From positions 6,467,501-6,531,500 of the forward strand of contig NZ_CP029008.1 in the NCBI RefSeq assembly GCF_024585165.1: a DNA stretch of 64,000 nucleotides, given 5' to 3'. This document shows, piece after piece, positions 1 to 64,000 of the stretch. The position numbers and the translations under genes were made by a program. Position 1 is the stretch's first letter. Every line of letters begins with the position of its first letter. The notes below the pieces were generated by a model. The model was not told the origin of the DNA. It did not search any database and saw only the letters and a list, made by a program, of their open reading frames with translations. The stretch comes from Bradyrhizobium sp. WBOS07. GTDB lineage: Bacteria; Pseudomonadota; Alphaproteobacteria; Rhizobiales; Xanthobacteraceae.

Positions 1-435
1 AAGGGCACCGATGCGCCGGTGCCGATCCACGGTAATGCGGAGATGCTGCAGCGCGCGATCTTCAACCTCGCCGAAAACGCCATCAAGTTCACGGCAAAGG
101 ACAGCACCGTCGAAATCGAGGTGGGCGAGGACGGTTCGGTGCGCGTGCGCGATTCCGGTCCGGGGATCGCGGAGGCCGAGCGCGAGCTGATCTTCCAGCG
201 CTTCTGGCGCGCCGACCGCCGCCGCAGCGACGGCGCGGGCCTCGGACTCTCGATCGTGCGCGCGGTGGCGGACGATCACGCCGCTACGGTTGCGGTGGAG
301 AATCTTCCCGGCGGCGGAGCCGAGTTCACGCTACGGTTTCGGCTGGCGGATGCGGCAAGGGCTGTTGAGAACAACTGGCGCGGCAGTGACGTTGCACCCT
401 CTCCCCCTGTGGGAGAGGGTGGCGCGCCGCGTTAG
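1..435 (+). CDS. Sensor histidine kinase, C-terminal ATPase domain (5' partial)
   Basis: This is the C-terminal end of a two-component sensor kinase; the reading frame is open from base 1, so the gene starts outside the window. The visible part is the HATPase_c domain: an N box (NLAENAIKFT), a G1 box (DSGPGI), an F-box-like stretch (RFWRAD) and a G2 box (GAGLGLSIV). These bind ATP for autophosphorylation of a His residue that lies upstream. The sensor domain and partner regulator cannot be seen, so the signal is unknown. The last dozen or so residues (about PSPPVGEGGAPR) are encoded inside a dispersed palindromic repeat, so the natural C-terminus has probably been replaced by repeat-derived sequence. 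Family assignment is firm; the specific kinase is not identifiable. Confidence 0.9.
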   Translation, partial: KGTDAPVPIHGNAEMLQRAIFNLAENAIKFTAKDSTVEIEVGEDGSVRVRDSGPGIAEAERELIFQRFWRADRRRSDGAGLGLSIVRAVADDHAATVAVENLPGGGAEFTLRFRLADAARAVENNWRGSDVAPSPPVGEGGAPR

Positions 436-543
436 CGGCGAGACGGGTGAGGGGGTCTCTCCGCGAGTCCCACTCTCAATTGACGCGTGGAGAGACCCCC
501 TCATCCGGCGCTTCGCGCCACCTTCTCCCGCAAGGGGAGAAGG
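395..543. repeat. Dispersed inverted repeat, two arms of about 50 bp
   Basis: Two similar arms face each other: 395-461 (CCCTCTCCCC...GGGAGAGGGTGGCG, ending GGGGGTCTCTC) and 490-543 (GAGAGACCCCC...CGCCACCTTCTCCC). The arms can pair into a long hairpin. The left arm overlaps the end of the kinase gene and the right arm ends about 17 bp from the end of the convergent dctM gene, so the element may also act as a bidirectional terminator. It resembles palindromic intergenic elements that are common in Bradyrhizobium genomes (from general knowledge). Confidence 0.8.
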
Positions 544-559
544 AAGAAGGCTCGTCCCG

Positions 560-2215
560 CTACTTCTGCGGCGGACCGAGATCCAGCGGCGGCAGCTCGA
601 TCTGCGGCACCTCGATCTTGATGGTGTTGGGATCGATGTTCGTCTGCACACCCTTGTAGTGCATCACCATCGCCGGGAAGGCGATGACCAGACCGACCAT
701 GATCAGCTGGATGATCACGAAAGGCACCGCGCCCCAATAGATCTGGCCCGTGGTGACGGGTTCCATCCGCTTGCCGGTGATGCGATCGGTGTAGCGATCC
801 TTCGGTGCGACCGAGCGGAGATAGAACAGCGCGAAGCCAAACGGCGGATGCATGAACGAGGTCTGCATGTTGACGCCGAGAATGACGCCGAACCAGATCA
901 GGTCGATGCCGAGATGCTCGGCGGCAGGCCCGAGCAGCGGGATCACGATGAAGGCCAGCTCGAAGAAGTCGAGGAAGAAGGCCAGCACGAACACGAGGGC
1001 GTTGACGAAGATCAGGAAGCCGACCTGCCCTCCGGGCAACGAGGTGAGCAGGTGCTCGACCCAGACGTGCCCGTTGACGCCATAGAAGGTCAGCGAGAAG
1101 ATGCGGGCACCGACCAGGATGAACACGACGAAAGCCGACAGCTTGGCGGTGGATTCCGTGGCTTGGCGGATGAGGTCCCAGCTGAGCCGGCGCTTCACGG
1201 CGCCCAGGATGAGGGCACCGGCCGCGCCCATCGCGCCGCCTTCGGTCGGGGTTGCGATACCGATGAAGATGGTGCCCAGCACGAGGAAGATCAGGAACAG
1301 CGGCGGCACCATGACGAAGGTGGTCTGCTGCGCCATCTTGGACAGGAAACGGAAGCCGGTCAGCCTGTCGACGACCCAGTTCACCACGGCGACCGCGAAC
1401 GCGAAGACGATGCCGTAGAACATGCTGAGCACGACGTAATCGGCGCCATGCGTGCTCGAATTGCGCATCATGAACCATCCGAACACGCAGCTCGCCAGGA
1501 ACAGCATGCCGAGCGAGACCAGGCCGCGGTCGCCATTGTCTTCGCGGAAACCGATAGCGTCCTTCGGCAGGCCGGGTGCTGCCGCCGGGAAGATCATGCT
1601 GACGAGGAAGGCGTAGCCGGCATAGAGGGCCGCGAGCACGAGGCCGGGGATGAAGGCGCCCTCGTACATGTCGCCGACGGACTTGCCGAGCTGGTCGGCC
1701 ATCACGATCAGAACGAGCGAGGGCGGAATGATCTGGGCGAGCGTGCCGGAGGCAGCGATGACGCCGGCTGCCACGCGGCGGTCATAGCCATAGCGCAGCA
1801 TGATCGGCAGCGAGATCAGACCCATCGAGATCACGGAAGCCGCCACCACGCCCGTGGTCGCGGCGAGCAGCGCGCCGACGAAGATCACCGCATAGGCGAG
1901 GCCGCCGCGGATGGTGCCGAACAATTGGCCGATGGTGTCGAGCAGGTCCTCGGCCATGCCCGACCGCTCCAGCACCAGTCCCATGAAGGTGAAGAACGGA
2001 ATGGCGAGCAGCGTGTCGTTGTTCATCACGCCGTAGACGCGCTCCGGCAGGGCCTGGAGGAAGTCGGGGTGGAATTGGCCGAGTTCGACGCCGATCACGG
2101 CATAGAACAGGCCGACGGCGCCGAGCGAGAATGCCGCGGGATAGCCAAGCAGCAGCATGACGACCAGCGACACGAACATGATGGGCGCCATATTGGCGAT
2201 GATGAATGCGGTCAT
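560..2215 (-). CDS. dctM: TRAP transporter large permease subunit (DctM family)
   Basis: This is the large membrane subunit of a tripartite ATP-independent periplasmic transporter, which uses an ion gradient to import organic acids delivered by a periplasmic binding protein. The 551-residue protein is almost entirely hydrophobic, with a dozen or so membrane segments and typical DctM stretches such as GLVLERSGMAEDLL near residue 80 and GTIFIGIATPTEGGAMGA near residue 315. It is longer than the usual 425-450 residues, mainly through a longer central loop around residues 215-260. It lies 27 bp after the small permease gene, so the two form an operon. No binding protein gene is present next to them, so the substrate cannot be inferred. 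Confidence 0.93.
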   Translation of the reverse strand: MTAFIIANMAPIMFVSLVVMLLLGYPAAFSLGAVGLFYAVIGVELGQFHPDFLQALPERVYGVMNNDTLLAIPFFTFMGLVLERSGMAEDLLDTIGQLFGTIRGGLAYAVIFVGALLAATTGVVAASVISMGLISLPIMLRYGYDRRVAAGVIAASGTLAQIIPPSLVLIVMADQLGKSVGDMYEGAFIPGLVLAALYAGYAFLVSMIFPAAAPGLPKDAIGFREDNGDRGLVSLGMLFLASCVFGWFMMRNSSTHGADYVVLSMFYGIVFAFAVAVVNWVVDRLTGFRFLSKMAQQTTFVMVPPLFLIFLVLGTIFIGIATPTEGGAMGAAGALILGAVKRRLSWDLIRQATESTAKLSAFVVFILVGARIFSLTFYGVNGHVWVEHLLTSLPGGQVGFLIFVNALVFVLAFFLDFFELAFIVIPLLGPAAEHLGIDLIWFGVILGVNMQTSFMHPPFGFALFYLRSVAPKDRYTDRITGKRMEPVTTGQIYWGAVPFVIIQLIMVGLVIAFPAMVMHYKGVQTNIDPNTIKIEVPQIELPPLDLGPPQK

Positions 2216-2242
2216 GAATTCCCCCTACACCGTCGCCAACGG

Positions 2243-2824
2243 CTATTTCTTCTCGATCGCTTCGACGAGATGCTCGACTTCCGCCTCCAGCGCCGACACC
2301 TGGGATTCATGCGGGTCCGGGATCAATCCGCGCATCACCGCAATCCGCTTGATCAGCTCGGAGATGCCTTGAACGAGCAGGAACGCGAATGCGATCATGA
2401 TCAGGGATTTGGCAGGCCATTGCGGCAGTCCGCCGGCGTTGCCGGATTGCTCGTTGATCTGGAAGGAGCGCAAGAAGAACGGCACCCCGGTGACGATCAT
2501 GACGATGCAGATCGGAAACAGGAAGAATACGTGGCCGACGACGTCGATGATGTTGCGGGCCTTCTTCGGCAGCGTGTTGTTCACGATGTCGATGCGGATG
2601 TGCTCATTGTCGAGCAGGGTCCAGGGCGCACAGAGCAGGAAGACGATGCTGAACAGCACCCATTGCAGCTCGAGCCACGAATTCGAGGAGGTGTCGAACG
2701 TCTTGCGGATGATCGCGTTGACTGACGAGATGATCACGGCGAGCAAAATCAGCCAAGCTACACGCTTGCCCGTCCAGCGCGTGAACGCGTCGATCCTGCT
2801 GCTCAGCTTAAGGAGCGCTTGCAA
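2243..2824 (-). CDS. dctQ: TRAP transporter small permease subunit (DctQ family)
   Basis: This is the small four-helix membrane subunit of the TRAP transporter. I place the start at a TTG codon (2824-2822) because a strong GGGGGAGGA ribosome site sits 7 bases before it. The open frame extends upstream to 2944, but that part is Ala/Arg-rich and lacks family character. The 193-residue product shows the expected pattern: a first helix around WLILLAVIISSVNAIIRK, the conserved stretch LLCAPWTLLDNEHIRIDIV, two further helices and a charged coiled C-terminus. It is followed directly by dctM. Function is clear; the TTG start is an inference from the ribosome site. Confidence 0.88.
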   Translation of the reverse strand: MQALLKLSSRIDAFTRWTGKRVAWLILLAVIISSVNAIIRKTFDTSSNSWLELQWVLFSIVFLLCAPWTLLDNEHIRIDIVNNTLPKKARNIIDVVGHVFFLFPICIVMIVTGVPFFLRSFQINEQSGNAGGLPQWPAKSLIMIAFAFLLVQGISELIKRIAVMRGLIPDPHESQVSALEAEVEHLVEAIEKK

Positions 2825-2993
2825 CGATAGGTCCTCCCCCGATTGTGCCCCGGCCGTCTTGACTGCGCCGAGATGGCGCGTGGCTTGTCTCGCCGCGCAG
2901 GCATGAGGCAGCCGCACCAAACCAGCGGGCGTGCCGCCAGTCAATCGGAAGTTTGTTGATAGTTAAGGGGAATAAGCCCGTAGTCCGCCGGTG

Positions 2994-4013
2994 TCAGCCG
3001 CCGGTGACACTCATGTGCCTGCTGACGCTCGGACGGTCGTGGCGGCGGTCGATGATGAAATCGTGGCCCTTGGGCTTCAGGCCGATGGCGCGGTCGATCG
3101 CATCCGCAAGCAGCATGTCGTCATCGGATGCACGCAGAGGTTTGCGCAGATCCGAGGCATCCTCGTGGCCGAGACAGGTGTGCAGCGTTCCGGTGCAGGT
3201 GATGCGAACCCGGTTGCAGGATTCGCAGAAATTATGCGTCATCGGCGTGATGAAGCCGAGCTTGCCGCCGGTCTCGGCGACGCTGACATAGCGGGCCGGA
3301 CCTCCGGTGCTCTCGGCGAGGTCGGTCAGCGTGAATTGCTGGGCAAGGCGCGCACGCACCAGCGACAGCGGCAGATATTGGTCGATGCGGCCCGAGCCGA
3401 TCTCGCCCATCGGCATGACCTCGATCAGCGTCAGGCCCATGCCCTTGCCGTGAGCCCAGCGCATCAGCTCGGGAAGCTCGTCCTCGTTGAGGTTCTTCAG
3501 CGCCACCGCGTTGATCTTCACGGCAAGTCCCGCGGCGCGCGCGGCCTCGATGCCTTCCAGCACCTTGTCGATCTCGCCCCAGCGCGTGATCTCGCGAAAC
3601 TTCTTGGGGTCGAGCGTGTCGAGCGAGACGTTGATGCGGCGGACGCCGCAATCGGCGAGCTCGCGCGCGTGTTTCGCCAGCTGGGTGCCGTTGGTGGTCA
3701 GCGTCAGCTCGTTCAGGGCGCCGCTCGACAGATGCCGCGACAGCGAGCGCACCAGCGTCATCACGTTGCGCCGGACCAGCGGCTCGCCTCCGGTGAGGCG
3801 CAGCTTTTTGACACCCTTGGCGATGAAGGCCGAGCAGAGCCGGTCGAGCTCTTCCAGCGTCAACAGGTTCGCCTTGGGCAGGAACGTCATGTCTTCCGAC
3901 ATGCAGTAGAAGCAGCGCAGGTCGCAGCGGTCGGTCACGGACACGCGCAAATAGCTGATGGTCCGCCCGAACGGATCGGTCATCGGGGTCGACAGCGCGG
4001 CGGATCCGTTCAT
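2994..4013 (-). CDS. moaA: GTP 3',8-cyclase (molybdenum cofactor biosynthesis MoaA)
   Basis: MoaA is a radical-SAM enzyme that, with MoaC, converts GTP to cyclic pyranopterin monophosphate in the first step of molybdenum cofactor synthesis. The 339-residue protein has the N-terminal 4Fe-4S motif CDLRCFYC (CxxxCxxC), the SAM-binding GGEP motif ([11 protein letters not shown]) and the second, C-terminal cluster ([18 protein letters not shown]). It ends in the Gly-Gly tail expected for MoaA. The cofactor it makes would serve the molybdenum hydroxylase encoded at 55.7-59.7 kb in this window, although the genes are far apart. No other moa genes are adjacent. Confidence 0.97.
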
Positions 4014-4051
4014 GCGAGAGGCCTTGTCACTGATGGCGACGGGCGCACCTC

Positions 4052-4077
4052 GGCTTCAAGCGGTGGCTTCAAGCGGT
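4052..4077. repeat. Perfect 13-bp tandem duplication
   Basis: The 13-mer GGCTTCAAGCGGT occurs twice with no spacer, 39 bases upstream of the moaA start and outside any gene. It could be a recent slippage duplication; nothing shows that it is functional. Confidence 0.8.
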
Positions 4078-4135
4078 GCTCGGGACGCAATCTAAGCATC
4101 GGACGCGGCGAGGACAATCGGGTGGTATACTTAGC

Positions 4136-4627
4136 TCAACGCCGGCCGGCGTTCGGATCGGGGAACGGCGAGGCTGCAGCCGGAGCAGCCTGAGCCGGTG
4201 CCGCAGTAGGCGCCGCTGCGGCTGGTTTCGGTTTCCTCGGCCGGTGCGGCTTGCGGACCGGTTTGGGCGGCGTTGCGGGCTGCAGTTCCGCAAACACTGG
4301 ATTCGGGTCCGTGGTCACCGAGGCCGGGGTGGTGAAATCCCCAGGATTCTTGATCAGGTTCACCGGGACGCTTGCTGGCAGGTACTTCGGCAGCGCGAAC
4401 GCGACCGTGAAGGGGACGTCGGGAGCTGGAACCGAGACGGAGCAGGGGGTCTTGCAGCCCGGACCGAGCGACGTCGTGGCGTCCGCACCCGGAGGATTGG
4501 ATTCGAGCCGGACCTGGACCGGCGGCGGGGTCGATTTGAACACGTCCGACATCGAGGAGCAGCCGCCAAGGCTGGCCGCTCCCAACAGGCCCGCTCCCGC
4601 TAACGCAGCCGCGATGACACGACGCAT
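4136..4627 (-). CDS. Putative lipoprotein with PEGA-like domain
   Basis: A 163-residue exported protein of unknown role. The N-terminus is a lipoprotein signal peptide with a lipobox ending SLGGC (Cys about residue 23), so the mature protein should be lipid-anchored. Residues about 37-90 resemble a PEGA-type beta domain (an NPPGADATTS stretch, then TPCSVSVP and a VAFALPKY segment), a fold found in surface and cell-wall proteins. The C-terminal 50 residues are low-complexity Pro/Ala/Lys, suggesting a flexible or wall-interacting tail. It stands alone between moaA and gph. The export prediction is strong; the PEGA assignment is moderate. Confidence 0.75.
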   Translation of the reverse strand: MRRVIAAALAGAGLLGAASLGGCSSMSDVFKSTPPPVQVRLESNPPGADATTSLGPGCKTPCSVSVPAPDVPFTVAFALPKYLPASVPVNLIKNPGDFTTPASVTTDPNPVFAELQPATPPKPVRKPHRPRKPKPAAAAPTAAPAQAAPAAASPFPDPNAGRR

Positions 4628-4782
4628 GACCCATCCACTTCAACTGCGACGAACCGCCACACAAGCCCCGCACCGACCTTAGGAGTGTCGTTTGAGGCAG
4701 GCAACTGGCGGGCGGCGCATAGTCAATGAATGGTTAATGCGGGGTCGATCAAAATAACAAGTTATTTCAATAGGTTGACGGG

Positions 4783-5472
4783 CTATGCGGTCATCAGGCT
4801 GCTGGCGGCAGCCGGCAGGTCGCGCATGTGATGGATGAGCCGGTCAGGCTTCAGCTCGGCAATCGGCACGTCCGTGTAGCCGAAGCTGACCCCGATCACC
4901 GGCACCCCGGCCCGCCGGGCCACCCCGACATCGGTTCCGGCATCGCCGACCATGATGCTGGCTTTGACCGCGCCGCCGGCCCGCGCCACCGTTTCCCGGA
5001 AGATGGTCGGATCGGGCTTCTGGACGCCAAAAGTGTCGGCGCCGCAGATCGCCGCGAAGCGGCGGCTGAGGTCGAGCTGGTCCAGCAGCCGCTTGGAGAG
5101 CCATTCCAGCTTGTTGGTGCAGACCGCGAGGCGGTGGCCTTGGGCCGCAAACTGGTCGAGCGCGGCTTCGAGCCCGTCGAAGGGGCGGGATTCAACCGCG
5201 ATATGATCGGCGTAATAGGCGATGAAATCCGCGGTCATCCGGTCCATGTCAGCGGGGGTGACGGTGCGGCCCTCCGCCTCCAGCCCGCGCTCGATCAGCT
5301 TGCGGGCGCCGGCGCCGATCATGTTGCGGGCCGAGGCCATCGGCACCGGCGGCAGCCCTTCGCGGTCGAGCACGTAGTTCAGCGCGGTGATCAGGTCGGG
5401 CGCCGTATCCACGAGCGTGCCGTCGAGATCGAAGACGATGGTGTGAGGGGAGGTCCCTTTGAAGGAGGTCAT
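4783..5472 (-). CDS. gph: Phosphoglycolate phosphatase (HAD superfamily)
   Basis: This HAD-family hydrolase removes phosphate from 2-phosphoglycolate. The 229-residue protein has motif I with the nucleophile Asp (FDLDGTLVDT, residues about 14-23), a helical cap, motif II Thr in VCTNK, motif III Lys in VQKPDP and motif IV VGDAGTD. The start is the ATG at 5472 (MTSFKG); the open frame continues upstream across rpiA on the other strand, but that extension is antisense to a real gene. It is divergent from rpiA. Gph-type sequences overlap functionally with other HAD sugar phosphatases, so the substrate is the main uncertainty. Confidence 0.88.
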   Translation of the reverse strand: MTSFKGTSPHTIVFDLDGTLVDTAPDLITALNYVLDREGLPPVPMASARNMIGAGARKLIERGLEAEGRTVTPADMDRMTADFIAYYADHIAVESRPFDGLEAALDQFAAQGHRLAVCTNKLEWLSKRLLDQLDLSRRFAAICGADTFGVQKPDPTIFRETVARAGGAVKASIMVGDAGTDVGVARRAGVPVIGVSFGYTDVPIAELKPDRLIHHMRDLPAAASSLMTA

Positions 5473-5623
5473 GATCCAAGCGCTACCGGCCCGGTCGCGT
5501 CCACGCAAGGGGCGGGCCCATAAGATCACCTTATAGGCCTGTTCCCGCGCGGAAAACGAGGCTACATAGGCCGCCGAAAACGGTCGCTGTCGGCGGCTCA
5601 CGAATTCAGAGGCGGGCGCAAAC

Positions 5624-6337
5624 GTGAACATGGACCAGTTGAAGCGACAGGCTGCCGCCCGCGCGCTCGAGGAGGTGCGGGACGGCATGCAGCTCGGGCT
5701 CGGCACCGGCTCGACCGCCAAGCATTTCGTCGAGCTGCTCGGCGAGCGCGTCGCCGCCGGGCTGAAGGTGATCGGCGTGCCGACCTCCGAGGCGACGCGC
5801 CTCGACGCGACGCGCTGCGGCGTGCCGCTGACCACGCTCGACGAGATCGACCATCTCGACATCACGGTCGACGGCGCCGACGAGATCGATCCCGCGCTCA
5901 ACCTGATCAAGGGCGGCGGCGGCGCGCTGTTGCGCGAGAAGATTGTGGCGGCGGCCTCGGATCGCATGATCGTGATCGCCGACGACAGCAAATGGGTGCC
6001 GACCCTCGGGAAGTTTCCGCTGCCGGTCGAGGTCATCCCGTTCGGCCTCGGTGCGACGCGCCGCGCGATCGAGAAGGCATTTGCCGAATGCGGCGTTTCC
6101 GGGCAAATGGCGGTCCGCAACGGCAAGGACGGCCACGTTTTCGTCACCGACGGCGGCCACTGGATCATCGATGCCCAGCTTGGACGGATCGAGGATCCTG
6201 CCAGCCTCGCCAAGGCGCTGAGCGCGATCCCCGGCGTCGTCGAGCATGGATTGTTCATCGGCTTGGCCAGCTCTGCCGTTCTGGCGGGTGGCGAGGGAAT
6301 CCGCGTGATTGAACGGCGCAAGCCGAAAGGAGACTAG
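5624..6337 (+). CDS. rpiA: Ribose-5-phosphate isomerase A
   Basis: RpiA interconverts ribose-5-phosphate and ribulose-5-phosphate in the pentose phosphate pathway. The 237-residue protein shows the family signatures [10 protein letters not shown] (phosphate loop), the catalytic stretch [20 protein letters not shown] with its Asp and Glu, and [12 protein letters not shown]. The start could be GTG 5624 or ATG 5630; I keep 5624 because AGAGG at 5608-5612 fits it slightly better. A DUF2059 gene follows after 2 bases, so the two are probably co-transcribed. Confidence 0.95.
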
Positions 6338-6339
6338 GA

Positions 6340-6879
6340 ATGAAGAGCTTTTTGAAATTTTTGCCGGCCGCGACGCTCGCTGCGGGCTTGGCCCTCGCGG
6401 CCGTCCCGGCCGTGGCGCAGCAGGCCCAGAAGGCGCCCGCGGCGCCGGCCCAGTCGAAGGCTTCGCCCGGGGCGATTGCGGCCGCCAAGGAGATCCTGCA
6501 GATCAAGAACGCCAGCGGGATGTATGCGGGCGCCGTGCCCGGCCTCGTCGAGAAGACCAAGAATGCGCTGATCCAGCAGAACCTCAACTACCAGAAGGAC
6601 CTCAACGAGATCGCCCCGATCGTGGCCCAGCAGCTCAACGGGCGCCAGAACGAGATCGGCGACGGCATGGCGCAGATCTATGCCAGCGAGTTCACCGAGC
6701 AGGAGCTGAAGGACCTCGTCGTCTTCTACAAGTCGCCGCTGGGCAAGAAGCTGCTCGACGCCGAGCCGCGCGCCATCGGGCTCAGCATGAACTTCATCAA
6801 TTCCTGGGCCCAGACCTTCTCCGAGACCGTGATGGGGGCCTTCCGCGCCGAGATGCGCAAGCGTGGCAAGGAAATCTGA
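6340..6879 (+). CDS. Secreted DUF2059 domain protein
   Basis: A 179-residue exported protein with a clear signal peptide (about residues 1-27, ending AVAQQA) followed by an Ala/Pro-rich linker. Residues about 110-165 match the DUF2059 pattern: IYASEFTEQELKDLVVFYKS, then PLGKKLLDAEP. DUF2059 proteins are small periplasmic proteins without an agreed biochemical role. It begins 2 bases after rpiA with AAAGGAGA as ribosome site. In related genomes this gene commonly sits between rpiA and gor (general knowledge), as it does here. Confidence 0.85.
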   Translation: MKSFLKFLPAATLAAGLALAAVPAVAQQAQKAPAAPAQSKASPGAIAAAKEILQIKNASGMYAGAVPGLVEKTKNALIQQNLNYQKDLNEIAPIVAQQLNGRQNEIGDGMAQIYASEFTEQELKDLVVFYKSPLGKKLLDAEPRAIGLSMNFINSWAQTFSETVMGAFRAEMRKRGKEI

Positions 6880-6935
6880 CAGACCCTATCTGACAGGGAA
6901 TTCCTCAAGCGCGTCATCGCGCTTCAGGTTGTTGT

Positions 6936-7004
6936 TTGAGCATGGTCCTCTCGGAAGACCGCTGCACGCTTTGCGCTGGCGCGGCCCTCCGGGATCGGAC
7001 CATG
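6936..7004. repeat. Degenerate dispersed palindromic repeat
   Basis: The segment starts TTTGAGCATGGTCC and ends GGATCGGACCATG. The ends CATGGTCC (6941-6948) and GGACCATG (6997-7004) are exact inverted repeats. It looks like a diverged copy of the TTTGAGCATGATC-type repeat common in Bradyrhizobium (from memory). It lies between the DUF2059 gene and gor, just before the gor ribosome site. Confidence 0.6.
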
Positions 7005-7025
7005 AATTAGAGGTCGGAGTGGACA

Positions 7026-8414
7026 ATGGCTGAATTCGACGTCGACCTCTTCGTCATCGGCGGTGGCTCGGGCGGCGTGCGTGCCGCCCGCATCGCGGCC
7101 GGTCACGGCGCGCGCGTGACGATCGCGGAGGAGTACCGCATGGGCGGGACCTGCGTGATCCGCGGCTGCGTGCCGAAGAAGCTGTTCGTGATCGGCTCGC
7201 ACTTCCGGCAGGATCTGGAAGATGCCGCCGGTTTCGGCTGGACCGTTCCGCCCGCCAGCTTTGACTGGGCGACGCTGATCGCCAACAAGGACAAGGAGAT
7301 CGCGCGGCTGGAGGCTGCCTACACGGCCAATGTCGAGAAATCCGGCGCGCAGATCGTCAAGAGCCGCGCGGTGATCGAGGACAAGCACACCGTCCGTCTG
7401 CTCGAGAACGACCGCAAGATCACCGCAAGATACATCCTGATCGCCACCGGCGGTGCGCCCAACCACGGGGCCGCGATCCCCGGCATCGAGCACGTGATCT
7501 CCTCCAACGAGGCGTTCCATCTGAAGAAGCTGCCGAAGCGGATCGTGATCCAGGGCGGCGGCTATATCGCGCTGGAATTCGCCGGCATCTTCGCCGGCTT
7601 CGGCTCCGACGTCACCGTGGTCTATCGCGGCGACAACATCCTTCGCGGCTTCGACGAGGACGTCCGCGCCCATGTCCGGGCCGAGATGGAGAAGCAGGGC
7701 ATCACCATCCTCACCGGCTGCACGGTGGCGAAGGTGGATCGCCACGGCGAGGAGTTCACCACGCATCTGTCGAACGGATCGAGCCTCGCCTCCGACCAGG
7801 TGATGTTCGCGATCGGCCGCCATCCAGCGGTGGCCAATCTCGGGCTGGAGAAGGCCGGTGTCGCCATCAATCCCGCCAATGGCGGCATCGCGGTCGATCC
7901 ATTCTCGAAGAGCTCGGTCGACAGCATCTATGCGATCGGCGACGTCACCCATCGCTTCAACCTGACGCCGGTCGCGATCCGCGAGGGCCATGCCTTCGCC
8001 GACACCGTGTTCGGCAAGCGCGAGGTGAGGGTCGATCACGCCAATATCCCGACCGCCGTGTTTTCGCAGCCGGAGGTCGGCACGGTGGGACTGACCGAAA
8101 CCGAGGCGCGCGCGCAATTCAGCCATGTCGACATCTACAAGACCACGTTCCGCCCGATCAAGGCGACGATGTCGGGCCGCGACACCCGCGTGCTGATGAA
8201 GCTCGTGGTCGACGGCGCGACCGGTCGCGTGCTCGGCTGCCATATCGTCGGCGATGCCGCCGCCGAGATCACGCAAGCCGTCGCGATCGCCGTGAAGATG
8301 AAGGCGACCAAGGCCGATTTCGACGCCACGATCGCGCTGCATCCGACCGCGGCCGAGGAGCTCGTCACCATGCGCACGCCGACCGCGCGGCACGTGCGCC
8401 AGGCGGCGGAGTAG
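7026..8414 (+). CDS. gor: Glutathione-disulfide reductase
   Basis: This flavoenzyme reduces oxidised glutathione with NADPH and keeps the cytoplasm reduced. The 462-residue protein starts with an FAD-binding motif (GGGSGGVRAAR, near residue 12), followed by the redox-active disulfide GGTCVIRGCVPKK (about residues 40-52). It has a second nucleotide-binding motif (IQGGGYIALEFAG), the FAD-contacting IYAIGDV stretch and the C-terminal catalytic HPTAAEE motif. The ribosome site GGAGT precedes the ATG. It converges on the bicupin gene with a 10-base gap. Arg residues in YRGDNILRGF after the second dinucleotide fold favour NADPH. Confidence 0.96.
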   Translation: MAEFDVDLFVIGGGSGGVRAARIAAGHGARVTIAEEYRMGGTCVIRGCVPKKLFVIGSHFRQDLEDAAGFGWTVPPASFDWATLIANKDKEIARLEAAYTANVEKSGAQIVKSRAVIEDKHTVRLLENDRKITARYILIATGGAPNHGAAIPGIEHVISSNEAFHLKKLPKRIVIQGGGYIALEFAGIFAGFGSDVTVVYRGDNILRGFDEDVRAHVRAEMEKQGITILTGCTVAKVDRHGEEFTTHLSNGSSLASDQVMFAIGRHPAVANLGLEKAGVAINPANGGIAVDPFSKSSVDSIYAIGDVTHRFNLTPVAIREGHAFADTVFGKREVRVDHANIPTAVFSQPEVGTVGLTETEARAQFSHVDIYKTTFRPIKATMSGRDTRVLMKLVVDGATGRVLGCHIVGDAAAEITQAVAIAVKMKATKADFDATIALHPTAAEELVTMRTPTARHVRQAAE

Positions 8415-8424
8415 GCTCGGCCGC

Positions 8425-9564
8425 TCAGCCGTACAGATACCCGACCGGCTTGCCTTCGGTCCGCAGCGGACGGACATCACTGTGGGTGATGATCTGACCG
8501 GCAAGGCCGTCGATCTCGTCACGCTGCGCAGGCGTCCAGCTGCGCAGCTCGTTCATGCCCTTGAGCAGGCCGAGGCGGAGCAACTGGGTATTTTCGCCGA
8601 GGCCGACGAGCCTGATCGAATCCTTACCCGCCGTCACGACGTCGCCGGCGGCGAGCTCGAAGGTCTCGCCAGCTCTCTTCCTGAATTCGGCTGAGCCGCG
8701 AATGACCCGGTAGATCACGACCTCGCCCTTCGCCAAGCAGGTCGCATCGGCGGCGATCGACGTGCTCTTCGGCAGCAGCGACTGGCCGCGCGGATCGGTT
8801 GCGATGATGTGGCCGGTGACGAGATGGCCGCTCGGGCCTTCGATGCCGATATCGCGCAGATAAACCGGCATGGCCGATTTGACGGAGCCATCGGTGAGCG
8901 GCTTGAACAGCGCATCCAGCGCCAGCGGATCCTGCAGCCAGAAGCCGGCATCGGCCGGCCGGTTGTGAAGCTTGTGGCTCCAGGCCACGCGCGGCGTCTC
9001 GGCCTCGTTGATCTGGTCCGGACCCACGATGGTCGGATTCGGAAAGGTGGTGGGATCGGTGATGAAGGCTTCGAGGAATTTGCCCGAATAGCCCATCGAG
9101 ATCGGGTCGGGCACCACTGTCTGGGGCGTCTTCAGGTTCTCTTCGGTCGACAGGCCCGACCAGGTATAGAACAGCTGGCGATGCACGATCGCGCTTTGCA
9201 GCATCACCGCGCCAGGGCCGACATTATAGAAGCGCCCGTCATAGTCGAAGGTGAACGCGCCTGAGGTGACCAGCACGAGCTGAAAGCCGCCGGGCGGAAG
9301 ATGCAGATGGAAATCGGTGGGACCGGTGTCGGGACGGTAGATCGGCAGATTGGTCGCGACTTCGTGCAGCAGGAAGGTTTCGTTGTTGGCGTGAAAGCCT
9401 TCGTTGGCGCGATTGTAGAGCGCTTGCGGACGATACGTCGCCTCGAACTTCGCATTCCGGTCGCGATCGATTGCGACGAAGTCCTGGATGTTGAGGCGAA
9501 GCGGCACGCCATTCGGATGAGTCAGGCCGATCGTCTTGAGATCGCCCGCAGCATGCACGTTCAT
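8425..9564 (-). CDS. Bicupin-like protein of unknown function
   Basis: I do not recognise this 379-residue protein beyond the cupin fold. The N-terminal half has a likely metal-binding barrel with FHLHLPPGG (two His near residues 86 and 88) and a later His in SAIVHRQ (about 118). The C-terminal half has a second barrel-like stretch (VVIYRVIRGSAEFRKR, then FELAAGDVV) that lacks the His pair and may be structural only. Homogentisate dioxygenase-like or other ring-cleaving cupins are possible relatives, but I see no decisive motif. The start is ATG 9564, with GGAGA 6 bases upstream; the longer frame to 9642 lacks a ribosome site. Confidence 0.7.
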   Translation of the reverse strand: MNVHAAGDLKTIGLTHPNGVPLRLNIQDFVAIDRDRNAKFEATYRPQALYNRANEGFHANNETFLLHEVATNLPIYRPDTGPTDFHLHLPPGGFQLVLVTSGAFTFDYDGRFYNVGPGAVMLQSAIVHRQLFYTWSGLSTEENLKTPQTVVPDPISMGYSGKFLEAFITDPTTFPNPTIVGPDQINEAETPRVAWSHKLHNRPADAGFWLQDPLALDALFKPLTDGSVKSAMPVYLRDIGIEGPSGHLVTGHIIATDPRGQSLLPKSTSIAADATCLAKGEVVIYRVIRGSAEFRKRAGETFELAAGDVVTAGKDSIRLVGLGENTQLLRLGLLKGMNELRSWTPAQRDEIDGLAGQIITHSDVRPLRTEGKPVGYLYG

Positions 9565-9901
9565 GACGTTCTCCGCTCTGCGCCGTTGCTTCGCTCGCAA
9601 CTTCATTGCGAATTTCGGGCCAGTCGGTTGACGAAGCGTCAAGCGAGCCCGGCGCGGCGATGCAGGCGTGCCTGGGCAGAAGCAAATTCGATGGTTGCAC
9701 GGGACGTTAGATCGATGGCTGGGTCTGATCGTCAGGCGCCGGTGCGAGGGGGGCGTGCTTCCGGGGCGCGACGGCAGCTGTCTAATTTGTCAGCAAGCTT
9801 CGCCAATGCGTGCAGCGCGTCGGGGAAAAGCGAGTGCGATGCGGGTCTTGGGATGCGGGTCTTGGGATGAGCGAAAACGCCGGGTCTAGGCCTCGCGGCG
9901 A
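9565..9901. other. Intergenic region without a recognised gene
   Basis: This divergent spacer lies between the bicupin gene (minus) and the LexA-box gene (plus). I see no credible coding sequence in either direction. A short direct repeat of GGATGCGGGTCTTG-like sequence lies near 9836-9868. It should contain the bicupin promoter, but I cannot place it. Confidence 0.5.
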
Positions 9902-9930
9902 TTGACAGATTGTTCATGTTTTGTTCTTAT
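9902..9930 (+). promoter_or_regulatory. Promoter overlapped by an alphaproteobacterial LexA (SOS) box
   Basis: A consensus -35 TTGACA (9902-9907) and a -10-like TCTTAT (9925-9930) are 17 bases apart. Between and across them lies GTTC-N7-GTTC (GTTC at 9912-9915 and 9923-9926), the direct-repeat box bound by LexA in alphaproteobacteria. A repressor bound here would block RNA polymerase. The gene at 9955 starts about 18 bases after the expected transcription start. The motif match is exact; in vivo LexA binding is inferred. Confidence 0.7.
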
Positions 9931-9954
9931 GCTGTCTCCGAGATGGAGGCAGCC

Positions 9955-10263
9955 ATGGACCACCGTATCAGCGAAATTCGGAGAACAATCAGGGCGCTTC
10001 GCGTCAGCATGCGCGAAGCCGAGGCGATCATGCACGAGCAGATCAACCGCGATGAGGATTGCAGCTTCGTGGCGCAGGAAGTCATCAAGATGCGCGCGGT
10101 CATGAGCTTGCTCGCGAAGGAGCGGATCGCGCTCGGCGATCACGAGCCGATCCTCGTGAACAATTTCTTCATCCCGCGGCGCCGGCCGGCGCGAAAGCCG
10201 GTCGCGGCGCTTTCACCCGCCGCCGAATCCGTGTTCCGTCCGCGCCAGGTGGCGCGGGCCTGA
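9955..10263 (+). CDS. Hypothetical protein, candidate SOS-regulated gene
   Basis: A 102-residue protein that I do not recognise. The start ATG 9955 is set by GGAGG at 9945-9949, 5 bases upstream. Residues about 1-60 are strongly helical and charged (ISEIRRTIRALRVSMREAEA, then KMRAVMSLLAKERIAL), looking like a short coiled coil or helical hairpin; the C-terminus is Pro/Arg-rich (FIPRRRPARKP). No membrane segment or signal peptide is visible. The promoter carries a GTTC-N7-GTTC LexA box, so it is probably induced by DNA damage. A role in the damage response, for example as an inhibitor or adaptor, is only a guess from regulation. Confidence 0.7.
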   Translation: MDHRISEIRRTIRALRVSMREAEAIMHEQINRDEDCSFVAQEVIKMRAVMSLLAKERIALGDHEPILVNNFFIPRRRPARKPVAALSPAAESVFRPRQVARA

Positions 10264-10276
10264 GGCGGAGGGCGCC

Positions 10277-10462
10277 TCAATCGAAGGCGCGGGGCGCGGC
10301 CCGATCCGGCTTGCCGGCCGGGCTGTCCGCCCACTTTGCCATCTCCATCGTCCGCGCATCGACGCCCTCGCACCACAAGCAGCCTGGCCGCGCGCGGTCC
10401 TTCTCGGACAGGATCGGAACCAGGCTGTGGCCGCAACCGGTGCACCAGGCGATGTCAGTCAT
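10277..10462 (-). CDS. Small zinc-ribbon-like protein
   Basis: A 61-residue protein with two CxxC pairs (WCTGCG near residue 8 and CLWCEG near residue 29), the spacing expected of a four-Cys zinc ribbon or knuckle. The C-terminus is polar and probably disordered. I choose ATG 10462, which has GGGGGAA just upstream, over the frame start at 10474. It faces the LexA-box gene with a 13-base gap between the two stops. Zinc binding is inferred from the Cys spacing; the role is unknown. Confidence 0.6.
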   Translation of the reverse strand: MTDIAWCTGCGHSLVPILSEKDRARPGCLWCEGVDARTMEMAKWADSPAGKPDRAAPRAFD

Positions 10463-10525
10463 GCATTCCCCCACGGCCTACCAAATTCAGAAATGACGTT
10501 CTCGTTCGCAAAGCTTGCGCGGCCG

Positions 10526-11755
10526 CTACGACGGCGCAGGAGCGCTGCGTTGGACAGGCGCGCTCGTTCCGGACAGGGTAGATGTAGCGATCCATCGTGA
10601 CACGGCTGTGATGTCGTCGCCGTTGTCGCGATAGGCGCGAAGCTGGAATTCGGCCGAGCTGCCGCGGTCGACGATGACGCGGCAATGCTCGATCTCGGCG
10701 GTACACCCCAGCAGGTCGGCGTCCTCGGCGGTGGCGTCGATGATCCGGGAGAGCATCTCCGAAATCGTGACCGCTCCTTCCCGGGAGGCGAAGATGCAAT
10801 CGGTCCCGTAGCGCTGGGCGCGCCATTTGTTCTCCACCGCGATGGCGCGGTCGACCGCCGTGACCTCCTTCGACAAATGAGGCCGCAGATAGAGGTGACG
10901 CGTCAGGCAGCGATAGAGCGAGGCGATGGCAACGGCATCGTCGACGAAGGTGCAGGTGTCGGGCGCTCGCAGCTCGAGTGTCGGGTGCCGCATCGAAGGA
11001 CGCATCGCCCACCAGATGTGGCTCTCGTCAGGGATGACGCCGGAGCGCTGCAAGGCGCCGACATATTCGTCGTAGTCCCGACGGCTCTCGAACAGTTCGG
11101 GCAGGCCGGTGCGAGGCAGCTCGGAATAGGCCGCGAGGCGGTAGCCCTTCAGCCCGGTCTTGTGCGAAGCCCAGAACGGCGAGGATGCCGACAGCGCGAT
11201 GAACAGCGGCAGGTGCGGCAGCATTGCCCGCATCACCGCCATGCGCTTCTCGGGATCCGGCAACTGAACATGCACATGCATACCGCACATCATGTTGCGA
11301 TGGCCGATGCTGCGCAGATCCTCGATCATCTCCTCATAGCGCGGTTTCGGGCTCGGCTGCGACATGCGCCAGACCGCCGTCGGGTGGGTGCCGCAGGCCA
11401 TGATCACGAAGCCATATTGCGCGGCGACATTCGCGACTTCGCGCCGCAGGAAGCGCAGCTCTTCGCGGGCGTCGTTGACGTCGACGTGAACGTTGGTGGC
11501 GACCTCGAGCTGGGATTGCAGCATCTCGCGCATGGCCTGGCCCCCGGTCGACCAGTTCGCCGATTCGAACAGCTCGTTGGGAGTCTGGATCGCGACCTCG
11601 AGGCTGCGGCGGTCGGCCAGGAAATACTCTTCCTCGATGCCGAAGGAATAGTCGGTGGCCTTGCCGCGTCCGCCGGCGGAACGGATGACGACGTGCTGCT
11701 TGTCGTCGGAAGAATCGAGACGCAGCAGTTTCAAAACGTCGGAAGCGATTGACAT
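10526..11755 (-). CDS. Carboxylate-amine ligase, glutamate-cysteine ligase 2 family (YbdK-like)
   Basis: Member of the GCS2/YbdK family of ATP-dependent carboxylate-amine ligases, relatives of gamma-glutamylcysteine synthetase. The 409-residue protein has the N-terminal FGIEEEYFL motif (catalytic Glu cluster, near residue 38), MCGMHVHVQ (about 158), the substrate region MRHPTLELRAPD and the C-terminal VENKWRAQRYG segment. E. coli YbdK has weak Glu-Cys ligase activity; the natural substrate of this clade is not established. The start is ATG 11755. A class II amidotransferase ends 21 bases upstream on the same strand, so the two form an operon that may add and remove gamma-glutamyl groups. Confidence 0.85.
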   Translation of the reverse strand: MSIASDVLKLLRLDSSDDKQHVVIRSAGGRGKATDYSFGIEEEYFLADRRSLEVAIQTPNELFESANWSTGGQAMREMLQSQLEVATNVHVDVNDAREELRFLRREVANVAAQYGFVIMACGTHPTAVWRMSQPSPKPRYEEMIEDLRSIGHRNMMCGMHVHVQLPDPEKRMAVMRAMLPHLPLFIALSASSPFWASHKTGLKGYRLAAYSELPRTGLPELFESRRDYDEYVGALQRSGVIPDESHIWWAMRPSMRHPTLELRAPDTCTFVDDAVAIASLYRCLTRHLYLRPHLSKEVTAVDRAIAVENKWRAQRYGTDCIFASREGAVTISEMLSRIIDATAEDADLLGCTAEIEHCRVIVDRGSSAEFQLRAYRDNGDDITAVSRWIATSTLSGTSAPVQRSAPAPS

Positions 11756-11776
11756 TGGTCCCACCCGGCAAAGGAA

Positions 11777-12604
11777 CTATCTGCGGGCGATAATCCTTTT
11801 GACCGGAACCGGTTCCGCATCGCTCTCACCGGAAATTGCAAGCTCGAACGGAACAATCTTTGCGCTCTCGGATGCACGCGCGATCAACGCGTGATTGGGA
11901 GGCACCTCGATCCAATCCGATTCCTTGTCGAACGGCTCGGAGACGACGATGACCTCGCCGGCGTCCTCGCGAAAATAGAGCGTGTTCGCGGCGTCGTTGA
12001 CCGCGACGCGGAAGGCGTAGAGATCCCTGCCGTTGGCGATCGCACTGGTGAAGCGGAGCCGTTCGCGAAGCTGGCCTTCATTGACGAGACCGACGAGCGC
12101 TTGCAGCACGCGCCGCGTCGCCTCAAGCGGATCGCTGTCGAGGCCGGCCCCCATCATCGCCAGGAACACGGCTTCGGAGTCGGTCGTGCCCAGCCGCGAC
12201 GGGTAATAGTCGTTAGGAATGAGCGCCTCGACCTTGCGCCGCAGCCGATTCCAGCTTCCGACGAATCCGTTGTGCATGAACATCCAGTGCCCGCAGGCAA
12301 ACGGATGGCAATTCTGCCGCGTCACCGCCGTGCCGGTGGCGGCGCGCACATGAGCAAAGAACAAATGCGAGCGCAGGTGCCGGCAGAGGTAGCGCAAATT
12401 CTCGTCGGACCACGCCGGGCGCGTCTCGCGATAAAGGCCCGGCTCAGGATGCTCGCCGTACCAGCCGAGACCAAAGCCGTCGCCGTTCGAGCCCGCCGTC
12501 GATTGCAGCGAGCGGATGCTCTGCGCGACCAGGGAATGTTCGGGTTCGGTGACATAAGGCTCGAACGACGTCGTCTCGCCCCGGTATGCGATCCAGCGGC
12601 ACAT
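11777..12604 (-). CDS. Class II glutamine amidotransferase (YafJ/EgtC-like)
   Basis: An N-terminal-nucleophile hydrolase of 275 residues. Met1-Cys2 (MCRWIAYRG) supplies the catalytic Cys after Met removal. Further family marks are NGDGFGLGWYG near residue 40, FFAHVRAATG near residue 82, the NCHPF loop and FMHNGFVGSW, which places the catalytic Asn/Gly. Stand-alone proteins of this type hydrolyse gamma-glutamyl amide bonds; EgtC does so in ergothioneine synthesis. It is the first gene of a two-gene operon with the YbdK-like ligase. The ATG is fixed by the conserved Cys2 and has AGGA 8 bases upstream. Substrate unknown. Confidence 0.87.
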   Translation of the reverse strand: MCRWIAYRGETTSFEPYVTEPEHSLVAQSIRSLQSTAGSNGDGFGLGWYGEHPEPGLYRETRPAWSDENLRYLCRHLRSHLFFAHVRAATGTAVTRQNCHPFACGHWMFMHNGFVGSWNRLRRKVEALIPNDYYPSRLGTTDSEAVFLAMMGAGLDSDPLEATRRVLQALVGLVNEGQLRERLRFTSAIANGRDLYAFRVAVNDAANTLYFREDAGEVIVVSEPFDKESDWIEVPPNHALIARASESAKIVPFELAISGESDAEPVPVKRIIARR

Positions 12605-12640
12605 AGGTGTATCCTGTCGGGAGATGCCGTGATGTGCGGT

Positions 12641-12666
12641 AACTCATTGGCCTGCATGATAGTTCC
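12641..12666 (-). promoter_or_regulatory. Possible EcfG-type (general stress) promoter
   Basis: On the minus strand, GGAAC (12666-12662) is followed after 17 bases by AGTT (12644-12641), close to the alphaproteobacterial EcfG sigma pattern GGAAC-N16/17-CGTT. The -10 differs at one base. It would place the transcript start roughly 30 bases before the amidotransferase gene. This is a weak pattern match only. Confidence 0.35.
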
Positions 12667-12831
12667 TGACCGCTGGCGAGCTGCCCGCCAAGTTCTGCTA
12701 GTGCATACGGCCGCAGGACGAGCGTCGCGGTCGCTGACAAGTGTGTGGTAGCCACGGAGTTATTGCCAAAGAGAAAGGGCCAGCGTGTAGCTGACCCTTC
12801 TGCAGCACTGCAACGGTTCACAAGAAAGCGC

Positions 12832-13086
12832 TCACTTCTTGCACTTCTTGGCCGCCTCTTTGTCCGCATACGGACCACAATTGTAGGCGTTGGTCAGTTC
12901 GTCCATGGTCTGCGGCCAGCTATCCATGGAGCCCGCCCGGGCACCATTCTGGGGCGTGCCGAGCTGGCTGATTCCCCCGTTCTTCACCTGCTGGGAATGA
13001 CGTGGGTCTGCTTGTGCATCAACCGCGAAAGATGCGGAGAGAAAACCGGCAGCAAGAAGGCCGACGAACAGCGTCTTGGTAATCAT
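12832..13086 (-). CDS. Small secreted protein, unknown function
   Basis: An 84-residue protein with a typical signal peptide (MITKTLFVGLLAAGFLSASF, cleavage probably after VDAQA near residue 26). The mature part is short and polar, with two Cys residues near the C-terminus (YNCGPYADKEAAKKCKK) that could form a disulfide in the periplasm. I choose ATG 13086 because AAAGGA sits 8 bases upstream and it gives a proper signal peptide. It is a single gene between the amidotransferase operon and the GlcG-like gene. Confidence 0.75.
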   Translation of the reverse strand: MITKTLFVGLLAAGFLSASFAVDAQADPRHSQQVKNGGISQLGTPQNGARAGSMDSWPQTMDELTNAYNCGPYADKEAAKKCKK

Positions 13087-13460
13087 GGTTTTGTCCTTTT
13101 GGAGTTTGAGTTCAGACATCCGTTGGTGGCTACGCAAATCGGATGGGTTCGAGATCAGCGCGGATGGCGTGACCGACATCACAATCAGCGATCAGCGATC
13201 AGTATTGTTGCCACGCGCGGCGCACGATCGATCGAACCGAGCATTCAGATGCTGCCACGTCCGCTTTTGGCCCATCAACGAAGTAGCTGCTCACCTTCGT
13301 TGAAGTCCGCTCGGTGACGCATTGCGGACCAGATCTGCTCAGGTTGAGGTCTTCGCATTTTGACCCGAAGCGGATCATCGTCTCCGGCTGCACTCGTCAA
13401 TTCGCTAGTACTGCGCTAAGATTGCAATCTTTGGTTATTCCAAGATAGGGAGGAAGTTCA
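13087..13460. promoter_or_regulatory. Divergent intergenic region with a 14-bp palindrome
   Basis: No gene is visible here. The notable element is a perfect 14-base palindrome AAGATTGCAATCTT at 13418-13431, about 30 bases upstream of the GlcG-like gene's GTG start. That is a likely operator position. There is also a short tandem run of GATCAGC units near 13187-13202. No convincing -35/-10 pair was found. Confidence 0.5.
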
Positions 13461-13985
13461 GTGGGATTTCGTACTCTTGCAAGATTGTTATCCACATGCG
13501 CCCTGATCCCGATCGGAGCAGCATTGGCGCAACAACCGCTTCCGCCGGGGGTGCCAGAGAAGATGCCCGCGGATATCCCTTATGGCACGCCTATATCGAT
13601 GGAGTTGGCCCGCCAAGCGGTAGACGCTGCAGTCTCTGACGCCGCCAAGCGCGGCTGGAAAATGTCTGTCGCTGTTGTATCTCCATCGGGAGATTTGACC
13701 CACCTTGTGAAGATGGATGACGCCATGCTCGCATCGCCATCAATCGCTCAAAACAAGGCGCGTACCGCTGCTCAGTTTCGGCGTGACACCAAGATCCTGT
13801 TCGATCTCACCGAGACCGGTCATAACTACGTGATGACACTCGACCGCACTCTAGTGGCCTCACCTGGCGGCCTGCCAATTATCCTTGAAGGCAAACTCAT
13901 CGGTGCGATCGGTTGCAGCGGTGGCACTGGACCGCAGGACGCCGTCGTCTGTCAGGCCGGCGTTGATGCATTCAATCGTCGCTGA
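13461..13985 (+). CDS. Exported GlcG/HbpS family heme-binding-like protein
   Basis: A 174-residue protein of the GlcG/HbpS family (formerly DUF336). The N-terminus is a signal peptide ending near AALAQ (residue 23). Family signatures are ARQAVDAAVSDAAKRGWKMS, VAVVSPSGDLTHLVKMDDA, the SIAQNKARTAAQF helix and the C-terminal GAIGCSGGTGPQDAVVCQAG. Streptomyces HbpS binds heme and senses redox stress, but many family members are uncharacterised and this one could bind another ligand. The start is GTG 13461, with a strong GGGAGGAAG site. It is a single gene with a palindromic operator candidate just upstream. Confidence 0.85.
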   Translation: MGFRTLARLLSTCALIPIGAALAQQPLPPGVPEKMPADIPYGTPISMELARQAVDAAVSDAAKRGWKMSVAVVSPSGDLTHLVKMDDAMLASPSIAQNKARTAAQFRRDTKILFDLTETGHNYVMTLDRTLVASPGGLPIILEGKLIGAIGCSGGTGPQDAVVCQAGVDAFNRR

Positions 13986-14703
13986 GCGAAAAGAACTGCC
14001 GGCCCGGTACAAATTTCGGGCCGGCGGTCATTCAATAGGCGAGCCAAGCAACTTCCGCCTTTTGCCCGTGGCCCACGGAAAAGATGTGGCTGGCAATCTG
14101 TCTAGAATTGCCAGCTATGAACCCGATGCGTCCGACGGCACGCTGATCGAGCCGCCCGCCGATGGTCCACCGCCGAAGACAGGCGCATCGAGCGATTGAC
14201 GCAGCAAGCTTACGCGCAGGGTCATCAGCACCGTCCGACTTTGACGACGTCGCACGCAAGGCGGTTGAAGCGCTTGTCAGGGGTGAACGCGTGGCGGTTC
14301 GCTCTTACGCAAGCTGACATCGTACGTTGCGGCGTCGATCGCCAGGCAGTCATCCGTCGAGGCTCGGATTGCAACGCCACTGCATCCAGATCTGACGCCC
14401 GGATGACGGGTTTGGAAAGTGTCGCTCCCTCGGTCCGTTCCGACATATATGGAACCGATGCGGCGGCTGGTCGCACTCATCTTGCCTTGATTCCGACAGG
14501 CACACCTATATTTCTGGTACGAACAAGAATCCGGGCCCCTCTGGCGAGGACGCCGACAATGTCGGCAAACCTCGTGATGTCGGATGACCTGTCCCGCGCG
14601 AATGCGATGGATTGGCCGATCGTCGGGCCCTTGATGTTCTCTCCGACTCCATCGACCCCCATCGCAGCTCCGTGCGGCCATTTCGCAAGACCAGGGAGCA
14701 ACG
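13986..14703. other. 718-bp stretch without a convincing gene
   Basis: I find no open frame here with a ribosome site and family character on either strand. A minus-strand frame around 14477-14725 contains a hydrophobic stretch ending in a stop that faintly resembles the start of an ABC1/UbiB-type kinase, but the match is too weak to call. The base composition is a little less GC-rich than the flanks, which would fit decayed or acquired sequence. Confidence 0.4.
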
Positions 14704-15183
14704 ATGTCCGACGCCAAGCATTCAAATCCCATCGAGATCGAGATCGAGATCGCAGAGCCGTCCAGCCTGAACGAGCAGGCCGCGGCTGCGCTGGTGATCG
14801 CCGGCGCGCTCGTCGCCGTGGCCGACCGGCAGGTTTCGCCGGTCGAGCGCGACGAGGTGATCCGATTCATCAGGGATCGCGGCTTGGCGCCGCATCTCGA
14901 CGACGAGAGGCTGTTTGCAATGTTCGACGCACTCGCCGAACGGCTGGAGGAACCGGATTTCGCCAATGTCGTGATCGACACGCTGCGGCCGGTCTCGGAC
15001 ATGCCGTTGTCGTCACATCTGATGGAACTGTCGCAGCGGGTCGCGGCCGCAGACCAGGACGTCCATCCCCACGAAGTGCAGGCGATCAAATTGTTGCGCC
15101 TGCTGACGTTGGCGCTGCCGCGCGCGAAGCCGATCCCGTCGGGTCAGGCGCGCACCGAACGGCAACTGGCCACAGAGGAGTAA
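14704..15183 (+). CDS. TerB-like tellurite resistance family protein
   Basis: A 159-residue acidic cytoplasmic protein with a TerB-like helical fold. Its LVIAGALVAVADRQVSPVE segment near residue 30 and AAADQDVHPHEVQAIKLLR near residue 118 are the two repeated helix-Asp-helix units typical of TerB, which binds metal through acidic residues. The N-terminus has a short run of alternating Ile/Glu. It is the first of three closely spaced genes (TerB-like, TM protein, TerC), suggesting one membrane-associated stress module. The family call is fairly firm; an actual role in tellurite resistance is not implied. Confidence 0.8.
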   Translation: MSDAKHSNPIEIEIEIAEPSSLNEQAAAALVIAGALVAVADRQVSPVERDEVIRFIRDRGLAPHLDDERLFAMFDALAERLEEPDFANVVIDTLRPVSDMPLSSHLMELSQRVAAADQDVHPHEVQAIKLLRLLTLALPRAKPIPSGQARTERQLATEE

Positions 15184-15185
15184 GC

Positions 15186-15548
15186 ATGGGCGCAGCATCG
15201 AACGGGCGTACGCGTGAGGCCACGGGTCCCGCCAGTGAGCTGGCGGGCGGTGACCCGCGCCTCGACAAGCTCGTCGATCGACTGCCGCCGCGCATGGGTG
15301 ATACCGTCACCTATCTGCTCAAACCGTCGAGCCGCTGGGTCAGAATTCCCTCCGGCGCGCTGCTCATCTTCGGCGGCGTGTTGTCCTTCCTTCCGATTCT
15401 CGGTGTCTGGATGCTCCCGCTCGGCCTGGCTCTGCTCGCCGAGGACGTCCCTGCGCTGCGCACCTCCCGTTCAAAAGTCTTCGACTGGATCGAGCGCCGC
15501 AAGCCGCATTGGCTCGAATCGTCGGCTTCTAGGAATGATCAATCATGA
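15186..15548 (+). CDS. Small membrane protein, unknown function
   Basis: A 120-residue protein with a polar N-terminus and one or two membrane segments around residues 55-83 (IPSGALLIFGGVLSFLPILG, then WMLPLGLALLAEDV). A charged C-terminus (FDWIERRKPHWL) follows. The start ATG 15186 lies 2 bases after the TerB-like stop, with GAGGAG 5 bases upstream; its stop overlaps the terC start (ATGA), so translation of the three genes is coupled. I do not recognise a named family. It is probably an inner-membrane accessory of the TerB/TerC module. Confidence 0.75.
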   Translation: MGAASNGRTREATGPASELAGGDPRLDKLVDRLPPRMGDTVTYLLKPSSRWVRIPSGALLIFGGVLSFLPILGVWMLPLGLALLAEDVPALRTSRSKVFDWIERRKPHWLESSASRNDQS

Positions 15549-16183
15549 CTGAACTCATCACCGCCGAAGCGCTGACCGCGCTGTTCCAAGTCATCCTGAT
15601 CGACCTCGTTCTCGCCGGCGACAACGCCGTCGTCATCGGCCTTGCCGCAGCGGGATTGCCGGCCGAGCAGCGCCGCCGCGCCATCATCGTCGGCATCGCT
15701 GCCGCCACCGCGCTGCGCATCGCCTTTGCCGGCGTCGCGACCCAACTGCTGCAGGTCATCGGCCTCTTGCTTGCCGGCGGCGTGCTGCTGCTCTGGGTGT
15801 GCTGGAAGATGTGGCGCGAGCTGCGCGAGCAGTCTGCGCATTCGCGGCAACTCGCCTTCAGCCACGGCGGCAGCCAGGACGCTGCCCCGGTGCAGTCAAA
15901 GACCTTCGGCCAGGCCGCGTTGCAGATCATTGCAGCCGACGTCTCGATGTCGCTCGACAACGTGCTCGCGGTCGCGGGCGCCGCGCGCGAGCACCCTTAC
16001 ATCCTCGCTTTCGGCCTGTTGCTCTCGGTCGCGATGATGGGCGTCGCCGCCGATCTGCTCGGCCGCGTGCTCCAGAAACAGCGCTGGGTCGCCTATGTCG
16101 GTCTTGCCATCATCATTTACGTCGCCTTCGAGATGATCTATCGGGGTTCGCTCGAGCTCGCGCCTGTGATCGCGAGTCTCTGA
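15545..16183 (+). CDS. TerC family integral membrane protein (YjbE-like)
   Basis: A 212-residue polytopic membrane protein of the TerC family. Two conserved acidic membrane motifs are visible: LIDLVLAGDNAVVIGLAA in the first helices and ADVSMSLDNVLAVAGAA past the middle. These Asp/Asn residues probably bind or move a cation; family members are linked to metal, often manganese, export. About six to seven helices are expected. It overlaps the upstream small membrane gene by 4 bases (ATGA). The family is certain; the transported ion is not shown by the sequence. Confidence 0.92.
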   Translation: MTELITAEALTALFQVILIDLVLAGDNAVVIGLAAAGLPAEQRRRAIIVGIAAATALRIAFAGVATQLLQVIGLLLAGGVLLLWVCWKMWRELREQSAHSRQLAFSHGGSQDAAPVQSKTFGQAALQIIAADVSMSLDNVLAVAGAAREHPYILAFGLLLSVAMMGVAADLLGRVLQKQRWVAYVGLAIIIYVAFEMIYRGSLELAPVIASL

Positions 16184-16216
16184 GGCAGCATGCCTGCTTG
16201 CAACCCGGAGTGATCC

Positions 16217-16801
16217 ATGACGTCTGAACCCAAAGCACCTTCGGCGCCGGCCGCGCCACTGCCGCCGGTCGGCCTGCTTCCGAAGCTGATCTTCGGCTCG
16301 CGCTGGCTGCAATTGCCGCTCTATGTCGGCCTCATCGTCGCCCAGGCCGTCTATGTGCTGTTGTTCCTGAAGGAGCTCTGGCATCTCGTCTTGCACTCGT
16401 TCGACGCCAGCGAGCAGCAGATCATGCTGGTCGTGCTCGGGCTGATCGACGTGGTCATGATCTCGAACCTGCTGATCATGGTGATCGTGGGCGGCTACGA
16501 GACCTTCGTTTCACGGCTGAACCTCACCGGCCATCCCGACGAGCCGGAATGGCTCGGTCACGTCAATGCCAGCGTGCTCAAGATCAAGCTCGCGATGGCG
16601 ATCATCGGCATCTCCTCGATCTCGCTGCTCAGGACCTTCATCGAGGCCGGCAATCTCGGCACGACGCGCAGCAATTTCACCGAGAGCGGGGTGATGTGGC
16701 AGGTGCTGATTCACATGACCTTCATCGTCTCTGCGGTCGGCATCGCCTGGGTCGACCGCCTCAGCGAGAGCGGCCATCGCGAGAAAGCCGCCCACCACTG
16801 A
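16217..16801 (+). CDS. YqhA/UPF0114 family membrane protein
   Basis: A 194-residue membrane protein of the UPF0114 (YqhA, TIGR00645) family. After a Pro/Ala-rich N-terminus it shows the family stretches KLIFGSRWLQLPLYVGLIVA, GLIDVVMISNLLIMVIVGGY and LKIKLAMAIIGISSISLLRT, each probably in or near a membrane helix. The function of UPF0114 is unknown. It starts 33 bases after terC, with GGAGTGATCC upstream, and is followed by a strong terminator, so it is probably the last gene of the TerB-TerC transcription unit. Confidence 0.9.
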   Translation: MTSEPKAPSAPAAPLPPVGLLPKLIFGSRWLQLPLYVGLIVAQAVYVLLFLKELWHLVLHSFDASEQQIMLVVLGLIDVVMISNLLIMVIVGGYETFVSRLNLTGHPDEPEWLGHVNASVLKIKLAMAIIGISSISLLRTFIEAGNLGTTRSNFTESGVMWQVLIHMTFIVSAVGIAWVDRLSESGHREKAAHH

Positions 16802-16841
16802 CGAATCCGGCCGCCTGAGACCTCCCGAGCGGCCAAGCCTG

Positions 16842-16879
16842 GAGCCCGCCTGATCCTCCGATCCGGCGGGCTCTTTTTT
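16842..16879 (+). terminator. Rho-independent terminator after the TerC/YqhA unit
   Basis: The arms GAGCCCGCC (16842-16850) and GGCGGGCTC (16865-16873) form a perfect 9-bp stem with a 14-base loop, followed by a run of six T. It lies 40 bases after the YqhA-like stop. Confidence 0.92.
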
Positions 16880-17001
16880 GCAGGATCGATAAAATTGTCT
16901 GCAATCCGTTCAGCGGCGGCAAAGCCTGCGGACAAGAAGCCCGGCGCTTTAAACCAGGCCTTTGGAACCGGTCTGCATCCTGTCCGCAAAAGGGCAGGGC
17001 T

Positions 17002-17271
17002 ATGGGCATGGCAATTCTCAGGGAGACCGTCGCAGCCGTCGCAGGAGTCTACGCATTCCTGCTGGTCTGTGACGCATTGTTCGGGGTCGGCGAGGCGCGC
17101 TTCGACGACGCCTATTACCGCGCCAGCTTCTACGCGCCGCGGCCGAAGGAGTTTCGGTTTGCGAGCGACACGCCGCCGGCGGTCCGCGTCAGCGAGGCAT
17201 TCGCGCAATTCGCGCCGGGCGATGCAAAACCGAACAGGCGTTACTCGTCTCTCACGACCATCATTCGCTGA
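17002..17271 (+). CDS. Hypothetical protein with N-terminal membrane segment
   Basis: An 89-residue protein that I do not recognise. The N-terminus (ILRETVAAVAGVYAFLLVCD) is one membrane anchor or uncleaved signal; the rest is a short soluble part with aromatic residues (FDDAYYRASFYAPRPKEFRF). The start may be ATG 17002 or ATG 17008. It follows the terminator and precedes, by 7 bases, the stop of the convergent hydrolase gene. Coding status is supported by the hydrophobic N-terminus only. Confidence 0.6.
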   Translation: MGMAILRETVAAVAGVYAFLLVCDALFGVGEARFDDAYYRASFYAPRPKEFRFASDTPPAVRVSEAFAQFAPGDAKPNRRYSSLTTIIR

Positions 17272-17278
17272 CACGGTC

Positions 17279-18175
17279 TCATTCCCCCTGCACCCATTCC
17301 GCGACGCCGCGCCATAGCGTGTCGCGGTGTTCGGGGCGGAAGAAGCCGAAATGGCCGATTGTCTTGGCGCCGACCTCGGACGGCCTCACCGTCAGCACCT
17401 CCGGCTTGATCGCGGAGAACCCGCTCGTGAGCAACTCGACCGCGGGCCGCGTCGCCCAGGGATCGTCGGAGAAGCACAGCGCGCGCAGCTCGCCCTTGAA
17501 CCTGGTGAAATTGTCCAGCGCCGGCAGCTTGGAATCGAAGAGATAGCGGGGGCTCGAGACCCACTCGGCCCATTGCAGGAACACCCCCTTGGGCAGATCC
17601 TCGCCGATTCCGGCCCAGCCCGGCGCATAGCCGAGCGTGTGGGCCAGTGGTACGCCGATCAGGTTCATGAAGGCGAAGACGCGGTACTTCTCGGGTGAGG
17701 TCATCAGCCGCCAGGTCGCGGCCTGTGAGGCCACCAGGGCCGCGCGGGAGATGTCGGTATTGTTCTCGATCAGCCCGAGCGCCTGGCCGCCGAAGGAATG
17801 GCCGATATAGGCGAGCGGCAGCGTATTGTACCGCTCCCGCATCCAGCGCACCGCGGCGGTGACGTCGAGCGCGGCCCAGTCCGACATCGAGGCCTTGAAG
17901 CCGACCAGCGACTTCGGCTGGTTGTAGCCGACCATCGCCGGCAGGCGGGAATCGCCGATGCCGCGATAGTCGTAAGTGAGCACCGCGCAGCCGCGATGGG
18001 CGAGGTAGGAAGCAAAGCCGCGATAGATCTTGCGCGGGACCGCGGTCGCCGAGCTGATCAGCACCGCGTGGCGCTTGGCACCCCGCGGCAGGAACAGGGT
18101 GCCGGTGAGCCCATACCCGTCGGCCGCCGGGAAGCTGATCTCGTCGATGAAAACGTCGTCCAATGCCGCGTCCAT
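17279..18175 (-). CDS. Alpha/beta hydrolase (serine aminopeptidase/esterase-like)
   Basis: An alpha/beta-fold hydrolase of 298 residues. The nucleophile elbow is GHSFGG (Ser about residue 117). The oxyanion region lies near [26 protein letters not shown] is the usual strand-turn motif before the elbow, and a C-terminal [11 protein letters not shown] supplies the likely catalytic His. It has no signal peptide, so it acts in the cytoplasm. I choose ATG 18175; an alternative TTG at 18256 adds 27 residues without a good ribosome site. The substrate cannot be told. It is divergent from aroG. Confidence 0.82.
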
Positions 18176-18292
18176 GGCCAGAAGGTATTTGCCAGTTTCC
18201 TCAAGCTTTCCAGCAAATGCGAATTTGGCTTTCGCCGCAAGGGCTTGCGGCGCCAAACGGATTTACAACTGGCGGGGCGGAGCGAGCCTGTG

Positions 18293-18336
18293 TATAAGGC
18301 GGCGCTCACAACCCCTAGATCAGGTTGTGCTTTTTT
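18293..18336 (+). promoter_or_regulatory. -10 element and terminator-like hairpin in the aroG leader
   Basis: A -10-like TATAAG lies at 18293-18298. Directly downstream, CACAACC (18307-18313) and GGTTGTG (18323-18329) form a perfect 7-bp stem with a 9-base loop, followed by C and six T (18331-18336). The aroG ribosome site begins only 8 bases later. No plus-strand gene lies upstream that would need a terminator. It may therefore attenuate aroG or be a protective 5' hairpin. Confidence 0.55.
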
Positions 18337-18355
18337 GCTTCACGGAGAGATTGCG

Positions 18356-19744
18356 ATGTCCGAGCGGTGGACGCCCGAGTCCTGGCGCAGCAAGCCGGTG
18401 CTACAGGTGCCCGACTATCCCGACGCCAAGGCCCTGGCCGACGTCGAGGCGCAGCTTGCGACCTTTCCGCCGCTGGTGTTCGCGGGCGAGGCACGCAACC
18501 TGAAGAAGGCGCTGGGCCGCGTTGCGGCCGGCGAGGCCTTCCTGCTTCAGGGCGGCGACTGCGCCGAGAGCTTTGCCGAGCACGGCGCCAACAACATCCG
18601 CGACTTCTTCCGCGTGCTGCTGCAGATGGCGGTGGTCCTGACCTATGCCGGCGCGGTGCCGGTGGTGAAGGTCGGCCGGATCGCCGGGCAGTTCGCCAAG
18701 CCGCGCTCGTCGCCGACCGAGAAGGTGAACGGCGTCGAGCTGCCGAGCTATCGCGGCGACATCGTCAACGACATCGCCTTCACCAGGGAAGCGCGCGTCC
18801 CCGATCCGCAGCGCCAGCTGATGGCCTATCGCCAGTCGGCCGCGACGCTCAACCTGCTGCGCGCCTTCGCCACCGGCGGCTTCGCCAATCTCGGCAGCGT
18901 GCATCAATGGATGCTGGGCTTCCTCAAGGATTCCCCGCAGTCCCGCCGCTACAAGGAACTGGCCGACCGCATCTCGGACGCGCTCAACTTCATGCGCGCC
19001 TGCGGCCTCGACCTCGAGAGCCATCCGGAGCTGCGCGCCACCGACTTCTACACCAGCCACGAGGCATTGCTGCTCGGCTACGAGCAGGCCCTTACCCGCG
19101 TCGATTCCACCACCGGCGACTGGTACGCGACCTCGGGCCACATGATCTGGATCGGCGACCGCACCCGCCAGCTCGACCACGGCCATGTCGAATATTTCCG
19201 CGGCATCAAGAACCCGATCGGGCTGAAGTGCGGCCCGTCGCTGAAGCCTGATGAACTGCTGAAGCTGATCGACGTGCTCAACCCCGACAACGAGCCGGGC
19301 CGTTTGACGCTGATCGGCCGCTTCGGCTCGGACAAGATCGGCGAGCACCTGCCGAACATGATCCGCGCCGTGAAGCGCGAGGGCCGGGTGGTGGTCTGGT
19401 CCTGCGATCCCATGCACGGCAACACCATCACCTCGACGTCCGGTTACAAGACGCGGCCCTTCGACCGTATCCTCTCCGAGGTGAAGTCGTTTTTCACGAT
19501 CCATGCCGCCGAGGGCACCCATGCCGGCGGTGTCCATCTGGAGATGACCGGGCAGGACGTCACCGAGTGCATCGGCGGCGCCCGCGCGATCACCGACGAG
19601 CATCTCAACGACCGCTACCATACGGTCTGCGATCCCCGCCTCAATGCCGAGCAATCCATCGACATGGCTTTCCTGATCGCGGAGCTCCTCAAGCAGGAGC
19701 GCGCCGGCAAGGCCCAGCCGATGCCGGTCGCAGCGGGGCTCTGA
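18356..19744 (+). CDS. aroG: 3-deoxy-7-phosphoheptulonate synthase, class II
   Basis: DAHP synthase condenses phosphoenolpyruvate and erythrose-4-phosphate, the first step of the shikimate pathway to aromatic amino acids. The 462-residue protein is of the plant-like class II type: N-terminal [26 protein letters not shown] (metal-binding Cys), the [16 protein letters not shown] motif, [15 protein letters not shown] and the metal ligands in DPMHGNT and [15 protein letters not shown]. The start ATG 18356 has GGAGAG 6 bases upstream; the frame continues upstream across the hydrolase gene only as an antisense extension. It heads an operon with dgkA (4-base gap) and probably nadE. Confidence 0.96.
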
Positions 19745-19748
19745 CACC

Positions 19749-20102
19749 TTGCTGCGGATCTGGAAGGCCACGATCAATTCCCGTAACGGTCTGGCCTTTG
19801 CGTTCAAATCGGAGCAGGCCGTCCGCGAGGAGATCTTTGCGCTTCTGCTGTCGGTGCCGCTTGCCTGGTTCATCGGCGCGACCGCGATGCGCGCGGTCGA
19901 ATTGGTGTGCTCTGTGGCGTTCGTGCTGACGGTCGAGCTCCTCAACACCGCGATCGAGAAGCTCGCCGACCGGCTGACCATGGACCACGACAAGCAGATC
20001 GGCCGGGTCAAGGACATGGGCTCGGCCGCGGTCGGCGTGGCGTTGCTGATGGCCGGCGCGTTCTGGATCTTCGCCATCGTCGAGCGGTTGGGTTTCGTCT
20101 AA
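19749..20102 (+). CDS. dgkA: Diacylglycerol kinase
   Basis: DgkA phosphorylates diacylglycerol to phosphatidic acid, recycling lipid released during glycan modification. The 117-residue membrane protein has the family hallmark ELLNTAIEKLADRLT (about residues 64-78), followed by KDMGSAAVGVALLMA, with three membrane helices. The start is a TTG (19749) four bases after the aroG stop; the first residues LRIWKATINSRNGLAFAFKS fit the family N-terminus. The tight spacing implies translational coupling to aroG. Confidence 0.92.
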   Translation: MLRIWKATINSRNGLAFAFKSEQAVREEIFALLLSVPLAWFIGATAMRAVELVCSVAFVLTVELLNTAIEKLADRLTMDHDKQIGRVKDMGSAAVGVALLMAGAFWIFAIVERLGFV

Positions 20103-20125
20103 CGAGGAACGGACAAGGGCGCCCG

Positions 20126-21883
20126 ATGACCGAACGTCTCAACGCATTCGCGGTCACGCTCGCCCAGCTCAATCCGACCATGGGCGACATCGCGGGCAAT
20201 GCCGCCAAGGCGCGGACGGCGCGCGCGCAAGCGGTCGCCGACGGCGCCGATCTCGTGCTGTTTCCGGAATTGTTCATCGCCGGCTATCCGCCGGAAGACC
20301 TCGTGCAGAAGCCGGCCTTCCAGGCCGCCTGCCGCGCCGCGATCGAAGCCCTGGCGCGCGAAACCGCCGATGGCGGGCCTGCCATGCTGGTCGGCACGCC
20401 CTGGGTCGAGGAGGGCAAGCTCTACAATGCCTGCGCGCTGCTCGACGGCGGCCGCATCGCGAGCCTGCGCTTCAAATGCAACCTGCCGAACTACGGCGTG
20501 TTCGACGAGAAGCGGCTGTTTGCGCGCGGGCCCGCGGCGGGACCGGTGACCGTGCGCGGCGTGCGCATCGGCGTGCCGATCTGCGAGGACATCTGGCTGG
20601 AGGAGTCCGAGGACTACGAGAACGTGGTCGAGACGCTGGCCGAGACCGGCGCCGAGATCATCCTGGTTCCGAACGCCTCGCCTTACGCCCGCGACAAGAA
20701 CGACGTGCGCCTGTCGGTCGCGGTCGCGCGCGTCACCGAGAGCGGGCTGCCGCTGGTCTATCTCAACCAGGTCGGCGGCCAGGACGAGCTGGTGTTCGAC
20801 GGCGCCTCCTTCGCGCTCAACGGCGATCTTTCGCTCGGGGCGCAACTGCCGGCATTTGAGGACAGCGTCGTTACGCTGCGCTTCAGCCGCAACGGCGACG
20901 ATTGGCGCTGCGCGGGGCCGGTCGCTGCGCTGCCCGAAGGCGACAAGGCCGATTACGCGGCTTGCGTGCTGGGCTTGCGCGACTATGTCGGCAAGAACGG
21001 CTTTCCCGGCGTGCTGCTCGGCATTTCCGGCGGCATCGATTCAGCGTTGTGCGCGGCCATCGCGGTCGATGCGCTCGGTGTCGACCAGGTGCATGGCGTG
21101 ATGCTGCCGTATCGCTACACGGCGGCGCACTCGATCGCCGACGCCGGCGAGCTCGCCGGCCATCTCGGCATCCGCTACGAGGTGCTGCCGATCGCGGAAG
21201 CCGTCAGCGGGTTCGAGACCATCCTGTCAGGGCTGTTCAAGAATCTGCCGCCTGATGTCACCGAGGAGAATCTCCAGGCCCGCACCCGCGGCACGCTCCT
21301 GATGGCGATCTCCAACAAGACCGGCCTGATGGTGGTGACGACAGGCAACAAGTCCGAGATGTCGGTCGGCTACGCCACGCTCTATGGCGACATGAACGGC
21401 GGCTTCAATCCGATCAAGGATATCTACAAGACGCAGGTGTTCCGGCTGGCAAGCTTGCGCAACGGCTGGAAGCCGGACGGCGCGCTCGGACCCGCCGGCG
21501 AGGTGATCCCGCCCGACATCATCACGCGGCCGCCGACCGCGGAGCTGCGCGAGAACCAGACCGATCAGGATTCGCTGCCGCCCTATGACGTGCTCGATGC
21601 CATCCTGGAGCGCCTGGTCGAGCGCGAAGAGCCTTTGGACCGGATCATTGCCGCCGGCTTCGACCGCGAGATCGTCACCCGCATCGACCATCTGCTCAAC
21701 GTCGCCGAATACAAGCGCCGCCAAGCCGCGCCCGGCGTGAAGGTCACGCCAAGGAATTTCGGCCGCGACCGCCGCTATCCCATCACCAACCGCTTTCGCG
21801 ACAAGGGTGAACCATTGCCTGCGGCGGACGAAGCGCTGGTGTCGCGCGGCAGCAAGGCCTCGATCGACGCGTTCGAGGGGTGA
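20126..21883 (+). CDS. nadE: Glutamine-dependent NAD+ synthetase
   Basis: NadE amidates nicotinate adenine dinucleotide to NAD+, using ammonia released from glutamine. The 585-residue protein has an N-terminal nitrilase-like glutaminase domain with the Glu-Lys-Cys triad (FPELF near 48, RFKCNLPNYG near 115, VPICEDIW near 153). The C-terminal synthetase domain has the P-loop SGGIDSAL (about 301) and GNKSEMSVGYATLYGD. ATG 20126 gives the conserved LAQLNPTMGDI start; upstream extensions overlap dgkA. It follows dgkA by 23 bases, so it likely shares its transcript. Confidence 0.96.
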   Translation: MTERLNAFAVTLAQLNPTMGDIAGNAAKARTARAQAVADGADLVLFPELFIAGYPPEDLVQKPAFQAACRAAIEALARETADGGPAMLVGTPWVEEGKLYNACALLDGGRIASLRFKCNLPNYGVFDEKRLFARGPAAGPVTVRGVRIGVPICEDIWLEESEDYENVVETLAETGAEIILVPNASPYARDKNDVRLSVAVARVTESGLPLVYLNQVGGQDELVFDGASFALNGDLSLGAQLPAFEDSVVTLRFSRNGDDWRCAGPVAALPEGDKADYAACVLGLRDYVGKNGFPGVLLGISGGIDSALCAAIAVDALGVDQVHGVMLPYRYTAAHSIADAGELAGHLGIRYEVLPIAEAVSGFETILSGLFKNLPPDVTEENLQARTRGTLLMAISNKTGLMVVTTGNKSEMSVGYATLYGDMNGGFNPIKDIYKTQVFRLASLRNGWKPDGALGPAGEVIPPDIITRPPTAELRENQTDQDSLPPYDVLDAILERLVEREEPLDRIIAAGFDREIVTRIDHLLNVAEYKRRQAAPGVKVTPRNFGRDRRYPITNRFRDKGEPLPAADEALVSRGSKASIDAFEG

Positions 21884-21900
21884 GTTGACCGGAGTAGGAA

Positions 21901-21990
21901 GTAGGGTGGGCAAAGCGAAGCGTGCCTACGGGTTCTTCGCTGTTGTCAAAGTTCGTGGGCACGGCGCAAGTGCGCCTTTGCCCACCCTAC
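21901..21990. repeat. Dispersed repeat with 15-bp terminal inverted repeats
   Basis: The ends GTAGGGTGGGCAAAG (21901-21915) and CTTTGCCCACCCTAC (21976-21990) are perfect inverted repeats around a centre containing GGGCACGGCG. Such 'GTAGGGTGGGCAAAG' elements are scattered through Bradyrhizobium genomes (from memory). It lies directly after nadE. Confidence 0.85.
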
Positions 21991-22002
21991 GGACTCATTC
22001 CG

Positions 22003-22109
22003 CTGTCATCATCCGCGAAAGCGGATGATCCAGTATTCCGCGGCGTGCGTCGTGAAAACCAACTGCCGCCGCGGAGTACTGGATGCCCCGCCTGCGCAGG
22101 GCATGACAG
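22003..22109. repeat. Dispersed palindromic repeat, CTGTCAT...CCAGTA...TACTGGAT...ATGACAG family, copy 1
   Basis: The outer ends CTGTCAT (22003-22009) and ATGACAG (22103-22109) are inverted, with inner inverted motifs GATCCAGTATTCCGCGG and CCGCGGAGTACTGGAT. The same architecture recurs at 27659, 40710 and 52218. It lies just before the end of the convergent DUF2865 gene and may work as a terminator hairpin. Confidence 0.85.
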
Positions 22110-22134
22110 TTGAGATTGGAGCGGGCGCCTTACG

Positions 22135-23322
22135 CTACTTCTGCTGCTGCGGCAGGAAGGTGGGGCCGACCGAGCGGATCGGCTTGTTTTCGGAGCTCGC
22201 AGCCGTGCCGGTCTCCGCCGGCGGCGTTGCAGCCGGTGCATTCGCGGTCGTCGGCGCGGGAGCGGCGCCCTTCTTGGCGTTGGCAGGCGCGCCCTTGTTG
22301 AGCCGCTGCTGCTGCATCTTCTTGGCGCTCTCCTCGGTGACGATGATGTCGCCCTGCTGCTCGGCCGCGGCCTTGTCGTCGGCGGATTTCAGCGCATCCG
22401 CCCAGGTCTGTCCTGCGGCCTTGCAGGAGCAGGACGGATTGAACTCGCTGCGGAACTTGAACGCGGTCGGCAGCGCCGTGTAGGGCTGGCCGCTGATCGA
22501 GACCGCGGAGTTCATGTCTTCGCCGGGATTGCGATGGGTGTAGAGCATGGCTTCCGCGGCCGGGCAGAGCGCCTTGCAGGTCTTCTCGTCGTCGGGGAAG
22601 CGCGCCGGCACCGTCGCGAACGAGACCGGGAAATAGGCGCCGTCGCAGGTGCGCACGCACACGGTGCGGAAGGTGCCGGATTGCGGCCCGAGATCGGAGG
22701 GCGGCATGCCTTGCGGATTGCCGGCGTTGTTGCCGCCGAACAGGTTGGTCAGGAAGTTGCCGCCGCCTTGCGGCGGCGCGGCATTGGCATATTGCGGGCC
22801 GCAATTGTTCTGCGCCAGCGCCGCCAGCACCGAGCGGCGTTGGGCGTCGCGTTCGGGGCTGAAGCCGCCGGGCCCGCCACCGCGCAGGCGCTCGAGATTG
22901 CCGGTGATCTGATCCAGATTGGCGCGCATCTGCTGGATCTGGGTGTTGACCGGGCCGCATTGCGCCGACTGGCCGTTGAACAGCGAGAAGAAGCCGGAGG
23001 AGTCGCAGCCCATGCGCTTGGCCTGCATGGTGACGCGGTCGAGCTCGGCCTGCTGGCGGGTCTGGGAATCCTGGTAGCGGCGGACCTGCTCCTCACGCGC
23101 GGGGTCGCCACCGCCGCCGCGATCCAGCGCGGCGAGCTGGCCCTCCAGGCGCACGCACATCGGATTCGGCCCGACGCCGTTCTGGCCCGCTTGCGGCGGC
23201 GGTCCGGGCGGAACGGCCTGCGCCAAAGCGCCGGTGACGAGCACGGCCGTGCTCAACAGCACGGTGCAGGCAAGGAGACAGCGAGCACGGGAGAGAGACA
23301 GGAATTCAGGCATATCCGCCAT
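22135..23322 (-). CDS. Exported DUF2865 protein
   Basis: A 395-residue exported protein of the DUF2865 family. The N-terminal signal peptide spans roughly residues 10-35 (CLLACTVLLSTAVLVTGALA). Residues about 50-130 contain a QQAELDRVTMQAKRMGC coiled stretch. The conserved core is Cys-rich (FRTVCVRTCDGAYFPVSF, TCKALCPAAEAMLYTH), suggesting several disulfides, and is followed by SCSCKAAG and a low-complexity Ala/Pro tail. Function unknown. Starts at 23322 or 23313 (MADMPEF/MPEF) are both possible; I saw no clear ribosome site. Confidence 0.8.
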   Translation of the reverse strand: MADMPEFLSLSRARCLLACTVLLSTAVLVTGALAQAVPPGPPPQAGQNGVGPNPMCVRLEGQLAALDRGGGGDPAREEQVRRYQDSQTRQQAELDRVTMQAKRMGCDSSGFFSLFNGQSAQCGPVNTQIQQMRANLDQITGNLERLRGGGPGGFSPERDAQRRSVLAALAQNNCGPQYANAAPPQGGGNFLTNLFGGNNAGNPQGMPPSDLGPQSGTFRTVCVRTCDGAYFPVSFATVPARFPDDEKTCKALCPAAEAMLYTHRNPGEDMNSAVSISGQPYTALPTAFKFRSEFNPSCSCKAAGQTWADALKSADDKAAAEQQGDIIVTEESAKKMQQQRLNKGAPANAKKGAAPAPTTANAPAATPPAETGTAASSENKPIRSVGPTFLPQQQK

Positions 23323-23466
23323 TCTAGCGAGGTCACGGCCCAACGTGACTTTCCAACTTGACTTGGAGGGCCGAAGCGCGCCCTCCCAATAGCCGCTTCC
23401 TGCGGCATCGTCACGTCGTTTCGGGGACCAAGTGACCGGCCTAAGCTGCGCCAGCTCCGAGCAAAT

Positions 23467-23772
23467 TCAGCGCTGGCAGGTGATTGCGACATATTCGTCG
23501 CAATGGCCATGGGAGCAATTTGTGCCGGATTTGGGGACGGAGCCGGTAATTTCGTCGGGATCGACCCGGCGATAGGCTGATGCCTGGGCAAAATCTCGTG
23601 ACTGGCAATATGTGCGCGCGGCGGAGGCGCCGCATTTGTCACCTTTGGCCAGGCACTGGTCGACGCCGTAACCGCTGGCCTGATTGGCGATGATGAAGAC
23701 GCGGGTCTCGGCGCAGGCGCCGGAGGCGGCGAAGACGAAGGCGCTGGAAATGAGCGCGGGCAAGAATCGCAT
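23467..23772 (-). CDS. Small Cys-rich secreted protein
   Basis: A 101-residue protein with a signal peptide (MRFLPALISSAFVFAASG, cleavage near ACA). The mature part carries six Cys (DQCLAKGDKCG, RTYCQSRDF, NCSHGHCDEYVAITC), enough for three disulfides. I do not recognise a named family. The start at ATG 23772 gives a clean signal peptide; the frame continues six codons upstream. It stands alone downstream of the cysS promoter region and is divergent from cysS. Confidence 0.7.
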   Translation of the reverse strand: MRFLPALISSAFVFAASGACAETRVFIIANQASGYGVDQCLAKGDKCGASAARTYCQSRDFAQASAYRRVDPDEITGSVPKSGTNCSHGHCDEYVAITCQR

Positions 23773-23934
23773 GAAAAGGCACCGGGGCAAAAAAGGGGAA
23801 CTGCCGGTTCCAGAATGGGCTCAAATGGTTAGGGGATCGTGAACCCTCAGGACGGGCGCGCCTTGCGGAAGACAAAACGGGGGCTTTTCGCGGCTCTCTT
23901 GACGCAGGGGCGCCTGATGGCCCATATGTTCCGC

Positions 23935-23985
23935 ATGAACGGTCTCCTCGCCATTTGCGCCATTTGCCGCGAGATTACGAGCTAG
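23935..23985 (+). CDS. Possible 16-residue leader peptide (two Cys) before cysS
   Basis: A short open frame MNGLLAICAICREITS ends 76 bases before cysS. Two of its 16 codons are TGC (Cys). A promoter-like TTGACG (23899-23904) with CATATG (23923-23928) would start transcription almost at the ATG, so it may be translated leaderless. A small hairpin TCTCAA-ACACG-TTGAGA (24011-24027) lies between it and cysS. A Cys-sensing attenuator is suggested by position only; translation is unproven. Confidence 0.3.
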   Translation: MNGLLAICAICREITS

Positions 23986-24061
23986 CGATTCGCTGGCTGG
24001 AGCCGTCTTTTCTCAAACACGTTGAGAGCCTTGGACGCCCGGCCGCAAGGGATGGGTTGTC

Positions 24062-25444
24062 ATGGAATTGCGCCTCTACGATACGCTGAGCCGGGACAAG
24101 CGCGCCTTCGTGCCGCTCGATGCCAGCAACGTCCGCATGTATGTGTGCGGGCCCACCGTCTATGACTTCGCCCATATCGGCAATGCGCGGCCGGTGATCG
24201 TGTTCGACGTGCTGTTCCGGCTGCTCCGCCACCTCTATGGCGAGGCGCATGTCAAATATGTCCGCAACATCACCGACGTCGACGACAAGATCAACGACCG
24301 CGCCGCGCGCGATTTTCCCGGCCTGCCGCTGAACGAGGCGATCCGCAAGGTGACGGAGGAGACGGGCCGGCAGTTTCATGCCGACGTCGATGCGCTGGGC
24401 TGCCTGCGGCCGAGCGTCGAGCCGCGCGCGACCGAGCATATCGCCGAGATGCGCGAGATCATCGAACGGCTCGTCAAGGGCGGCTTTGCCTATGTCGCCG
24501 AGGACCATGTGCTGTTCTCGCCGCAGGCGATGAACGCGGCCAATTCCTCGCTGCCGCGCTATGGCACGCTGTCGAAGCGGTCACTCGACGAGATGATCGC
24601 AGGTGCGCGCGTCGATGTCGCGCCTTACAAGCGTGATGCGACCGATTTCGTGCTGTGGAAGCCGTCCAAGCCCGGTGAGCCGTCATGGGCCTCGCCGGCC
24701 GGCATCAAGGCCGAGGGCCGTCCGGGCTGGCACATCGAGTGCTCGGCGATGGCCTGGAAGCATCTCGGCGAGCATTTCGACATTCATGGCGGCGGCATCG
24801 ATCTCGTGTTTCCGCATCACGAGAACGAGGTGGCGCAGACCTGCTGCGCCTTCCACCGCGAGCGCATGGCGAACTATTGGATGCACAACGGCTTCCTCCA
24901 GGTCGAGGGCGAGAAGATGTCGAAGAGCCTCGGCAACTTCATCACCATCCACGAGCTGCTCAAGGACTGGCCGGGCGAGGTGCTGCGCCTGAACATGCTG
25001 AAGACGCATTACCGTTCGCCGATCGACTGGACCATGAAGTCGCTGGAGGAGAGCGCCAAGACGCTCGACGACTGGTATCGCGTCGCGGCGGACGTCGAGC
25101 CCGGCAAGCCGGCTGCGTCCGTCGTCGAGCCGCTGCTCGACGATCTCAATACGCCGCTGGCGATCGCGGCACTGCATGGCCTGCGCGGCGGAGACGTGAG
25201 CGCCCTGGCGGGCTCGCTGCGGCTGCTCGGTTTCCTGTCCGAGAGCGCTGCGCAGTGGGAGGGCCGCAAGCAGCAGGCGAGCGGCGTCGATGCCAGCGAA
25301 GTCGAGCGCCTGATCGCGGAGCGGACTGCCGCCCGTAGCCGCAAGGACTTTGGGGAATCCGACCGCATTCGTGATCTGCTCGCCGCCATGGGCGTTGCGA
25401 TCAAGGACTCCAAGGAAGGTACCACGTGGGAGATCGCGCGATGA
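24062..25444 (+). CDS. cysS: Cysteinyl-tRNA synthetase
   Basis: CysS charges tRNA-Cys with cysteine. The 460-residue class I synthetase has the zinc/Cys-binding [18 protein letters not shown] near residue 27 (HIGN as the HIGH motif), the [11 protein letters not shown] and [13 protein letters not shown] zinc-site motifs, and KMSKSLGNF as the KMSKS loop (about residue 285). Length is as expected. The stop overlaps the start of a 37-codon gene by 4 bases (ATGA), and GNAT and cimA follow, so cysS likely leads an operon. Confidence 0.97.
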
Positions 25445-25554
25445 AGCGTCCCGACACGCCTTTCCCTCGGCACTGGATCTACTACATCGCGCTGAAGATC
25501 GCGCTGCTCGCGGGCGCGGTGGCGCTGGTGCTCAAGCTGTATGGGATGTGGTGA
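25441..25554 (+). CDS. Single-span membrane peptide, 37 residues
   Basis: A very short gene that begins on the ATGA overlap with cysS and ends 5 bases before the GNAT gene, so every spacing argues for real, coupled translation. The product begins [12 protein letters not shown] and continues into one hydrophobic helix ([20 protein letters not shown]), ending GMW. It has no known domain. It might be a small inner-membrane protein; its conservation is the key question. Confidence 0.6.
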
Positions 25555-25559
25555 GGACG

Positions 25560-26051
25560 ATGGGACAGACTTTGCCAAAGCCCGCACTTCGGCCGTTCCT
25601 GCCCGAGGACGTCCCGCTGCTCGCCGCGATCTTTACCGCCAGCATCGAAGAGCTGACCGGCGAGGATTATAGCGAGGCGCAGCAGCAGGCCTGGATGGAG
25701 CTCGCGGAAGGCGAAGAGTTCGGCAAGCACCTCGCGGCCGACCTGACCCTGATCGCGACCATCGAAGGCTCGCCGGTTGGTTTTGCGTCGCTGCGCGGCA
25801 CCGACCACATCCGCATGCTCTATGTGCATCCGGCCGTAGCCGGGCACGGCATCGCCACCATGCTGGTCGACGCGCTGGAGAAGCTTGCCGGCGGCCGCGG
25901 TGCGGCGAGCCTGTCGGTCGACGCCAGCGACACCGCCGAGGGCTTTTTCGCCAAGCGCGGCTACACCGCCCAGCAGCGCAACAGCGTCACCGTCAACGAC
26001 GAATGGCTCGCCAACACCACGATGAAGAAGACGCTCGGAGGCGGGCAATGA
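25560..26051 (+). CDS. GNAT family N-acetyltransferase
   Basis: A 163-residue acyl-CoA-dependent acetyltransferase. It shows the GNAT core: LRPFLPEDVPLLAAIF at the start, the beta4 strand IRMLYVHPAVAG, then the acetyl-CoA loop HPAVAGHGIATML (an Arg/Gln-x-x-Gly-x-Gly/Ala-type turn near residue 95). The C-terminal GFFAKRGYTAQQRNSVTVND matches small YafP-like GNATs. The start is ATG 25560; a longer upstream frame overlaps cysS. Its stop overlaps the cimA start (ATGA). Substrate unknown. Confidence 0.87.
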   Translation: MGQTLPKPALRPFLPEDVPLLAAIFTASIEELTGEDYSEAQQQAWMELAEGEEFGKHLAADLTLIATIEGSPVGFASLRGTDHIRMLYVHPAVAGHGIATMLVDALEKLAGGRGAASLSVDASDTAEGFFAKRGYTAQQRNSVTVNDEWLANTTMKKTLGGGQ

Positions 26052-27646
26052 GCAAGGAGCGTCTTTATCTGTTCGACACCACGCTGCGCGACGGCGCGCA
26101 GACCAACGGCGTCGACTTCACGCTGACCGACAAGCAGGTCATCGCCGCGATGCTCGACGACCTCGGCATCGATTATGTCGAAGGCGGCTATCCCGGCGCC
26201 AATCCGCTCGACAGCGAGTTCTTTGCCAGCAAGCCCAAGCTCGATCATGCCCGCTTCACCGCGTTCGGCATGACGCGACGGGCCGGGCGCTCGGTCTCGA
26301 ACGATCCGGGCGTGGCCGGGCTGTTGGAAGCGAAGGCGGATGCGATCTGCTTCGTGGCGAAGGCCTCGGCCTATCAGGTGCGCGTCGCGCTGGAGACGAC
26401 GAAAGAAGAGAACCTCGCCTCGATCCGCGACAGCGTCGCGGCCGCGAAGGCCGCCGGCCGCGAGGTCATGCTCGATTGCGAGCATTTCTTCGACGGCTAC
26501 AAGGAAGATGCCGCATTCGCGCTGGCCTGCGCCAAGACGGCCTTCGATGCCGGCGCGCGCTGGGTGGTGCTGTGCGATACCAACGGCGGCACCATGCCTG
26601 ACGAGGTCGAGGCCATCGTCACCGAGGTGACGAAGCACATCCCCGGCGATCACGTCGGCATCCACGCCCATAATGACACCGAGCAGGCGGTGGCCAATTC
26701 GCTCGCCGCGGTGCGGGCCGGCGCGCGGCAGATCCAGGGCACGCTGAACGGCCTCGGCGAGCGCTGCGGCAACGCCAATCTCTGCTCGCTGATCCCGACG
26801 CTGAAGTTGAAGCAGGGTTTTGCCGACGCCTTCGAGATCGGCGTCACGACGGAAAAGCTGGCGACGCTCGTCAAGGTCTCGCGCACGCTCGACGACATGC
26901 TCAACCGCGTTCCGAACCGGCATGCTCCTTACGTCGGCGAGAGCGCCTTCGTCACCAAGACCGGCATTCATGCCTCCGCGGTGCTGAAGGATCCGCAGAC
27001 CTACGAGCACGTGCTGCCGGAGACGGTGGGCAATCACCGCAAGGTGCTGGTCTCGGACCAGGCCGGTCGGTCCAACGTCATCGCCGAGCTCGAGCGGGCC
27101 GGCATTCCCTACGAGAAGAGCGATCCCAAGCTGACGCGCCTCGTCGAGGAGCTGAAGGAGCGCGAGGCGCAAGGCTACGCCTACGAGTCCGCCAACGCGT
27201 CCTTCGAGCTGCTGGCGCGTCGCACGCTCGGCAAGGTGCCGCATTATTTCGAGGTCGAGCAGTTCGACGTCAATGTCGAGCAGCGCTACAACGCGCTCGG
27301 CGAACGCGTCACCGTGGCGCTCGCGGTGGTGAAGGTTGACGTCGCCGGCGAGCACCTGATCTCGGCGGCCGAGGGCAACGGCCCCGTCAACGCGCTCGAC
27401 GTCGCCATGCGCAAGGACCTCGGCAAGTACCAGAAATACATCGAGGGCTTGAGGCTGATCGATTACCGGGTGCGTATCCTCAACGGCGGCACCGGCGCGG
27501 TCACGCGCGTGCTGATCGAGAGCGAGGACGAGAACGGCGACAGCTGGACCACAGTCGGCGTCTCCCCGAACATCATCGACGCCTCGTTCCAGGCGCTGAT
27601 GGATTCGGTGATCTACAAGCTCGTGAAGTCGGGCGCGCCGGCGTAA
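26048..27646 (+). CDS. cimA: (R)-citramalate synthase
   Basis: CimA condenses pyruvate with acetyl-CoA to (R)-citramalate, opening a threonine-independent route to isoleucine. The 532-residue protein has LFDTTLRDGAQT at residue 9, the DIGYVEGGYPGANPLD-like substrate stretch, CDTNGGTMPDEV, the metal-binding HAHNDTEQAVANSL, and a C-terminal LeuA-type regulatory domain (RILNGGTGAVTRVLIES). The length matches the citramalate synthase branch rather than LeuA or NifV. It overlaps the GNAT gene by 4 bases. Confidence 0.93.
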   Translation: MSKERLYLFDTTLRDGAQTNGVDFTLTDKQVIAAMLDDLGIDYVEGGYPGANPLDSEFFASKPKLDHARFTAFGMTRRAGRSVSNDPGVAGLLEAKADAICFVAKASAYQVRVALETTKEENLASIRDSVAAAKAAGREVMLDCEHFFDGYKEDAAFALACAKTAFDAGARWVVLCDTNGGTMPDEVEAIVTEVTKHIPGDHVGIHAHNDTEQAVANSLAAVRAGARQIQGTLNGLGERCGNANLCSLIPTLKLKQGFADAFEIGVTTEKLATLVKVSRTLDDMLNRVPNRHAPYVGESAFVTKTGIHASAVLKDPQTYEHVLPETVGNHRKVLVSDQAGRSNVIAELERAGIPYEKSDPKLTRLVEELKEREAQGYAYESANASFELLARRTLGKVPHYFEVEQFDVNVEQRYNALGERVTVALAVVKVDVAGEHLISAAEGNGPVNALDVAMRKDLGKYQKYIEGLRLIDYRVRILNGGTGAVTRVLIESEDENGDSWTTVGVSPNIIDASFQALMDSVIYKLVKSGAPA

Positions 27647-27658
27647 GCCCTACAGCGG

Positions 27659-27761
27659 CTGTCATACCCCGCCAAGGCGGGGTATCCAGTACGCCGCGGC
27701 CTCTCCGCACGTCGCAACGTCTCGGAGTACTGGATCGTCCGGTCGAGCCGGGCGATGACAG
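27659..27761. repeat. Dispersed palindromic repeat, copy 2 of the CTGTCAT...ATGACAG family
   Basis: The ends CTGTCAT (27659-27665) and ATGACAG (27755-27761) are inverted, with inner GTATCCAGTACGCCGCGG and GGAGTACTGGATC. It also contains a local hairpin ACCCCGCC-AA-GGCGGGGT. It lies between cimA and the VOC gene and could terminate the cysS-cimA transcript. Confidence 0.85.
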
Positions 27762-27780
27762 CGGAGCGAGGAGGGGACCA

Positions 27781-28158
27781 ATGATCGACCACATTTCCGT
27801 CGGCGTCAGCGATCTCGAGCGCGCCGCGAAATTCTATGAGGCGACGCTCGCAGCGCTTGGCCTTGCGCGCCTCGTCACGCGGCCGCGGACAGTCGGCTTC
27901 GGCAAGGCCTATCCCGAGTTCTGGATCAATCTGCGCGAGAACATGCCGCCTGTAGCCCGGGAAAGCGGCGTGCACATCTGCCTGCGGGCCAAGACGACGG
28001 ACGAGGTCAATGCGTTTCATGCCGCGGCTCTCGCGGCGGGCGGGGCCTCCGACGGTGCGCCCGGCATCCGACCGCACGATCGCGTGCGCTACTACGCGGC
28101 GTTCGTCGTCGATCCCGACGGCAACCGCATCGAGGCGGTGACGTTTCCGCAGGAATAG
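27781..28158 (+). CDS. VOC family protein (glyoxalase-like)
   Basis: A single-domain, 125-residue vicinal oxygen chelate protein. Marks are IDHISVGVSDLERAAKFYE (first metal His), the paired beta-alpha-beta-beta-beta units and the C-terminal FVVDPDGNRIEAVTF (Glu metal ligand). Two such domains from a dimer usually form the active site. Substrates of this type range from methylglyoxal to antibiotics, so none is assigned. It converges on the LOG gene with a 4-base gap. Confidence 0.88.
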   Translation: MIDHISVGVSDLERAAKFYEATLAALGLARLVTRPRTVGFGKAYPEFWINLRENMPPVARESGVHICLRAKTTDEVNAFHAAALAAGGASDGAPGIRPHDRVRYYAAFVVDPDGNRIEAVTFPQE

Positions 28159-28162
28159 CGCC

Positions 28163-28777
28163 CTACAGCCGGCGCGCCACGTCGGGCGCGAGATCGCGCT
28201 GGCTGTCCGGAATCTGCGCAGCAGCGGCGCGCAATCGCGGAACGATCTCCTCGACCCTGTCGGCCTTCAGGATATCGACGGTGAGACCGGCGCGGATGAA
28301 CTCGGTTTGGCGCATGTGGGCCACCAGAGAGAACAGCGGCTCCCAGAAATTGTCGATATTGGCGAGCAGCACGGGCTTGGCGTGACGACCGAGCTGCTGC
28401 CAGGTCAATTGCTCGACCAGCTCCTCGAGCGTGCCGAGCCCGCCGGGCAGGGCGACGAAGGCGTCGGAGCGTTCGAACATCAGCCGTTTGCGCTCGTGCA
28501 TGTCGGGCGTGACGACCATCTCCTGCACGCGCGTCAGTGCGTTCTCGCGCATCCGCAGGAAGTCGGGGATGATGCCGGTGACCGTGCCGCCGTGATCGAG
28601 CACGGAGGTTGCGACCGCCCCCATCAGCCCGAGCGAGCCGCCGCCATAAACGAGGCGGATCTTGCTATCCGCCAGCGCCTTGCCGAGCGCTTTCGCCGCC
28701 TCGATGAAGTTGGGATTGGTTCCAGGGCCGGAGCCGCAATAGACACAGACGGTTTTGATCGTGCTCATTGGTGCCAT
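28163..28777 (-). CDS. LOG family nucleoside-5'-monophosphate phosphoribohydrolase
   Basis: LOG family enzymes release the base from nucleotide 5'-monophosphates; those acting on cytokinin ribotides produce active cytokinins. The 204-residue protein has VCVYCGSGPG at the start, the VYGGGSLGLMG nucleotide loop, MHERKRLM and the diagnostic PGGLGTLEE motif. In plant-associated bacteria such genes can contribute to cytokinin signals, but housekeeping 5'-nucleotidase-like roles are equally possible. Either ATG 28777 or 28768 may be the start. It is divergent from the ABC exporter gene. Confidence 0.93.
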   Translation of the reverse strand: MAPMSTIKTVCVYCGSGPGTNPNFIEAAKALGKALADSKIRLVYGGGSLGLMGAVATSVLDHGGTVTGIIPDFLRMRENALTRVQEMVVTPDMHERKRLMFERSDAFVALPGGLGTLEELVEQLTWQQLGRHAKPVLLANIDNFWEPLFSLVAHMRQTEFIRAGLTVDILKADRVEEIVPRLRAAAAQIPDSQRDLAPDVARRL

Positions 28778-28969
28778 GATGCATTGCAGCGAAGAGGCGT
28801 CAAGCCCTTCAGGTGATTCGATACTTCCGGAAATCTACCGGTAAATGGCGGCAAACAATCGAAGATTCGCCATTTGACGGGGTGCGCTGGCATCGGGAAG
28901 GCTCTATATGACAGGCGAAAATCGTAAATCTCGACGACGCCCGCATCCGGTGGGCTTTCAGGCTTCTTG

Positions 28970-30916
28970 ATGGACCAACCTCAATCGTTCGACGGCGCCG
29001 ACGTTCCTGCCGGCGGCCCGCCCGAGCAGGGGACGCTGATGGGCACGCTTGCGCATCTGTGGCCCTATATCTGGCCGGGCGACCGCTTCGACCTGAAGAT
29101 GCGCGTGGTGTGGTCGCTGGTGCTGCTGCTTGCGGCCAAGCTGATCACGCTCGCGGTCCCCTTCAGCTTCAAATGGGCGACGGACGCGCTGACCGGCGCC
29201 AACACCGCGCCGGTCGCGGCCGACAATTGGCAGCTCTGGGTGATCGCCTCGCCGTTATTGCTGACGGTGAGCTACGGCGTGATGCGCATCCTGATGGCGC
29301 TGCTGACGCAATGGCGCGACGGCATCTTCGCGCGCGTCGCCATGCACGCGGTGCGCAAGCTCGCCACCATCACCTTCATCCACATGCACGAGCTGTCGCT
29401 GCGCTTCCACCTCGAGCGCAAGACCGGCGGCCTGACCCGCGTGCTCGAGCGCGGCCGCGAAGGCATCGAGGTCATCGTCCGCATGGTGATCCTGCAGCTG
29501 ATCCCGACCATCGTCGAGGTCTCGCTGCTGATGGCCGTGCTGCTCTGGCAGTTCGACTGGCGCTACGTGGTCGCGACCCTGATCATGGTCGCGCTCTACA
29601 TGTACTACACCTACATCGCGACCGAGTGGCGGATCGGCATCCGCCGCAAGATGAACGATTCCGACACCGAGGCGAACACCAAGGCGATCGACTCGCTGCT
29701 CAACTACGAGACCGTGAAATATTTCAGCGCCGAGGCGCGCGAGGCGCAGCGCTACGACAAATCGGTGGAGCGCTACGAGGAAGCCAGCGTCCGCACCTAC
29801 ACCTCGCTCGCGGTGCTCAACACCGGCCAGGCGGTGATCTTCACGCTGGGCCTGACCGCGACCATGCTGATGTGCGCGATCGGCGTGCGCAACGGCACCA
29901 ACACGGTCGGCGATTTCGTGCTGGTCAACGCCATGATGATCCAGCTCTACCAGCCCCTCAACTTCATGGGCATGGTCTATCGCGAGATCAAGCAGGCGAT
30001 CATCGACATCGAGAAGATGTTCGGCGTGCTCGGCCGCGAGGCCGAGATCAAGGACGCCCCCGATGCCAAGCCGCTGGTCGTCTCCGCCGGCACCGTGCGC
30101 TTCGAGGACGTGCGCTTCGCCTATGAGCCGACGCGTCCGATCCTCAAGGGCATCAGCTTCGAGGTGCCGGCCGGCAAGACCGTCGCCATCGTCGGCCCGT
30201 CGGGCGCAGGCAAGTCGACCATCTCGCGGCTGCTGTTCCGCCTCTATGACGTCTCCGGCGGCAGGATTCTGATCGACGGCCAGGACATCCGCGCGGTGAC
30301 GCAGGATTCGCTCCGCGCCTCGATCGGCATGGTGCCGCAGGATACCGTGCTGTTCAACGACACCATTCGCTACAACATCCGCTACGGTCGCTGGGACGCC
30401 AGCGATGCCGAGGTCGAGGAAGCGGCGCAACTGGCGCAGATCGACCGTTTCATCCGCATGGCGCCGAAGGGCTACGAGACGCAGGTCGGGGAGCGTGGGC
30501 TCAAGCTGTCCGGCGGCGAGAAGCAGCGCGTCGCGATCGCGCGCACCGTCTTGAAGGCGCCGCCGATCCTGGTGTTGGACGAGGCAACCTCGGCGCTCGA
30601 TACCCACACCGAGCACGAGATCCAGGGCGCGCTCGACCGCGTGGCGAAGAACCGCACCTCGCTGGTGATCGCGCACCGGCTCTCGACCATCGTCGGGGCC
30701 GACGAGATCATCGTGCTGGATCAGGGCCGCATCGCCGAGCGGGGCACCCACGCCAAGCTGCTCGCCCATGGCGGCCTCTATGCCAGCATGTGGAACAGGC
30801 AGCGCGAGGCGGAGGCGGCGCGCGAGAAGCTGGCCCAGATGGCCGATACCGGCGAGGCCCCCAACCGGGAGCCGCCCCCGGTCGATGACGCCCTGACGAC
30901 GCCGGCGGCGGTGTGA
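28970..30916 (+). CDS. ABC transporter, ATM1/HMT1 type (half-transporter)
   Basis: A 648-residue half-transporter with six membrane helices followed by one ATPase domain. The nucleotide-binding domain has Walker A GPSGAGKST (about residue 412), the Q-loop, the signature LSGGEKQR, Walker B ILVLDEATSALD and the switch His in IAHRLST. The membrane domain carries NTKAIDSLLNYETVKYFSAE, a stretch typical of the Atm1/HMT1 clade, which exports glutathione-linked sulfur or metal conjugates. The start is ATG 28970, just after an in-frame TTG. Confidence 0.92.
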   Translation: MDQPQSFDGADVPAGGPPEQGTLMGTLAHLWPYIWPGDRFDLKMRVVWSLVLLLAAKLITLAVPFSFKWATDALTGANTAPVAADNWQLWVIASPLLLTVSYGVMRILMALLTQWRDGIFARVAMHAVRKLATITFIHMHELSLRFHLERKTGGLTRVLERGREGIEVIVRMVILQLIPTIVEVSLLMAVLLWQFDWRYVVATLIMVALYMYYTYIATEWRIGIRRKMNDSDTEANTKAIDSLLNYETVKYFSAEAREAQRYDKSVERYEEASVRTYTSLAVLNTGQAVIFTLGLTATMLMCAIGVRNGTNTVGDFVLVNAMMIQLYQPLNFMGMVYREIKQAIIDIEKMFGVLGREAEIKDAPDAKPLVVSAGTVRFEDVRFAYEPTRPILKGISFEVPAGKTVAIVGPSGAGKSTISRLLFRLYDVSGGRILIDGQDIRAVTQDSLRASIGMVPQDTVLFNDTIRYNIRYGRWDASDAEVEEAAQLAQIDRFIRMAPKGYETQVGERGLKLSGGEKQRVAIARTVLKAPPILVLDEATSALDTHTEHEIQGALDRVAKNRTSLVIAHRLSTIVGADEIIVLDQGRIAERGTHAKLLAHGGLYASMWNRQREAEAAREKLAQMADTGEAPNREPPPVDDALTTPAAV

Positions 30917-30991
30917 CCTTGTCTCCGGTCCCAACTCTGGCCTAAACAGGCCCGCGCGACCTGCGCCATCAACCCCGAGCGGCAGATAACG

Positions 30992-31690
30992 ATGTCCATT
31001 CTCGATTCGATCCAGCGTCAGATCCCGCCGATCCACAAGGAGGGTTATCCCTTCATCGGCGGCTTTGCGCTGGCCAGCCTGGTCCTGTTCTGGCTGTGGT
31101 CGCCTCTGGGCTGGATCGGCACGATCCTGACCGTGTGGTGCGCGCTGTTCTTCCGCGATCCCGTGCGCGTGACGCCGGTGCGCGAGGGGCTGGTGGTGTC
31201 GCCTGCCGACGGCCGCGTCTCGATGATCACCATGGCGCTGCCGCCGGCCGAGCTCGGGCTCGGCGACCGGCCGCTGCCGCGCATCTCGGTGTTCATGAGC
31301 GTGTTCAATTGCCACGTGAACCGCGCGCCCGTCGCGGGCCGGGTGGACCGCATCGCCTACCGCCCCGGACTCTTCATCAATGCCGAGCTCGACAAGGCCA
31401 GCGAGGACAACGAGCGCAACTCGCTGGTCATCTCGACACCGACGGCTCGCATCGGTGTGGTGCAGATCGCAGGCCTCGTCGCCAAGCGCATCGTCTGCTT
31501 CGTCCGGGAAGGCCAGGCGATCGGCGCCGGCGAACGCTTCGGCCTGATCCGCTTCGGCTCGCGGCTCGACGTCTATCTGCCCGTCGGCACCAAGGCGCTG
31601 GTCTCGGAAGGGCAGACCGCCATCGCCGGCGAGACGATTTTGGCCGATCTTGCCGGCGACGACCCCGGCCGCGCCTTCCGCGCCAATTAA
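30992..31690 (+). CDS. psd: Phosphatidylserine decarboxylase
   Basis: Psd converts phosphatidylserine to phosphatidylethanolamine at the inner membrane. The 232-residue proenzyme matches the short proteobacterial form. It has a membrane segment ([15 protein letters not shown]), [31 protein letters not shown] and, near residue 190, [12 protein letters not shown], where cleavage between Gly and Ser would generate the pyruvoyl cofactor. It is followed 85 bases later by pssA, which makes its substrate, so the pair forms the phosphatidylethanolamine pathway. Confidence 0.95.
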
Positions 31691-31775
31691 CCAATAGTCG
31701 GTCTAGGAGGGCCTTCCGCTGCGATGGCGGAGGGGGGCGCGGCTTGCTATATCTCGCCTTGAGGTGAGGACAGCC

Positions 31776-32657
31776 ATGACGCCCTACGATCTGAGAGATC
31801 CCGATGTACGCCGCCGCCGGTTCCGCCCGATTCCGGTGCGGATGCTGGTGCCCAACGTCATTACGCTGCTGGCGATCTGCGCCGGCCTGACCTCGATCCG
31901 GCTGTCGATCGAAGGGCGGATGTCGCTCGCCGTCTATGCCATCGTGTTCGCGGCCGCGCTCGACGGTATCGACGGGCGCATCGCGCGCATGATCAAGGGC
32001 CAGTCCAAGTTCGGCGCCGAGCTCGACAGCCTTGCCGATTTCGTCAATTTCGGCGTCGCGCCCGGTCTGATGCTGTATTTCTGGCAGTTGCACGAGCTCG
32101 GCAATGCCGGCTGGATCGCTGCCATGGTGTTTGCGATTTCCGGCGGCCTGCGCCTGGCGCGCTTCAACGCCACCATGGACGATCCCAACAAGCCGGCCTT
32201 TGCCGCCAATTTCTTCACCGGCGTGCCGGCGCCGGCCGGCGCGATCACCGTGCTGCTGCCGATCTACGTCGCCTTCCTCGATCTCGGCCGCATGCCTGCG
32301 GCGGTGACGGCGGCCTACACGCTCCTGATCGCTTTCCTGATGGTGTCGCGCCTGCCGGTGTTCTCCGGCAAGACCAAGCGCATGCGCGTGCCGCCGGAGC
32401 TGGTGCTGCCGGCCTTCGTCGCGGTGATCGTCTTCATCGCGCTGCTGATCGCCTATCCCTGGCACGTGCTGTCGATCGGCACGGTGCTGTATCTTCTCGC
32501 TTTGCCGCTCGGCTACAAATCCTATCGCGACCAGGCCCGCGCGATGGAGGCTGCGGCGCCGGCGGGAGACGAGGTCTCTTCGCCGCCCTCGGCGCCGACG
32601 CTGACGAATCTGTCGGAGCCGCCGCAGGACGACGACCGGCCCGGACGGCTGCACTGA
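31776..32657 (+). CDS. pssA: CDP-diacylglycerol--serine O-phosphatidyltransferase
   Basis: PssA joins CDP-diacylglycerol and serine to phosphatidylserine. The 293-residue membrane protein has the CDP-alcohol phosphotransferase motif DGIDGRIARMIKG followed by GAELDSLAD (Asp residues holding the metal). About eight helices are expected. I place the start at ATG 31776, with GAGGTGAGGA just upstream, in preference to GTG 31764. It pairs with psd directly upstream. Confidence 0.95.
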   Translation: MTPYDLRDPDVRRRRFRPIPVRMLVPNVITLLAICAGLTSIRLSIEGRMSLAVYAIVFAAALDGIDGRIARMIKGQSKFGAELDSLADFVNFGVAPGLMLYFWQLHELGNAGWIAAMVFAISGGLRLARFNATMDDPNKPAFAANFFTGVPAPAGAITVLLPIYVAFLDLGRMPAAVTAAYTLLIAFLMVSRLPVFSGKTKRMRVPPELVLPAFVAVIVFIALLIAYPWHVLSIGTVLYLLALPLGYKSYRDQARAMEAAAPAGDEVSSPPSAPTLTNLSEPPQDDDRPGRLH

Positions 32658-32777
32658 GCAGCGACACGCGGATATCTGCCATGAGGCCCCCCGAGTTGGG
32701 TTGAGACCCGATCTCGGCTATATCGCCCTGTGACGGCGGCATCGCGTCAATCAGCCGCCAATTTGGGAGAGAACGCC

Positions 32778-33497
32778 GTGACCGATAAAGCGACCGGGCC
32801 GCTGCCCGCTTCCGTCCTCGAAGCGCTGGGCCGCTACGACACGCCGACGATCTGCAATGCCATGGAGATCGTGGCGCCCGAGCGCCGGCTGATCGGCTAC
32901 ACCACCAAGCAACTGGTCTGCCCGTTCCCCGATTTGCCGCCGATCGTCGGCTATGCCCGCACGGTTGCGATCCGCTCGGTGCTGAAATCCTCGCTTCCCG
33001 CCGAGGAGCAGTCGAAGCGCCGCATCGAATATTACGAATATGTCGGCACCGGCCATGGGCCGCGCATCTCCGTGATCCAGGACATCGACGGTCCCGACGT
33101 CGGCTACGGCGCGTTCTGGGGCGAGGTGCAGAGCAACGTGCACAAGGCACTCGGCTGCCTCGGCGTCATCACCGACGGCTCGATCCGCGACATCCCGCAA
33201 TGGGCCCCTGGCTTCCAGGCGCTGGCGGGCTCGATCGGGCCGTCCCACGCCTGGGTCCATGCCGAGAGCTTTGGCGGCGAGGTCCGCGTCGCCGGCATGA
33301 CCGTGAGGTCTGACGACCTGATCCACGCCGACCGGCACGGCGCCATCGTGATCCCGCTCGACGTCGCGGCAAAGCTGCCCGAGGCGGCCGAGCTCTGCGG
33401 CCGCCGCGAGACGCCGATTCTGGAGATCGCCCGCAGTCCCGATTTCTCGCTGGAGAAGCTGAAGGCCGCGCTGAAGCGCTCGGCGGAGATCCACTGA
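32778..33497 (+). CDS. RraA family protein (aldolase-like)
   Basis: A 239-residue RraA-fold protein. The family includes RNase E regulator RraA and class II HMG/CHA and oxaloacetate aldolases. The motif CLGVITDGSIRD near residue 130 carries the Arg-Asp pair used for metal and substrate in the aldolases, and WGEVQSNVHKALG is also typical. That favours an enzyme rather than an RNase E regulator. The start is GTG 32778, with GGGAGAG 6 bases upstream. It stands alone after pssA. Confidence 0.82.
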   Translation: MTDKATGPLPASVLEALGRYDTPTICNAMEIVAPERRLIGYTTKQLVCPFPDLPPIVGYARTVAIRSVLKSSLPAEEQSKRRIEYYEYVGTGHGPRISVIQDIDGPDVGYGAFWGEVQSNVHKALGCLGVITDGSIRDIPQWAPGFQALAGSIGPSHAWVHAESFGGEVRVAGMTVRSDDLIHADRHGAIVIPLDVAAKLPEAAELCGRRETPILEIARSPDFSLEKLKAALKRSAEIH

Positions 33498-33499
33498 GC

Positions 33500-33793
33500 C
33501 TACGGCGATGACGTCGGTCGCGGGCTGCCTTGTTCGGCCAGGAACAGGGCAGCCTGATCCGGCTCTCCCAGCACGGCGGCGGCACATCCGATCAGGGCGA
33601 AGCCGCCGGCGAAATCCCACAGGGTGATGTCGTCCGCGCTGTTGGGGCTGTGAAGCAATCGCGCCGCGAGCAGGGCGAAGGCCGCCTCGACAAAGAGCAG
33701 GGCGCTGAACGCCGGCAGGACCAGCTCCGGCTCGAGCAAATGGAGCGCCAGCACCGCCGGCAACGCGGTGAGAACACCGAATAGCGTCAACAT
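33500..33793 (-). CDS. Small polytopic membrane protein, unknown
   Basis: A 97-residue protein with about three membrane segments (LFGVLTALPAVLALHLL, LVLPAFSALLFVEAAFALLA, and ITLWDFAGGFALIGCAAAVL). No known domain is recognised. The start at ATG 33793 has GGGAG about 9 bases upstream. It ends 2 bases after the convergent RraA-like stop. It lies downstream of a decayed plsY on the same strand and may once have shared its transcript. Confidence 0.65.
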   Translation of the reverse strand: MLTLFGVLTALPAVLALHLLEPELVLPAFSALLFVEAAFALLAARLLHSPNSADDITLWDFAGGFALIGCAAAVLGEPDQAALFLAEQGSPRPTSSP

Positions 33794-33917
33794 TGCAGAT
33801 CGCTCCCGCGATTTGGCCTGCGCGGGCTGCAGAATAGCAGATCATTGAGGGGCCCGCCCGTGGCGCAGGGCCGCAGTTCGCTTGGGAACTCAGCTTCGAT
33901 GGCGAGCGAGCAGTTCC

Positions 33918-34590
33918 TTAAGCCTCCGGCCGTGGTTCCGGACTGAGTCGCCCGAACCGTGGCTCGGTCCCGGCGCTGAATGTTGGTGCGATGGCGCACG
34001 ATCACATAGATGCCACCTGCAAGCACCAGCAATCGATAGGGCAAGGGTTGCTCGAGGACGCAGACGAGGGCGATCGTCGTCAGCGCGGCCAGCATCGAGC
34101 CCAGCGAGACGATGCGCGAGACGGCCAAGGGCGACAGCAAAAGCGATTGCTGCTCCGAGCCCGACTGGCCACGCCATCGCAAGCAGGACGCCGAGCCCTG
34201 TCGCCGCGGATTTGCCGCCGGTGAAGTTCAGCCAAATCGAAAGGGCGTGTCCCAACAACGCGGCAAGTCCGGAAAGACACGCGGCCCAGTCGATCCAGCC
34301 TTGCGGATCGAGCGCGGCCGGCGGCGTGCCTGATGGAAACGTGAAAGCCCAGCCAAAGAACCAGCGGGCAAAGACGATTGCCGCGGCACCCTTGAGCACA
34401 TCAACCAGAAGCACAGCCAGCGCGGGCCATTTTCCGAGGATGCGCAGCACATTTGTTGCGCCGGTCGATTTGGAGCCGTGCTCCCTGATGTCGATACCCC
34501 TCAGCAGTTCCCAGCGAGATAACCGGTGGGCACAGAACCGAAGAGATAGGCGATGGCCAATCCAATCGCGCTCGCCAGCCAGAAAACCAT
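33918..34590 (-). pseudogene. plsY: Decayed plsY (glycerol-3-phosphate acyltransferase), at least three frameshifts
   Basis: Intact PlsY would acylate glycerol-3-phosphate. Piecing the frames together recovers most of the protein. Frame 1 from ATG 34590 gives MVFWLASAIGLAIAYLFGSV and PTGYLAG, then a stop at 34501. A second frame continues LLRGIDIREHGSKSTGATN, then GKWPALAVLLVDVLKG and LNFTGGKSAATGLGV. A shift near 34123 leads to AVSRIVSLGSMLAALTT and RHRTNIQR, and another near 33970 to GTEPRFG. Each break needs an indel; the last looks like a deletion in the LLAGTEP region. A second functional plsY or plsB should exist elsewhere. Sequencing error is unlikely for three separate breaks. Confidence 0.85.
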
Positions 34591-34889
34591 GGGAGAACCC
34601 CTCGACGCTCCAGTGTCGGCCATAACGGCTGCGCGTTCATGAGTCCGCCGCCCGGAGGGCGAGGACATCATCGGCCGAGGGCGCTTTTATGGTTAGTGAA
34701 ACGTTGAGATGCCTGTCGGCAAGCGGCAAAGCCGGCATCCCCCAAGCACACTGTCCCGGTCCGGCGTGCTGGCTCAACTTAACCTTTACGCGGCTTTAAG
34801 GGCGGCGCTCTAGGGTTTGCGATGCGGTTCGGGGTTGGGCCGCACCAGCGGCCAGGACGGCCGTTGTCGCGTACGCGTTGGAGTCGACA

Positions 34890-35663
34890 ATGGATATCGC
34901 AACACTCGTCGGGTTGGCCGCGGGCGCCGTGGTGGTGTCGACGCTGATCTTGATGGGCGGCAGCTTCGGGATGTTCTACGACATCCACGCCGTGATCGTC
35001 ATCTTCGGCGGCTCCTTCGCCGCAACGATGATCCGCTTTCCCTTGTCCGCGATGATCCACGGCGTGCCGCTCGGCGCGAAGTTTGCCTTCACCCTGAGCC
35101 GCCTTTCGGCCCACGACCTCGTCGACGAACTCGCCCGCATCGCCGAAATCGCCCGCAAGCAGGGTCCGGTCGGGCTGGAAAAGGTCGAGACTGACGAGCC
35201 GTTCCTCGCCAAGGGCATCCGCTACGTCGCCGACGGCTACGACCTCGATTTCATTCGCGACAATCTGGAGCGCGACCGCGACAACTTCCTGATGCACCTG
35301 GACGAAGGCAGCAAGATCTACCGCGCCGTCGGCGACTGCGCCCCGGCGTTCGGCATGATCGGCACGCTGCTCGGCATGGTGCAGATGTTCTCCAACATGT
35401 CGGATCCTTCCAAGCTCGGTCCGTTCATGGCCACCGCGCTGCTGGCGACCCTGTACGGCGCCGTTGTCGCCAACCTGGTCTGCCTGCCGATTGCCGACAA
35501 GCTGCACGGCAAGCTGCTGGACGAAGAGACCAACCGCACCCTGATCATCGACGGCATCCTGATGATCCGCGACTCCAAGAGCCCGACCCTGGTGCGCGAA
35601 ATGCTGCTGGCCTATCTGCCGGAGAAGCATCGTAACACCGAGGGAGAGCCGGTGCCGGCCTAA
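34890..35663 (+). CDS. motA: Flagellar motor stator-like protein MotA
   Basis: A 257-residue four-helix protein of the MotA/PomA ion-channel family. Conserved parts are GTLLGMVQMFSNM (helix 3 region), MATALLATLYGAVVANLVCL (helix 4), and the cytoplasmic charged loop, where LVDELARIAEIARKQG and GDCAPAFGMIG match MotA. The start is ATG 34890, with GGAG 7 bases upstream. It is followed after 23 bases by motB. The pair is far from any flagellar gene in this window, so a flagellar role is likely but not certain. Confidence 0.88.
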   Translation: MDIATLVGLAAGAVVVSTLILMGGSFGMFYDIHAVIVIFGGSFAATMIRFPLSAMIHGVPLGAKFAFTLSRLSAHDLVDELARIAEIARKQGPVGLEKVETDEPFLAKGIRYVADGYDLDFIRDNLERDRDNFLMHLDEGSKIYRAVGDCAPAFGMIGTLLGMVQMFSNMSDPSKLGPFMATALLATLYGAVVANLVCLPIADKLHGKLLDEETNRTLIIDGILMIRDSKSPTLVREMLLAYLPEKHRNTEGEPVPA

Positions 35664-35686
35664 GGCCGCTGCCTGGAATTTGAGAG

Positions 35687-36517
35687 ATGGCCAAGAAGAA
35701 GCGCGGCAATGCTCACGGCGGCGGCCACGGCTGGTTCGTGACCTTCGCCGACCTGATGGCGCTGCTGTTGGCGTTCTTCGTGATGCTGGTCGCGTTCTCC
35801 ACGCAGGATGCCAACAAGCTGAAGATCGTCGCGGGCTCGATGCGCGAGGCGTTCGGCGTGCAGAGCGAAGCGCGCTACTCCGGCATCGTCGAATCGGATG
35901 GCCTGCCGACGCGCCCGCGGCTGAAGAACGTCGACCACATCCAGCCGGAAGATGCGTCCAACACGCCGACGCCGGATCAGGAAGACCGCGAGAAGACCTC
36001 CGGCGCAAAGATCAAGGTCGACCGCAATTTCGCGCTCGCCGCAGCCTCGCTGCGCCAGGCGTTGCAGGACATGCCGGAGCTGACCGAGATGTCCAAGCAC
36101 ATCATGTTCGAGGAGACCAAGCAGGGCCTCAACCTGGAGATCGTCGATCAGGACGGCCGCTCGATGTTCGCCGACGGCTCCAAGGTGCCCTATGACCGGA
36201 CCCGCCGCCTGGTCGAGAAGCTCGCCATTCCGCTCAAGGCCACGCCGCTCCGCGTCTCCATCGCCGGTCACACCGCGGCCGGCTTCGTGCCGAACCGCAG
36301 CGATTACGGCGCCTTCGATCTGTCGGCCGACCGCGCCAATGCCGTGCGTCAGATTCTCGAACGCGAGGGCCTGCCGCCGTCGCACATCTTCGCCGTCTCC
36401 GGCAAGGCGGACACCCAGCCACTGTTTCCGGACGATCCTTCGCTCGCAGCCAACCGGCGGGTGACCATCACCCTGATGCGCGAGGATCCGCCGCTGCCGC
36501 CAAATCTGAAGCCATGA
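35687..36517 (+). CDS. motB: Flagellar motor stator-like protein MotB (OmpA domain)
   Basis: A 276-residue partner of MotA. The N-terminal helix FADLMALLLAFFVMLVAFS carries the conserved ion-binding Asp in the FADLM stretch. A Pro/Glu-rich linker follows, and the C-terminal half is an OmpA-like peptidoglycan-binding domain (LRVSIAGHTAAG, LSADRANAVRQIL, AANRRVTITLMR). It anchors the stator to the wall. Together with motA it forms a complete ion-driven stator. A hairpin terminator follows. Confidence 0.9.
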   Translation: MAKKKRGNAHGGGHGWFVTFADLMALLLAFFVMLVAFSTQDANKLKIVAGSMREAFGVQSEARYSGIVESDGLPTRPRLKNVDHIQPEDASNTPTPDQEDREKTSGAKIKVDRNFALAAASLRQALQDMPELTEMSKHIMFEETKQGLNLEIVDQDGRSMFADGSKVPYDRTRRLVEKLAIPLKATPLRVSIAGHTAAGFVPNRSDYGAFDLSADRANAVRQILEREGLPPSHIFAVSGKADTQPLFPDDPSLAANRRVTITLMREDPPLPPNLKP

Positions 36518-36560
36518 CCGGGGCACGGTGAGCGTCGGTTTCCGACGCGATCGTGCCCGG
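36518..36560 (+). terminator. Terminator-like nested hairpin after motB
   Basis: An outer stem GGGCACG (36521-36527)/CGTGCCC (36552-36558) encloses an inner stem GCGTCGG/CCGACGC with a 3-base loop. There is no clear T-run afterwards, so it may be a pause or 3'-end processing hairpin. Confidence 0.5.
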
Positions 36561-36741
36561 AGAATGACTCTCTTGCGCTACCATGTTACCTGAGGCATGA
36601 CGTCGCGCTGGCGATGAGCGTGGCTGCAGCGTCACAGCATCCGGCTCGGCGCCTGCTATGGTGGTGCGCCGATTGACAGGCGCACTGGAAGCGTCAAAAG
36701 GCGCCGGATCAATTCCCAGGGAAGAAGCGTTCTCCACCCTC

Positions 36742-38640
36742 ATGACGGCGAGCATCACACAGGCCGAAACCCAGGAAGGGCCGGTCAGATCAGGTTTTTG
36801 GGCCCTTACGCTCGGGAGCATCGGCGTCGTCTTCGGCGATATCGGCACCTCGCCGCTCTACGCATTTCACGAGGCGGTCAAGGGCGCGGCCCATGGCGAG
36901 CCGGTCTCACGGGTCATCGTGCTCGGTGTGCTCTCGCTGATCCTGTGGGCCCTCTTGATCGTCGTCACCGCCAAATACGTCCTGCTGTTGCTGCGTGCCG
37001 ACAATAACGGGGAGGGCGGCACGCTCTCGCTGATGGCGCTCGGTCAACGCGCGCTCGGGCGACGAAGCTGGGTCTTGATGGCGCTCGGTGTGGTGGGCGC
37101 CTCCATGTTCATCGGCGATTCCATGATCACGCCGGCGATCTCGGTGCTCTCGGCGGTGCAGGGTCTCAAGCTCGCAACCCCCGCGCTCGAGCACTATGTC
37201 GTGCCGCTCACCGTCCTCATCCTGGTGCTGCTGTTCGCGGTCCAGAGCAAGGGGACCGCCTTGGTCGCATCGGCCTTCGGGCCTGTGATGGTGGTCTGGT
37301 TCGCCGTGATCGCGGTGATGGGGGCCGTGCACATCGCCGACGACCCCACCGTGCTCGCGGCAATCAATCCCTATTACGCGGTGCAGTTCGTGCTGTCGCA
37401 CGGCGTGATCGGCCTCGTGACGCTCGGCGCGGTGTTCCTGGCGGTGACGGGCGGCGAGGCGCTTTATGCCGATCTCGGCCATTTCGGCCGCAAGCCGATC
37501 CAGTCGGCCTGGATGTTCTTCGTGCTGCCCGCGCTTCTGATCAACTATTTCGGGCAGGGTGCGCTGGTGCTGTCCGATCCCAGCGCGATCGAGCACTCCT
37601 TCTATCGTATGGTGCCCGAGAGCCTGGTGCTGCCGCTGGTCGGACTCGCGACAGCCGCAACCGTGATCGCAAGCCAGGCGGTGATCACCGGCGCCTATTC
37701 GCTGGTCCACCAGGCCGTGCAACTCGGGCTCCTGCCGCGTTTCGAGGTGCGTTACACCTCCGAATCCCATGCCGGCCAGATCTATCTGCCGCGCGTCAAC
37801 CGCCTGCTGCTGATCGGCGTGATGCTGCTGGTGTTGCTGTTCCACACTCCCAGCAATCTGGCTTCGGCCTACGGTATTGCCGTCTCCACCACCATGGTCG
37901 CCGATGGCATCATGGGCTTCGTCGTGATTTGGAAGTTGTGGAACTGGCGCGCGGCGACGGCCGCGGCCGTGATCGTCCCTTTCGTCATCGTCGATTTGAG
38001 CTTCTTCAGCGCCAACCTGCTCAAGTTGCTGGAAGGCGCCTGGGTGCCGCTGCTGTTCGGCATCGTCATGGCGGGGACGATCTGGACCTGGCGCAAGGGC
38101 TCCGGAATTTTGATCCAGAAGACGCGACGGATCGAGGTGCCGCTCGACGATTTGATCCGCAGCCTCGAGAAGCGGCCCCCGCACATCGTCAAGGGCACCG
38201 CGGTGTTCCTGACCAGCGATCCCGCGTTCGTGCCGACCGCGCTGCTGCACAATCTCAAGCACAACAAGGTGCTGCACGAGCACAACGTGATTCTGACCAT
38301 CGAGACCGCGCACACGCCGCGGGTCGACCTGGCGGAGCGATTCCGCATGGAGAAGATCAGCGACAAATTCTCCAAGGTTCGTCTGCGCTTCGGCTTCATG
38401 GAGCAGCCGAACGTGCCCAAGGCGCTCGCGATCGCGCGCAAGCAGGGCTGGCAGTTCGACATCATGTCGACGTCGTTCTTCGTCTCTCGACGATCGCTGA
38501 AGGCATCCGCGCAGTCGGGCATGCCGCTGTGGCAGGATCATCTGTTCATCGCGCTCAGCCGGTCCGCCAACGATGCCACCGACTATTTCCAGATCCCCAC
38601 CGGACGCGTGGTTGAGGTCGGAACCCAGGTCACCATCTAG
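36742..38640 (+). CDS. kup: KUP-type potassium uptake protein (first of two)
   Basis: Kup imports potassium with a proton. The 632-residue protein has about twelve membrane helices and the family signatures [19 protein letters not shown] near the start and [17 protein letters not shown] mid-protein, with a soluble C-terminal domain containing [15 protein letters not shown] and [19 protein letters not shown] use ATG 36742; a longer frame to 36658 lacks family character and no strong ribosome site was found for either. A second kup follows 135 bases later. Confidence 0.93.
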
Positions 38641-38653
38641 ACCGAAATGGAGA

Positions 38654-38692
38654 AGCTATGCGGATTTGCATAGCTAAGGCCCGCAATCGGGC
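38654..38692 (+). other. Two consecutive hairpins between the kup genes
   Basis: AGCTATGC (38654-38661) and GCATAGCT (38668-38675) form an 8-bp stem with a 6-base loop. GCCCG (38679-38683) and CGGGC (38688-38692) follow as a second stem. There is no T-run, so they may be transcript-processing or regulatory hairpins separating the two paralogues. Confidence 0.45.
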
Positions 38693-38775
38693 TAGGCCAT
38701 GCCGGTAGCGCAGGACTATAAGCCGCGCGCTCCGCCGTTGTGCAGTGAAGCATTTTTGAGGCCGTAGGCTCTCCC

Positions 38776-40704
38776 ATGACAAGTGATGTAGCGATTTCCG
38801 CCCCGGAAACGGTGGCGGCCAATGGGCATGGCGATGCCCATACAACCGCCGGTTTCGGGGCGCTGACGCTCGGCAGCATCGGGGTGGTCTATGGCGATAT
38901 CGGCACCAGTCCGCTCTACGCCTTCCGCGAGGCGGTGATGGCCGCCTCGGGCGCAGAGGGGCTGCCGACGCCGGCTGCGGTGCTTGGCGTGCTCTCCCTG
39001 ATCCTGTGGGCGCTGATCGTCGTGGTGACGCTCAAATACGTCGTGATCCTGCTCCGGGCCGATAACAACGGTGAGGGCGGCACGCTGGCGTTGATGGCGC
39101 TGGCCCAGCGCGCGGTCGGCACCCGCGGGGCGACCATCGTGCTGCTCGGCATCATCTCCGGCGCGCTGTTCTACGGCGACGCGGTGATCACGCCGGCGCT
39201 CTCGGTGCTGTCGGCAATCGAGGGCATGAAGGACGTCACGCTCAGGTTCGAGCCCTATATCGTGCCGCTGACGGTGGTGATCCTGGTCTGCCTGTTTGCC
39301 GTGCAGTCGCGCGGCACCGCCCGCGTCGCCGCCTTCTTCGGCCCGATCATGTGCGTCTGGTTCGCCGTCATCGCGGCGGCGGCAATCCATCCGATCATCC
39401 AGCAGCCGCAGGTTCTGCTGGCTCTGAACCCGCTCTACGCCGTGTCCTTCATGCTCCACCACGGCATCATCGGCTTCGTGACTCTGGGCGCGGTGTTCCT
39501 GGCAGTTACCGGCGCGGAGGCGCTCTATGCCGATCTCGGCCATTTCGGCAAACGGCCTATCCAGATTGCCTGGCTGTCGATCGTGCTGCCCTCGCTGGCG
39601 CTGAACTATCTGGGGCAGGGCGCGCTCGTGCTCAGCGACCCCGGCGCGATCGTGAGCCCGTTCTTCCAGCTGTTTCCGCAAGGCTTCTTCCGCGGCTGCA
39701 TGGTCGTGCTCGCCACCATGGCGACCGTCATCGCCAGCCAAGCGGTCATCACCGGCGCCTATTCGCTGACGCGCCAGGCGATCCAGCTCGGCCTGCTGCC
39801 GCGCTTCGAAATTCGCCATACGTCTGAAGCCCATTCCGGCCAGATCTTCATCCCGCGCATCAACCAGCTGCTGCTGGTCGCGGTGGTGCTGCTGGTGCTG
39901 CTGTTCCGCTCCTCGAGCGCACTGGCTTCGGCCTACGGCATCTCCGTCACCGGGACCATGGTGGTCACGGCGATGATGGGCTTCGTCGTGGTCTGGAAGG
40001 GCTGGCGCTGGAAGCCGCTGGCGGCCGCGGCGCTGATCGCCCCGTTCCTGCTTCTCGATCTGACCTTCCTGAGCGCGAACCTGCTCAAGGTGCTCGAGGG
40101 CGGCTGGGTGCCGCTGGCGCTCGGCGCGCTCATGATCGTCGTGATGTACACTTGGCGGCGCGGGAGCCGGCTCCTGTTCGAGAAGTCGCGCAAGCTCGAG
40201 TTCCCGCTCGCCGAGCTCGTCGCCATGCTGGAGAAGCGGCCGCCGCAGCGCGTGCCCGGCACCGCCGTGTTCCTGACCTCGGATCCCCTGAGCGCGCCGA
40301 CGGCGCTGATGCACAGCCTGAAGCACTACAAGGTGCTGCACGAGAAGAACGTCATTCTCACCATCGAGACGGCGCAGACCCCCCGCATCGATCCGTCCGA
40401 GCGGGTCAAGCTGGAGCAGATCTCACCGACCTTCTCCAAGGTGACGCTCAGGTTCGGCTTCATGGAATCGCCCAACGTGCCGAAGGCGCTGGCGATCGCC
40501 CGCAAGCTCGGCTGGCAGTTCGACATCATGTCGACCTCGTTCTTCCTGTCGCGAAGGGCGCTGAAGCCCGCAGCTCATTCGGGCATGCCGCGCTGGCAGG
40601 ACCGGCTGTTCATCTCGCTCAGCCGCTCCGCCAACGACGCCACGGACTATTTCCAGATCCCGAGCGGCCGCGTGGTCGAAGTCGGCACCCAGGTGGCGAT
40701 CTAG
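38776..40704 (+). CDS. kup: KUP-type potassium uptake protein (second of two)
   Basis: A 642-residue paralogue of the preceding Kup. It carries [75 protein letters not shown] and the same C-terminal ending [18 protein letters not shown]. The two copies differ throughout, so the duplication is old. The start is ATG 38776, downstream of two hairpins. Having both copies may allow transporters with different affinity or acid dependence. Confidence 0.94.
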
Positions 40705-40709
40705 CTCCG

Positions 40710-40813
40710 CTGTCGTCGCCCGGCTTGACCGGGCGACCCAGTATTCCAGAGACGGCGCGGCTAGAACCGAGGAGCCGCGGCGTACTGGATTCCCCGCTTT
40801 CGCGAGGAATGAC
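40710..40813. repeat. Dispersed palindromic repeat, copy 3 of the CTGTC...ATGACA family
   Basis: The element starts CTGTCGTCGCCC and ends AGGAATGACAT, with inner GACCCAGTATTCCAG and CGGCGTACTGGATTCC. It contains a local hairpin GTCGCCCGG/CCGGGCGAC and lies directly after the second kup gene. Confidence 0.8.
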
Positions 40814-41008
40814 ATCGAGGGCGTGGTGAGAGGGAGGGCGGTGTCTCTGGCGTGGCCTCCCGAAAGCCGCACTTCAAGTCGCTGCGATTTAGCTTTAACT
40901 TGCGCCGCGCGGCTCAAGCCTTTGTAGCGCTTGATTTTCGTCTCCTGAGAGGCGAGGTTGCCGCCGGCCGGACGCTCCGGCCTGCGGCTCGCGACGTTGG
41001 AGGATGAT

Positions 41009-41335
41009 GTGGCAAACCAGGTACAGGATCTGACCCCGGACGAGGTCTCCAAAGGTGTCGCGGAAGGACGCTATCTGCTGGTCGACGTTCGCGAGCCGAA
41101 CGAGGTCCAGGTCGAGGCCTATCCTTACGGCGTCGTCGTCCCGCTCTCGACCTTCGATCCCAAGGCGATTCCCGATCCCCAGGGCAAGCAGGTCGTGTTC
41201 GCCTGCCGCTCGGGCAAACGCTCGGTGACGGCCTCGCTCGCGGCGCAGGCGGCGGGCCTGCCTTACGACAAGCATCTGGCCGGCGGCATGCTGGGCTGGA
41301 AGGCGGCTGGTCTTCCCAGCAAGGCCGGCGGTTGA
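41009..41335 (+). CDS. Rhodanese-like sulfurtransferase
   Basis: A 108-residue single-domain rhodanese. The active loop CRSGKRS holds the catalytic Cys that carries persulfide, and GGMLGWKAAGLP closes the fold. The start is a GTG (41009), with GGAGG 5 bases upstream; an earlier frame start lacks a site. It is followed 9 bases later by an aminotransferase and then a polyamine-type binding protein, so the three form an operon. A link to sulfur amino acid metabolism is inferred only. Confidence 0.88.
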   Translation: MANQVQDLTPDEVSKGVAEGRYLLVDVREPNEVQVEAYPYGVVVPLSTFDPKAIPDPQGKQVVFACRSGKRSVTASLAAQAAGLPYDKHLAGGMLGWKAAGLPSKAGG

Positions 41336-41344
41336 CCTCACCCG

Positions 41345-42523
41345 ATGTCCAAGAGCTCCTCGCTGAACAAGGTCTTCGCCGACCTTCCCGTCACCATCTT
41401 CGAGGCGATGTCGCAGGCCGCCCGCGACAACGACGCGATCAATCTCGGCCAGGGCTTTCCTGACGATCCCGGCCCGGAGGACATCCGCCGCGCCGCGGCC
41501 GAGGCCTCGCTGAATGGCTACAACCAGTACCCGTCGATGATGGGCCTGCCGGAGCTGCGCCAGGCGATTGCGACCCATTACGGCCATTGGCACGGCCTCA
41601 AGCTCGATCCGATGAGCGAGGTGATGGTCACCTCCGGCGGCACCGAGGCGCTGACCTCGGCCATCCTCGCGGTGGTCCAGCCCGGCGACGAGGTGGTGTG
41701 CTTCCAGCCGGTCTATGATTCCTATCTGCCGATCATCCGGCAGGCTGGCGGCATTCCGCGCCTCGTCCGGCTCGAGCCGCCGCATTGGCGGCTGAATGAG
41801 GACATGCTGAAAAGCGTCTTCAATTCAAAGACCAAGGCGGTGCTGTTCAACAACCCTTTGAATCCGTCCGCGGTGGTCTATCCGCGCGAGGACCTCGAGC
41901 TGCTGGCGCGCTACTGCCAGGAGTTCGACGTCATCGCGATCTGCGACGAGGTCTGGGAGCACGTCACCTTCGACGAGCACAAGCACATCCCGCTGATCAC
42001 AATCCCGGGCATGCGCGAGCGCACCATCAAGGTCGGCTCGGCCGGCAAGATCTTCTCGCTGACCGGCTGGAAGATCGGCTTCGTCTGCGCCGCGCCGCCG
42101 CTGTTGCGCGTCGCCGCCAAGGTGCACCAGTTCCTGACCTTCACCACCGCGCCGAACCTGCAGGCCGCCGTGGCCTACGGTCTCGGCAAGTCCGATGACT
42201 ACTTCCTGTCGATGCGCAAGGATCTGACGCGGAGCAGGGACCGCCTGACCAGGGGGTTGGAGAGCCTCGGCTTCCCCGTACTGAAGTCGCAGGGCACCTA
42301 TTTCCTCACCGTGGACCTGTCGCCGCTCGGGCTCAACGAGAGCGACACCGAGTTCTGCTGGCGCATCGTGAAGGACTACAAGGTCGCGGCGATCCCGGTA
42401 TCGGCGTTCTACGAGCAGGACCCGGTAACCTCCGTGGTGCGCTTCTGCTTCGCCAAGAAGGACCAGACGCTGGACACCGCCCTGGAACGGCTGTCTGACG
42501 CGGTGCGCGGGCGCAAGAGGTAG
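41345..42523 (+). CDS. Class I/II aminotransferase
   Basis: A 392-residue PLP-dependent aminotransferase. Marks are INLGQGFPDDPGPEDIRRAA at the start, NNPLNPSAVVY (phosphate/carboxylate site), ICDEVWEHV (pyridine-ring Asp) and SAGKIFSLTGWKIGF with the Schiff-base Lys. Kynurenine/glutamine- and YbdL-type methionine aminotransferases are the nearest groups I can name. It sits between a rhodanese gene (9-base gap) and a binding protein gene (2-base gap). Confidence 0.88.
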   Translation: MSKSSSLNKVFADLPVTIFEAMSQAARDNDAINLGQGFPDDPGPEDIRRAAAEASLNGYNQYPSMMGLPELRQAIATHYGHWHGLKLDPMSEVMVTSGGTEALTSAILAVVQPGDEVVCFQPVYDSYLPIIRQAGGIPRLVRLEPPHWRLNEDMLKSVFNSKTKAVLFNNPLNPSAVVYPREDLELLARYCQEFDVIAICDEVWEHVTFDEHKHIPLITIPGMRERTIKVGSAGKIFSLTGWKIGFVCAAPPLLRVAAKVHQFLTFTTAPNLQAAVAYGLGKSDDYFLSMRKDLTRSRDRLTRGLESLGFPVLKSQGTYFLTVDLSPLGLNESDTEFCWRIVKDYKVAAIPVSAFYEQDPVTSVVRFCFAKKDQTLDTALERLSDAVRGRKR

Positions 42524-42525
42524 CG

Positions 42526-43644
42526 ATGACGAGGGGCAGCCGCTCGGGAGCTGGTCTTGCGATCGCCGCAGCGCTGACGTTGCTTGCCGCCCCGGCTTGT
42601 GCCGCCGAGCGGGTCGTCAATTTCTACAACTGGTCCAATTACATGGCGCCTGATGTCCTGGAGGCCTTCACCAAGGAGACCGGGATCAAGGTCGTCTACG
42701 ACACCTTCGATGCCAACGAGACGCTGGAGACGCGCCTGATGGCCGGCAAGTCCGGCTACGACGTCGTGGTGCCCACGGCCTATTTCCTGCAGCGCCAGAT
42801 CAAGGCCAACATCTTCCAGAAGCTCGACAAGGCGAAGCTGCCGAACCTTGCGAATGCCTGGCCGATGGTGACCAAGCATCTGGCGACCTACGATCCCGGC
42901 AACGTCTATGCCGCAAACTACATGTGGGGCACGACCGGCATCGGCTACAACGTTGCCAAGGTGAAGCAGATCCTCGGGGCCGATGCCAAGATCGACAGCT
43001 GGGACATCGTCTTCAAGCCGGAGAACCTGGCAAGGTTCAAAGATTGCGGCGTGCACATGCTCGATTCCGCCGACGACATCTTTCCGGCGGCGCTGAGCTG
43101 GCTCGGGCTCGATCCCAACTCGACCAAGCAGGCCGACCTGGAGAAAGCCGCCGATGCCGTCGCCAAGGTCCGTCCGTCCGTCCGCAAGTTCCACTCATCC
43201 GAATATTTGAGCGCGCTCGCCACCGGCGAGATCTGTTTCGTGGTCGGCTGGTCCGGCGACATCATGCAGGCCCGCGCCCGCGCCGCCGAAGCCAAGAAAG
43301 ACGGCAGCAGCGGCATCGAGATCGGCTACGCCATTCCGAAGGAGGGCGCGCAGATGTTCTTCGACAATCTGGCCATCCCCGCCGACGCCAAGAACGTCAA
43401 CGAAGCCCACGAGCTGATCAACTATCTGTACCGCCCAGACGTCGCCGCCAAGAACTCGGACTTCCTGTCCTACGCCAGCGGCAACCTCGCCAGCCAGAAG
43501 CTGGTCGATCCGAAGATCCTGAACGACAAGAACATCTATCCGGACGAGGCAACGCTTTCAAAGCTGTTCGTCATCACGGCGCGGGAGCCGGCGACGCAGC
43601 GGATCATCAACCGGCTCTGGACCAGGGTGAAGACGGGGCGGTAG
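42526..43644 (+). CDS. Polyamine-type ABC transporter substrate-binding protein (PotF-like)
   Basis: A 372-residue periplasmic binding protein. The signal peptide ends at PACAAERV (about residue 27), and NFYNWSNYMAPDVLEAFTKE is the spermidine/putrescine family start. Further on, SGYDVVVPTAYFLQRQIKA and FFDNLAIPADAKNV match PotF. No permease or ATPase gene is adjacent, so it must share a transporter encoded elsewhere or have been displaced. It is the last gene of a three-gene operon. Confidence 0.9.
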   Translation: MTRGSRSGAGLAIAAALTLLAAPACAAERVVNFYNWSNYMAPDVLEAFTKETGIKVVYDTFDANETLETRLMAGKSGYDVVVPTAYFLQRQIKANIFQKLDKAKLPNLANAWPMVTKHLATYDPGNVYAANYMWGTTGIGYNVAKVKQILGADAKIDSWDIVFKPENLARFKDCGVHMLDSADDIFPAALSWLGLDPNSTKQADLEKAADAVAKVRPSVRKFHSSEYLSALATGEICFVVGWSGDIMQARARAAEAKKDGSSGIEIGYAIPKEGAQMFFDNLAIPADAKNVNEAHELINYLYRPDVAAKNSDFLSYASGNLASQKLVDPKILNDKNIYPDEATLSKLFVITAREPATQRIINRLWTRVKTGR

Positions 43645-43655
43645 GGCGCCCACTT

Positions 43656-43742
43656 CGTCATTGCGAGCGAAGCGAAGCAATCCAGAATCTCTCCGTGGCG
43701 GCACTTTGGATTGCTTCGTCGCTTCGCTCCTCGCAATGACGA
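43656..43742. repeat. Dispersed inverted repeat, CGTCATTGCGAG type
   Basis: The ends CGTCATTGCGAG (43656-43667) and CTCGCAATGACG (43731-43742) are perfect inverted repeats, with inner AGCAATCCA and TGGATTGCT. Elements with these ends are widespread in alphaproteobacteria (general knowledge). It sits between the convergent binding-protein and lpxXL genes and may end both transcripts. Confidence 0.9.
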
Positions 43743-43746
43743 CGAG

Positions 43747-44679
43747 CTACCGCCACCTGCGATGCAGCCACAGCCATTGCTCGGGATGTTCGCGCACCCA
43801 GCTTTCCACCACGCTCGTGATCGCCTGGGTCGTGCCCTGGATGTCGATCTTGCCCTCGGCGTCGCGCACCGGCGGGATCTCTTCGCTGATCTCGCCGCGG
43901 AAGCGGCCACCGGGCAGGCGGATGATGCGCACGCCGTGGATCGGGCATTCGACCTGGCGCAAGAGGCGCGCCAGCATCGGATTGGCGCGGGTCTTGCGGC
44001 CGAAGAAGGTGACCTCGACGCCGCCGGTTAGGTATTGGTCGATCAGCATGGCGACGTGCTTGCCGTCCTTCAGCGCCTGCGCGAGCCGCAGCGGCGCGTC
44101 GCGGCCGGCGGGGATCAGCGTGCCCATGTTGACCTGGCGCATCTCCTGGATGATGCGGTCGGCGGAGGCGATGTTGGGGCGGCGGTAGAGGATCGCAGCG
44201 TCCAGCCCGTGCGCGACTGCCGCGAGCGCCGGCAATTCCCAATTGGCCAGGTGTGCGGCGAAGATCAGGGCCGGCTTGCCGTCGTCGCGGATGCGGTCGA
44301 ACCGTTCGATGCTGCTCTGGGTCAGTTCGATCCGGCTCTTCTCCGGATGGGCACGGTCGTAATCCCAAACACGGTCCATATGGGCGAACTCGGCGCCGAC
44401 GCGGCCGAGATTGTCCCACACGCCCATCAGGATCCGCTCGATCTCCTCCGGCGACTTCTCGGGAAAGGCCGCAGCGAGATTGGCACGGCCGATGCGGTGC
44501 TCGCGCAGGCGCGGGCCGATCGTCTTCACGACGCGTGCGAAGAAGTCTGAAGTCTTGACCGGGTCGAAATAGCGCGTGGTGCGCAGCATGCCGACCGTGG
44601 CGGCGCCGATCAGGCTGCCGCCGATCGATTTGGCAGCCTCTCGCGCGCGGGCCTTCGTGCTCGCAGTCAGTCGCGCCAT
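43747..44679 (-). CDS. lpxXL: Lipid A acyltransferase, very-long-chain type
   Basis: A 310-residue LpxL/HtrB family acyltransferase. It has the catalytic H-x4-E pattern (AAHLANWE near residue 142) and the downstream substrate stretches LYRRPNIASADRIIQEMR and MLIDQYLTGGVEVTFFG. Its position at the end of an acpXL-fab cluster marks it as LpxXL, which transfers a very long hydroxy fatty acid from AcpXL to lipid A. The membrane anchor near the N-terminus is weak. Last gene of the cluster, 8 bases after fabF1XL. Confidence 0.9.
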   Translation of the reverse strand: MARLTASTKARAREAAKSIGGSLIGAATVGMLRTTRYFDPVKTSDFFARVVKTIGPRLREHRIGRANLAAAFPEKSPEEIERILMGVWDNLGRVGAEFAHMDRVWDYDRAHPEKSRIELTQSSIERFDRIRDDGKPALIFAAHLANWELPALAAVAHGLDAAILYRRPNIASADRIIQEMRQVNMGTLIPAGRDAPLRLAQALKDGKHVAMLIDQYLTGGVEVTFFGRKTRANPMLARLLRQVECPIHGVRIIRLPGGRFRGEISEEIPPVRDAEGKIDIQGTTQAITSVVESWVREHPEQWLWLHRRWR

Positions 44680-44687
44680 GCGTCCGG

Positions 44688-45965
44688 TCAGGCCGGTTCG
44701 CGGGTCAGGATCAGCGAGGCGTTCTGGCCGCCGAAGCCGAACGAGTTCGACATCACGGCGGTGACGCGGGCATCGCGCGCCCTGTTACCGACGACGTCGA
44801 ACAGGATGGTGGGATCCGGTGTGTCGTAGTTGATCGTCGGCGGAATGCGCTGATGCTCGAGCGTGAGCAGCGAGAAGATCGCCTCGACCGCACCGGCGGC
44901 CGAGATGGTGTGGCCAACCATCGACTTGTTGGAGGTGACCGGAATCTTCTGCAGGAGCTCGCCGAACACGGCCGATGTCGTGTTGTACTCCATCTTGTCG
45001 TTCTCGGGCGTTGCGGTGCCGTGCGCGTTGATGTGGTCGATCTGGTCCGGCGTCATGCCGGCGTCGGCCAGCGTCTTGTTCATGCAGCCGATGATCGGCT
45101 TGCCGTCGGGCGAGGAGCGGGTGCGATGGAAGGAATCGGTAAGCTCCCCGCAGCCGGCGATCACGCCGAGGATCTTTGCGCCACGCGCGGTGGCGGCTTC
45201 GTAGCTTTCGAGCACCAGCGCGCCGGCGCCTTCTGCCATCACGAAGCCGTCGCGGTTCTTGGAGAAGGGGCGGGAGGCTGCCTGCGGCGGATCGTTCTGG
45301 GTCGACAGGGCCGAGAGCAGCGAGAACCGGACCATCGCCTCCGGATTGACCGTGCCGTCGGTCGCGACGCACAGCGCAGCGTCGGTCTCGCCGCGGCGGA
45401 TCGCCTCGACGCCGAGCTGGATCGAGGTCGCGCCGGAGGCACAGGCCGTCGACAGCGAGATCGGCGAGCCCTTGGTGCCGAAGGTCTCGGCGAGGTGCGC
45501 TGCGACCGAGCCGAACATGAAACGGTGATGATAAGCGGCGTACTTGCCGCCGCCGGAGATGCGCAGCAGATCGTCATAGTTGAAGTCGGGCTTGCCGACG
45601 GCGCGACCGAGCTCGCGGCGCTGCGGCCATTCCACCTCGACCGGCGCGACCGCGAGGAAGAGGGGACCCGGGAAATCGGCCTTGGCGCCAATGCCGGCCT
45701 GATCGAGGGCCTCCTGCGTGACGAGCTCAGCCATGCGTTCGGACAGGCCGGTGGACGAGAACGGCTCGACGCTGACGAAATCGACAGTGCCGGCCATCGT
45801 GGTCTTCAGACCGTCGACCGGAAAGCGGGTGATGGTGCGGATGCCGGATTCGCCGGCGACGAGCTTCGCCCAATTGTCGGCCTTGCCGGCACCGAGCGAG
45901 GTCATGATCCCCATGCCGGTGACGACGACGACGGGGCGCCCGAGTTTGTCGCGTGGTGCAGTCAT
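44688..45965 (-). CDS. fabF1XL: Beta-ketoacyl-ACP synthase, very-long-chain fatty acid cluster
   Basis: A 425-residue condensing enzyme. The catalytic Cys is present in LSTACASGATS (about residue 176), and both active-site His are present in NAHGTATPEND (about 315) and SMVGHTISAAG (about 351). It would elongate acyl chains held on AcpXL. Its immediate upstream partner lacks these residues, so the two probably form a heterodimer in which this is the active subunit. It lies 18 bases after fabF2XL. Confidence 0.93.
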   Translation of the reverse strand: MTAPRDKLGRPVVVVTGMGIMTSLGAGKADNWAKLVAGESGIRTITRFPVDGLKTTMAGTVDFVSVEPFSSTGLSERMAELVTQEALDQAGIGAKADFPGPLFLAVAPVEVEWPQRRELGRAVGKPDFNYDDLLRISGGGKYAAYHHRFMFGSVAAHLAETFGTKGSPISLSTACASGATSIQLGVEAIRRGETDAALCVATDGTVNPEAMVRFSLLSALSTQNDPPQAASRPFSKNRDGFVMAEGAGALVLESYEAATARGAKILGVIAGCGELTDSFHRTRSSPDGKPIIGCMNKTLADAGMTPDQIDHINAHGTATPENDKMEYNTTSAVFGELLQKIPVTSNKSMVGHTISAAGAVEAIFSLLTLEHQRIPPTINYDTPDPTILFDVVGNRARDARVTAVMSNSFGFGGQNASLILTREPA

Positions 45966-45983
45966 GTCGATCCCCCGGGTGAG

Positions 45984-47189
45984 CTAGTCTACTGCCTCGA
46001 CCAGCGCCATGCCTTCGCCGCGCCAGTGTCCGGCTCCCACCACCACAATCTGGGTGGGCGCTCCCTGCATTTCAATCTCGGTGCCGGTGGAATCGTTCGG
46101 CGGGAACAGCGCACCACGCGAGATCGACAGCGCGGCGAGTGCGATGCCGAGCGGGAATTGCGTCTCCATGGTGTGGCCGAACATCGTGCCGGTCGAACGC
46201 ACCGGGAATTCGGCGTGAGCCTTCAGGAAGCCGCGCTCTTCGCTCGTCGCCGGCTCCGCACCGGTCGCGCCCGTGATGATCGCGCCCTTGCCCTCGCGCT
46301 TGGGCAGCTTGGCCCAAAGCTGCTCCAGCGTCGCGGCCATGTCGCCGGGCTGCTTGCGCCGGGCGAGGTCGGCGACGACGCTCGACAGTCTTGCGAACGG
46401 CTTTGCGCCGCGCGCTTGCGCGTGGGCTTTCGATTCCAGCACCAGGAACGCGCCGGCCGAGCCGAGCGCGAAGCCGGCGTGGTCCTTGCGCGCCCACACC
46501 GGTGCAAACTTGTCTTTCAAATTGAAGTCGCCGAATTCGTAGAGGACCATCAGGTCCTTGCGCTCGCCGTTATGCGAGCCGCCGACCAGGGCAATGTCGC
46601 TCTCGCCCGAGGCGATGCGCGCCAGCGCAATGCGGGCGGCATCGGCCCCCGCAACCTCTTCGCCCATGAAGGTGCGCGAGGTGCCGCCAAGACCGTGCAC
46701 GATGGCGATGTTGCCGGCGAGCAGATTGGAGAGCTGCGCCAGGAACAAGGTCGGCCGCAGATCGCTCATCAGCCGTTCGTTGAGGAAGCCGGGCGCGTTC
46801 GCCCCCTTGGCCTCGGCCGTCAGCACGCCGGTGTCGACGTTGAGGTCGCGCTCGCCGCCGCCGGCGGCCACCACCATGTCGATCTTCGACAGGATGTCCT
46901 TGTTGCCCTTGATCCCGGCGGAATCGAGCGCAAGGCCGGCGGCATAGGTGCCAATGCGCTGCCAGGCTTCCATCTGGCGCTGGTCGCCCTTCTTCGGGAT
47001 CTGGCTGTCGAAGCTGACAGGCATCAGGGGATGCACGATGTAGGGCGCAAAGCCCTTCTCGTCGACGTTGATGCGCTTCTCGGAAAGCGCGGCCCAATTG
47101 GCGTCCAGGCCTTCGCCGAGCGAGGTGGCAAGGCCAATGCCGGTGATCCAGACCTCGGTCTGGCTGGGCTTCGAAGCAGTGTCAATCAT
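45984..47189 (-). CDS. fabF2XL: Ketosynthase-fold protein without active Cys (FabF2XL, chain-length-factor-like)
   Basis: A 401-residue ketosynthase homologue. The region where the catalytic Cys should be reads IVHGLGGTSRTFMG, with no Cys. The first His motif is replaced by ITGATGAEPATSEE; only the second (TMFGHTMETQF) is kept. This pattern matches chain-length factors, which pair with an active ketosynthase and set product length. Its stop is 18 bases before fabF1XL and its ATG overlaps the fabZXL stop (ATGA), supporting joint expression. Confidence 0.9.
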   Translation of the reverse strand: MIDTASKPSQTEVWITGIGLATSLGEGLDANWAALSEKRINVDEKGFAPYIVHPLMPVSFDSQIPKKGDQRQMEAWQRIGTYAAGLALDSAGIKGNKDILSKIDMVVAAGGGERDLNVDTGVLTAEAKGANAPGFLNERLMSDLRPTLFLAQLSNLLAGNIAIVHGLGGTSRTFMGEEVAGADAARIALARIASGESDIALVGGSHNGERKDLMVLYEFGDFNLKDKFAPVWARKDHAGFALGSAGAFLVLESKAHAQARGAKPFARLSSVVADLARRKQPGDMAATLEQLWAKLPKREGKGAIITGATGAEPATSEERGFLKAHAEFPVRSTGTMFGHTMETQFPLGIALAALSISRGALFPPNDSTGTEIEMQGAPTQIVVVGAGHWRGEGMALVEAVD

Positions 47190-47656
47190 GGCGATACGGC
47201 CTGTTGCGGAAAGCCGACACGCTCGGCGACTTTCGCCATGTATCCGCGCATATCCGCATTGGGGAAGGGGATCAGCGTGAAGGTCAGCGCCGAATTCGCG
47301 CGCAGCTTGCCGCCGACCCTGATCTTGGCTTCGGTCATGGCATAGCCGGAGCCTTCATAGGTGAGGCTCGCCTCGATGCTCATGAGATCCCCGGGGAAGA
47401 CCGAGCCGCGCACCTTGGCCTCCTTCACGGCGGCAAGAATCGGCATGCGCTCGAACTTGAACACGCCGAGCTGGAGCCAGCCGGAGGCCTGCGCCATCGA
47501 TTCGATCAGGAGCACGCCGGGCATCAAGGGGTAACCCGGAAAGTGCCCCTCGAAGATGGTGCTCTCCTTGGGGACCTGGGCTTCGACGACGATCGTCTTC
47601 TCGTCGACCTTGAGGTCGACGATGCGATCGATCATGTGGAAGTATTCGAGTTGCAT
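47186..47656 (-). CDS. fabZXL: Beta-hydroxyacyl-ACP dehydratase, very-long-chain cluster
   Basis: A 156-residue hot-dog-fold dehydratase. The catalytic His lies in FEGHFPGYPLMPGVLLIES (about residue 40) and a Glu in IESMAQASGW. It removes water from 3-hydroxyacyl chains on AcpXL during elongation. The start is ATG 47656 (MQLEYFHMIDR); a longer Arg-rich upstream frame overlaps acpXL and is discarded. Gap to acpXL 10 bases; overlap with fabF2XL 4 bases. Confidence 0.93.
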   Translation of the reverse strand: MQLEYFHMIDRIVDLKVDEKTIVVEAQVPKESTIFEGHFPGYPLMPGVLLIESMAQASGWLQLGVFKFERMPILAAVKEAKVRGSVFPGDLMSIEASLTYEGSGYAMTEAKIRVGGKLRANSALTFTLIPFPNADMRGYMAKVAERVGFPQQAVSP

Positions 47657-47666
47657 GGCCGCGCGC

Positions 47667-47954
47667 TTACGCGCTCGCGCCCTTGGCCGCAACCAGTTCG
47701 TCGATGCGGGCGCACAGGTTCTTCAGCACGAAATACTGCTCGGTGGTCGCCTTGCCGTCGTTGACCTCCTGGGTCCACTTTTCCAGCGGCAGCTTGATAC
47801 CGAACTGCTTGTCGATCGCGAACGCGATGTCCAGGAAATCGAGGCTGTCGATGCCGAGGTCATCGATGGCATGGCTATCCGGCGTGATCGTGTCGCGTGG
47901 GATGTCGCAGGTTTCAGCGATGATCGTGGCGACCTGATCGAATGTGGAGGACAT
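47667..47954 (-). CDS. acpXL: Acyl carrier protein AcpXL
   Basis: A 95-residue specialised acyl carrier protein. The 4'-phosphopantetheine Ser is Ser37 in GIDSLDFLD. It is longer and C-terminally extended compared with housekeeping AcpP, as expected for AcpXL, which carries very long hydroxy fatty acids for lipid A. It heads the cluster acpXL-fabZXL-fabF2XL-fabF1XL-lpxXL. The start is ATG 47954; a GTG one codon upstream is also possible, with AAAGG suitably placed. Confidence 0.95.
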
Positions 47955-48166
47955 CACTAAGCCTTTGATATATTGCGGGTATTTGTCAGATTGTCCAGAG
48001 TGGCACGGTGGGTGGGCATCGCGCCCCTGATGACGCCCTCAACCCCCGCTCTGGCCGGGTCGAAAGCCCGTATATCGGAGCGCCGCCCTGAGTTCAATGG
48101 AGCCGGGCAGGCGAGGAGACGAGGCTGGGGACGCCCGCCGGGCCCGCTCCCGCCGGCGGATCGGGC

Positions 48167-48508
48167 CTAGATATGCGGCGTCGTGATCTTGACGCAGTCG
48201 CGACGGCCCATCAGCACGCAATCCTGGGTCCGGCGCAGGTCGGCGATGCTGACCGCGAGCCAGATTCCAATGGCGGTCAACGCGATGGTGAAGGCCAGCG
48301 CCGCGATGTTGGCGAGCATACGATGACGGAAATCGCCCGGCTCGGCACGAGGCTGCTCGTAGCGCGACAGGTCGAGCGGTTCGGGCGCGCCGCGCAACGG
48401 CTTCACGGTACCGCTACCGCGGTGGACCGCAGGGGGAGGCGAGGTGCGCGGCCTGAACTGGAGCACCCGGTGCTCGTCGTCAGAGCTTATGGGCCGCTGG
48501 GTCGTCAT
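48167..48508 (-). CDS. Single-span membrane protein, unknown
   Basis: A 113-residue protein. The first 75 residues are polar, Pro/Arg-rich and probably cytoplasmic; one membrane helix follows (MLANIAALAFTIALTAIGIW), then a short tail with two Cys (RRTQDCVLMGRRDCVKI) that would face the periplasm. I choose ATG 48508 (MTTQRPISSDDEHRV); a longer frame begins in Arg/Ser-rich sequence. No family recognised. Confidence 0.65.
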   Translation of the reverse strand: MTTQRPISSDDEHRVLQFRPRTSPPPAVHRGSGTVKPLRGAPEPLDLSRYEQPRAEPGDFRHRMLANIAALAFTIALTAIGIWLAVSIADLRRTQDCVLMGRRDCVKITTPHI

Positions 48509-48889
48509 AGGGCGGGGATCACTCCGAAGCACGCTTTTTGATAGCACACGTGATGAACGTGTTGCAGAAAATCTTCGCAATGTCCGCGTGCAATCGTAGG
48601 CCCGCTCTATTTGCGCATGGACCGTGCGGAGCGATCGTGAAACCGGCCGTCATGGCGGCGGCAGGACGCAAGGGGTGCGTTGCAACAACGGACGTCGCGA
48701 CCGCTATAGACGTCGCGCCGCGGAGTTCTCGGGATCGGCGCCATCGCGTCCCGGGCAACGGTTTGACATTCCGCAAACGCGTATGGTGGCAGCCCGGTAC
48801 TGTCCGCCTGCATGATTGCCGAAGCAGCGTTCTGCCCTGACGTCGGGGGTGAGGTGGGCTCCAGGTCATGCTAACTGGAGACACGAACC
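48509..48889. other. 381-bp intergenic region without a recognised gene
   Basis: No frame here has a ribosome site and protein-like composition. It must hold the promoters of the divergent membrane-protein gene and of the ATPase pair. A short direct repeat GACGTCGCG occurs twice near 48702-48717. No clear -35/-10 or operator was found. Confidence 0.4.
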
Positions 48890-49057
48890 ATGAGCGTCAT
48901 CTTCCGCATCCTCTTCGTCATTGCCGGCGCCATCACCGCGTTGTTCGTCGCGCGTGATGCCCTGAACTTCACCATCATTCAGACCTTCGTCGCCGTCCTG
49001 CTTGTGACGGCCATTGTGGGGGCTGGAAGTCTCTGGGGCCTGCGGCGGAAGACGTGA
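48890..49057 (+). CDS. 55-residue membrane protein coupled to the P-type ATPase
   Basis: A very short gene, unusual in that its stop overlaps the ATPase start (GTGA). The product has two hydrophobic helices (VIFRILFVIAGAITALFVA and FVAVLLVTAIVGAGSLWGL) with a short polar link and a basic end (RRKT). GGAG lies about 9 bases before the ATG. Small membrane subunits that tune P-type ATPases are known (KdpF, MgtR-type, sarcolipin in animals), so a regulatory role is a reasonable inference. No homologue is named. Confidence 0.65.
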   Translation: MSVIFRILFVIAGAITALFVARDALNFTIIQTFVAVLLVTAIVGAGSLWGLRRKT

Positions 49058-51618
49058 GCAAGGCAGAACGCGGCGTTTCCGGCGGACTGAGCGAAACCGA
49101 GGCTCGGCTGCGGCTGCAACAGGACGGTTTCAACGAACTGCCTCGGGCCGAGCGACGCACGCCGCTGCGCATCGTGCTGGAGGTGCTGCGCGAACCGATG
49201 CTCGCGCTGCTTCTGGGGGGCGGGCTGGTCTACCTCCTGCTCGGTGACCTCCGCGAGGCGCTGCTTCTGCTGGCGTTCGGCGCCATCTCCGTCGTGATCA
49301 CGATCGTGCAGGAAACCCGCACCGAGCGCGTGCTGGAAGCCCTGCGGGAGCTGACCAGTCCACGCGCCCTCGTGGTCAGGGATGGGGAGCGGCGGCGGAT
49401 CGCGGGACGCGACGTCGTCCGCGGCGATCTTCTGGTCCTGGCCGAAGGCGACCGGGTGCCGGCGGACGCGATGCTCGTCAGCGCGCATGATCTGGCGGTC
49501 GACGAGTCGCTGCTGACCGGCGAGTCGGTCCCTGTTCGCAAGCAGGCCGTCAAGACGCCGGCGCGCGAAACCGCTTCGGCCGAGCATCGCCCGGGCGGCG
49601 ACGATCAGCCTTTCGTGTATTCGGGGTCGTTGGTGGTGCGAGGCGAGGGCCTGGCCGAGGTCGGGGCCACCGGCCCTCGCAGCGAGATCGGGAAGATCGG
49701 ACTGTCGCTGCATGGCTTGCAGGCAGAGCCGCCGCGGTTGCAACAACAGACGGCACGGCTAGTGCGGCTTTGCTTTCTCGGCGGCGCGGCGATCAGCCTG
49801 GCCGCTGTCCTGCTTTACGGAACGTTGCGCGGGGATTGGCTGCAGGCGCTGCTCGGGGGCATCGCCATCGGCATGTCCATGCTTCCCGAGGAGTTTGCCG
49901 TCGTCCTCACGGTGTTCATGGCGATGGGCGCCTGGCGCATCTCGAAGGCGCGCGTGCTGACGCGGCGCTCCGCCGCGATCGAGGTGCTTGGCTCTGCCAC
50001 GGTGCTGTGCACCGACAAGACCGGCACGCTGACGCAGAACCGGATGTCGGTTGCGGAGCTGAGGCTGCGCGACGGGACGAGCATGCGCCTTGCCTCATCG
50101 CAGCCCGCTCCCGTGGGAGCAGAGTTCTTCGAGCTGGCGCGTTGCAGCGTGCTGGCGAGCTCGCCGGAACCGTTCGACCCGATGGAGAAGGCCCTGCACA
50201 CGTTCGTGCAGGCGCAGCTGCCGAAGGATGAGGAAGCCGGCGGCGCTCGGACCTTGATACGTACCTACGGCCTGCGGCCCGAGCTGCTGGCGATGACCCA
50301 GGTTTGGCGGTTGCCGCATCATCAGGACGTCTTCGCTTCGGCGAAAGGTGCCCCCGAGGCGATTGCCCGCCTCTGCAAGCTGGACGGTGCGCAGCAGGAG
50401 GCGATGCGCGATTCGGTCGCGGCGATGGCGAAGAACGGCCTCCGCGTGCTGGGCGTGGCCGCTGCGAGCCATAGCGGTGAGAGTCTGCCGACCTCGCAGC
50501 AAGGCTTTTCGTTCCGCTTCCTCGGTCTCGTCGGGCTGGCCGATCCGCTGCGTCCTGGCGTCCCCGAGGCAGTGGCGGAATGTCGTTCGGCCGGCATTCG
50601 CGTCGTCATGATCACGGGCGACTATCCTGCGACCGCCATGGCGATCGCCGGGCAGGCCGGGCTGGACGTCAAGGAGGTCGTAACCGGCGAGCAGATCAAG
50701 CTCGCGAACGAGAGCGAGCTGGAGGCACTCGTCAGGAACGTGAACGTGTTCGCCCGGGTCCTGCCGGAGCAGAAGCTGCGGATCGTTCAGGCGATGAAGC
50801 GCAACGGCGAGATCGTCGCGATGACCGGCGACGGCGTCAACGACGCGCCGTCCCTGAAGGCCGCCCATATCGGGGTCGCGATGGGCGGCCGCGGCACCGA
50901 TGTTGCCCGCGAGGCGTCCTCGATCGTCCTGCTCGACGACGACTTCGGCTCGATCGTCGCATCCGTCCGCCTCGGGCGCCGGATTTACGACAATCTCCGC
51001 AAGGCGATGGCCTTCATTTTCGCTGTCCACGTTCCGATCGCGGGGCTTGCTTTGCTTCCCCTGGTGTTCGGGTTGCCGGTGATTCTCGGCCCCGTTCACA
51101 TCGCGTTTCTGGAGCTGATCATCGATCCCGTCTGCTCGCTGGTGTTCGAAGCCGAGCGGGACGAGCGCGATGTCATGGCGCGCCCGCCGAGGCGCGCCGA
51201 TGCGGTGCTGTTCTCGTGGGCATTGGTCGGCTGGAGCGTTCTTCAGGGGGGTCTGGCATTTGCGCTGATCGCCGCGATCTTTATCGTCGCGCTTCGTTCC
51301 GGCATATCTGCCGACGAGGCGCGCACGCTCGCCTTCATCGCGCTGGTCGTCTGCATCGTCGCGCTGGTGCTGGTCAACCGGTCCTTCAGCGCGTCGTTCC
51401 TGTCCGCCTTCTTCCGTCCGAACCCGGCATTGCTCTGGATCTTCGTGTCGATCGCGTCGATTCTGACCACTGCTTTGGTCTGGCCGCCGGCGTCCGGCCT
51501 GTTTCGTTTCGGTCCCCTGCATCTGAACGATCTGATGGTCACGCTCGGTGCAGGCCTGCTGGTGCTCACGGTGCTCGAATTGTTGAAACCGATCTGGGCA
51601 CGGCGGCTGCGATTCTAG
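49054..51618 (+). CDS. Cation-transporting P-type ATPase
   Basis: An 854-residue P-type ATPase of the calcium/magnesium-like P2 or P3-like group. Motifs: TGES in the actuator (about residue 157), the phosphorylation site DKTGTLTQNR (Asp about 321), a nucleotide-binding domain, and MTGDGVNDAPSLK (about 590). The membrane ion-site stretch MLPEEFAVVLTVFMAMG resembles Ca2+-type ATPases more than heavy-metal ones, and no N-terminal metal-binding domain is present. The start is GTG 49054, overlapping the small membrane gene. It meets the mgtC gene head-on with a 4-base overlap. The ion is not certain. Confidence 0.85.
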   Translation: MSKAERGVSGGLSETEARLRLQQDGFNELPRAERRTPLRIVLEVLREPMLALLLGGGLVYLLLGDLREALLLLAFGAISVVITIVQETRTERVLEALRELTSPRALVVRDGERRRIAGRDVVRGDLLVLAEGDRVPADAMLVSAHDLAVDESLLTGESVPVRKQAVKTPARETASAEHRPGGDDQPFVYSGSLVVRGEGLAEVGATGPRSEIGKIGLSLHGLQAEPPRLQQQTARLVRLCFLGGAAISLAAVLLYGTLRGDWLQALLGGIAIGMSMLPEEFAVVLTVFMAMGAWRISKARVLTRRSAAIEVLGSATVLCTDKTGTLTQNRMSVAELRLRDGTSMRLASSQPAPVGAEFFELARCSVLASSPEPFDPMEKALHTFVQAQLPKDEEAGGARTLIRTYGLRPELLAMTQVWRLPHHQDVFASAKGAPEAIARLCKLDGAQQEAMRDSVAAMAKNGLRVLGVAAASHSGESLPTSQQGFSFRFLGLVGLADPLRPGVPEAVAECRSAGIRVVMITGDYPATAMAIAGQAGLDVKEVVTGEQIKLANESELEALVRNVNVFARVLPEQKLRIVQAMKRNGEIVAMTGDGVNDAPSLKAAHIGVAMGGRGTDVAREASSIVLLDDDFGSIVASVRLGRRIYDNLRKAMAFIFAVHVPIAGLALLPLVFGLPVILGPVHIAFLELIIDPVCSLVFEAERDERDVMARPPRRADAVLFSWALVGWSVLQGGLAFALIAAIFIVALRSGISADEARTLAFIALVVCIVALVLVNRSFSASFLSAFFRPNPALLWIFVSIASILTTALVWPPASGLFRFGPLHLNDLMVTLGAGLLVLTVLELLKPIWARRLRF

Positions 51619-52118
51619 CCTTCGTCCCGGCGGGCCGTCTTTGTCGAAGCCTCCACCCGATGAGGATCGTCCCTGCCACCGAGCATCCGATGCAGCCAGC
51701 GCTCCAGGCGGCGGCCGATCGTCAGCAGAACGAAGGCGAAGGCCAGCGCGGCCAGCACGATCTTCCATTGCCCGGCGCCGCAGGCAATGCCGAGACAGGC
51801 GGCCAGGAAGGTGCAGGCGGCGCTGGTCAGGCCGCGCACGCGAAAACGTTCGCTTTCATGGACGATGACGCCGGCCCCGAGGAAGCCGATGCCGGTCAAG
51901 ATGCCCTGGATCACACGGCTCGCCGCATCGGTGATCTTGCCGGGCTCGGCAAATTGGACCGTAAGCAGCACGACGGTTGCGGTGGAGAGCCCGACGATTC
52001 CGAGCGTCTTCAGCCCGATCGGCTTGCCGTGCAGGTCGCGGTTCAGGCCGATCGCGCTGCCGGCGAGCGTCGCGCTTCCGAGACGCAGCAGGATTTCGGG
52101 CCAGTCCAGCTCGGTCAT
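51615..52118 (-). CDS. MgtC/SapB family membrane protein
   Basis: A 167-residue membrane protein of the MgtC/SapB family. It has SATLAGSAIGLNRDLHGKP, LKTLGIVGLSTATVVLL, VIQGILTGIGFLGAGVIVHE and VRGLTSAACTFLAACLGIA, the conserved four- to five-helix core. MgtC in pathogens modulates ATP synthase and Mg2+/phosphate control, whereas chromosomal family members in soil bacteria are less studied. It converges on the P-type ATPase, which often co-occurs with mgtC, hinting at divalent-cation homeostasis. Confidence 0.9.
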   Translation of the reverse strand: MTELDWPEILLRLGSATLAGSAIGLNRDLHGKPIGLKTLGIVGLSTATVVLLTVQFAEPGKITDAASRVIQGILTGIGFLGAGVIVHESERFRVRGLTSAACTFLAACLGIACGAGQWKIVLAALAFAFVLLTIGRRLERWLHRMLGGRDDPHRVEASTKTARRDEG

Positions 52119-52217
52119 GTCTTATCCGTTATCTCCCGCCGGCTTTGCGCCGGCAAAACATAGTCTATGCGGGCGAGAGGCTCAACGAGGTGCGACGGGC
52201 GACGGTGCAACGCACTG

Positions 52218-52324
52218 ATGTCATCGGCCCGATTCAATCGGGCGATCCGGTATTCCAGATGCGTTAGTGCTTGAGCAGAGAAGCTGCGGCGCACTGGATG
52301 CCCCGGTCAAGCCGGGGCATGACA
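52218..52324. repeat. Dispersed palindromic repeat, copy 4 of the family
   Basis: The element runs from ATGTCAT (52218-52224) to ATGACA (52319-52324), with inner GATCCGGTATTCCAG and GCGCACTGGATGCC. It includes a local hairpin CCCCGGTC-AA-GCCGGGG. It lies between the mgtC promoter side and the HerA-like gene's end. Confidence 0.8.
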
Positions 52325-52354
52325 CCGGAATTTGCGGAGGCGGCTGTCCGCCCC

Positions 52355-54112
52355 TTACCGCAGCGGCTTCTTCAGCAGCGAGAAGCGGTCCGGATCGAGC
52401 CCCATCGAGGGTTGCAGCATCGGGGCCTCGACGTTGGATAGGGTCTTGGCGGGCGGGGCCGAGAACACCGGATCGTTCGGCACGTCGCGCTGCGATGTGG
52501 CGCCGCGCCAGCGCTCGAGCACGGCGCTGACGAAATGCATGTCGTGACCGGAGGTGACCGACGGCACGCTCGAGATGGTGGCTTCGCCGCGCGGCAATTG
52601 GTGCGGCGGCACCTCCTTGAAGCGCAAGCGCGTCGGCAGCGCGACGCCCTCGCCGAAGGCCAGCACTTCACGCGTGCCGAGCGAGGGCACGAAGGACAGC
52701 AGGTTGGCGGCGGCGTCCGATACCGCGGCGCGCAGCAGCGCCTGGTCGCGGTCGTTGGCAAGACGCATCGTGAACAGCGTGTTGCACTGGGAGATGATGG
52801 TGGCGTCGAGCTCGGCCGGGCGCTGGGTGATGAGGCCGAGATAAACGCCGTATTTGCGGCCTTCCTTGGCGATGCGCGACACCGCCTTGCGGGTCGGCCC
52901 GAAACCGATGTTGCGGTCGGCGGAGGCGTAACGATGCGCTTCCTCGCACACGAACAGCAGCGGCGAGACGCCGTCGCTCCACAGGCCGAAATCGAAGGCC
53001 ATGCGGCAGAGCACCGAGACGACGGAATCGATGACTTCGGCCGGGAAGCCGGCGAGCTGCATCACCGTCATCGGCTTGCCGTTGGCGGGCAGGCGGAACA
53101 GATGGCTGATGACCTCGGCCATGGTGTCGCCGCCGACATTGGCGTTGTCGAACATGAAGGCGTAGCGCGGGTCGTTGCGCACCGCCTCGATGCGCGAGAT
53201 CAGCTTGTGATAGATGATGCGCGAGGAGCGGTTCTCGAGCTTGCCCATGCGCTCGTCGATCAGCGACATCAGGTCGACCAGGCGATAGGGCACCGGCGTG
53301 TCGACGGTGTAGCCGATCTGCTTGGGATCGATGCGCTTGAGGCCGATTCGGTCGGCGTTCTGGTACTGGGTGTAGACGCCCTTGGCGAGCGGGATCACCT
53401 CGGCGAGGATGTCGAGCTCCTCGGGCACGCCTGCGCGGCCACCGAACAGCACGTCGACGATTTCCTCGAAGTTGAACAGCCAGAACGGCAGCTTCAGGTT
53501 TCGCGGGTTGAGCACCAGCGCGCGGTCGCCGAAGCAGCGGCCATATTCGTTGTGCACGTCGAGCAGGAAGATACGCAGGTTCGGGCGCGCCTTCAGGATC
53601 TCGTTGAGCAGCAGCGACACGCCGGTGGATTTGCCGACGCCGGTCGATCCCAGCACCGCAAAATGCTTAGACAGCATTTCCTCGACGTCGACATAGGCGA
53701 CGACCGAGCGGTCCTGCTGAAGGAAGCCGACATTGATCTGGTCCGAGCCGGTCGGCGCGTAGATCGTGCGCAGCTCCTGGCTGGTGATCAGGTCGACGGC
53801 ATCGCCGATGGTCGGATAATTGGTGACGCCGCGCTGGAATTTCGGCTTGTCGCTGGCGTTGAGGATTTCGCCGAGCAGGTCGACCGAGGCGACCGCGATA
53901 TAATTGTCGCTGCTCGACAAATTCTCGCAGGACACCTCGGTGATCATCGCGACGATGACCGAGCTGGCACTGCGAATGCTGACGAAGCGGCCGACGGTTG
54001 CCCGAACTTCCGAGATCGGCATCTGGCTTTCCGCCAGCAGCCCGACCCGGGCGAGCGAGCCGCGAACCGAAATCACGCGTCCAAAGGATGTCACGATCAA
54101 TGAACCTGGCAA
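52355..54112 (-). CDS. HerA-like ATPase (DUF87 family)
   Basis: A 585-residue HerA/FtsK-like hexameric ATPase. Walker A is GSTGVGKST (about residue 164), Walker B LLFVCEEAHRY (about 380), and the sensor/arginine region ITQRPAELDATIISQCNTLF is the DUF87 signature. An N-terminal HAS-barrel-like beta domain precedes it. HerA usually works with a NurA nuclease in end resection, but no nurA is adjacent; some relatives serve in defence systems, which is not supported here. The TTG at 54112 is the frame start; GTG codons just downstream are alternative starts. Confidence 0.85.
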   Translation of the reverse strand: MPGSLIVTSFGRVISVRGSLARVGLLAESQMPISEVRATVGRFVSIRSASSVIVAMITEVSCENLSSSDNYIAVASVDLLGEILNASDKPKFQRGVTNYPTIGDAVDLITSQELRTIYAPTGSDQINVGFLQQDRSVVAYVDVEEMLSKHFAVLGSTGVGKSTGVSLLLNEILKARPNLRIFLLDVHNEYGRCFGDRALVLNPRNLKLPFWLFNFEEIVDVLFGGRAGVPEELDILAEVIPLAKGVYTQYQNADRIGLKRIDPKQIGYTVDTPVPYRLVDLMSLIDERMGKLENRSSRIIYHKLISRIEAVRNDPRYAFMFDNANVGGDTMAEVISHLFRLPANGKPMTVMQLAGFPAEVIDSVVSVLCRMAFDFGLWSDGVSPLLFVCEEAHRYASADRNIGFGPTRKAVSRIAKEGRKYGVYLGLITQRPAELDATIISQCNTLFTMRLANDRDQALLRAAVSDAAANLLSFVPSLGTREVLAFGEGVALPTRLRFKEVPPHQLPRGEATISSVPSVTSGHDMHFVSAVLERWRGATSQRDVPNDPVFSAPPAKTLSNVEAPMLQPSMGLDPDRFSLLKKPLR

Positions 54113-54392
54113 GAGCGAGAGATTTGTCCCGGACTATGCCCGGCCGTCGCTGGACAAACGGTTAAGCGCCAAGCGCGGCCGCTTCGTTAAATCTGTGACA
54201 ATTCGGCCGTGGGGTTTGTTTCCGAACGCGGACTTATGGGCGGAAACGTCGGGAAAATGCTGCAGTTCAAGGGCCTGGCGCAAAAGAGGGGTTAAGGAAT
54301 ATTTTACCATCCGGTCACTCCGCTTCCCGTTTTCGGGAATGATGGCCCTCCCGCAGCGAACGTCATCCGAGTCCAGACTGGCGTTTGATTTG

Positions 54393-54429
54393 TTGACGGG
54401 ACCTAATCATTTGTACATTAGTACAAATG
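54393..54429 (+). promoter_or_regulatory. Promoter with palindromic operator before the extradiol dioxygenase
   Basis: A -35 TTGACG (54393-54398) is followed by TACATT (54414-54419) as a possible -10. Over the -10 lies a perfect inverted repeat: CATTTGTAC (54408-54416) and GTACAAATG (54421-54429), separated by four bases. This is the size and position of an operator for a dimeric repressor. The gene starts 100 bases further on. Confidence 0.6.
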
Positions 54430-54528
54430 AACCGGCGGCCTCGGTGCCGCCTTCGGGTGGGTCAGCCTGTTGCGATCCTGCACCCGAACGCGCGATCCGG
54501 CGGATCGCCAGCCTTGCTGGAGGAAGAC

Positions 54529-55494
54529 ATGCAGCCCGAACCGATCCTCGATCTTGCTCATCTCGGCCATATGGAGCTGCTGACGCCCAAGCCCGATGAG
54601 AGCCTGAAATTCTTCGTCGACGTCATGGGCATGACCGTCAGCGGCCAAAAGGGCGAGTCGGTTTATTTGCGCGGCTGGGACGATTACGAACGCTACTCGC
54701 TGAAGCTGACGGCGTCGAAAACCTCGGGCATGGAGCACATGGCGCTGCGCGCGCGCAGCCAGCAGGCGCTGGAGCGCCGCGTCGCCGCGCTGAAGGGATC
54801 CGGCTTCGACATCGGCTGGATCGATGGCGACATGGGGCAGGGCCCGACCTTCCGTTGCCGCGATCCCGACGGCCACATCGTCGAGCTCTATTACGAGACC
54901 GAGTGGTACCAGGCACCGCCGGAGCTGAAGCCCGCGCTGAAGAACCAGGCGCAGCGCTTTCCCGCGCGCGGCGTCAACGTGCGCCGGCTCGACCACCTCA
55001 ACTGCCTCGCCGTCGACATCAAGGCCAATCGCGAATTCTTCGAGAATTACCTCGGCTGCCGCCTCACGGAGCAGATCGTGCTCAACGACGGCCGGGAAGC
55101 GGCGATGTGGCTGACGATGTCGAACAAGAGCTACGATTTCGCCTATTCGCTCGACCATTCCGGCGTGCCGGGCCGTTTCCATCACGTCACCTACGCGCTC
55201 GACAGCCGCGAGGAGATTCTTCGCGCGGCCGACATTTTCCTCGAGAACGGCGTGCACATCGAGACCGGTCCGCACAAGCACGCGATCCAGCAGACCTTCT
55301 TCCTCTACGTCTACGAGCCCGGCGGCAACCGCGTCGAGGTCGCCAATGCCGGCGCGCGTCTCATCCTCGCGCCCGATTGGAAGCCGATCGTGTGGACCGA
55401 GGAGGAGCGCAAGAAAGGCCAGGCCTGGGGATTAAAGACGATCGAGTCCTTCCACACCCACGGCACCCCGCCGGTGGAGATGAAGCACGGTTAG
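54529..55494 (+). CDS. Extradiol (catechol 2,3-) dioxygenase, VOC type
   Basis: A 321-residue two-domain type I extradiol dioxygenase that would open a catechol ring with iron and oxygen. The non-catalytic N-domain begins DLAHLGHMELLTPKPDESLK. The C-domain carries the iron ligands: His in RLDHLNCLAVD (about residue 162), His in RFHHVTYALD (about 223) and Glu in GGNRVEVANAG (about 274). ATG 54529 has GGAGGA 4-5 bases upstream. A palindromic operator precedes it, so it is probably induced by its substrate. It stands alone, convergent to the hydroxylase genes. Confidence 0.9.
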   Translation: MQPEPILDLAHLGHMELLTPKPDESLKFFVDVMGMTVSGQKGESVYLRGWDDYERYSLKLTASKTSGMEHMALRARSQQALERRVAALKGSGFDIGWIDGDMGQGPTFRCRDPDGHIVELYYETEWYQAPPELKPALKNQAQRFPARGVNVRRLDHLNCLAVDIKANREFFENYLGCRLTEQIVLNDGREAAMWLTMSNKSYDFAYSLDHSGVPGRFHHVTYALDSREEILRAADIFLENGVHIETGPHKHAIQQTFFLYVYEPGGNRVEVANAGARLILAPDWKPIVWTEEERKKGQAWGLKTIESFHTHGTPPVEMKHG

Positions 55495-55531
55495 AGTTGA
55501 AGGCGTGAGCGGGGCGAGGTCTGAGCAAGCG

Positions 55532-55669
55532 TCTCGCCCTTCTAGACGACCGCCTTCGCGGTCTCCTCAGGGTGAGGCTAAGCGGCAGCCTTGCCTTATT
55601 GAACTCGTCCCACGTACTCCGTCCTCATCCTGAGGGACCGCCGCAGGCGGGCGTCTCGAAGGATGGCCA
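55532..55669. repeat. Dispersed inverted repeat (TCTAGACGACCGCC...GGGACCGCC type)
   Basis: Two similar arms face each other: 55532-55577 (CTTCTAGACGACCGCC...CCTCAGGGTGAGG) and 55623-55669 (CCTCATCCTGAGG...GTCTCGAAGGATGGCC). It separates the two convergent genes, and both transcripts would end in it. Confidence 0.75.
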
Positions 55670-55706
55670 CAGGCGAGCGTTAAGCCACGCCTTCCTTCGC
55701 CTTATC

Positions 55707-58700
55707 TCAGTGCGCCGACACGCGCACCCGTGCGATCGTATCGCGCACGCCCGGCCATGCCGGCTTGTCCGGTGCGAATTGCCTGCGCAGGAACGTGACG
55801 AGCTCCTCGATCTGCGCGTCGCTCATGCTGTTCCTGAATGCCGGCATGTAGCCGAGTTCGCTGGAGACCGGATCTGTGATCCCGTGCAGGATCACCTGGA
55901 CCAGATTGTCCGCCGTCGCGCTGTGCAGGTTGCTGTTCAGCGCGAGCGAGGGACGAGTGCCGAACAGCGGCAGGCCTCCGACCTCGTGGCACACTGCGCA
56001 GGCGCCCTGATAGAGCCGCGCGCCGGTGGAGGAGGCGACGGTGACTTGCGTTGTGCTCTCCAGCTTCGCGGCAAGAGCAGGTGCGTCGGCGGCGGCGCCG
56101 TTGAAGGAACCTAGATAGACCGCCATCGCGCGAATGTCCTGGTCGGGCAGGGCCTTGAGGTCCCTGACCACAGGCGCCATCGGGCCGGCGGCGACGCCGT
56201 GATAGCGTGAATGGCCGGTGCGCAAATAGGCGAACAGCTCGTCCTCGCTCCACGGGATCGGCGCGTGCGAGAGCGCGGTCAGCGCCGGCGCCTCCCAGCC
56301 TTCGGCGAAGCCGCCGGCGAGATAGGCATTGCGCTGCTCGGCGCCGAATGCGTTGCGCGGCGAATGGCAGCCGCTGCAATGGCCGAGACCTTCGACCAGA
56401 TAGGCACCGCGATTCCAGATTTCCGATTTTGTCGGATCGGGCTTGAACTCCGTTGCTTCATGGAACAACGCATTCCACCCCGCGAGCAGCGGACGGAGAT
56501 TGAACGGGAAGGCGAGCTGATTCGCCGGCGGCGTCGCGCGCACCGCAGGCTGCGCCATCAGATAGGCGTAGAGCGCCTGCATGTCCGCGTCGCTGGTCTT
56601 GGCGAAATGCGTGTAGGGGAAGGCCGGATAGAGCTGCCGCCCGTCGCGATGCAACCCGTCGCGCATCGCGCGCGCGAAGGCGGGATAGGACCATGCCCCG
56701 ATGCCGGTGTCGACATCGGGCGTGATGTTGGTGCTGTAGATCGTGCCGAACGGGGTCTCGAGCGCGCGGCCGCCGGCATTGAGCGCGCCTCGAAGCGTGG
56801 TGTGGCACTCCGCGCAATTGCCGAGCGCCGCGAGCTGCTCGCCGCGGGCGATCGTCGCTGCGGAATAAACCGACGCGTCGGGCCGTGCGATCGGCGCGAT
56901 CGCGCGCCCCGGCAGCAGCGCGGCGCCAATGCCGATCGCAGCCGTGCACACCGCCGCAATTGCTGCGAAGATGCCGGCGCGCTTGGCGAACGGATTATCC
57001 CAGATGCGAGAGGGAGGCGGAGCCGTGGGCGCGGGCAGGGGCACAGCCGATGTTTCACCATGCAACCCCTTCAAGATACGTTCCGGGGTAAACGGCGGCT
57101 CGCGAAAGCGCACGCCAGTGGCATCGAAGATCGCATTGGCAATGGCCGCCGCACTCGGCACCGAGGCCGACTCGCCGACGCCGAGCGGCGGCTGATCCTG
57201 CCGCGGCAGCATCAGGACGTCGATCTTGGGCACGTTGGGGAAGGGGATGATCGGATAGGCGCCCCATTCACGCGCCGCCACCGCGCCGCGTTCGAACGAG
57301 ACCTCTTCCATCAGCGCGCGGCTGGTGGACTGGATGACGTTGCCGTGGATCTGGTGGCGCACGCCGTCCGGGTTGATCATCAGGCCGGAATCCTGCCCGG
57401 CGACGACGCGGGTCACGCTGACGTCGCCGGTTGTCTTGTTCACGGCAACATCTGTCACCCAGGCCGACCATGCCGCGCCGTAGCCGGGAAACTTGCTGTG
57501 GACATAGAGGGCATAGGCAAAGCCGCGCCCATGCACGATTTCGCCGTCCTTGTCCTGCCTCACAGGGCGTGGCGTCCAGCCAGCGCGCTCCGCCACGGCA
57601 TTGACGAGATCGATGGCGCGCTGGTCTTTCAGGTAACGCAGGCGATATTCGATCGGGTCGATTCCGGCCTCGGTGGCGGCCTCGTCGATGTAGGATTCGT
57701 GCGCAAAGGTGTTCGGCAGCGCGGAGACGCCGCGAAACCAGGACGCGCGCACGATCGGCGGCGTGTCGTGGGCGACGACGCGCATGTGCTCGTAGTCATA
57801 GGGCGGGATCGCGGTGCGGTCGCCCATCTGGAGCACGGCTGGTTCCGGTGAGATGCGACCGGTCAGCAGCAACGCCAGCGTCGGCGCGGCGTTCGAGGGA
57901 TAGCGCGTGGCGAGATCGTAACCGGCGATGCCGCCGTCGGCATCGAGCCCGCCATTGACGTCGATGAGCTGCGCGGTGCCTTTGGGCTCCCAGGTGTGCT
58001 CCTGCTCGCGCGACAGCTGCACGCGCACGGGACGGCCGACCGCGCGCGACAGCAGCAGCGCGTCGGCGGTGACGTCGTCGGCGCAGTTGCGGCCGTAGCA
58101 GCCCGCGGCCTCCAGGCGGATGACCTCGATCTCGCTCTCGGGCCGCTCGATCAGGAGCGCAAGATCGCTGCGCAGCAGGTGCGGGTTCTGCGTGCCGGAC
58201 CACACCCTGATATTGCCGTCCTGATAGTCCGCGACTGCGCAGGAGGGGCCGATCGAGGCGTGCATCTGATACGGCCAGACATAAGTGCGCTGCATCGGCT
58301 TGGCCGCGCCGGATATCGCCGCGCCAACATCGCCCTTGTCGATCAGGGTGCGCGGGGTCGATGGATTGGCGCGAAGTGCGGTCTCGAGGTCGGAAAGATC
58401 GGTGAGGGTGGGCGTCGGCTTCCAGCTCAGCTTGAGCTGCTCCGCCGCCCGGATCGCATTCTCCTCGCGCTCGGCGACGACACCGACGAAATCGCCGATG
58501 CGCACCACGGCCACGAGACCGGGAATGTCGCGGACAGATGCTTCATCGACCGCGATCAGGCTGGTGCCGACAAAGGGTCCCGCATCTACGCCGGCATAGG
58601 GCGGTCGCACCACGCGGCCGTGCAGCATGCCGGGCAGGCGGATGTCGTGGACGAAGGTCAACTCGCCCGTGGCCTTGGCCGGCAGGTCGACGCGCGGGAC

Positions 58701-59222
58701 GGACTGACCGACGATCGCGTAGTCGCCGACGGGTTTGACCGCGACATCTTCGGCAAGCTCGAGTCGGATCTGTTCGCCGCCGATCAGTTCGCCATAGCTG
58801 ACGCTGCGGTTGTCATGCCCGCGCACCAGGCCGTCCTCGATCCTGAGATCGGCCTCCGGCAGCTCCAGGCGCTCCGCTGCGCGCGCGATCAGGAAGCCTC
58901 TTGCCTGCGCTGCGGCCTTGCGCAGCGGCACGGCGGTGATCTGGATGGTCTCGCTCGCGATGGTCGCGCCCTGGTTCGGCACCAGGGCCGTGTCGCCGAG
59001 CACGATCACGACGCGAGCGAAGGACACATCCAGCTCTTCGGCGACGATTTGACCGAGTGCGGTGCGAATGCCGGTGCCGAGATCGACATGGCCGTTATAG
59101 GCCGTGACCGATCCGTCGGCGGTAATGCGGACGAAGGTCTCGGACGTCATCTCGTCCACGGTGCGGACGACGACAAGCGATCCCGGTGACCGGTCGGTTC
59201 CGTTCGAAACAGAGGAGGCCAT
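55707..59222 (-). CDS. Molybdenum hydroxylase large subunit fused to a three-heme cytochrome c (NicB-like)
   Basis: An 1171-residue fusion. Residues about 1-740 are the molybdopterin-binding subunit of a xanthine-oxidase-type hydroxylase, ending in the catalytic-Glu loop PPLGVGESASVPSAAAIANA. A membrane helix follows near residue 745 (GIFAAIAAVCTAAIGIGA), then a cytochrome c tail with three CXXCH sites (CAECH about 805, CSGCH about 947, CAVCH about 1074). This layout matches nicotinate hydroxylase NicB, which passes electrons to an external chain. The ATG lies on a TGATG overlap with the 2Fe-2S subunit. Nicotinate is the best guess; other N-heterocycles are possible. Confidence 0.88.
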   Translation of the reverse strand: MASSVSNGTDRSPGSLVVVRTVDEMTSETFVRITADGSVTAYNGHVDLGTGIRTALGQIVAEELDVSFARVVIVLGDTALVPNQGATIASETIQITAVPLRKAAAQARGFLIARAAERLELPEADLRIEDGLVRGHDNRSVSYGELIGGEQIRLELAEDVAVKPVGDYAIVGQSVPRVDLPAKATGELTFVHDIRLPGMLHGRVVRPPYAGVDAGPFVGTSLIAVDEASVRDIPGLVAVVRIGDFVGVVAEREENAIRAAEQLKLSWKPTPTLTDLSDLETALRANPSTPRTLIDKGDVGAAISGAAKPMQRTYVWPYQMHASIGPSCAVADYQDGNIRVWSGTQNPHLLRSDLALLIERPESEIEVIRLEAAGCYGRNCADDVTADALLLSRAVGRPVRVQLSREQEHTWEPKGTAQLIDVNGGLDADGGIAGYDLATRYPSNAAPTLALLLTGRISPEPAVLQMGDRTAIPPYDYEHMRVVAHDTPPIVRASWFRGVSALPNTFAHESYIDEAATEAGIDPIEYRLRYLKDQRAIDLVNAVAERAGWTPRPVRQDKDGEIVHGRGFAYALYVHSKFPGYGAAWSAWVTDVAVNKTTGDVSVTRVVAGQDSGLMINPDGVRHQIHGNVIQSTSRALMEEVSFERGAVAAREWGAYPIIPFPNVPKIDVLMLPRQDQPPLGVGESASVPSAAAIANAIFDATGVRFREPPFTPERILKGLHGETSAVPLPAPTAPPPSRIWDNPFAKRAGIFAAIAAVCTAAIGIGAALLPGRAIAPIARPDASVYSAATIARGEQLAALGNCAECHTTLRGALNAGGRALETPFGTIYSTNITPDVDTGIGAWSYPAFARAMRDGLHRDGRQLYPAFPYTHFAKTSDADMQALYAYLMAQPAVRATPPANQLAFPFNLRPLLAGWNALFHEATEFKPDPTKSEIWNRGAYLVEGLGHCSGCHSPRNAFGAEQRNAYLAGGFAEGWEAPALTALSHAPIPWSEDELFAYLRTGHSRYHGVAAGPMAPVVRDLKALPDQDIRAMAVYLGSFNGAAADAPALAAKLESTTQVTVASSTGARLYQGACAVCHEVGGLPLFGTRPSLALNSNLHSATADNLVQVILHGITDPVSSELGYMPAFRNSMSDAQIEELVTFLRRQFAPDKPAWPGVRDTIARVRVSAH

Positions 59223-59704
59223 CAGTCAGCCGCCTCGGTGAGCTGGCCCGACGCCCGCATCACGGCGCGCAGGATCTCGACATGGGTGCCGCAGCGGCAG
59301 AGATTGTAGCGCAACGCCGCCAACGCCTCCTGTTCGGTCGGCCGCGGGTTGATCGCGAGCAACGCCTTGGTGGTCATGATCATGCCGTTGAGGCAATAGC
59401 CGCATTGCGCGGCCTGCTCGTCGATGAAGGCCTGCTGCACGGCGTCAGGCTTGTCGCGCGTGCCGAGCCCTTCGAGCGTCACGATGTCGCGGCCAGCGCA
59501 GCCGCTGACGGGAATCACGCAGGCGCGTGCTGCAGCTCCGTCGATCAGGACAGTGCAGGTGCCGCATTCGCCGAGACCACAACCATATTTCGGGCCGTTG
59601 AGCGCGAGATCGTTGCGCAGCACGTAGAGCAGCGGCGTCTCCGGCGCCGCATCGATCTCGTGGATCCTGCCGTTCACGGTGAGGCGGATCGGTGTCTGCG
59701 TCAT
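59222..59704 (-). CDS. Molybdenum hydroxylase 2Fe-2S subunit (NicA-like)
   Basis: A 160-residue iron-sulfur subunit with two [2Fe-2S] clusters. The N-terminal plant-type ferredoxin domain has CGLGECGTC with a further Cys in ARACVIP; the helical C-domain has CGYCLNGM and CRCGTH. It relays electrons from the molybdenum site of the next gene to its hemes. The start is ATG 59704 (MTQTPIRLTVNG); a longer upstream frame runs through the control region. First gene of the hydroxylase operon. Confidence 0.93.
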   Translation of the reverse strand: MTQTPIRLTVNGRIHEIDAAPETPLLYVLRNDLALNGPKYGCGLGECGTCTVLIDGAAARACVIPVSGCAGRDIVTLEGLGTRDKPDAVQQAFIDEQAAQCGYCLNGMIMTTKALLAINPRPTEQEALAALRYNLCRCGTHVEILRAVMRASGQLTEAAD

Positions 59705-59747
59705 CCTAGGTCCCAAGCCCGCATCAAATTCGACATCGCGACGATAC

Positions 59748-59919
59748 CGTTTGTACACAAACGTGCAAGCCATGCATGCCGCAGTGCAACGCAGCTGCCT
59801 TGTTTGTGGACAGAGCGGATGGGCAAATGAGGCTTTATGCGGCAGCTGCATCTTTTGCACTGCACCGCCGCTTGACAGTCGGAGGCGACCGCGCGCAACA
59901 TCGTTCGTATACGAATGAT
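59748..59919. promoter_or_regulatory. Divergent control region with two palindromic operator candidates
   Basis: Site A, CGTTTGT-AC-ACAAACG (59748-59763), is a 7-2-7 inverted repeat just upstream of the hydroxylase start. Site B at 59900-59919 is a 20-base palindrome with one mismatched pair around the perfect core TTCGTATACGAA, 23 bases before the reductase start. Both fit a TNGT-AC-ACNA-like half-site pattern, as used by GntR/FadR-type regulators. A regulator gene is not in the window. Confidence 0.6.
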
Positions 59920-59942
59920 AACCCGCGCCAGCTGGCTCCGAC

Positions 59943-61400
59943 ATGGTGACTGAAACGACGAGCGCCGCCATCGACAAGATCCGCTGCGATGCGTGTCCGG
60001 TGATGTGCTACATCAAGCCGGGCGCGGCGGGTGCCTGCGACCGCTACGCCAACCACGACGGCAAGCTCGTCCGCGTCGATCCGCACGTGATCCTGGAGCG
60101 CACCGTCTCGCATGGCGGCAAGCTGGTTCCGTTCAGCCGCACCGAAGACTGGGACGGCAAGATCGTCCACGAGCCTTCCACTTTCGTGACGGCGATCGGT
60201 GCGGGCACCACCTATCCCGATTACAAGCCGGCGCCGTTCATCGTGTCCGCCGAGGTCGAAGGCGTCGATATGGTGACCGTGGTCACCGAGGGCATTTTCT
60301 CTTATTGCGGCGTCAAGGTGAAGATCGACACCGACCGCTATCTCGGTCCGGAGACCGCGACCGTGCGCGCGCAGGGTGAGGCGGTCGGCCACGTCACCAC
60401 CAGCGAATACGGCTCGCAGATGCTGTCGCTCGGCGGCGTGCATCACCTGACGGGCGGCTCCAAGAAGGAGGGCCGCGTCACCTGCGATACGCTGATGGAC
60501 CTCGCCAATTGCAGGCCGGTCGAGCTCACCATCGACGGCGGCGCCACGGTGGTGGTGCAGGCCGGCCAGCCGCCGATCGTGAACGGCGTCAGGGAAGAGC
60601 GCATGCGCGTCGGCTGCGGCTCGGCGACGATCGGCATGTTCGCCAAGCAATGGCATGGCAAGGTTGACGAGGTTGTCGTGGTCGACGACCACATCACCGG
60701 CGTGCTCAGCGAACACCAGGCCGGCAAGCTGCTCGACATCGCCGACACCGGCATCAAGATGAAGGGCCGGCGCTCGACGCCGGGCCGCTATTTTCAGGTC
60801 GCCGATCCCGGCACGGGGTGGGGCGGCACCAACATTTCCGATCCGCTAGCGATCCTCGGGCCATTCGATGCCAGGGAAGCCCGCCCCGGTCTGACAATGC
60901 TGATGGTCTCCACGACCGGTGAGCACTCGTCCTACTACGTGCTCGACGAGGCCTTGAAGCCGGTCGAGACCGAGATGCCTGCCGACCTGAAGTTCTCGGT
61001 CGAGCGCATCCAGGAGAACTGCGAGCCGGCGCTGTGCACCGTGCTGTTCATGGCCGGGGCCGGAGGCTCCTTGCGCGCCGGCGTCACCGACAATCCGGTG
61101 CGGCTGACGCGCTCGGTGAAGGATGCGCTGACGCGCGTCACCAGCGGCGGTGCGCCGGTCTATGTCTGGCCCGGCGGCGGCATCACCTACATGGTCGATG
61201 TGACGCAGATGCCGGCGGGGGCTTTCGGGTACGTTCCGACCCCGGCGCTGGTCGCGCCGATCGAGTTCACGATGAAGCTGTCGGACTATGCCGCGCTCGG
61301 CGGCCACATGGATTACGTGAAGCCGCTGTCCGAGGTGCAGAACGGCGACGATGTCCGCCAGCTGCCCTGGGTGAACCCGATTCCGGGGCCGCGGGCATGA
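59943..61400 (+). CDS. 6-hydroxynicotinate reductase-like iron-sulfur protein
   Basis: A 485-residue protein that I match to 6-hydroxynicotinate reductase, which in Eubacterium barkeri reduces 6-hydroxynicotinate to the tetrahydro form. The N-terminus has four Cys (CDACPVMC and GACDRYAN), fit for an iron-sulfur cluster. Other features are GIFSYCGVKVKIDTD, GWGGTNISDPLAI and GAGGSLRAGVTDNPVRLT. It lies divergent from the hydroxylase genes with two operators between, and overlaps the next gene (ATGA). The assignment comes from remembered annotation plus context, so the exact substrate is open. Confidence 0.75.
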   Translation: MVTETTSAAIDKIRCDACPVMCYIKPGAAGACDRYANHDGKLVRVDPHVILERTVSHGGKLVPFSRTEDWDGKIVHEPSTFVTAIGAGTTYPDYKPAPFIVSAEVEGVDMVTVVTEGIFSYCGVKVKIDTDRYLGPETATVRAQGEAVGHVTTSEYGSQMLSLGGVHHLTGGSKKEGRVTCDTLMDLANCRPVELTIDGGATVVVQAGQPPIVNGVREERMRVGCGSATIGMFAKQWHGKVDEVVVVDDHITGVLSEHQAGKLLDIADTGIKMKGRRSTPGRYFQVADPGTGWGGTNISDPLAILGPFDAREARPGLTMLMVSTTGEHSSYYVLDEALKPVETEMPADLKFSVERIQENCEPALCTVLFMAGAGGSLRAGVTDNPVRLTRSVKDALTRVTSGGAPVYVWPGGGITYMVDVTQMPAGAFGYVPTPALVAPIEFTMKLSDYAALGGHMDYVKPLSEVQNGDDVRQLPWVNPIPGPRA

Positions 61401-62293
61401 CCAGGCTCCCGCAAATCGCATTGCTGTCTGATGGCCGGCGGCTGCATTTGCAGGACGGACCGATCGACCTGATCATCGAGGCGAGGGGGCGTGCCGACGC
61501 GGTGCGTGCGGCCTATGAGGCCGCGGCGCAGCGGTTCACCGGATTGCTCGACGAACTCTGCGCGGAGCTGCCGGCGCTACGCGCTGCGGCCGAGGCGCGG
61601 ACCTCGCTGGGCGGCGTGGTGGCGCGCCGGATGCACGCGGCTGTCGCGCCCTTTGCCGCCGATGGCTTCATCACGCCGATGGCCGCCGTTGCCGGCAGCG
61701 TGGCCGAGGAGATCCTCGGCGCCATGCTGGGCGCTGCGACGCTTGATCGGGCCTATGTCAATAATGGCGGCGACATCGCTCTGCATCTCGGGAGAGGCGA
61801 GCATTTTTCGATTGGCCTGATGGATCGCCCCGATGGTGACGGCGTGATGCGGACGATGCGGGTCGATGCGGATGACCAGGTCGGGGGCATTGCGACCAGC
61901 GGGCGTCACGGCCGGAGCTTTTCTCTCGGGATCGCCGATGCGGTGACGGTGCTGGCCGCGACGGCGTCGCAGGCCGATGCTGCGGCGACGGTCATCGCCA
62001 ATGCCGTCGATCTGCCCGGGCATCCTGCCATCGTCAGGCAACCGGCCTGCGAGCTTCAGCCCGACAGCGATCTCGGCGCGCGTCTTGTCACCCGGCATGT
62101 CGGTGAATTGTCACGGAGCGAGATCGCTGCCGCCCTCGAATCTGGCGCGGAATGTGCACGTCAATTGTTCGATCGCGGCTTGATCGAGGGTGCCGTGTTG
62201 CAGCTTTGTGGTGATATGCTTGTCATCGGACCTAAGGATATAAAAGAGCAACGAACGCGCCCGCGTCTGCCGAAAGACGCGGTCTGTGCCTGA
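61397..62293 (+). CDS. UPF0280 family protein (ApbE-like fold)
   Basis: A 298-residue UPF0280 protein. It has AYVNNGGDIALHLG near residue 116 and GIATSGRHGRSFSLGIADAV near residue 160, which parallel the GGDI and TSG motifs of ApbE flavin transferases. ApbE attaches FMN covalently to target proteins. Coupling to the reductase by a 4-base overlap suggests it may act on it, for example by flavinylation, but I found no clear ApbE target motif in the reductase. No membrane or lipoprotein signal. Confidence 0.8.
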   Translation: MTRLPQIALLSDGRRLHLQDGPIDLIIEARGRADAVRAAYEAAAQRFTGLLDELCAELPALRAAAEARTSLGGVVARRMHAAVAPFAADGFITPMAAVAGSVAEEILGAMLGAATLDRAYVNNGGDIALHLGRGEHFSIGLMDRPDGDGVMRTMRVDADDQVGGIATSGRHGRSFSLGIADAVTVLAATASQADAAATVIANAVDLPGHPAIVRQPACELQPDSDLGARLVTRHVGELSRSEIAAALESGAECARQLFDRGLIEGAVLQLCGDMLVIGPKDIKEQRTRPRLPKDAVCA

Positions 62294-62308
62294 CCAGGGA
62301 AGCGAAAC

Positions 62309-62893
62309 ATGAGCGCGATCATCCGCAAGATCGTCACCGTCGTCGAAGAGACGCAGATGGAAATGGGGCGCCAGGTCTCGCCGCCGACCCGGCGTGCCGC
62401 GGCGATCGCCGTGATCGAGAATCCCTTCGCTGGACAATATGTCGAGGATCTCTCGCCGCTGATCGCGATCGGCGAGGAGCTGGGCGAATTGCTGTCGAAG
62501 CGCGCGGTGGCTGCGCTCGGCATCGATGGCGCGAAGGCGCAGAGCTACGGCAAGGCCGCGGCCGTCGGCGAGAACGGCGAATTGGAACATGCCGCCGCGA
62601 TCCTGCATCCCAAGATGGGGGCGCCGGTGCGCAAGGTCCTGAGCAAGGGTGCGGCGCTGATCCCGTCGTCGAAGAAGCGCAGCGGGCCGGGCACGACGCT
62701 CGACATTCCGCTGGGGCACAAGGATGCGGCCTTCGTGCGCAGTCATTTCGACGGCATGGAGGTGCAGATCAACGATGCGCCGCGTGCCAACGAGATCATG
62801 GTCGCCGTCGCCGTCACCGACAGCGGCCGTCCGCTGCCGCGCGTCGGCGGGCTCACGGTCGCGGAGATCAAGGGCGAAGACGGTCTGAGATAG
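62309..62893 (+). CDS. DUF1185 ('amino acid synthesis') family protein
   Basis: A 194-residue soluble protein of the DUF1185 family. Recognisable parts are IRKIVTVVEETQMEMGR at the start, AIAVIENPFAGQYVEDLSPL, SYGKAAAVGENGELEHAAA and the end VTDSGRPLPRVGGLTVAEI. The family name 'amino acid synthesis' has no firm biochemical basis. In this operon it follows the UPF0280 gene by 15 bases and precedes an uptake binding protein, which suggests a role in the same heterocycle pathway. Ribosome site: AGGGAAGCG. Confidence 0.8.
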   Translation: MSAIIRKIVTVVEETQMEMGRQVSPPTRRAAAIAVIENPFAGQYVEDLSPLIAIGEELGELLSKRAVAALGIDGAKAQSYGKAAAVGENGELEHAAAILHPKMGAPVRKVLSKGAALIPSSKKRSGPGTTLDIPLGHKDAAFVRSHFDGMEVQINDAPRANEIMVAVAVTDSGRPLPRVGGLTVAEIKGEDGLR

Positions 62894-62977
62894 GGTTTGA
62901 GAACCGGGGAGGCGGGCACAGCCTTCCCGACAAGGTCACGCTGACGACGTCAAAGAGTTCAAAAACTGGAGGTTGGG

Positions 62978-64000
62978 ATGCGAGCGAGAAACATTTTTGT
63001 GGGAGCGGCCTTCGCGCTCCTGGCAGGCGGCATGGCTCATTCGGCCATGGCGCAGGACATCAAGATCGGCGAGATCAACAGCTATTCGCTGCTGCCGGCG
63101 TTCACCGAGCCCTATCGTAAGGGCTGGCAGCTCGCGGTCGAGGAGGTCAACGCAGCCGGCGGCATCAACGGCAAGAAGCTGGTCGTCGTCTCCAAGGATG
63201 ACGGCGGCAAGCCGGCGGACGCGCAGACCGCGGCCAACGAGCTGGTGTCGAGCGAGGGCGTTGCGATGCTTGCCGGCACGTTCCTCTCCAATATCGGCCT
63301 TGCCGTCAGCGACTTCGCCAACCAGAAGAAGGTGTTCTTCCTCGCGGCCGAGCCGCTGACGGACGCCATCACCTGGTCGAAGGGCAACAAATACACCTTC
63401 CGCCTGCGCCCCTCCAATTACATGCAGGCCGCGATGCTGGTGGAAGCCGCCAGCAAGCTGCCGGCCAAGCGCTGGGCGACGATCGCGCCGAACTATGAGT
63501 ACGGCCAGTCGGCGGTCGCGGTGTTCAAGAAGCTGATGTCGGAGAAGCGCCCGGACATCCAGTGGGTCGACGAGCAATGGCCGCCGCAAGGCAAGATCGA
63601 CGCAGGTCCCGTGGTGCAGGCCGTTGCCGCCGCCAACCCGGAAGCGATCCTCAACGTCACCTTCGGCGCCGATCTCGTCAAGCTCGTGCGTGAAGGCAAC
63701 ACCCGCGGCCTGTTCAAGGGACGCGAGGTCGTCTCGTTCCTGACCGGCGAGCCCGAATATCTCGATCCGCTCAAGGACGAGACGCCCGAGGGCTGGATCG
63801 TCACCGGCTATCCCTGGTACTCGATCAAGACGCCTGAGCACGACGCGTTCTTGAAGGCCTACCAGGCCAAGTACAACGATTATCCGCGCCTCGGCTCGAT
63901 CGTCGGCTACCAGACCATCAAGGCGGCAGCGGCAATCCTGACGAAGGCCGGCTCCACCGACCCGGAGAAGCTGATCGCGGCCGCGGAAGGGCTCTCCATG
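62978..64000 (+). CDS. Branched-chain-type ABC transporter substrate-binding protein (3' partial)
   Basis: The first 341 codons of a LivK-type periplasmic binding protein. The signal peptide ends near HSAMAQD (residue 26). The mature start DIKIGEINSYSLLPAFTEPY is the Peripla_BP_6 pattern, followed by QLAVEEVNAAGGINGKKLVV and PNYEYGQSAVAVFKKL. Such proteins in aromatic-acid clusters often bind the growth substrate rather than amino acids. The start ATG 62978 has GGAGG 5 bases upstream. The gene continues past the window end; permease and ATPase genes probably follow. Confidence 0.93.
   Translation, partial: MRARNIFVGAAFALLAGGMAHSAMAQDIKIGEINSYSLLPAFTEPYRKGWQLAVEEVNAAGGINGKKLVVVSKDDGGKPADAQTAANELVSSEGVAMLAGTFLSNIGLAVSDFANQKKVFFLAAEPLTDAITWSKGNKYTFRLRPSNYMQAAMLVEAASKLPAKRWATIAPNYEYGQSAVAVFKKLMSEKRPDIQWVDEQWPPQGKIDAGPVVQAVAAANPEAILNVTFGADLVKLVREGNTRGLFKGREVVSFLTGEPEYLDPLKDETPEGWIVTGYPWYSIKTPEHDAFLKAYQAKYNDYPRLGSIVGYQTIKAAAAILTKAGSTDPEKLIAAAEGLSM

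Follow-up and report, generated by a model that had tools for sequence, protein, structure and literature searches.

UPF0280 as a probable partner of 6-hydroxynicotinate reductase in a reductive-type nicotinate gene cluster

The window, by which we mean the whole 64,000-nucleotide stretch of DNA that was analysed, belongs to a genome in a single contig of 6.73 Mb, and its last part (55707-64000) contains two divergent groups of genes (Table 1). Those for the two subunits of a molybdenum hydroxylase lie on the reverse strand, and hnr, encoding a 6-hydroxynicotinate reductase (Hnr)-like protein, leads a forward series through UPF0280 and DUF1185 to a Liv-type binding protein. A preliminary description had proposed this gene set and arrangement, and every gene was located where it had been placed. 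The large hydroxylase subunit carries three CXXCH motifs (residues 803, 949 and 1075); the start of the 2Fe-2S subunit is a chosen ATG at 59704 in a frame that also allows longer readings. The stop codon of hnr and the start codon of the UPF0280 gene overlap as ATGA. A catechol 2,3-dioxygenase gene (window 54427-55494, forward strand; TIGR03211, 370 bits against a cut-off of 320.2) converges on the hydroxylase genes.

Table 1 Genes of the locus, with positions in the window and, for the last row, in locus L005.
Feature	Position	Strand	Basis
Molybdenum hydroxylase large subunit, NicB-like with C-terminal cytochrome c region, 1171 aa	55707..59222	-	Pfam MoCoBD_1/2, Cytochrom_C
2Fe-2S hydroxylase subunit, NicA-like, 160 aa	59222..59704	-	Pfam Fer2, Fer2_2
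6-hydroxynicotinate reductase (Hnr)-like, 485 aa	59943..61400	+	97% identical protein so named; conserved motifs
UPF0280 (COG2122), 298 aa	61397..62293	+	NCBIfam NF003322, 427.8 bits (cut-off 290)
DUF1185/AA_synth, clade B paralogue	62309..62893	+	PF06684, E 3.9e-75, 251.6 bits (cut-off 27)
Liv-type periplasmic binding protein	62978..64000, runs on to 64180	+	PF13458, E 1e-63
Past the window: fused LivH-LivM permease, LivG, LivF, MarR, unnamed protein, enamidase, ferredoxin-NADP-reductase-like protein	L005:11842-18801		

Ring-opening and Liv permease genes had been predicted past position 64000, and this prediction was right, as both lie just beyond the window. The best PDB match of the encoded amidohydrolase is the Eubacterium barkeri enamidase 2VUN (E 8.1e-110, query residues 12-394), the next structure reaching E 1.4e-6. 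The fused LivHM permease, two ABC ATPases and the MarR regulator were assigned by domain; the unnamed protein between the MarR and amidohydrolase genes has no Pfam match. The reductase encoded beside the enamidase has FAD- and NAD-binding domains, and its nearest model is ferredoxin-NADP reductase NF008178, at 164.3 bits below the cut-off of 390; two further copies of this protein, at 62-63% identity, are encoded in the same genome. Within the 8.4 kb beyond the window, none of the listed frames was recognised as a later gene of nicotinate fermentation.

For the Hnr-like protein, Pfam and NCBIfam gave no match at E<=0.001 and the PDB gave no sequence match up to E 10; the structure model is of low quality (pLDDT 73). 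The name was taken from close relatives called 6-hydroxynicotinate reductase and from the account in PMC3511419, not from direct comparison with the E. barkeri enzyme; relatives at 95-97% identity carry Bradyrhizobium names. Two motifs, CX2CX3CX9C and RVGCGSAT, are conserved, and the former fits a 4Fe-4S cluster.

Judged by its genes, the locus is very likely a reductive-type nicotinate catabolic cluster, as it encodes the hydroxylase, the Hnr homologue (by named relatives) and the enamidase homologue that define one. The Liv-type ABC transporter would import nicotinate, its presumed substrate, and the NicAB-like enzyme would convert nicotinate to 6-hydroxynicotinate, with electrons leaving via the cytochrome c region. 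Hnr would then reduce 6-hydroxynicotinate to 1,4,5,6-tetrahydro-6-oxonicotinate, perhaps with electrons from the ferredoxin-NADP-reductase-like protein encoded beside the enamidase, and the enamidase, an enzyme that yields 2-formylglutarate and ammonia, would open the reduced ring to give these products. Nicotinate fermentation in E. barkeri resembles this scheme in its Hnr, to which the protein of the nicotinate-degrading strain SG-6C is reported to be 42% identical, and in its enamidase (2VUN, E 8e-110). The hydroxylases differ: that of the window is a cytochrome c type, whereas the E. barkeri nicotinate hydroxylase contains FAD and selenium.

The preliminary description had also proposed a pathway that joins an oxidative hydroxylase to a ring reductase. 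The genes do lie side by side, but the combination is not new, since PMC3511419 (2012) already reports such a cluster, in Azorhizobium caulinodans, Bradyrhizobium japonicum USDA110, Rhodopseudomonas palustris HaA2 and strain SG-6C; three of these four hosts are Bradyrhizobiaceae, like the window's genome. The same source traces the reductive route from E. barkeri, where it was discovered, to a later report in the aerobe Azorhizobium. It also describes SG-6C as degrading nicotinate, with 6-hydroxynicotinate appearing transiently; the degradation of both compounds was measured. Common to that cluster and the present one are the first three pathway enzymes, an ABC transporter and a pair of conserved proteins of unknown function, and the content of that cluster, as worded in the available text of the paper, offers no known difference. 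We infer that this pair corresponds to UPF0280 and DUF1185. The pathway itself is therefore ordinary and already known, and the window adds one more member.

The core of hnr, UPF0280 and DUF1185 is combined with differing hydroxylases. In the window it is the cytochrome type; Dongia (L103:1417-5948) instead has a 920-aa fused Fe-S/Mo protein and a 588-aa protein in which the first 300 residues lack any Pfam match and FAD domains follow. Transport genes likewise differ between hnr clusters. Such variation in hydroxylase and transporter types would suit a substrate other than nicotinate, namely another N-heteroaromatic acid for both hydroxylase and reductase; the known substrate of enamidase, however, belongs to the reductive nicotinate route. 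Furthermore, a cluster of the same content occurs in a strain in which 6-hydroxynicotinate appears transiently as nicotinate is degraded (PMC3511419), and we regard a different substrate as very unlikely.

To characterise the distribution of UPF0280, we drew 299 Pseudomonadota genomes and applied thresholds of E<=1e-5 for Hnr and E<=1e-3 for UPF0280; the UPF0280 query was one Hnr-type protein, and distant family members could escape it. Hnr was detected in 21 genomes and UPF0280 in the identical 21, spanning 8 of 153 genera, with both genes on the same strand and matched ends 0-531 bp apart. The Fisher p-values of 1e-32 by genome and 1.6e-13 by genus are uncorrected for kinship and overstate the association because the sampled genomes are related. 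Within one genus (g6), a member carrying both genes occurred alongside members that had neither. A scan of species genomes returned at least 591 Hnr loci; among the nearest 80 named ones, UPF0280 lay downstream within the flank in 77, and within 600 bp in 76. The remaining three (L082, L100 and L102) had UPF0280 elsewhere in the genome, about 8 kb away on an equally long contig for L100 and on contigs of different size for the other two. Moreover, Hnr was present on 26 of 72,556 plasmids and UPF0280 on 27, and on all 26 Hnr plasmids UPF0280 followed 36-510 bp downstream. The distance matrices of the two proteins were also correlated (Mantel r 0.94, p 0.001, 75 loci). Collectively, these data make UPF0280 quite probably a functional partner of Hnr.

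The 27th plasmid, from Hydrogenophaga sp. BPS33, carries UPF0280 in four places. Immediately upstream of each of the two copies read (L154), the sequence weakly resembles the final part of Hnr (residues 434-459; 47% over 32 columns, E 0.001), which would fit truncation of hnr by IS1071. In this region (L154:4032-15846), a repeated unit flanked by IS1071 combines UPF0280 with a Rieske-domain protein, a VanB-type reductase and tripartite transporter binding proteins. Hnr-UPF0280 clusters also occur in Acidobacteriota metagenome-assembled genomes (L089, L092, L094, L101, L104, L106 and L111), at 73-77% identity to the window's Hnr; Hnr was confined to the seed among 199 drawn Acidobacteriota genomes, so these clusters may reflect a recent transfer or an error in binning. 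A 764-aa Hnr-UPF0280 fusion (P0063) was considered as Rosetta-stone evidence and set aside because the two parts seem to be joined by a frameshift where hnr ends. In one genome (G016; L027, L028) Hnr is split into two pieces that overlap in different frames, with UPF0280 downstream, reflecting either a sequencing error or a broken gene.

DUF1185 behaves differently and is not tied to Hnr. It was present in 41 of the same 299 genomes, of which 20 belong to the 21 Hnr carriers and 21 to the 278 remaining genomes. Among 14 additional Hnr genomes, reached via possibly incomplete contigs of metagenome-assembled genomes, three lacked it; specificity for Hnr was accordingly rejected. Many clusters have two tandem DUF1185 copies, which form two well-separated clades (tree support 100/100). 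The solved structures closest to the window's protein are 2qtp and 3byq. The second copy in the same genome (L129:8937-9458; 4094936-4095457) sits on a long branch, near genes for an FAA-hydrolase, a LigB-type dioxygenase, a glyoxalase-fold protein and an alcohol dehydrogenase. The earlier statement that DUF1185 has no assigned role is outdated, as a DUF1185-type protein belongs to a coumarin cluster and is called homologous to TgnF of trigonelline breakdown (PMC7913881). The available text on a DUF1185 structure (PMC2954203) mentions branched-chain transport genes as neighbours and no nicotinate link. It is a fair guess that DUF1185 is accessory to ring-cleavage chemistry.

UPF0280, likewise described as without an assigned role, is equated here with COG2122, for which that view no longer holds: Desulfovibrio needs COG2122 to synthesise homocysteine, methionine rescues D. 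vulgaris COG2122 mutants, and COG2122 co-varies with DUF39 (r 0.98; PMC5764234). The available text of that paper leaves the molecular role open and proposes persulfide formation, and MA1715 has been described as a sulfur trafficking protein (PMC12068725). The name UPF0280 was not found in the literature searched, nor was any paper naming UPF0280, COG2122 or ApbE together with nicotinate; PMC3511419 uses none of those names.

UPF0280 has the T-fold architecture of ApbE. Its closest solved structure is 2O34 from Desulfovibrio (E 5e-7). At the sequence level its connection with ApbE is thin: a PDB profile search retrieved 2O34 but no ApbE entry up to E 10, the Pfam ApbE model scored 22.4 bits, below its cut-off of 25.6, and hhalign gave a probability of 80% over 97 columns. 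Ser168 and Asp194, present in 66/66 Hnr-type UPF0280 sequences, align with the catalytic Ser and Asp of the ApbE TSG and AD motifs. The His-containing loop of ApbE (HIxDP) is absent from the profile alignment, and the 66 sequences have no invariant His, position 173 being Arg in 65. PMC5764234 similarly regards COG2122 as distantly related to ApbE, with homology that does not seem to include the flavin-binding region. In 9 of the 21 Hnr genomes, no ApbE itself scored above the cut-off.

On the side of Hnr, the canonical ApbE target motif D-x-x-[ST]-G-A-[ST] was found in none of 221 distinct sequences; together with the missing His loop of UPF0280, this distinguishes the pair from the ApbE/Ftp/FmnB flavin transferases. 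A candidate site is GSAT, in which Ser227 is Ser in 56/56 aligned sequences. Thr229 was rejected as a certain flavin site, being replaced by Ala in 2 of the 56 and in 3 of 218 motif-bearing sequences. A 2006 study of E. barkeri reportedly found that Hnr holds covalent flavin; a literature phrase search for covalent flavin in E. barkeri Hnr gave no match.

We then compared the association of UPF0280 with DUF39. DUF39 (PF01837) was found in none of the 299 Pseudomonadota genomes, the window's own included, and in 3 of 14 control genomes; UPF0280 therefore cannot be serving DUF39 in that sample. Among the 199 Acidobacteriota genomes, DUF39 was present in seven, and the single Hnr genome, the seed (G305), was not among them. 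In all seven loci a UPF0280 frame adjoined DUF39 (profile E 1e-16 to 1e-22); in six it followed DUF39 immediately on the same strand, and in one the two genes were convergent. These proteins were best described by NF003324 (six) or NF003323 (one), two of them over the cut-off, and against NF003322, which models the window's protein, they reached 63-87 bits; they represent another NCBIfam subfamily, and their function may therefore differ. The pocket residues are nevertheless common to the Hnr-linked and DUF39-linked types. Homology between Hnr and DUF39 was not supported by profile comparison (hhalign probability 0.1%), so that a single family is found in equivalent positions next to two enzymes with no apparent relationship. 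The arrangement resembles the DUF39/NIL-ferredoxin/COG2122 homocysteine pathway (PMC5764234, PMC12068725) in that a UPF0280-family gene directly adjoins the enzyme gene, and departs from it in its partner (Hnr), its UPF0280 subfamily and the lack of DUF39 from the Pseudomonadota sample.

If one helper serves two unrelated reductive enzymes, the range of functions open to it shrinks to what both require, such as a cofactor. The best overall explanation, and a likely one, is a reductive nicotinate cluster in which UPF0280 acts as a maturation partner of Hnr. UPF0280 would be a dedicated partner that makes Hnr work and performs no pathway step, most likely a cytosolic ApbE-superfamily maturation enzyme that attaches or inserts flavin, and the sister subfamily would do the equivalent job for DUF39. 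Gene content and order, co-occurrence and fold are the parts shown here; substrate, reaction steps, electron donor and, most of all, flavin transfer are inferred, and flavin attachment specifically is somewhat doubtful. Alternatively, UPF0280 might traffic sulfide or persulfide, as proposed for COG2122 and for MA1715 of Methanosarcina (PMC5764234, PMC12068725), supplying sulfur for the Fe-S cluster to which the conserved cysteines of Hnr point. Its partner there, DUF39, is missing from the Pseudomonadota sample; 278 of the 299 genomes lack a detectable UPF0280 of Hnr type, though Fe-S proteins are universal; no cysteine occurs among the invariant or nearly invariant positions of the 66 sequences; and the fold is ApbE-like, all of which renders a sulfur role unlikely. 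A catalytic role for UPF0280 in nicotinate breakdown, for example on the reduced ring, would account for its accompanying Hnr in Pseudomonadota as an NCBIfam subfamily of its own. A relative adjoins an unrelated enzyme in every Acidobacteriota DUF39 locus, however, in genomes other than the one with Hnr, and shares the pocket residues; we consider such a step quite unlikely.

If UPF0280 is indeed a maturation partner of Hnr, a family with a disputed role in the sulfur metabolism of archaea and bacteria gains a second, non-sulfur partner in an aerobic soil bacterium, and part of the interest lies in setting its pairing with Hnr against its pairing with DUF39. More speculatively, and in our estimate rather improbably, UPF0280/COG2122 may form a separate ApbE-superfamily branch that flavinylates or flavin-loads Hnr and DUF39, unrelated cytosolic enzymes both thought to be ferredoxin-fed. 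DUF39 would then be an unrecognised flavoprotein, the target site and general base of UPF0280 would differ from those of ApbE, and the 'sulfide trafficking' ascribed to COG2122 in methanogens and Desulfovibrio would really be enzyme maturation. The pairing with Hnr makes the question of COG2122 function directly testable.
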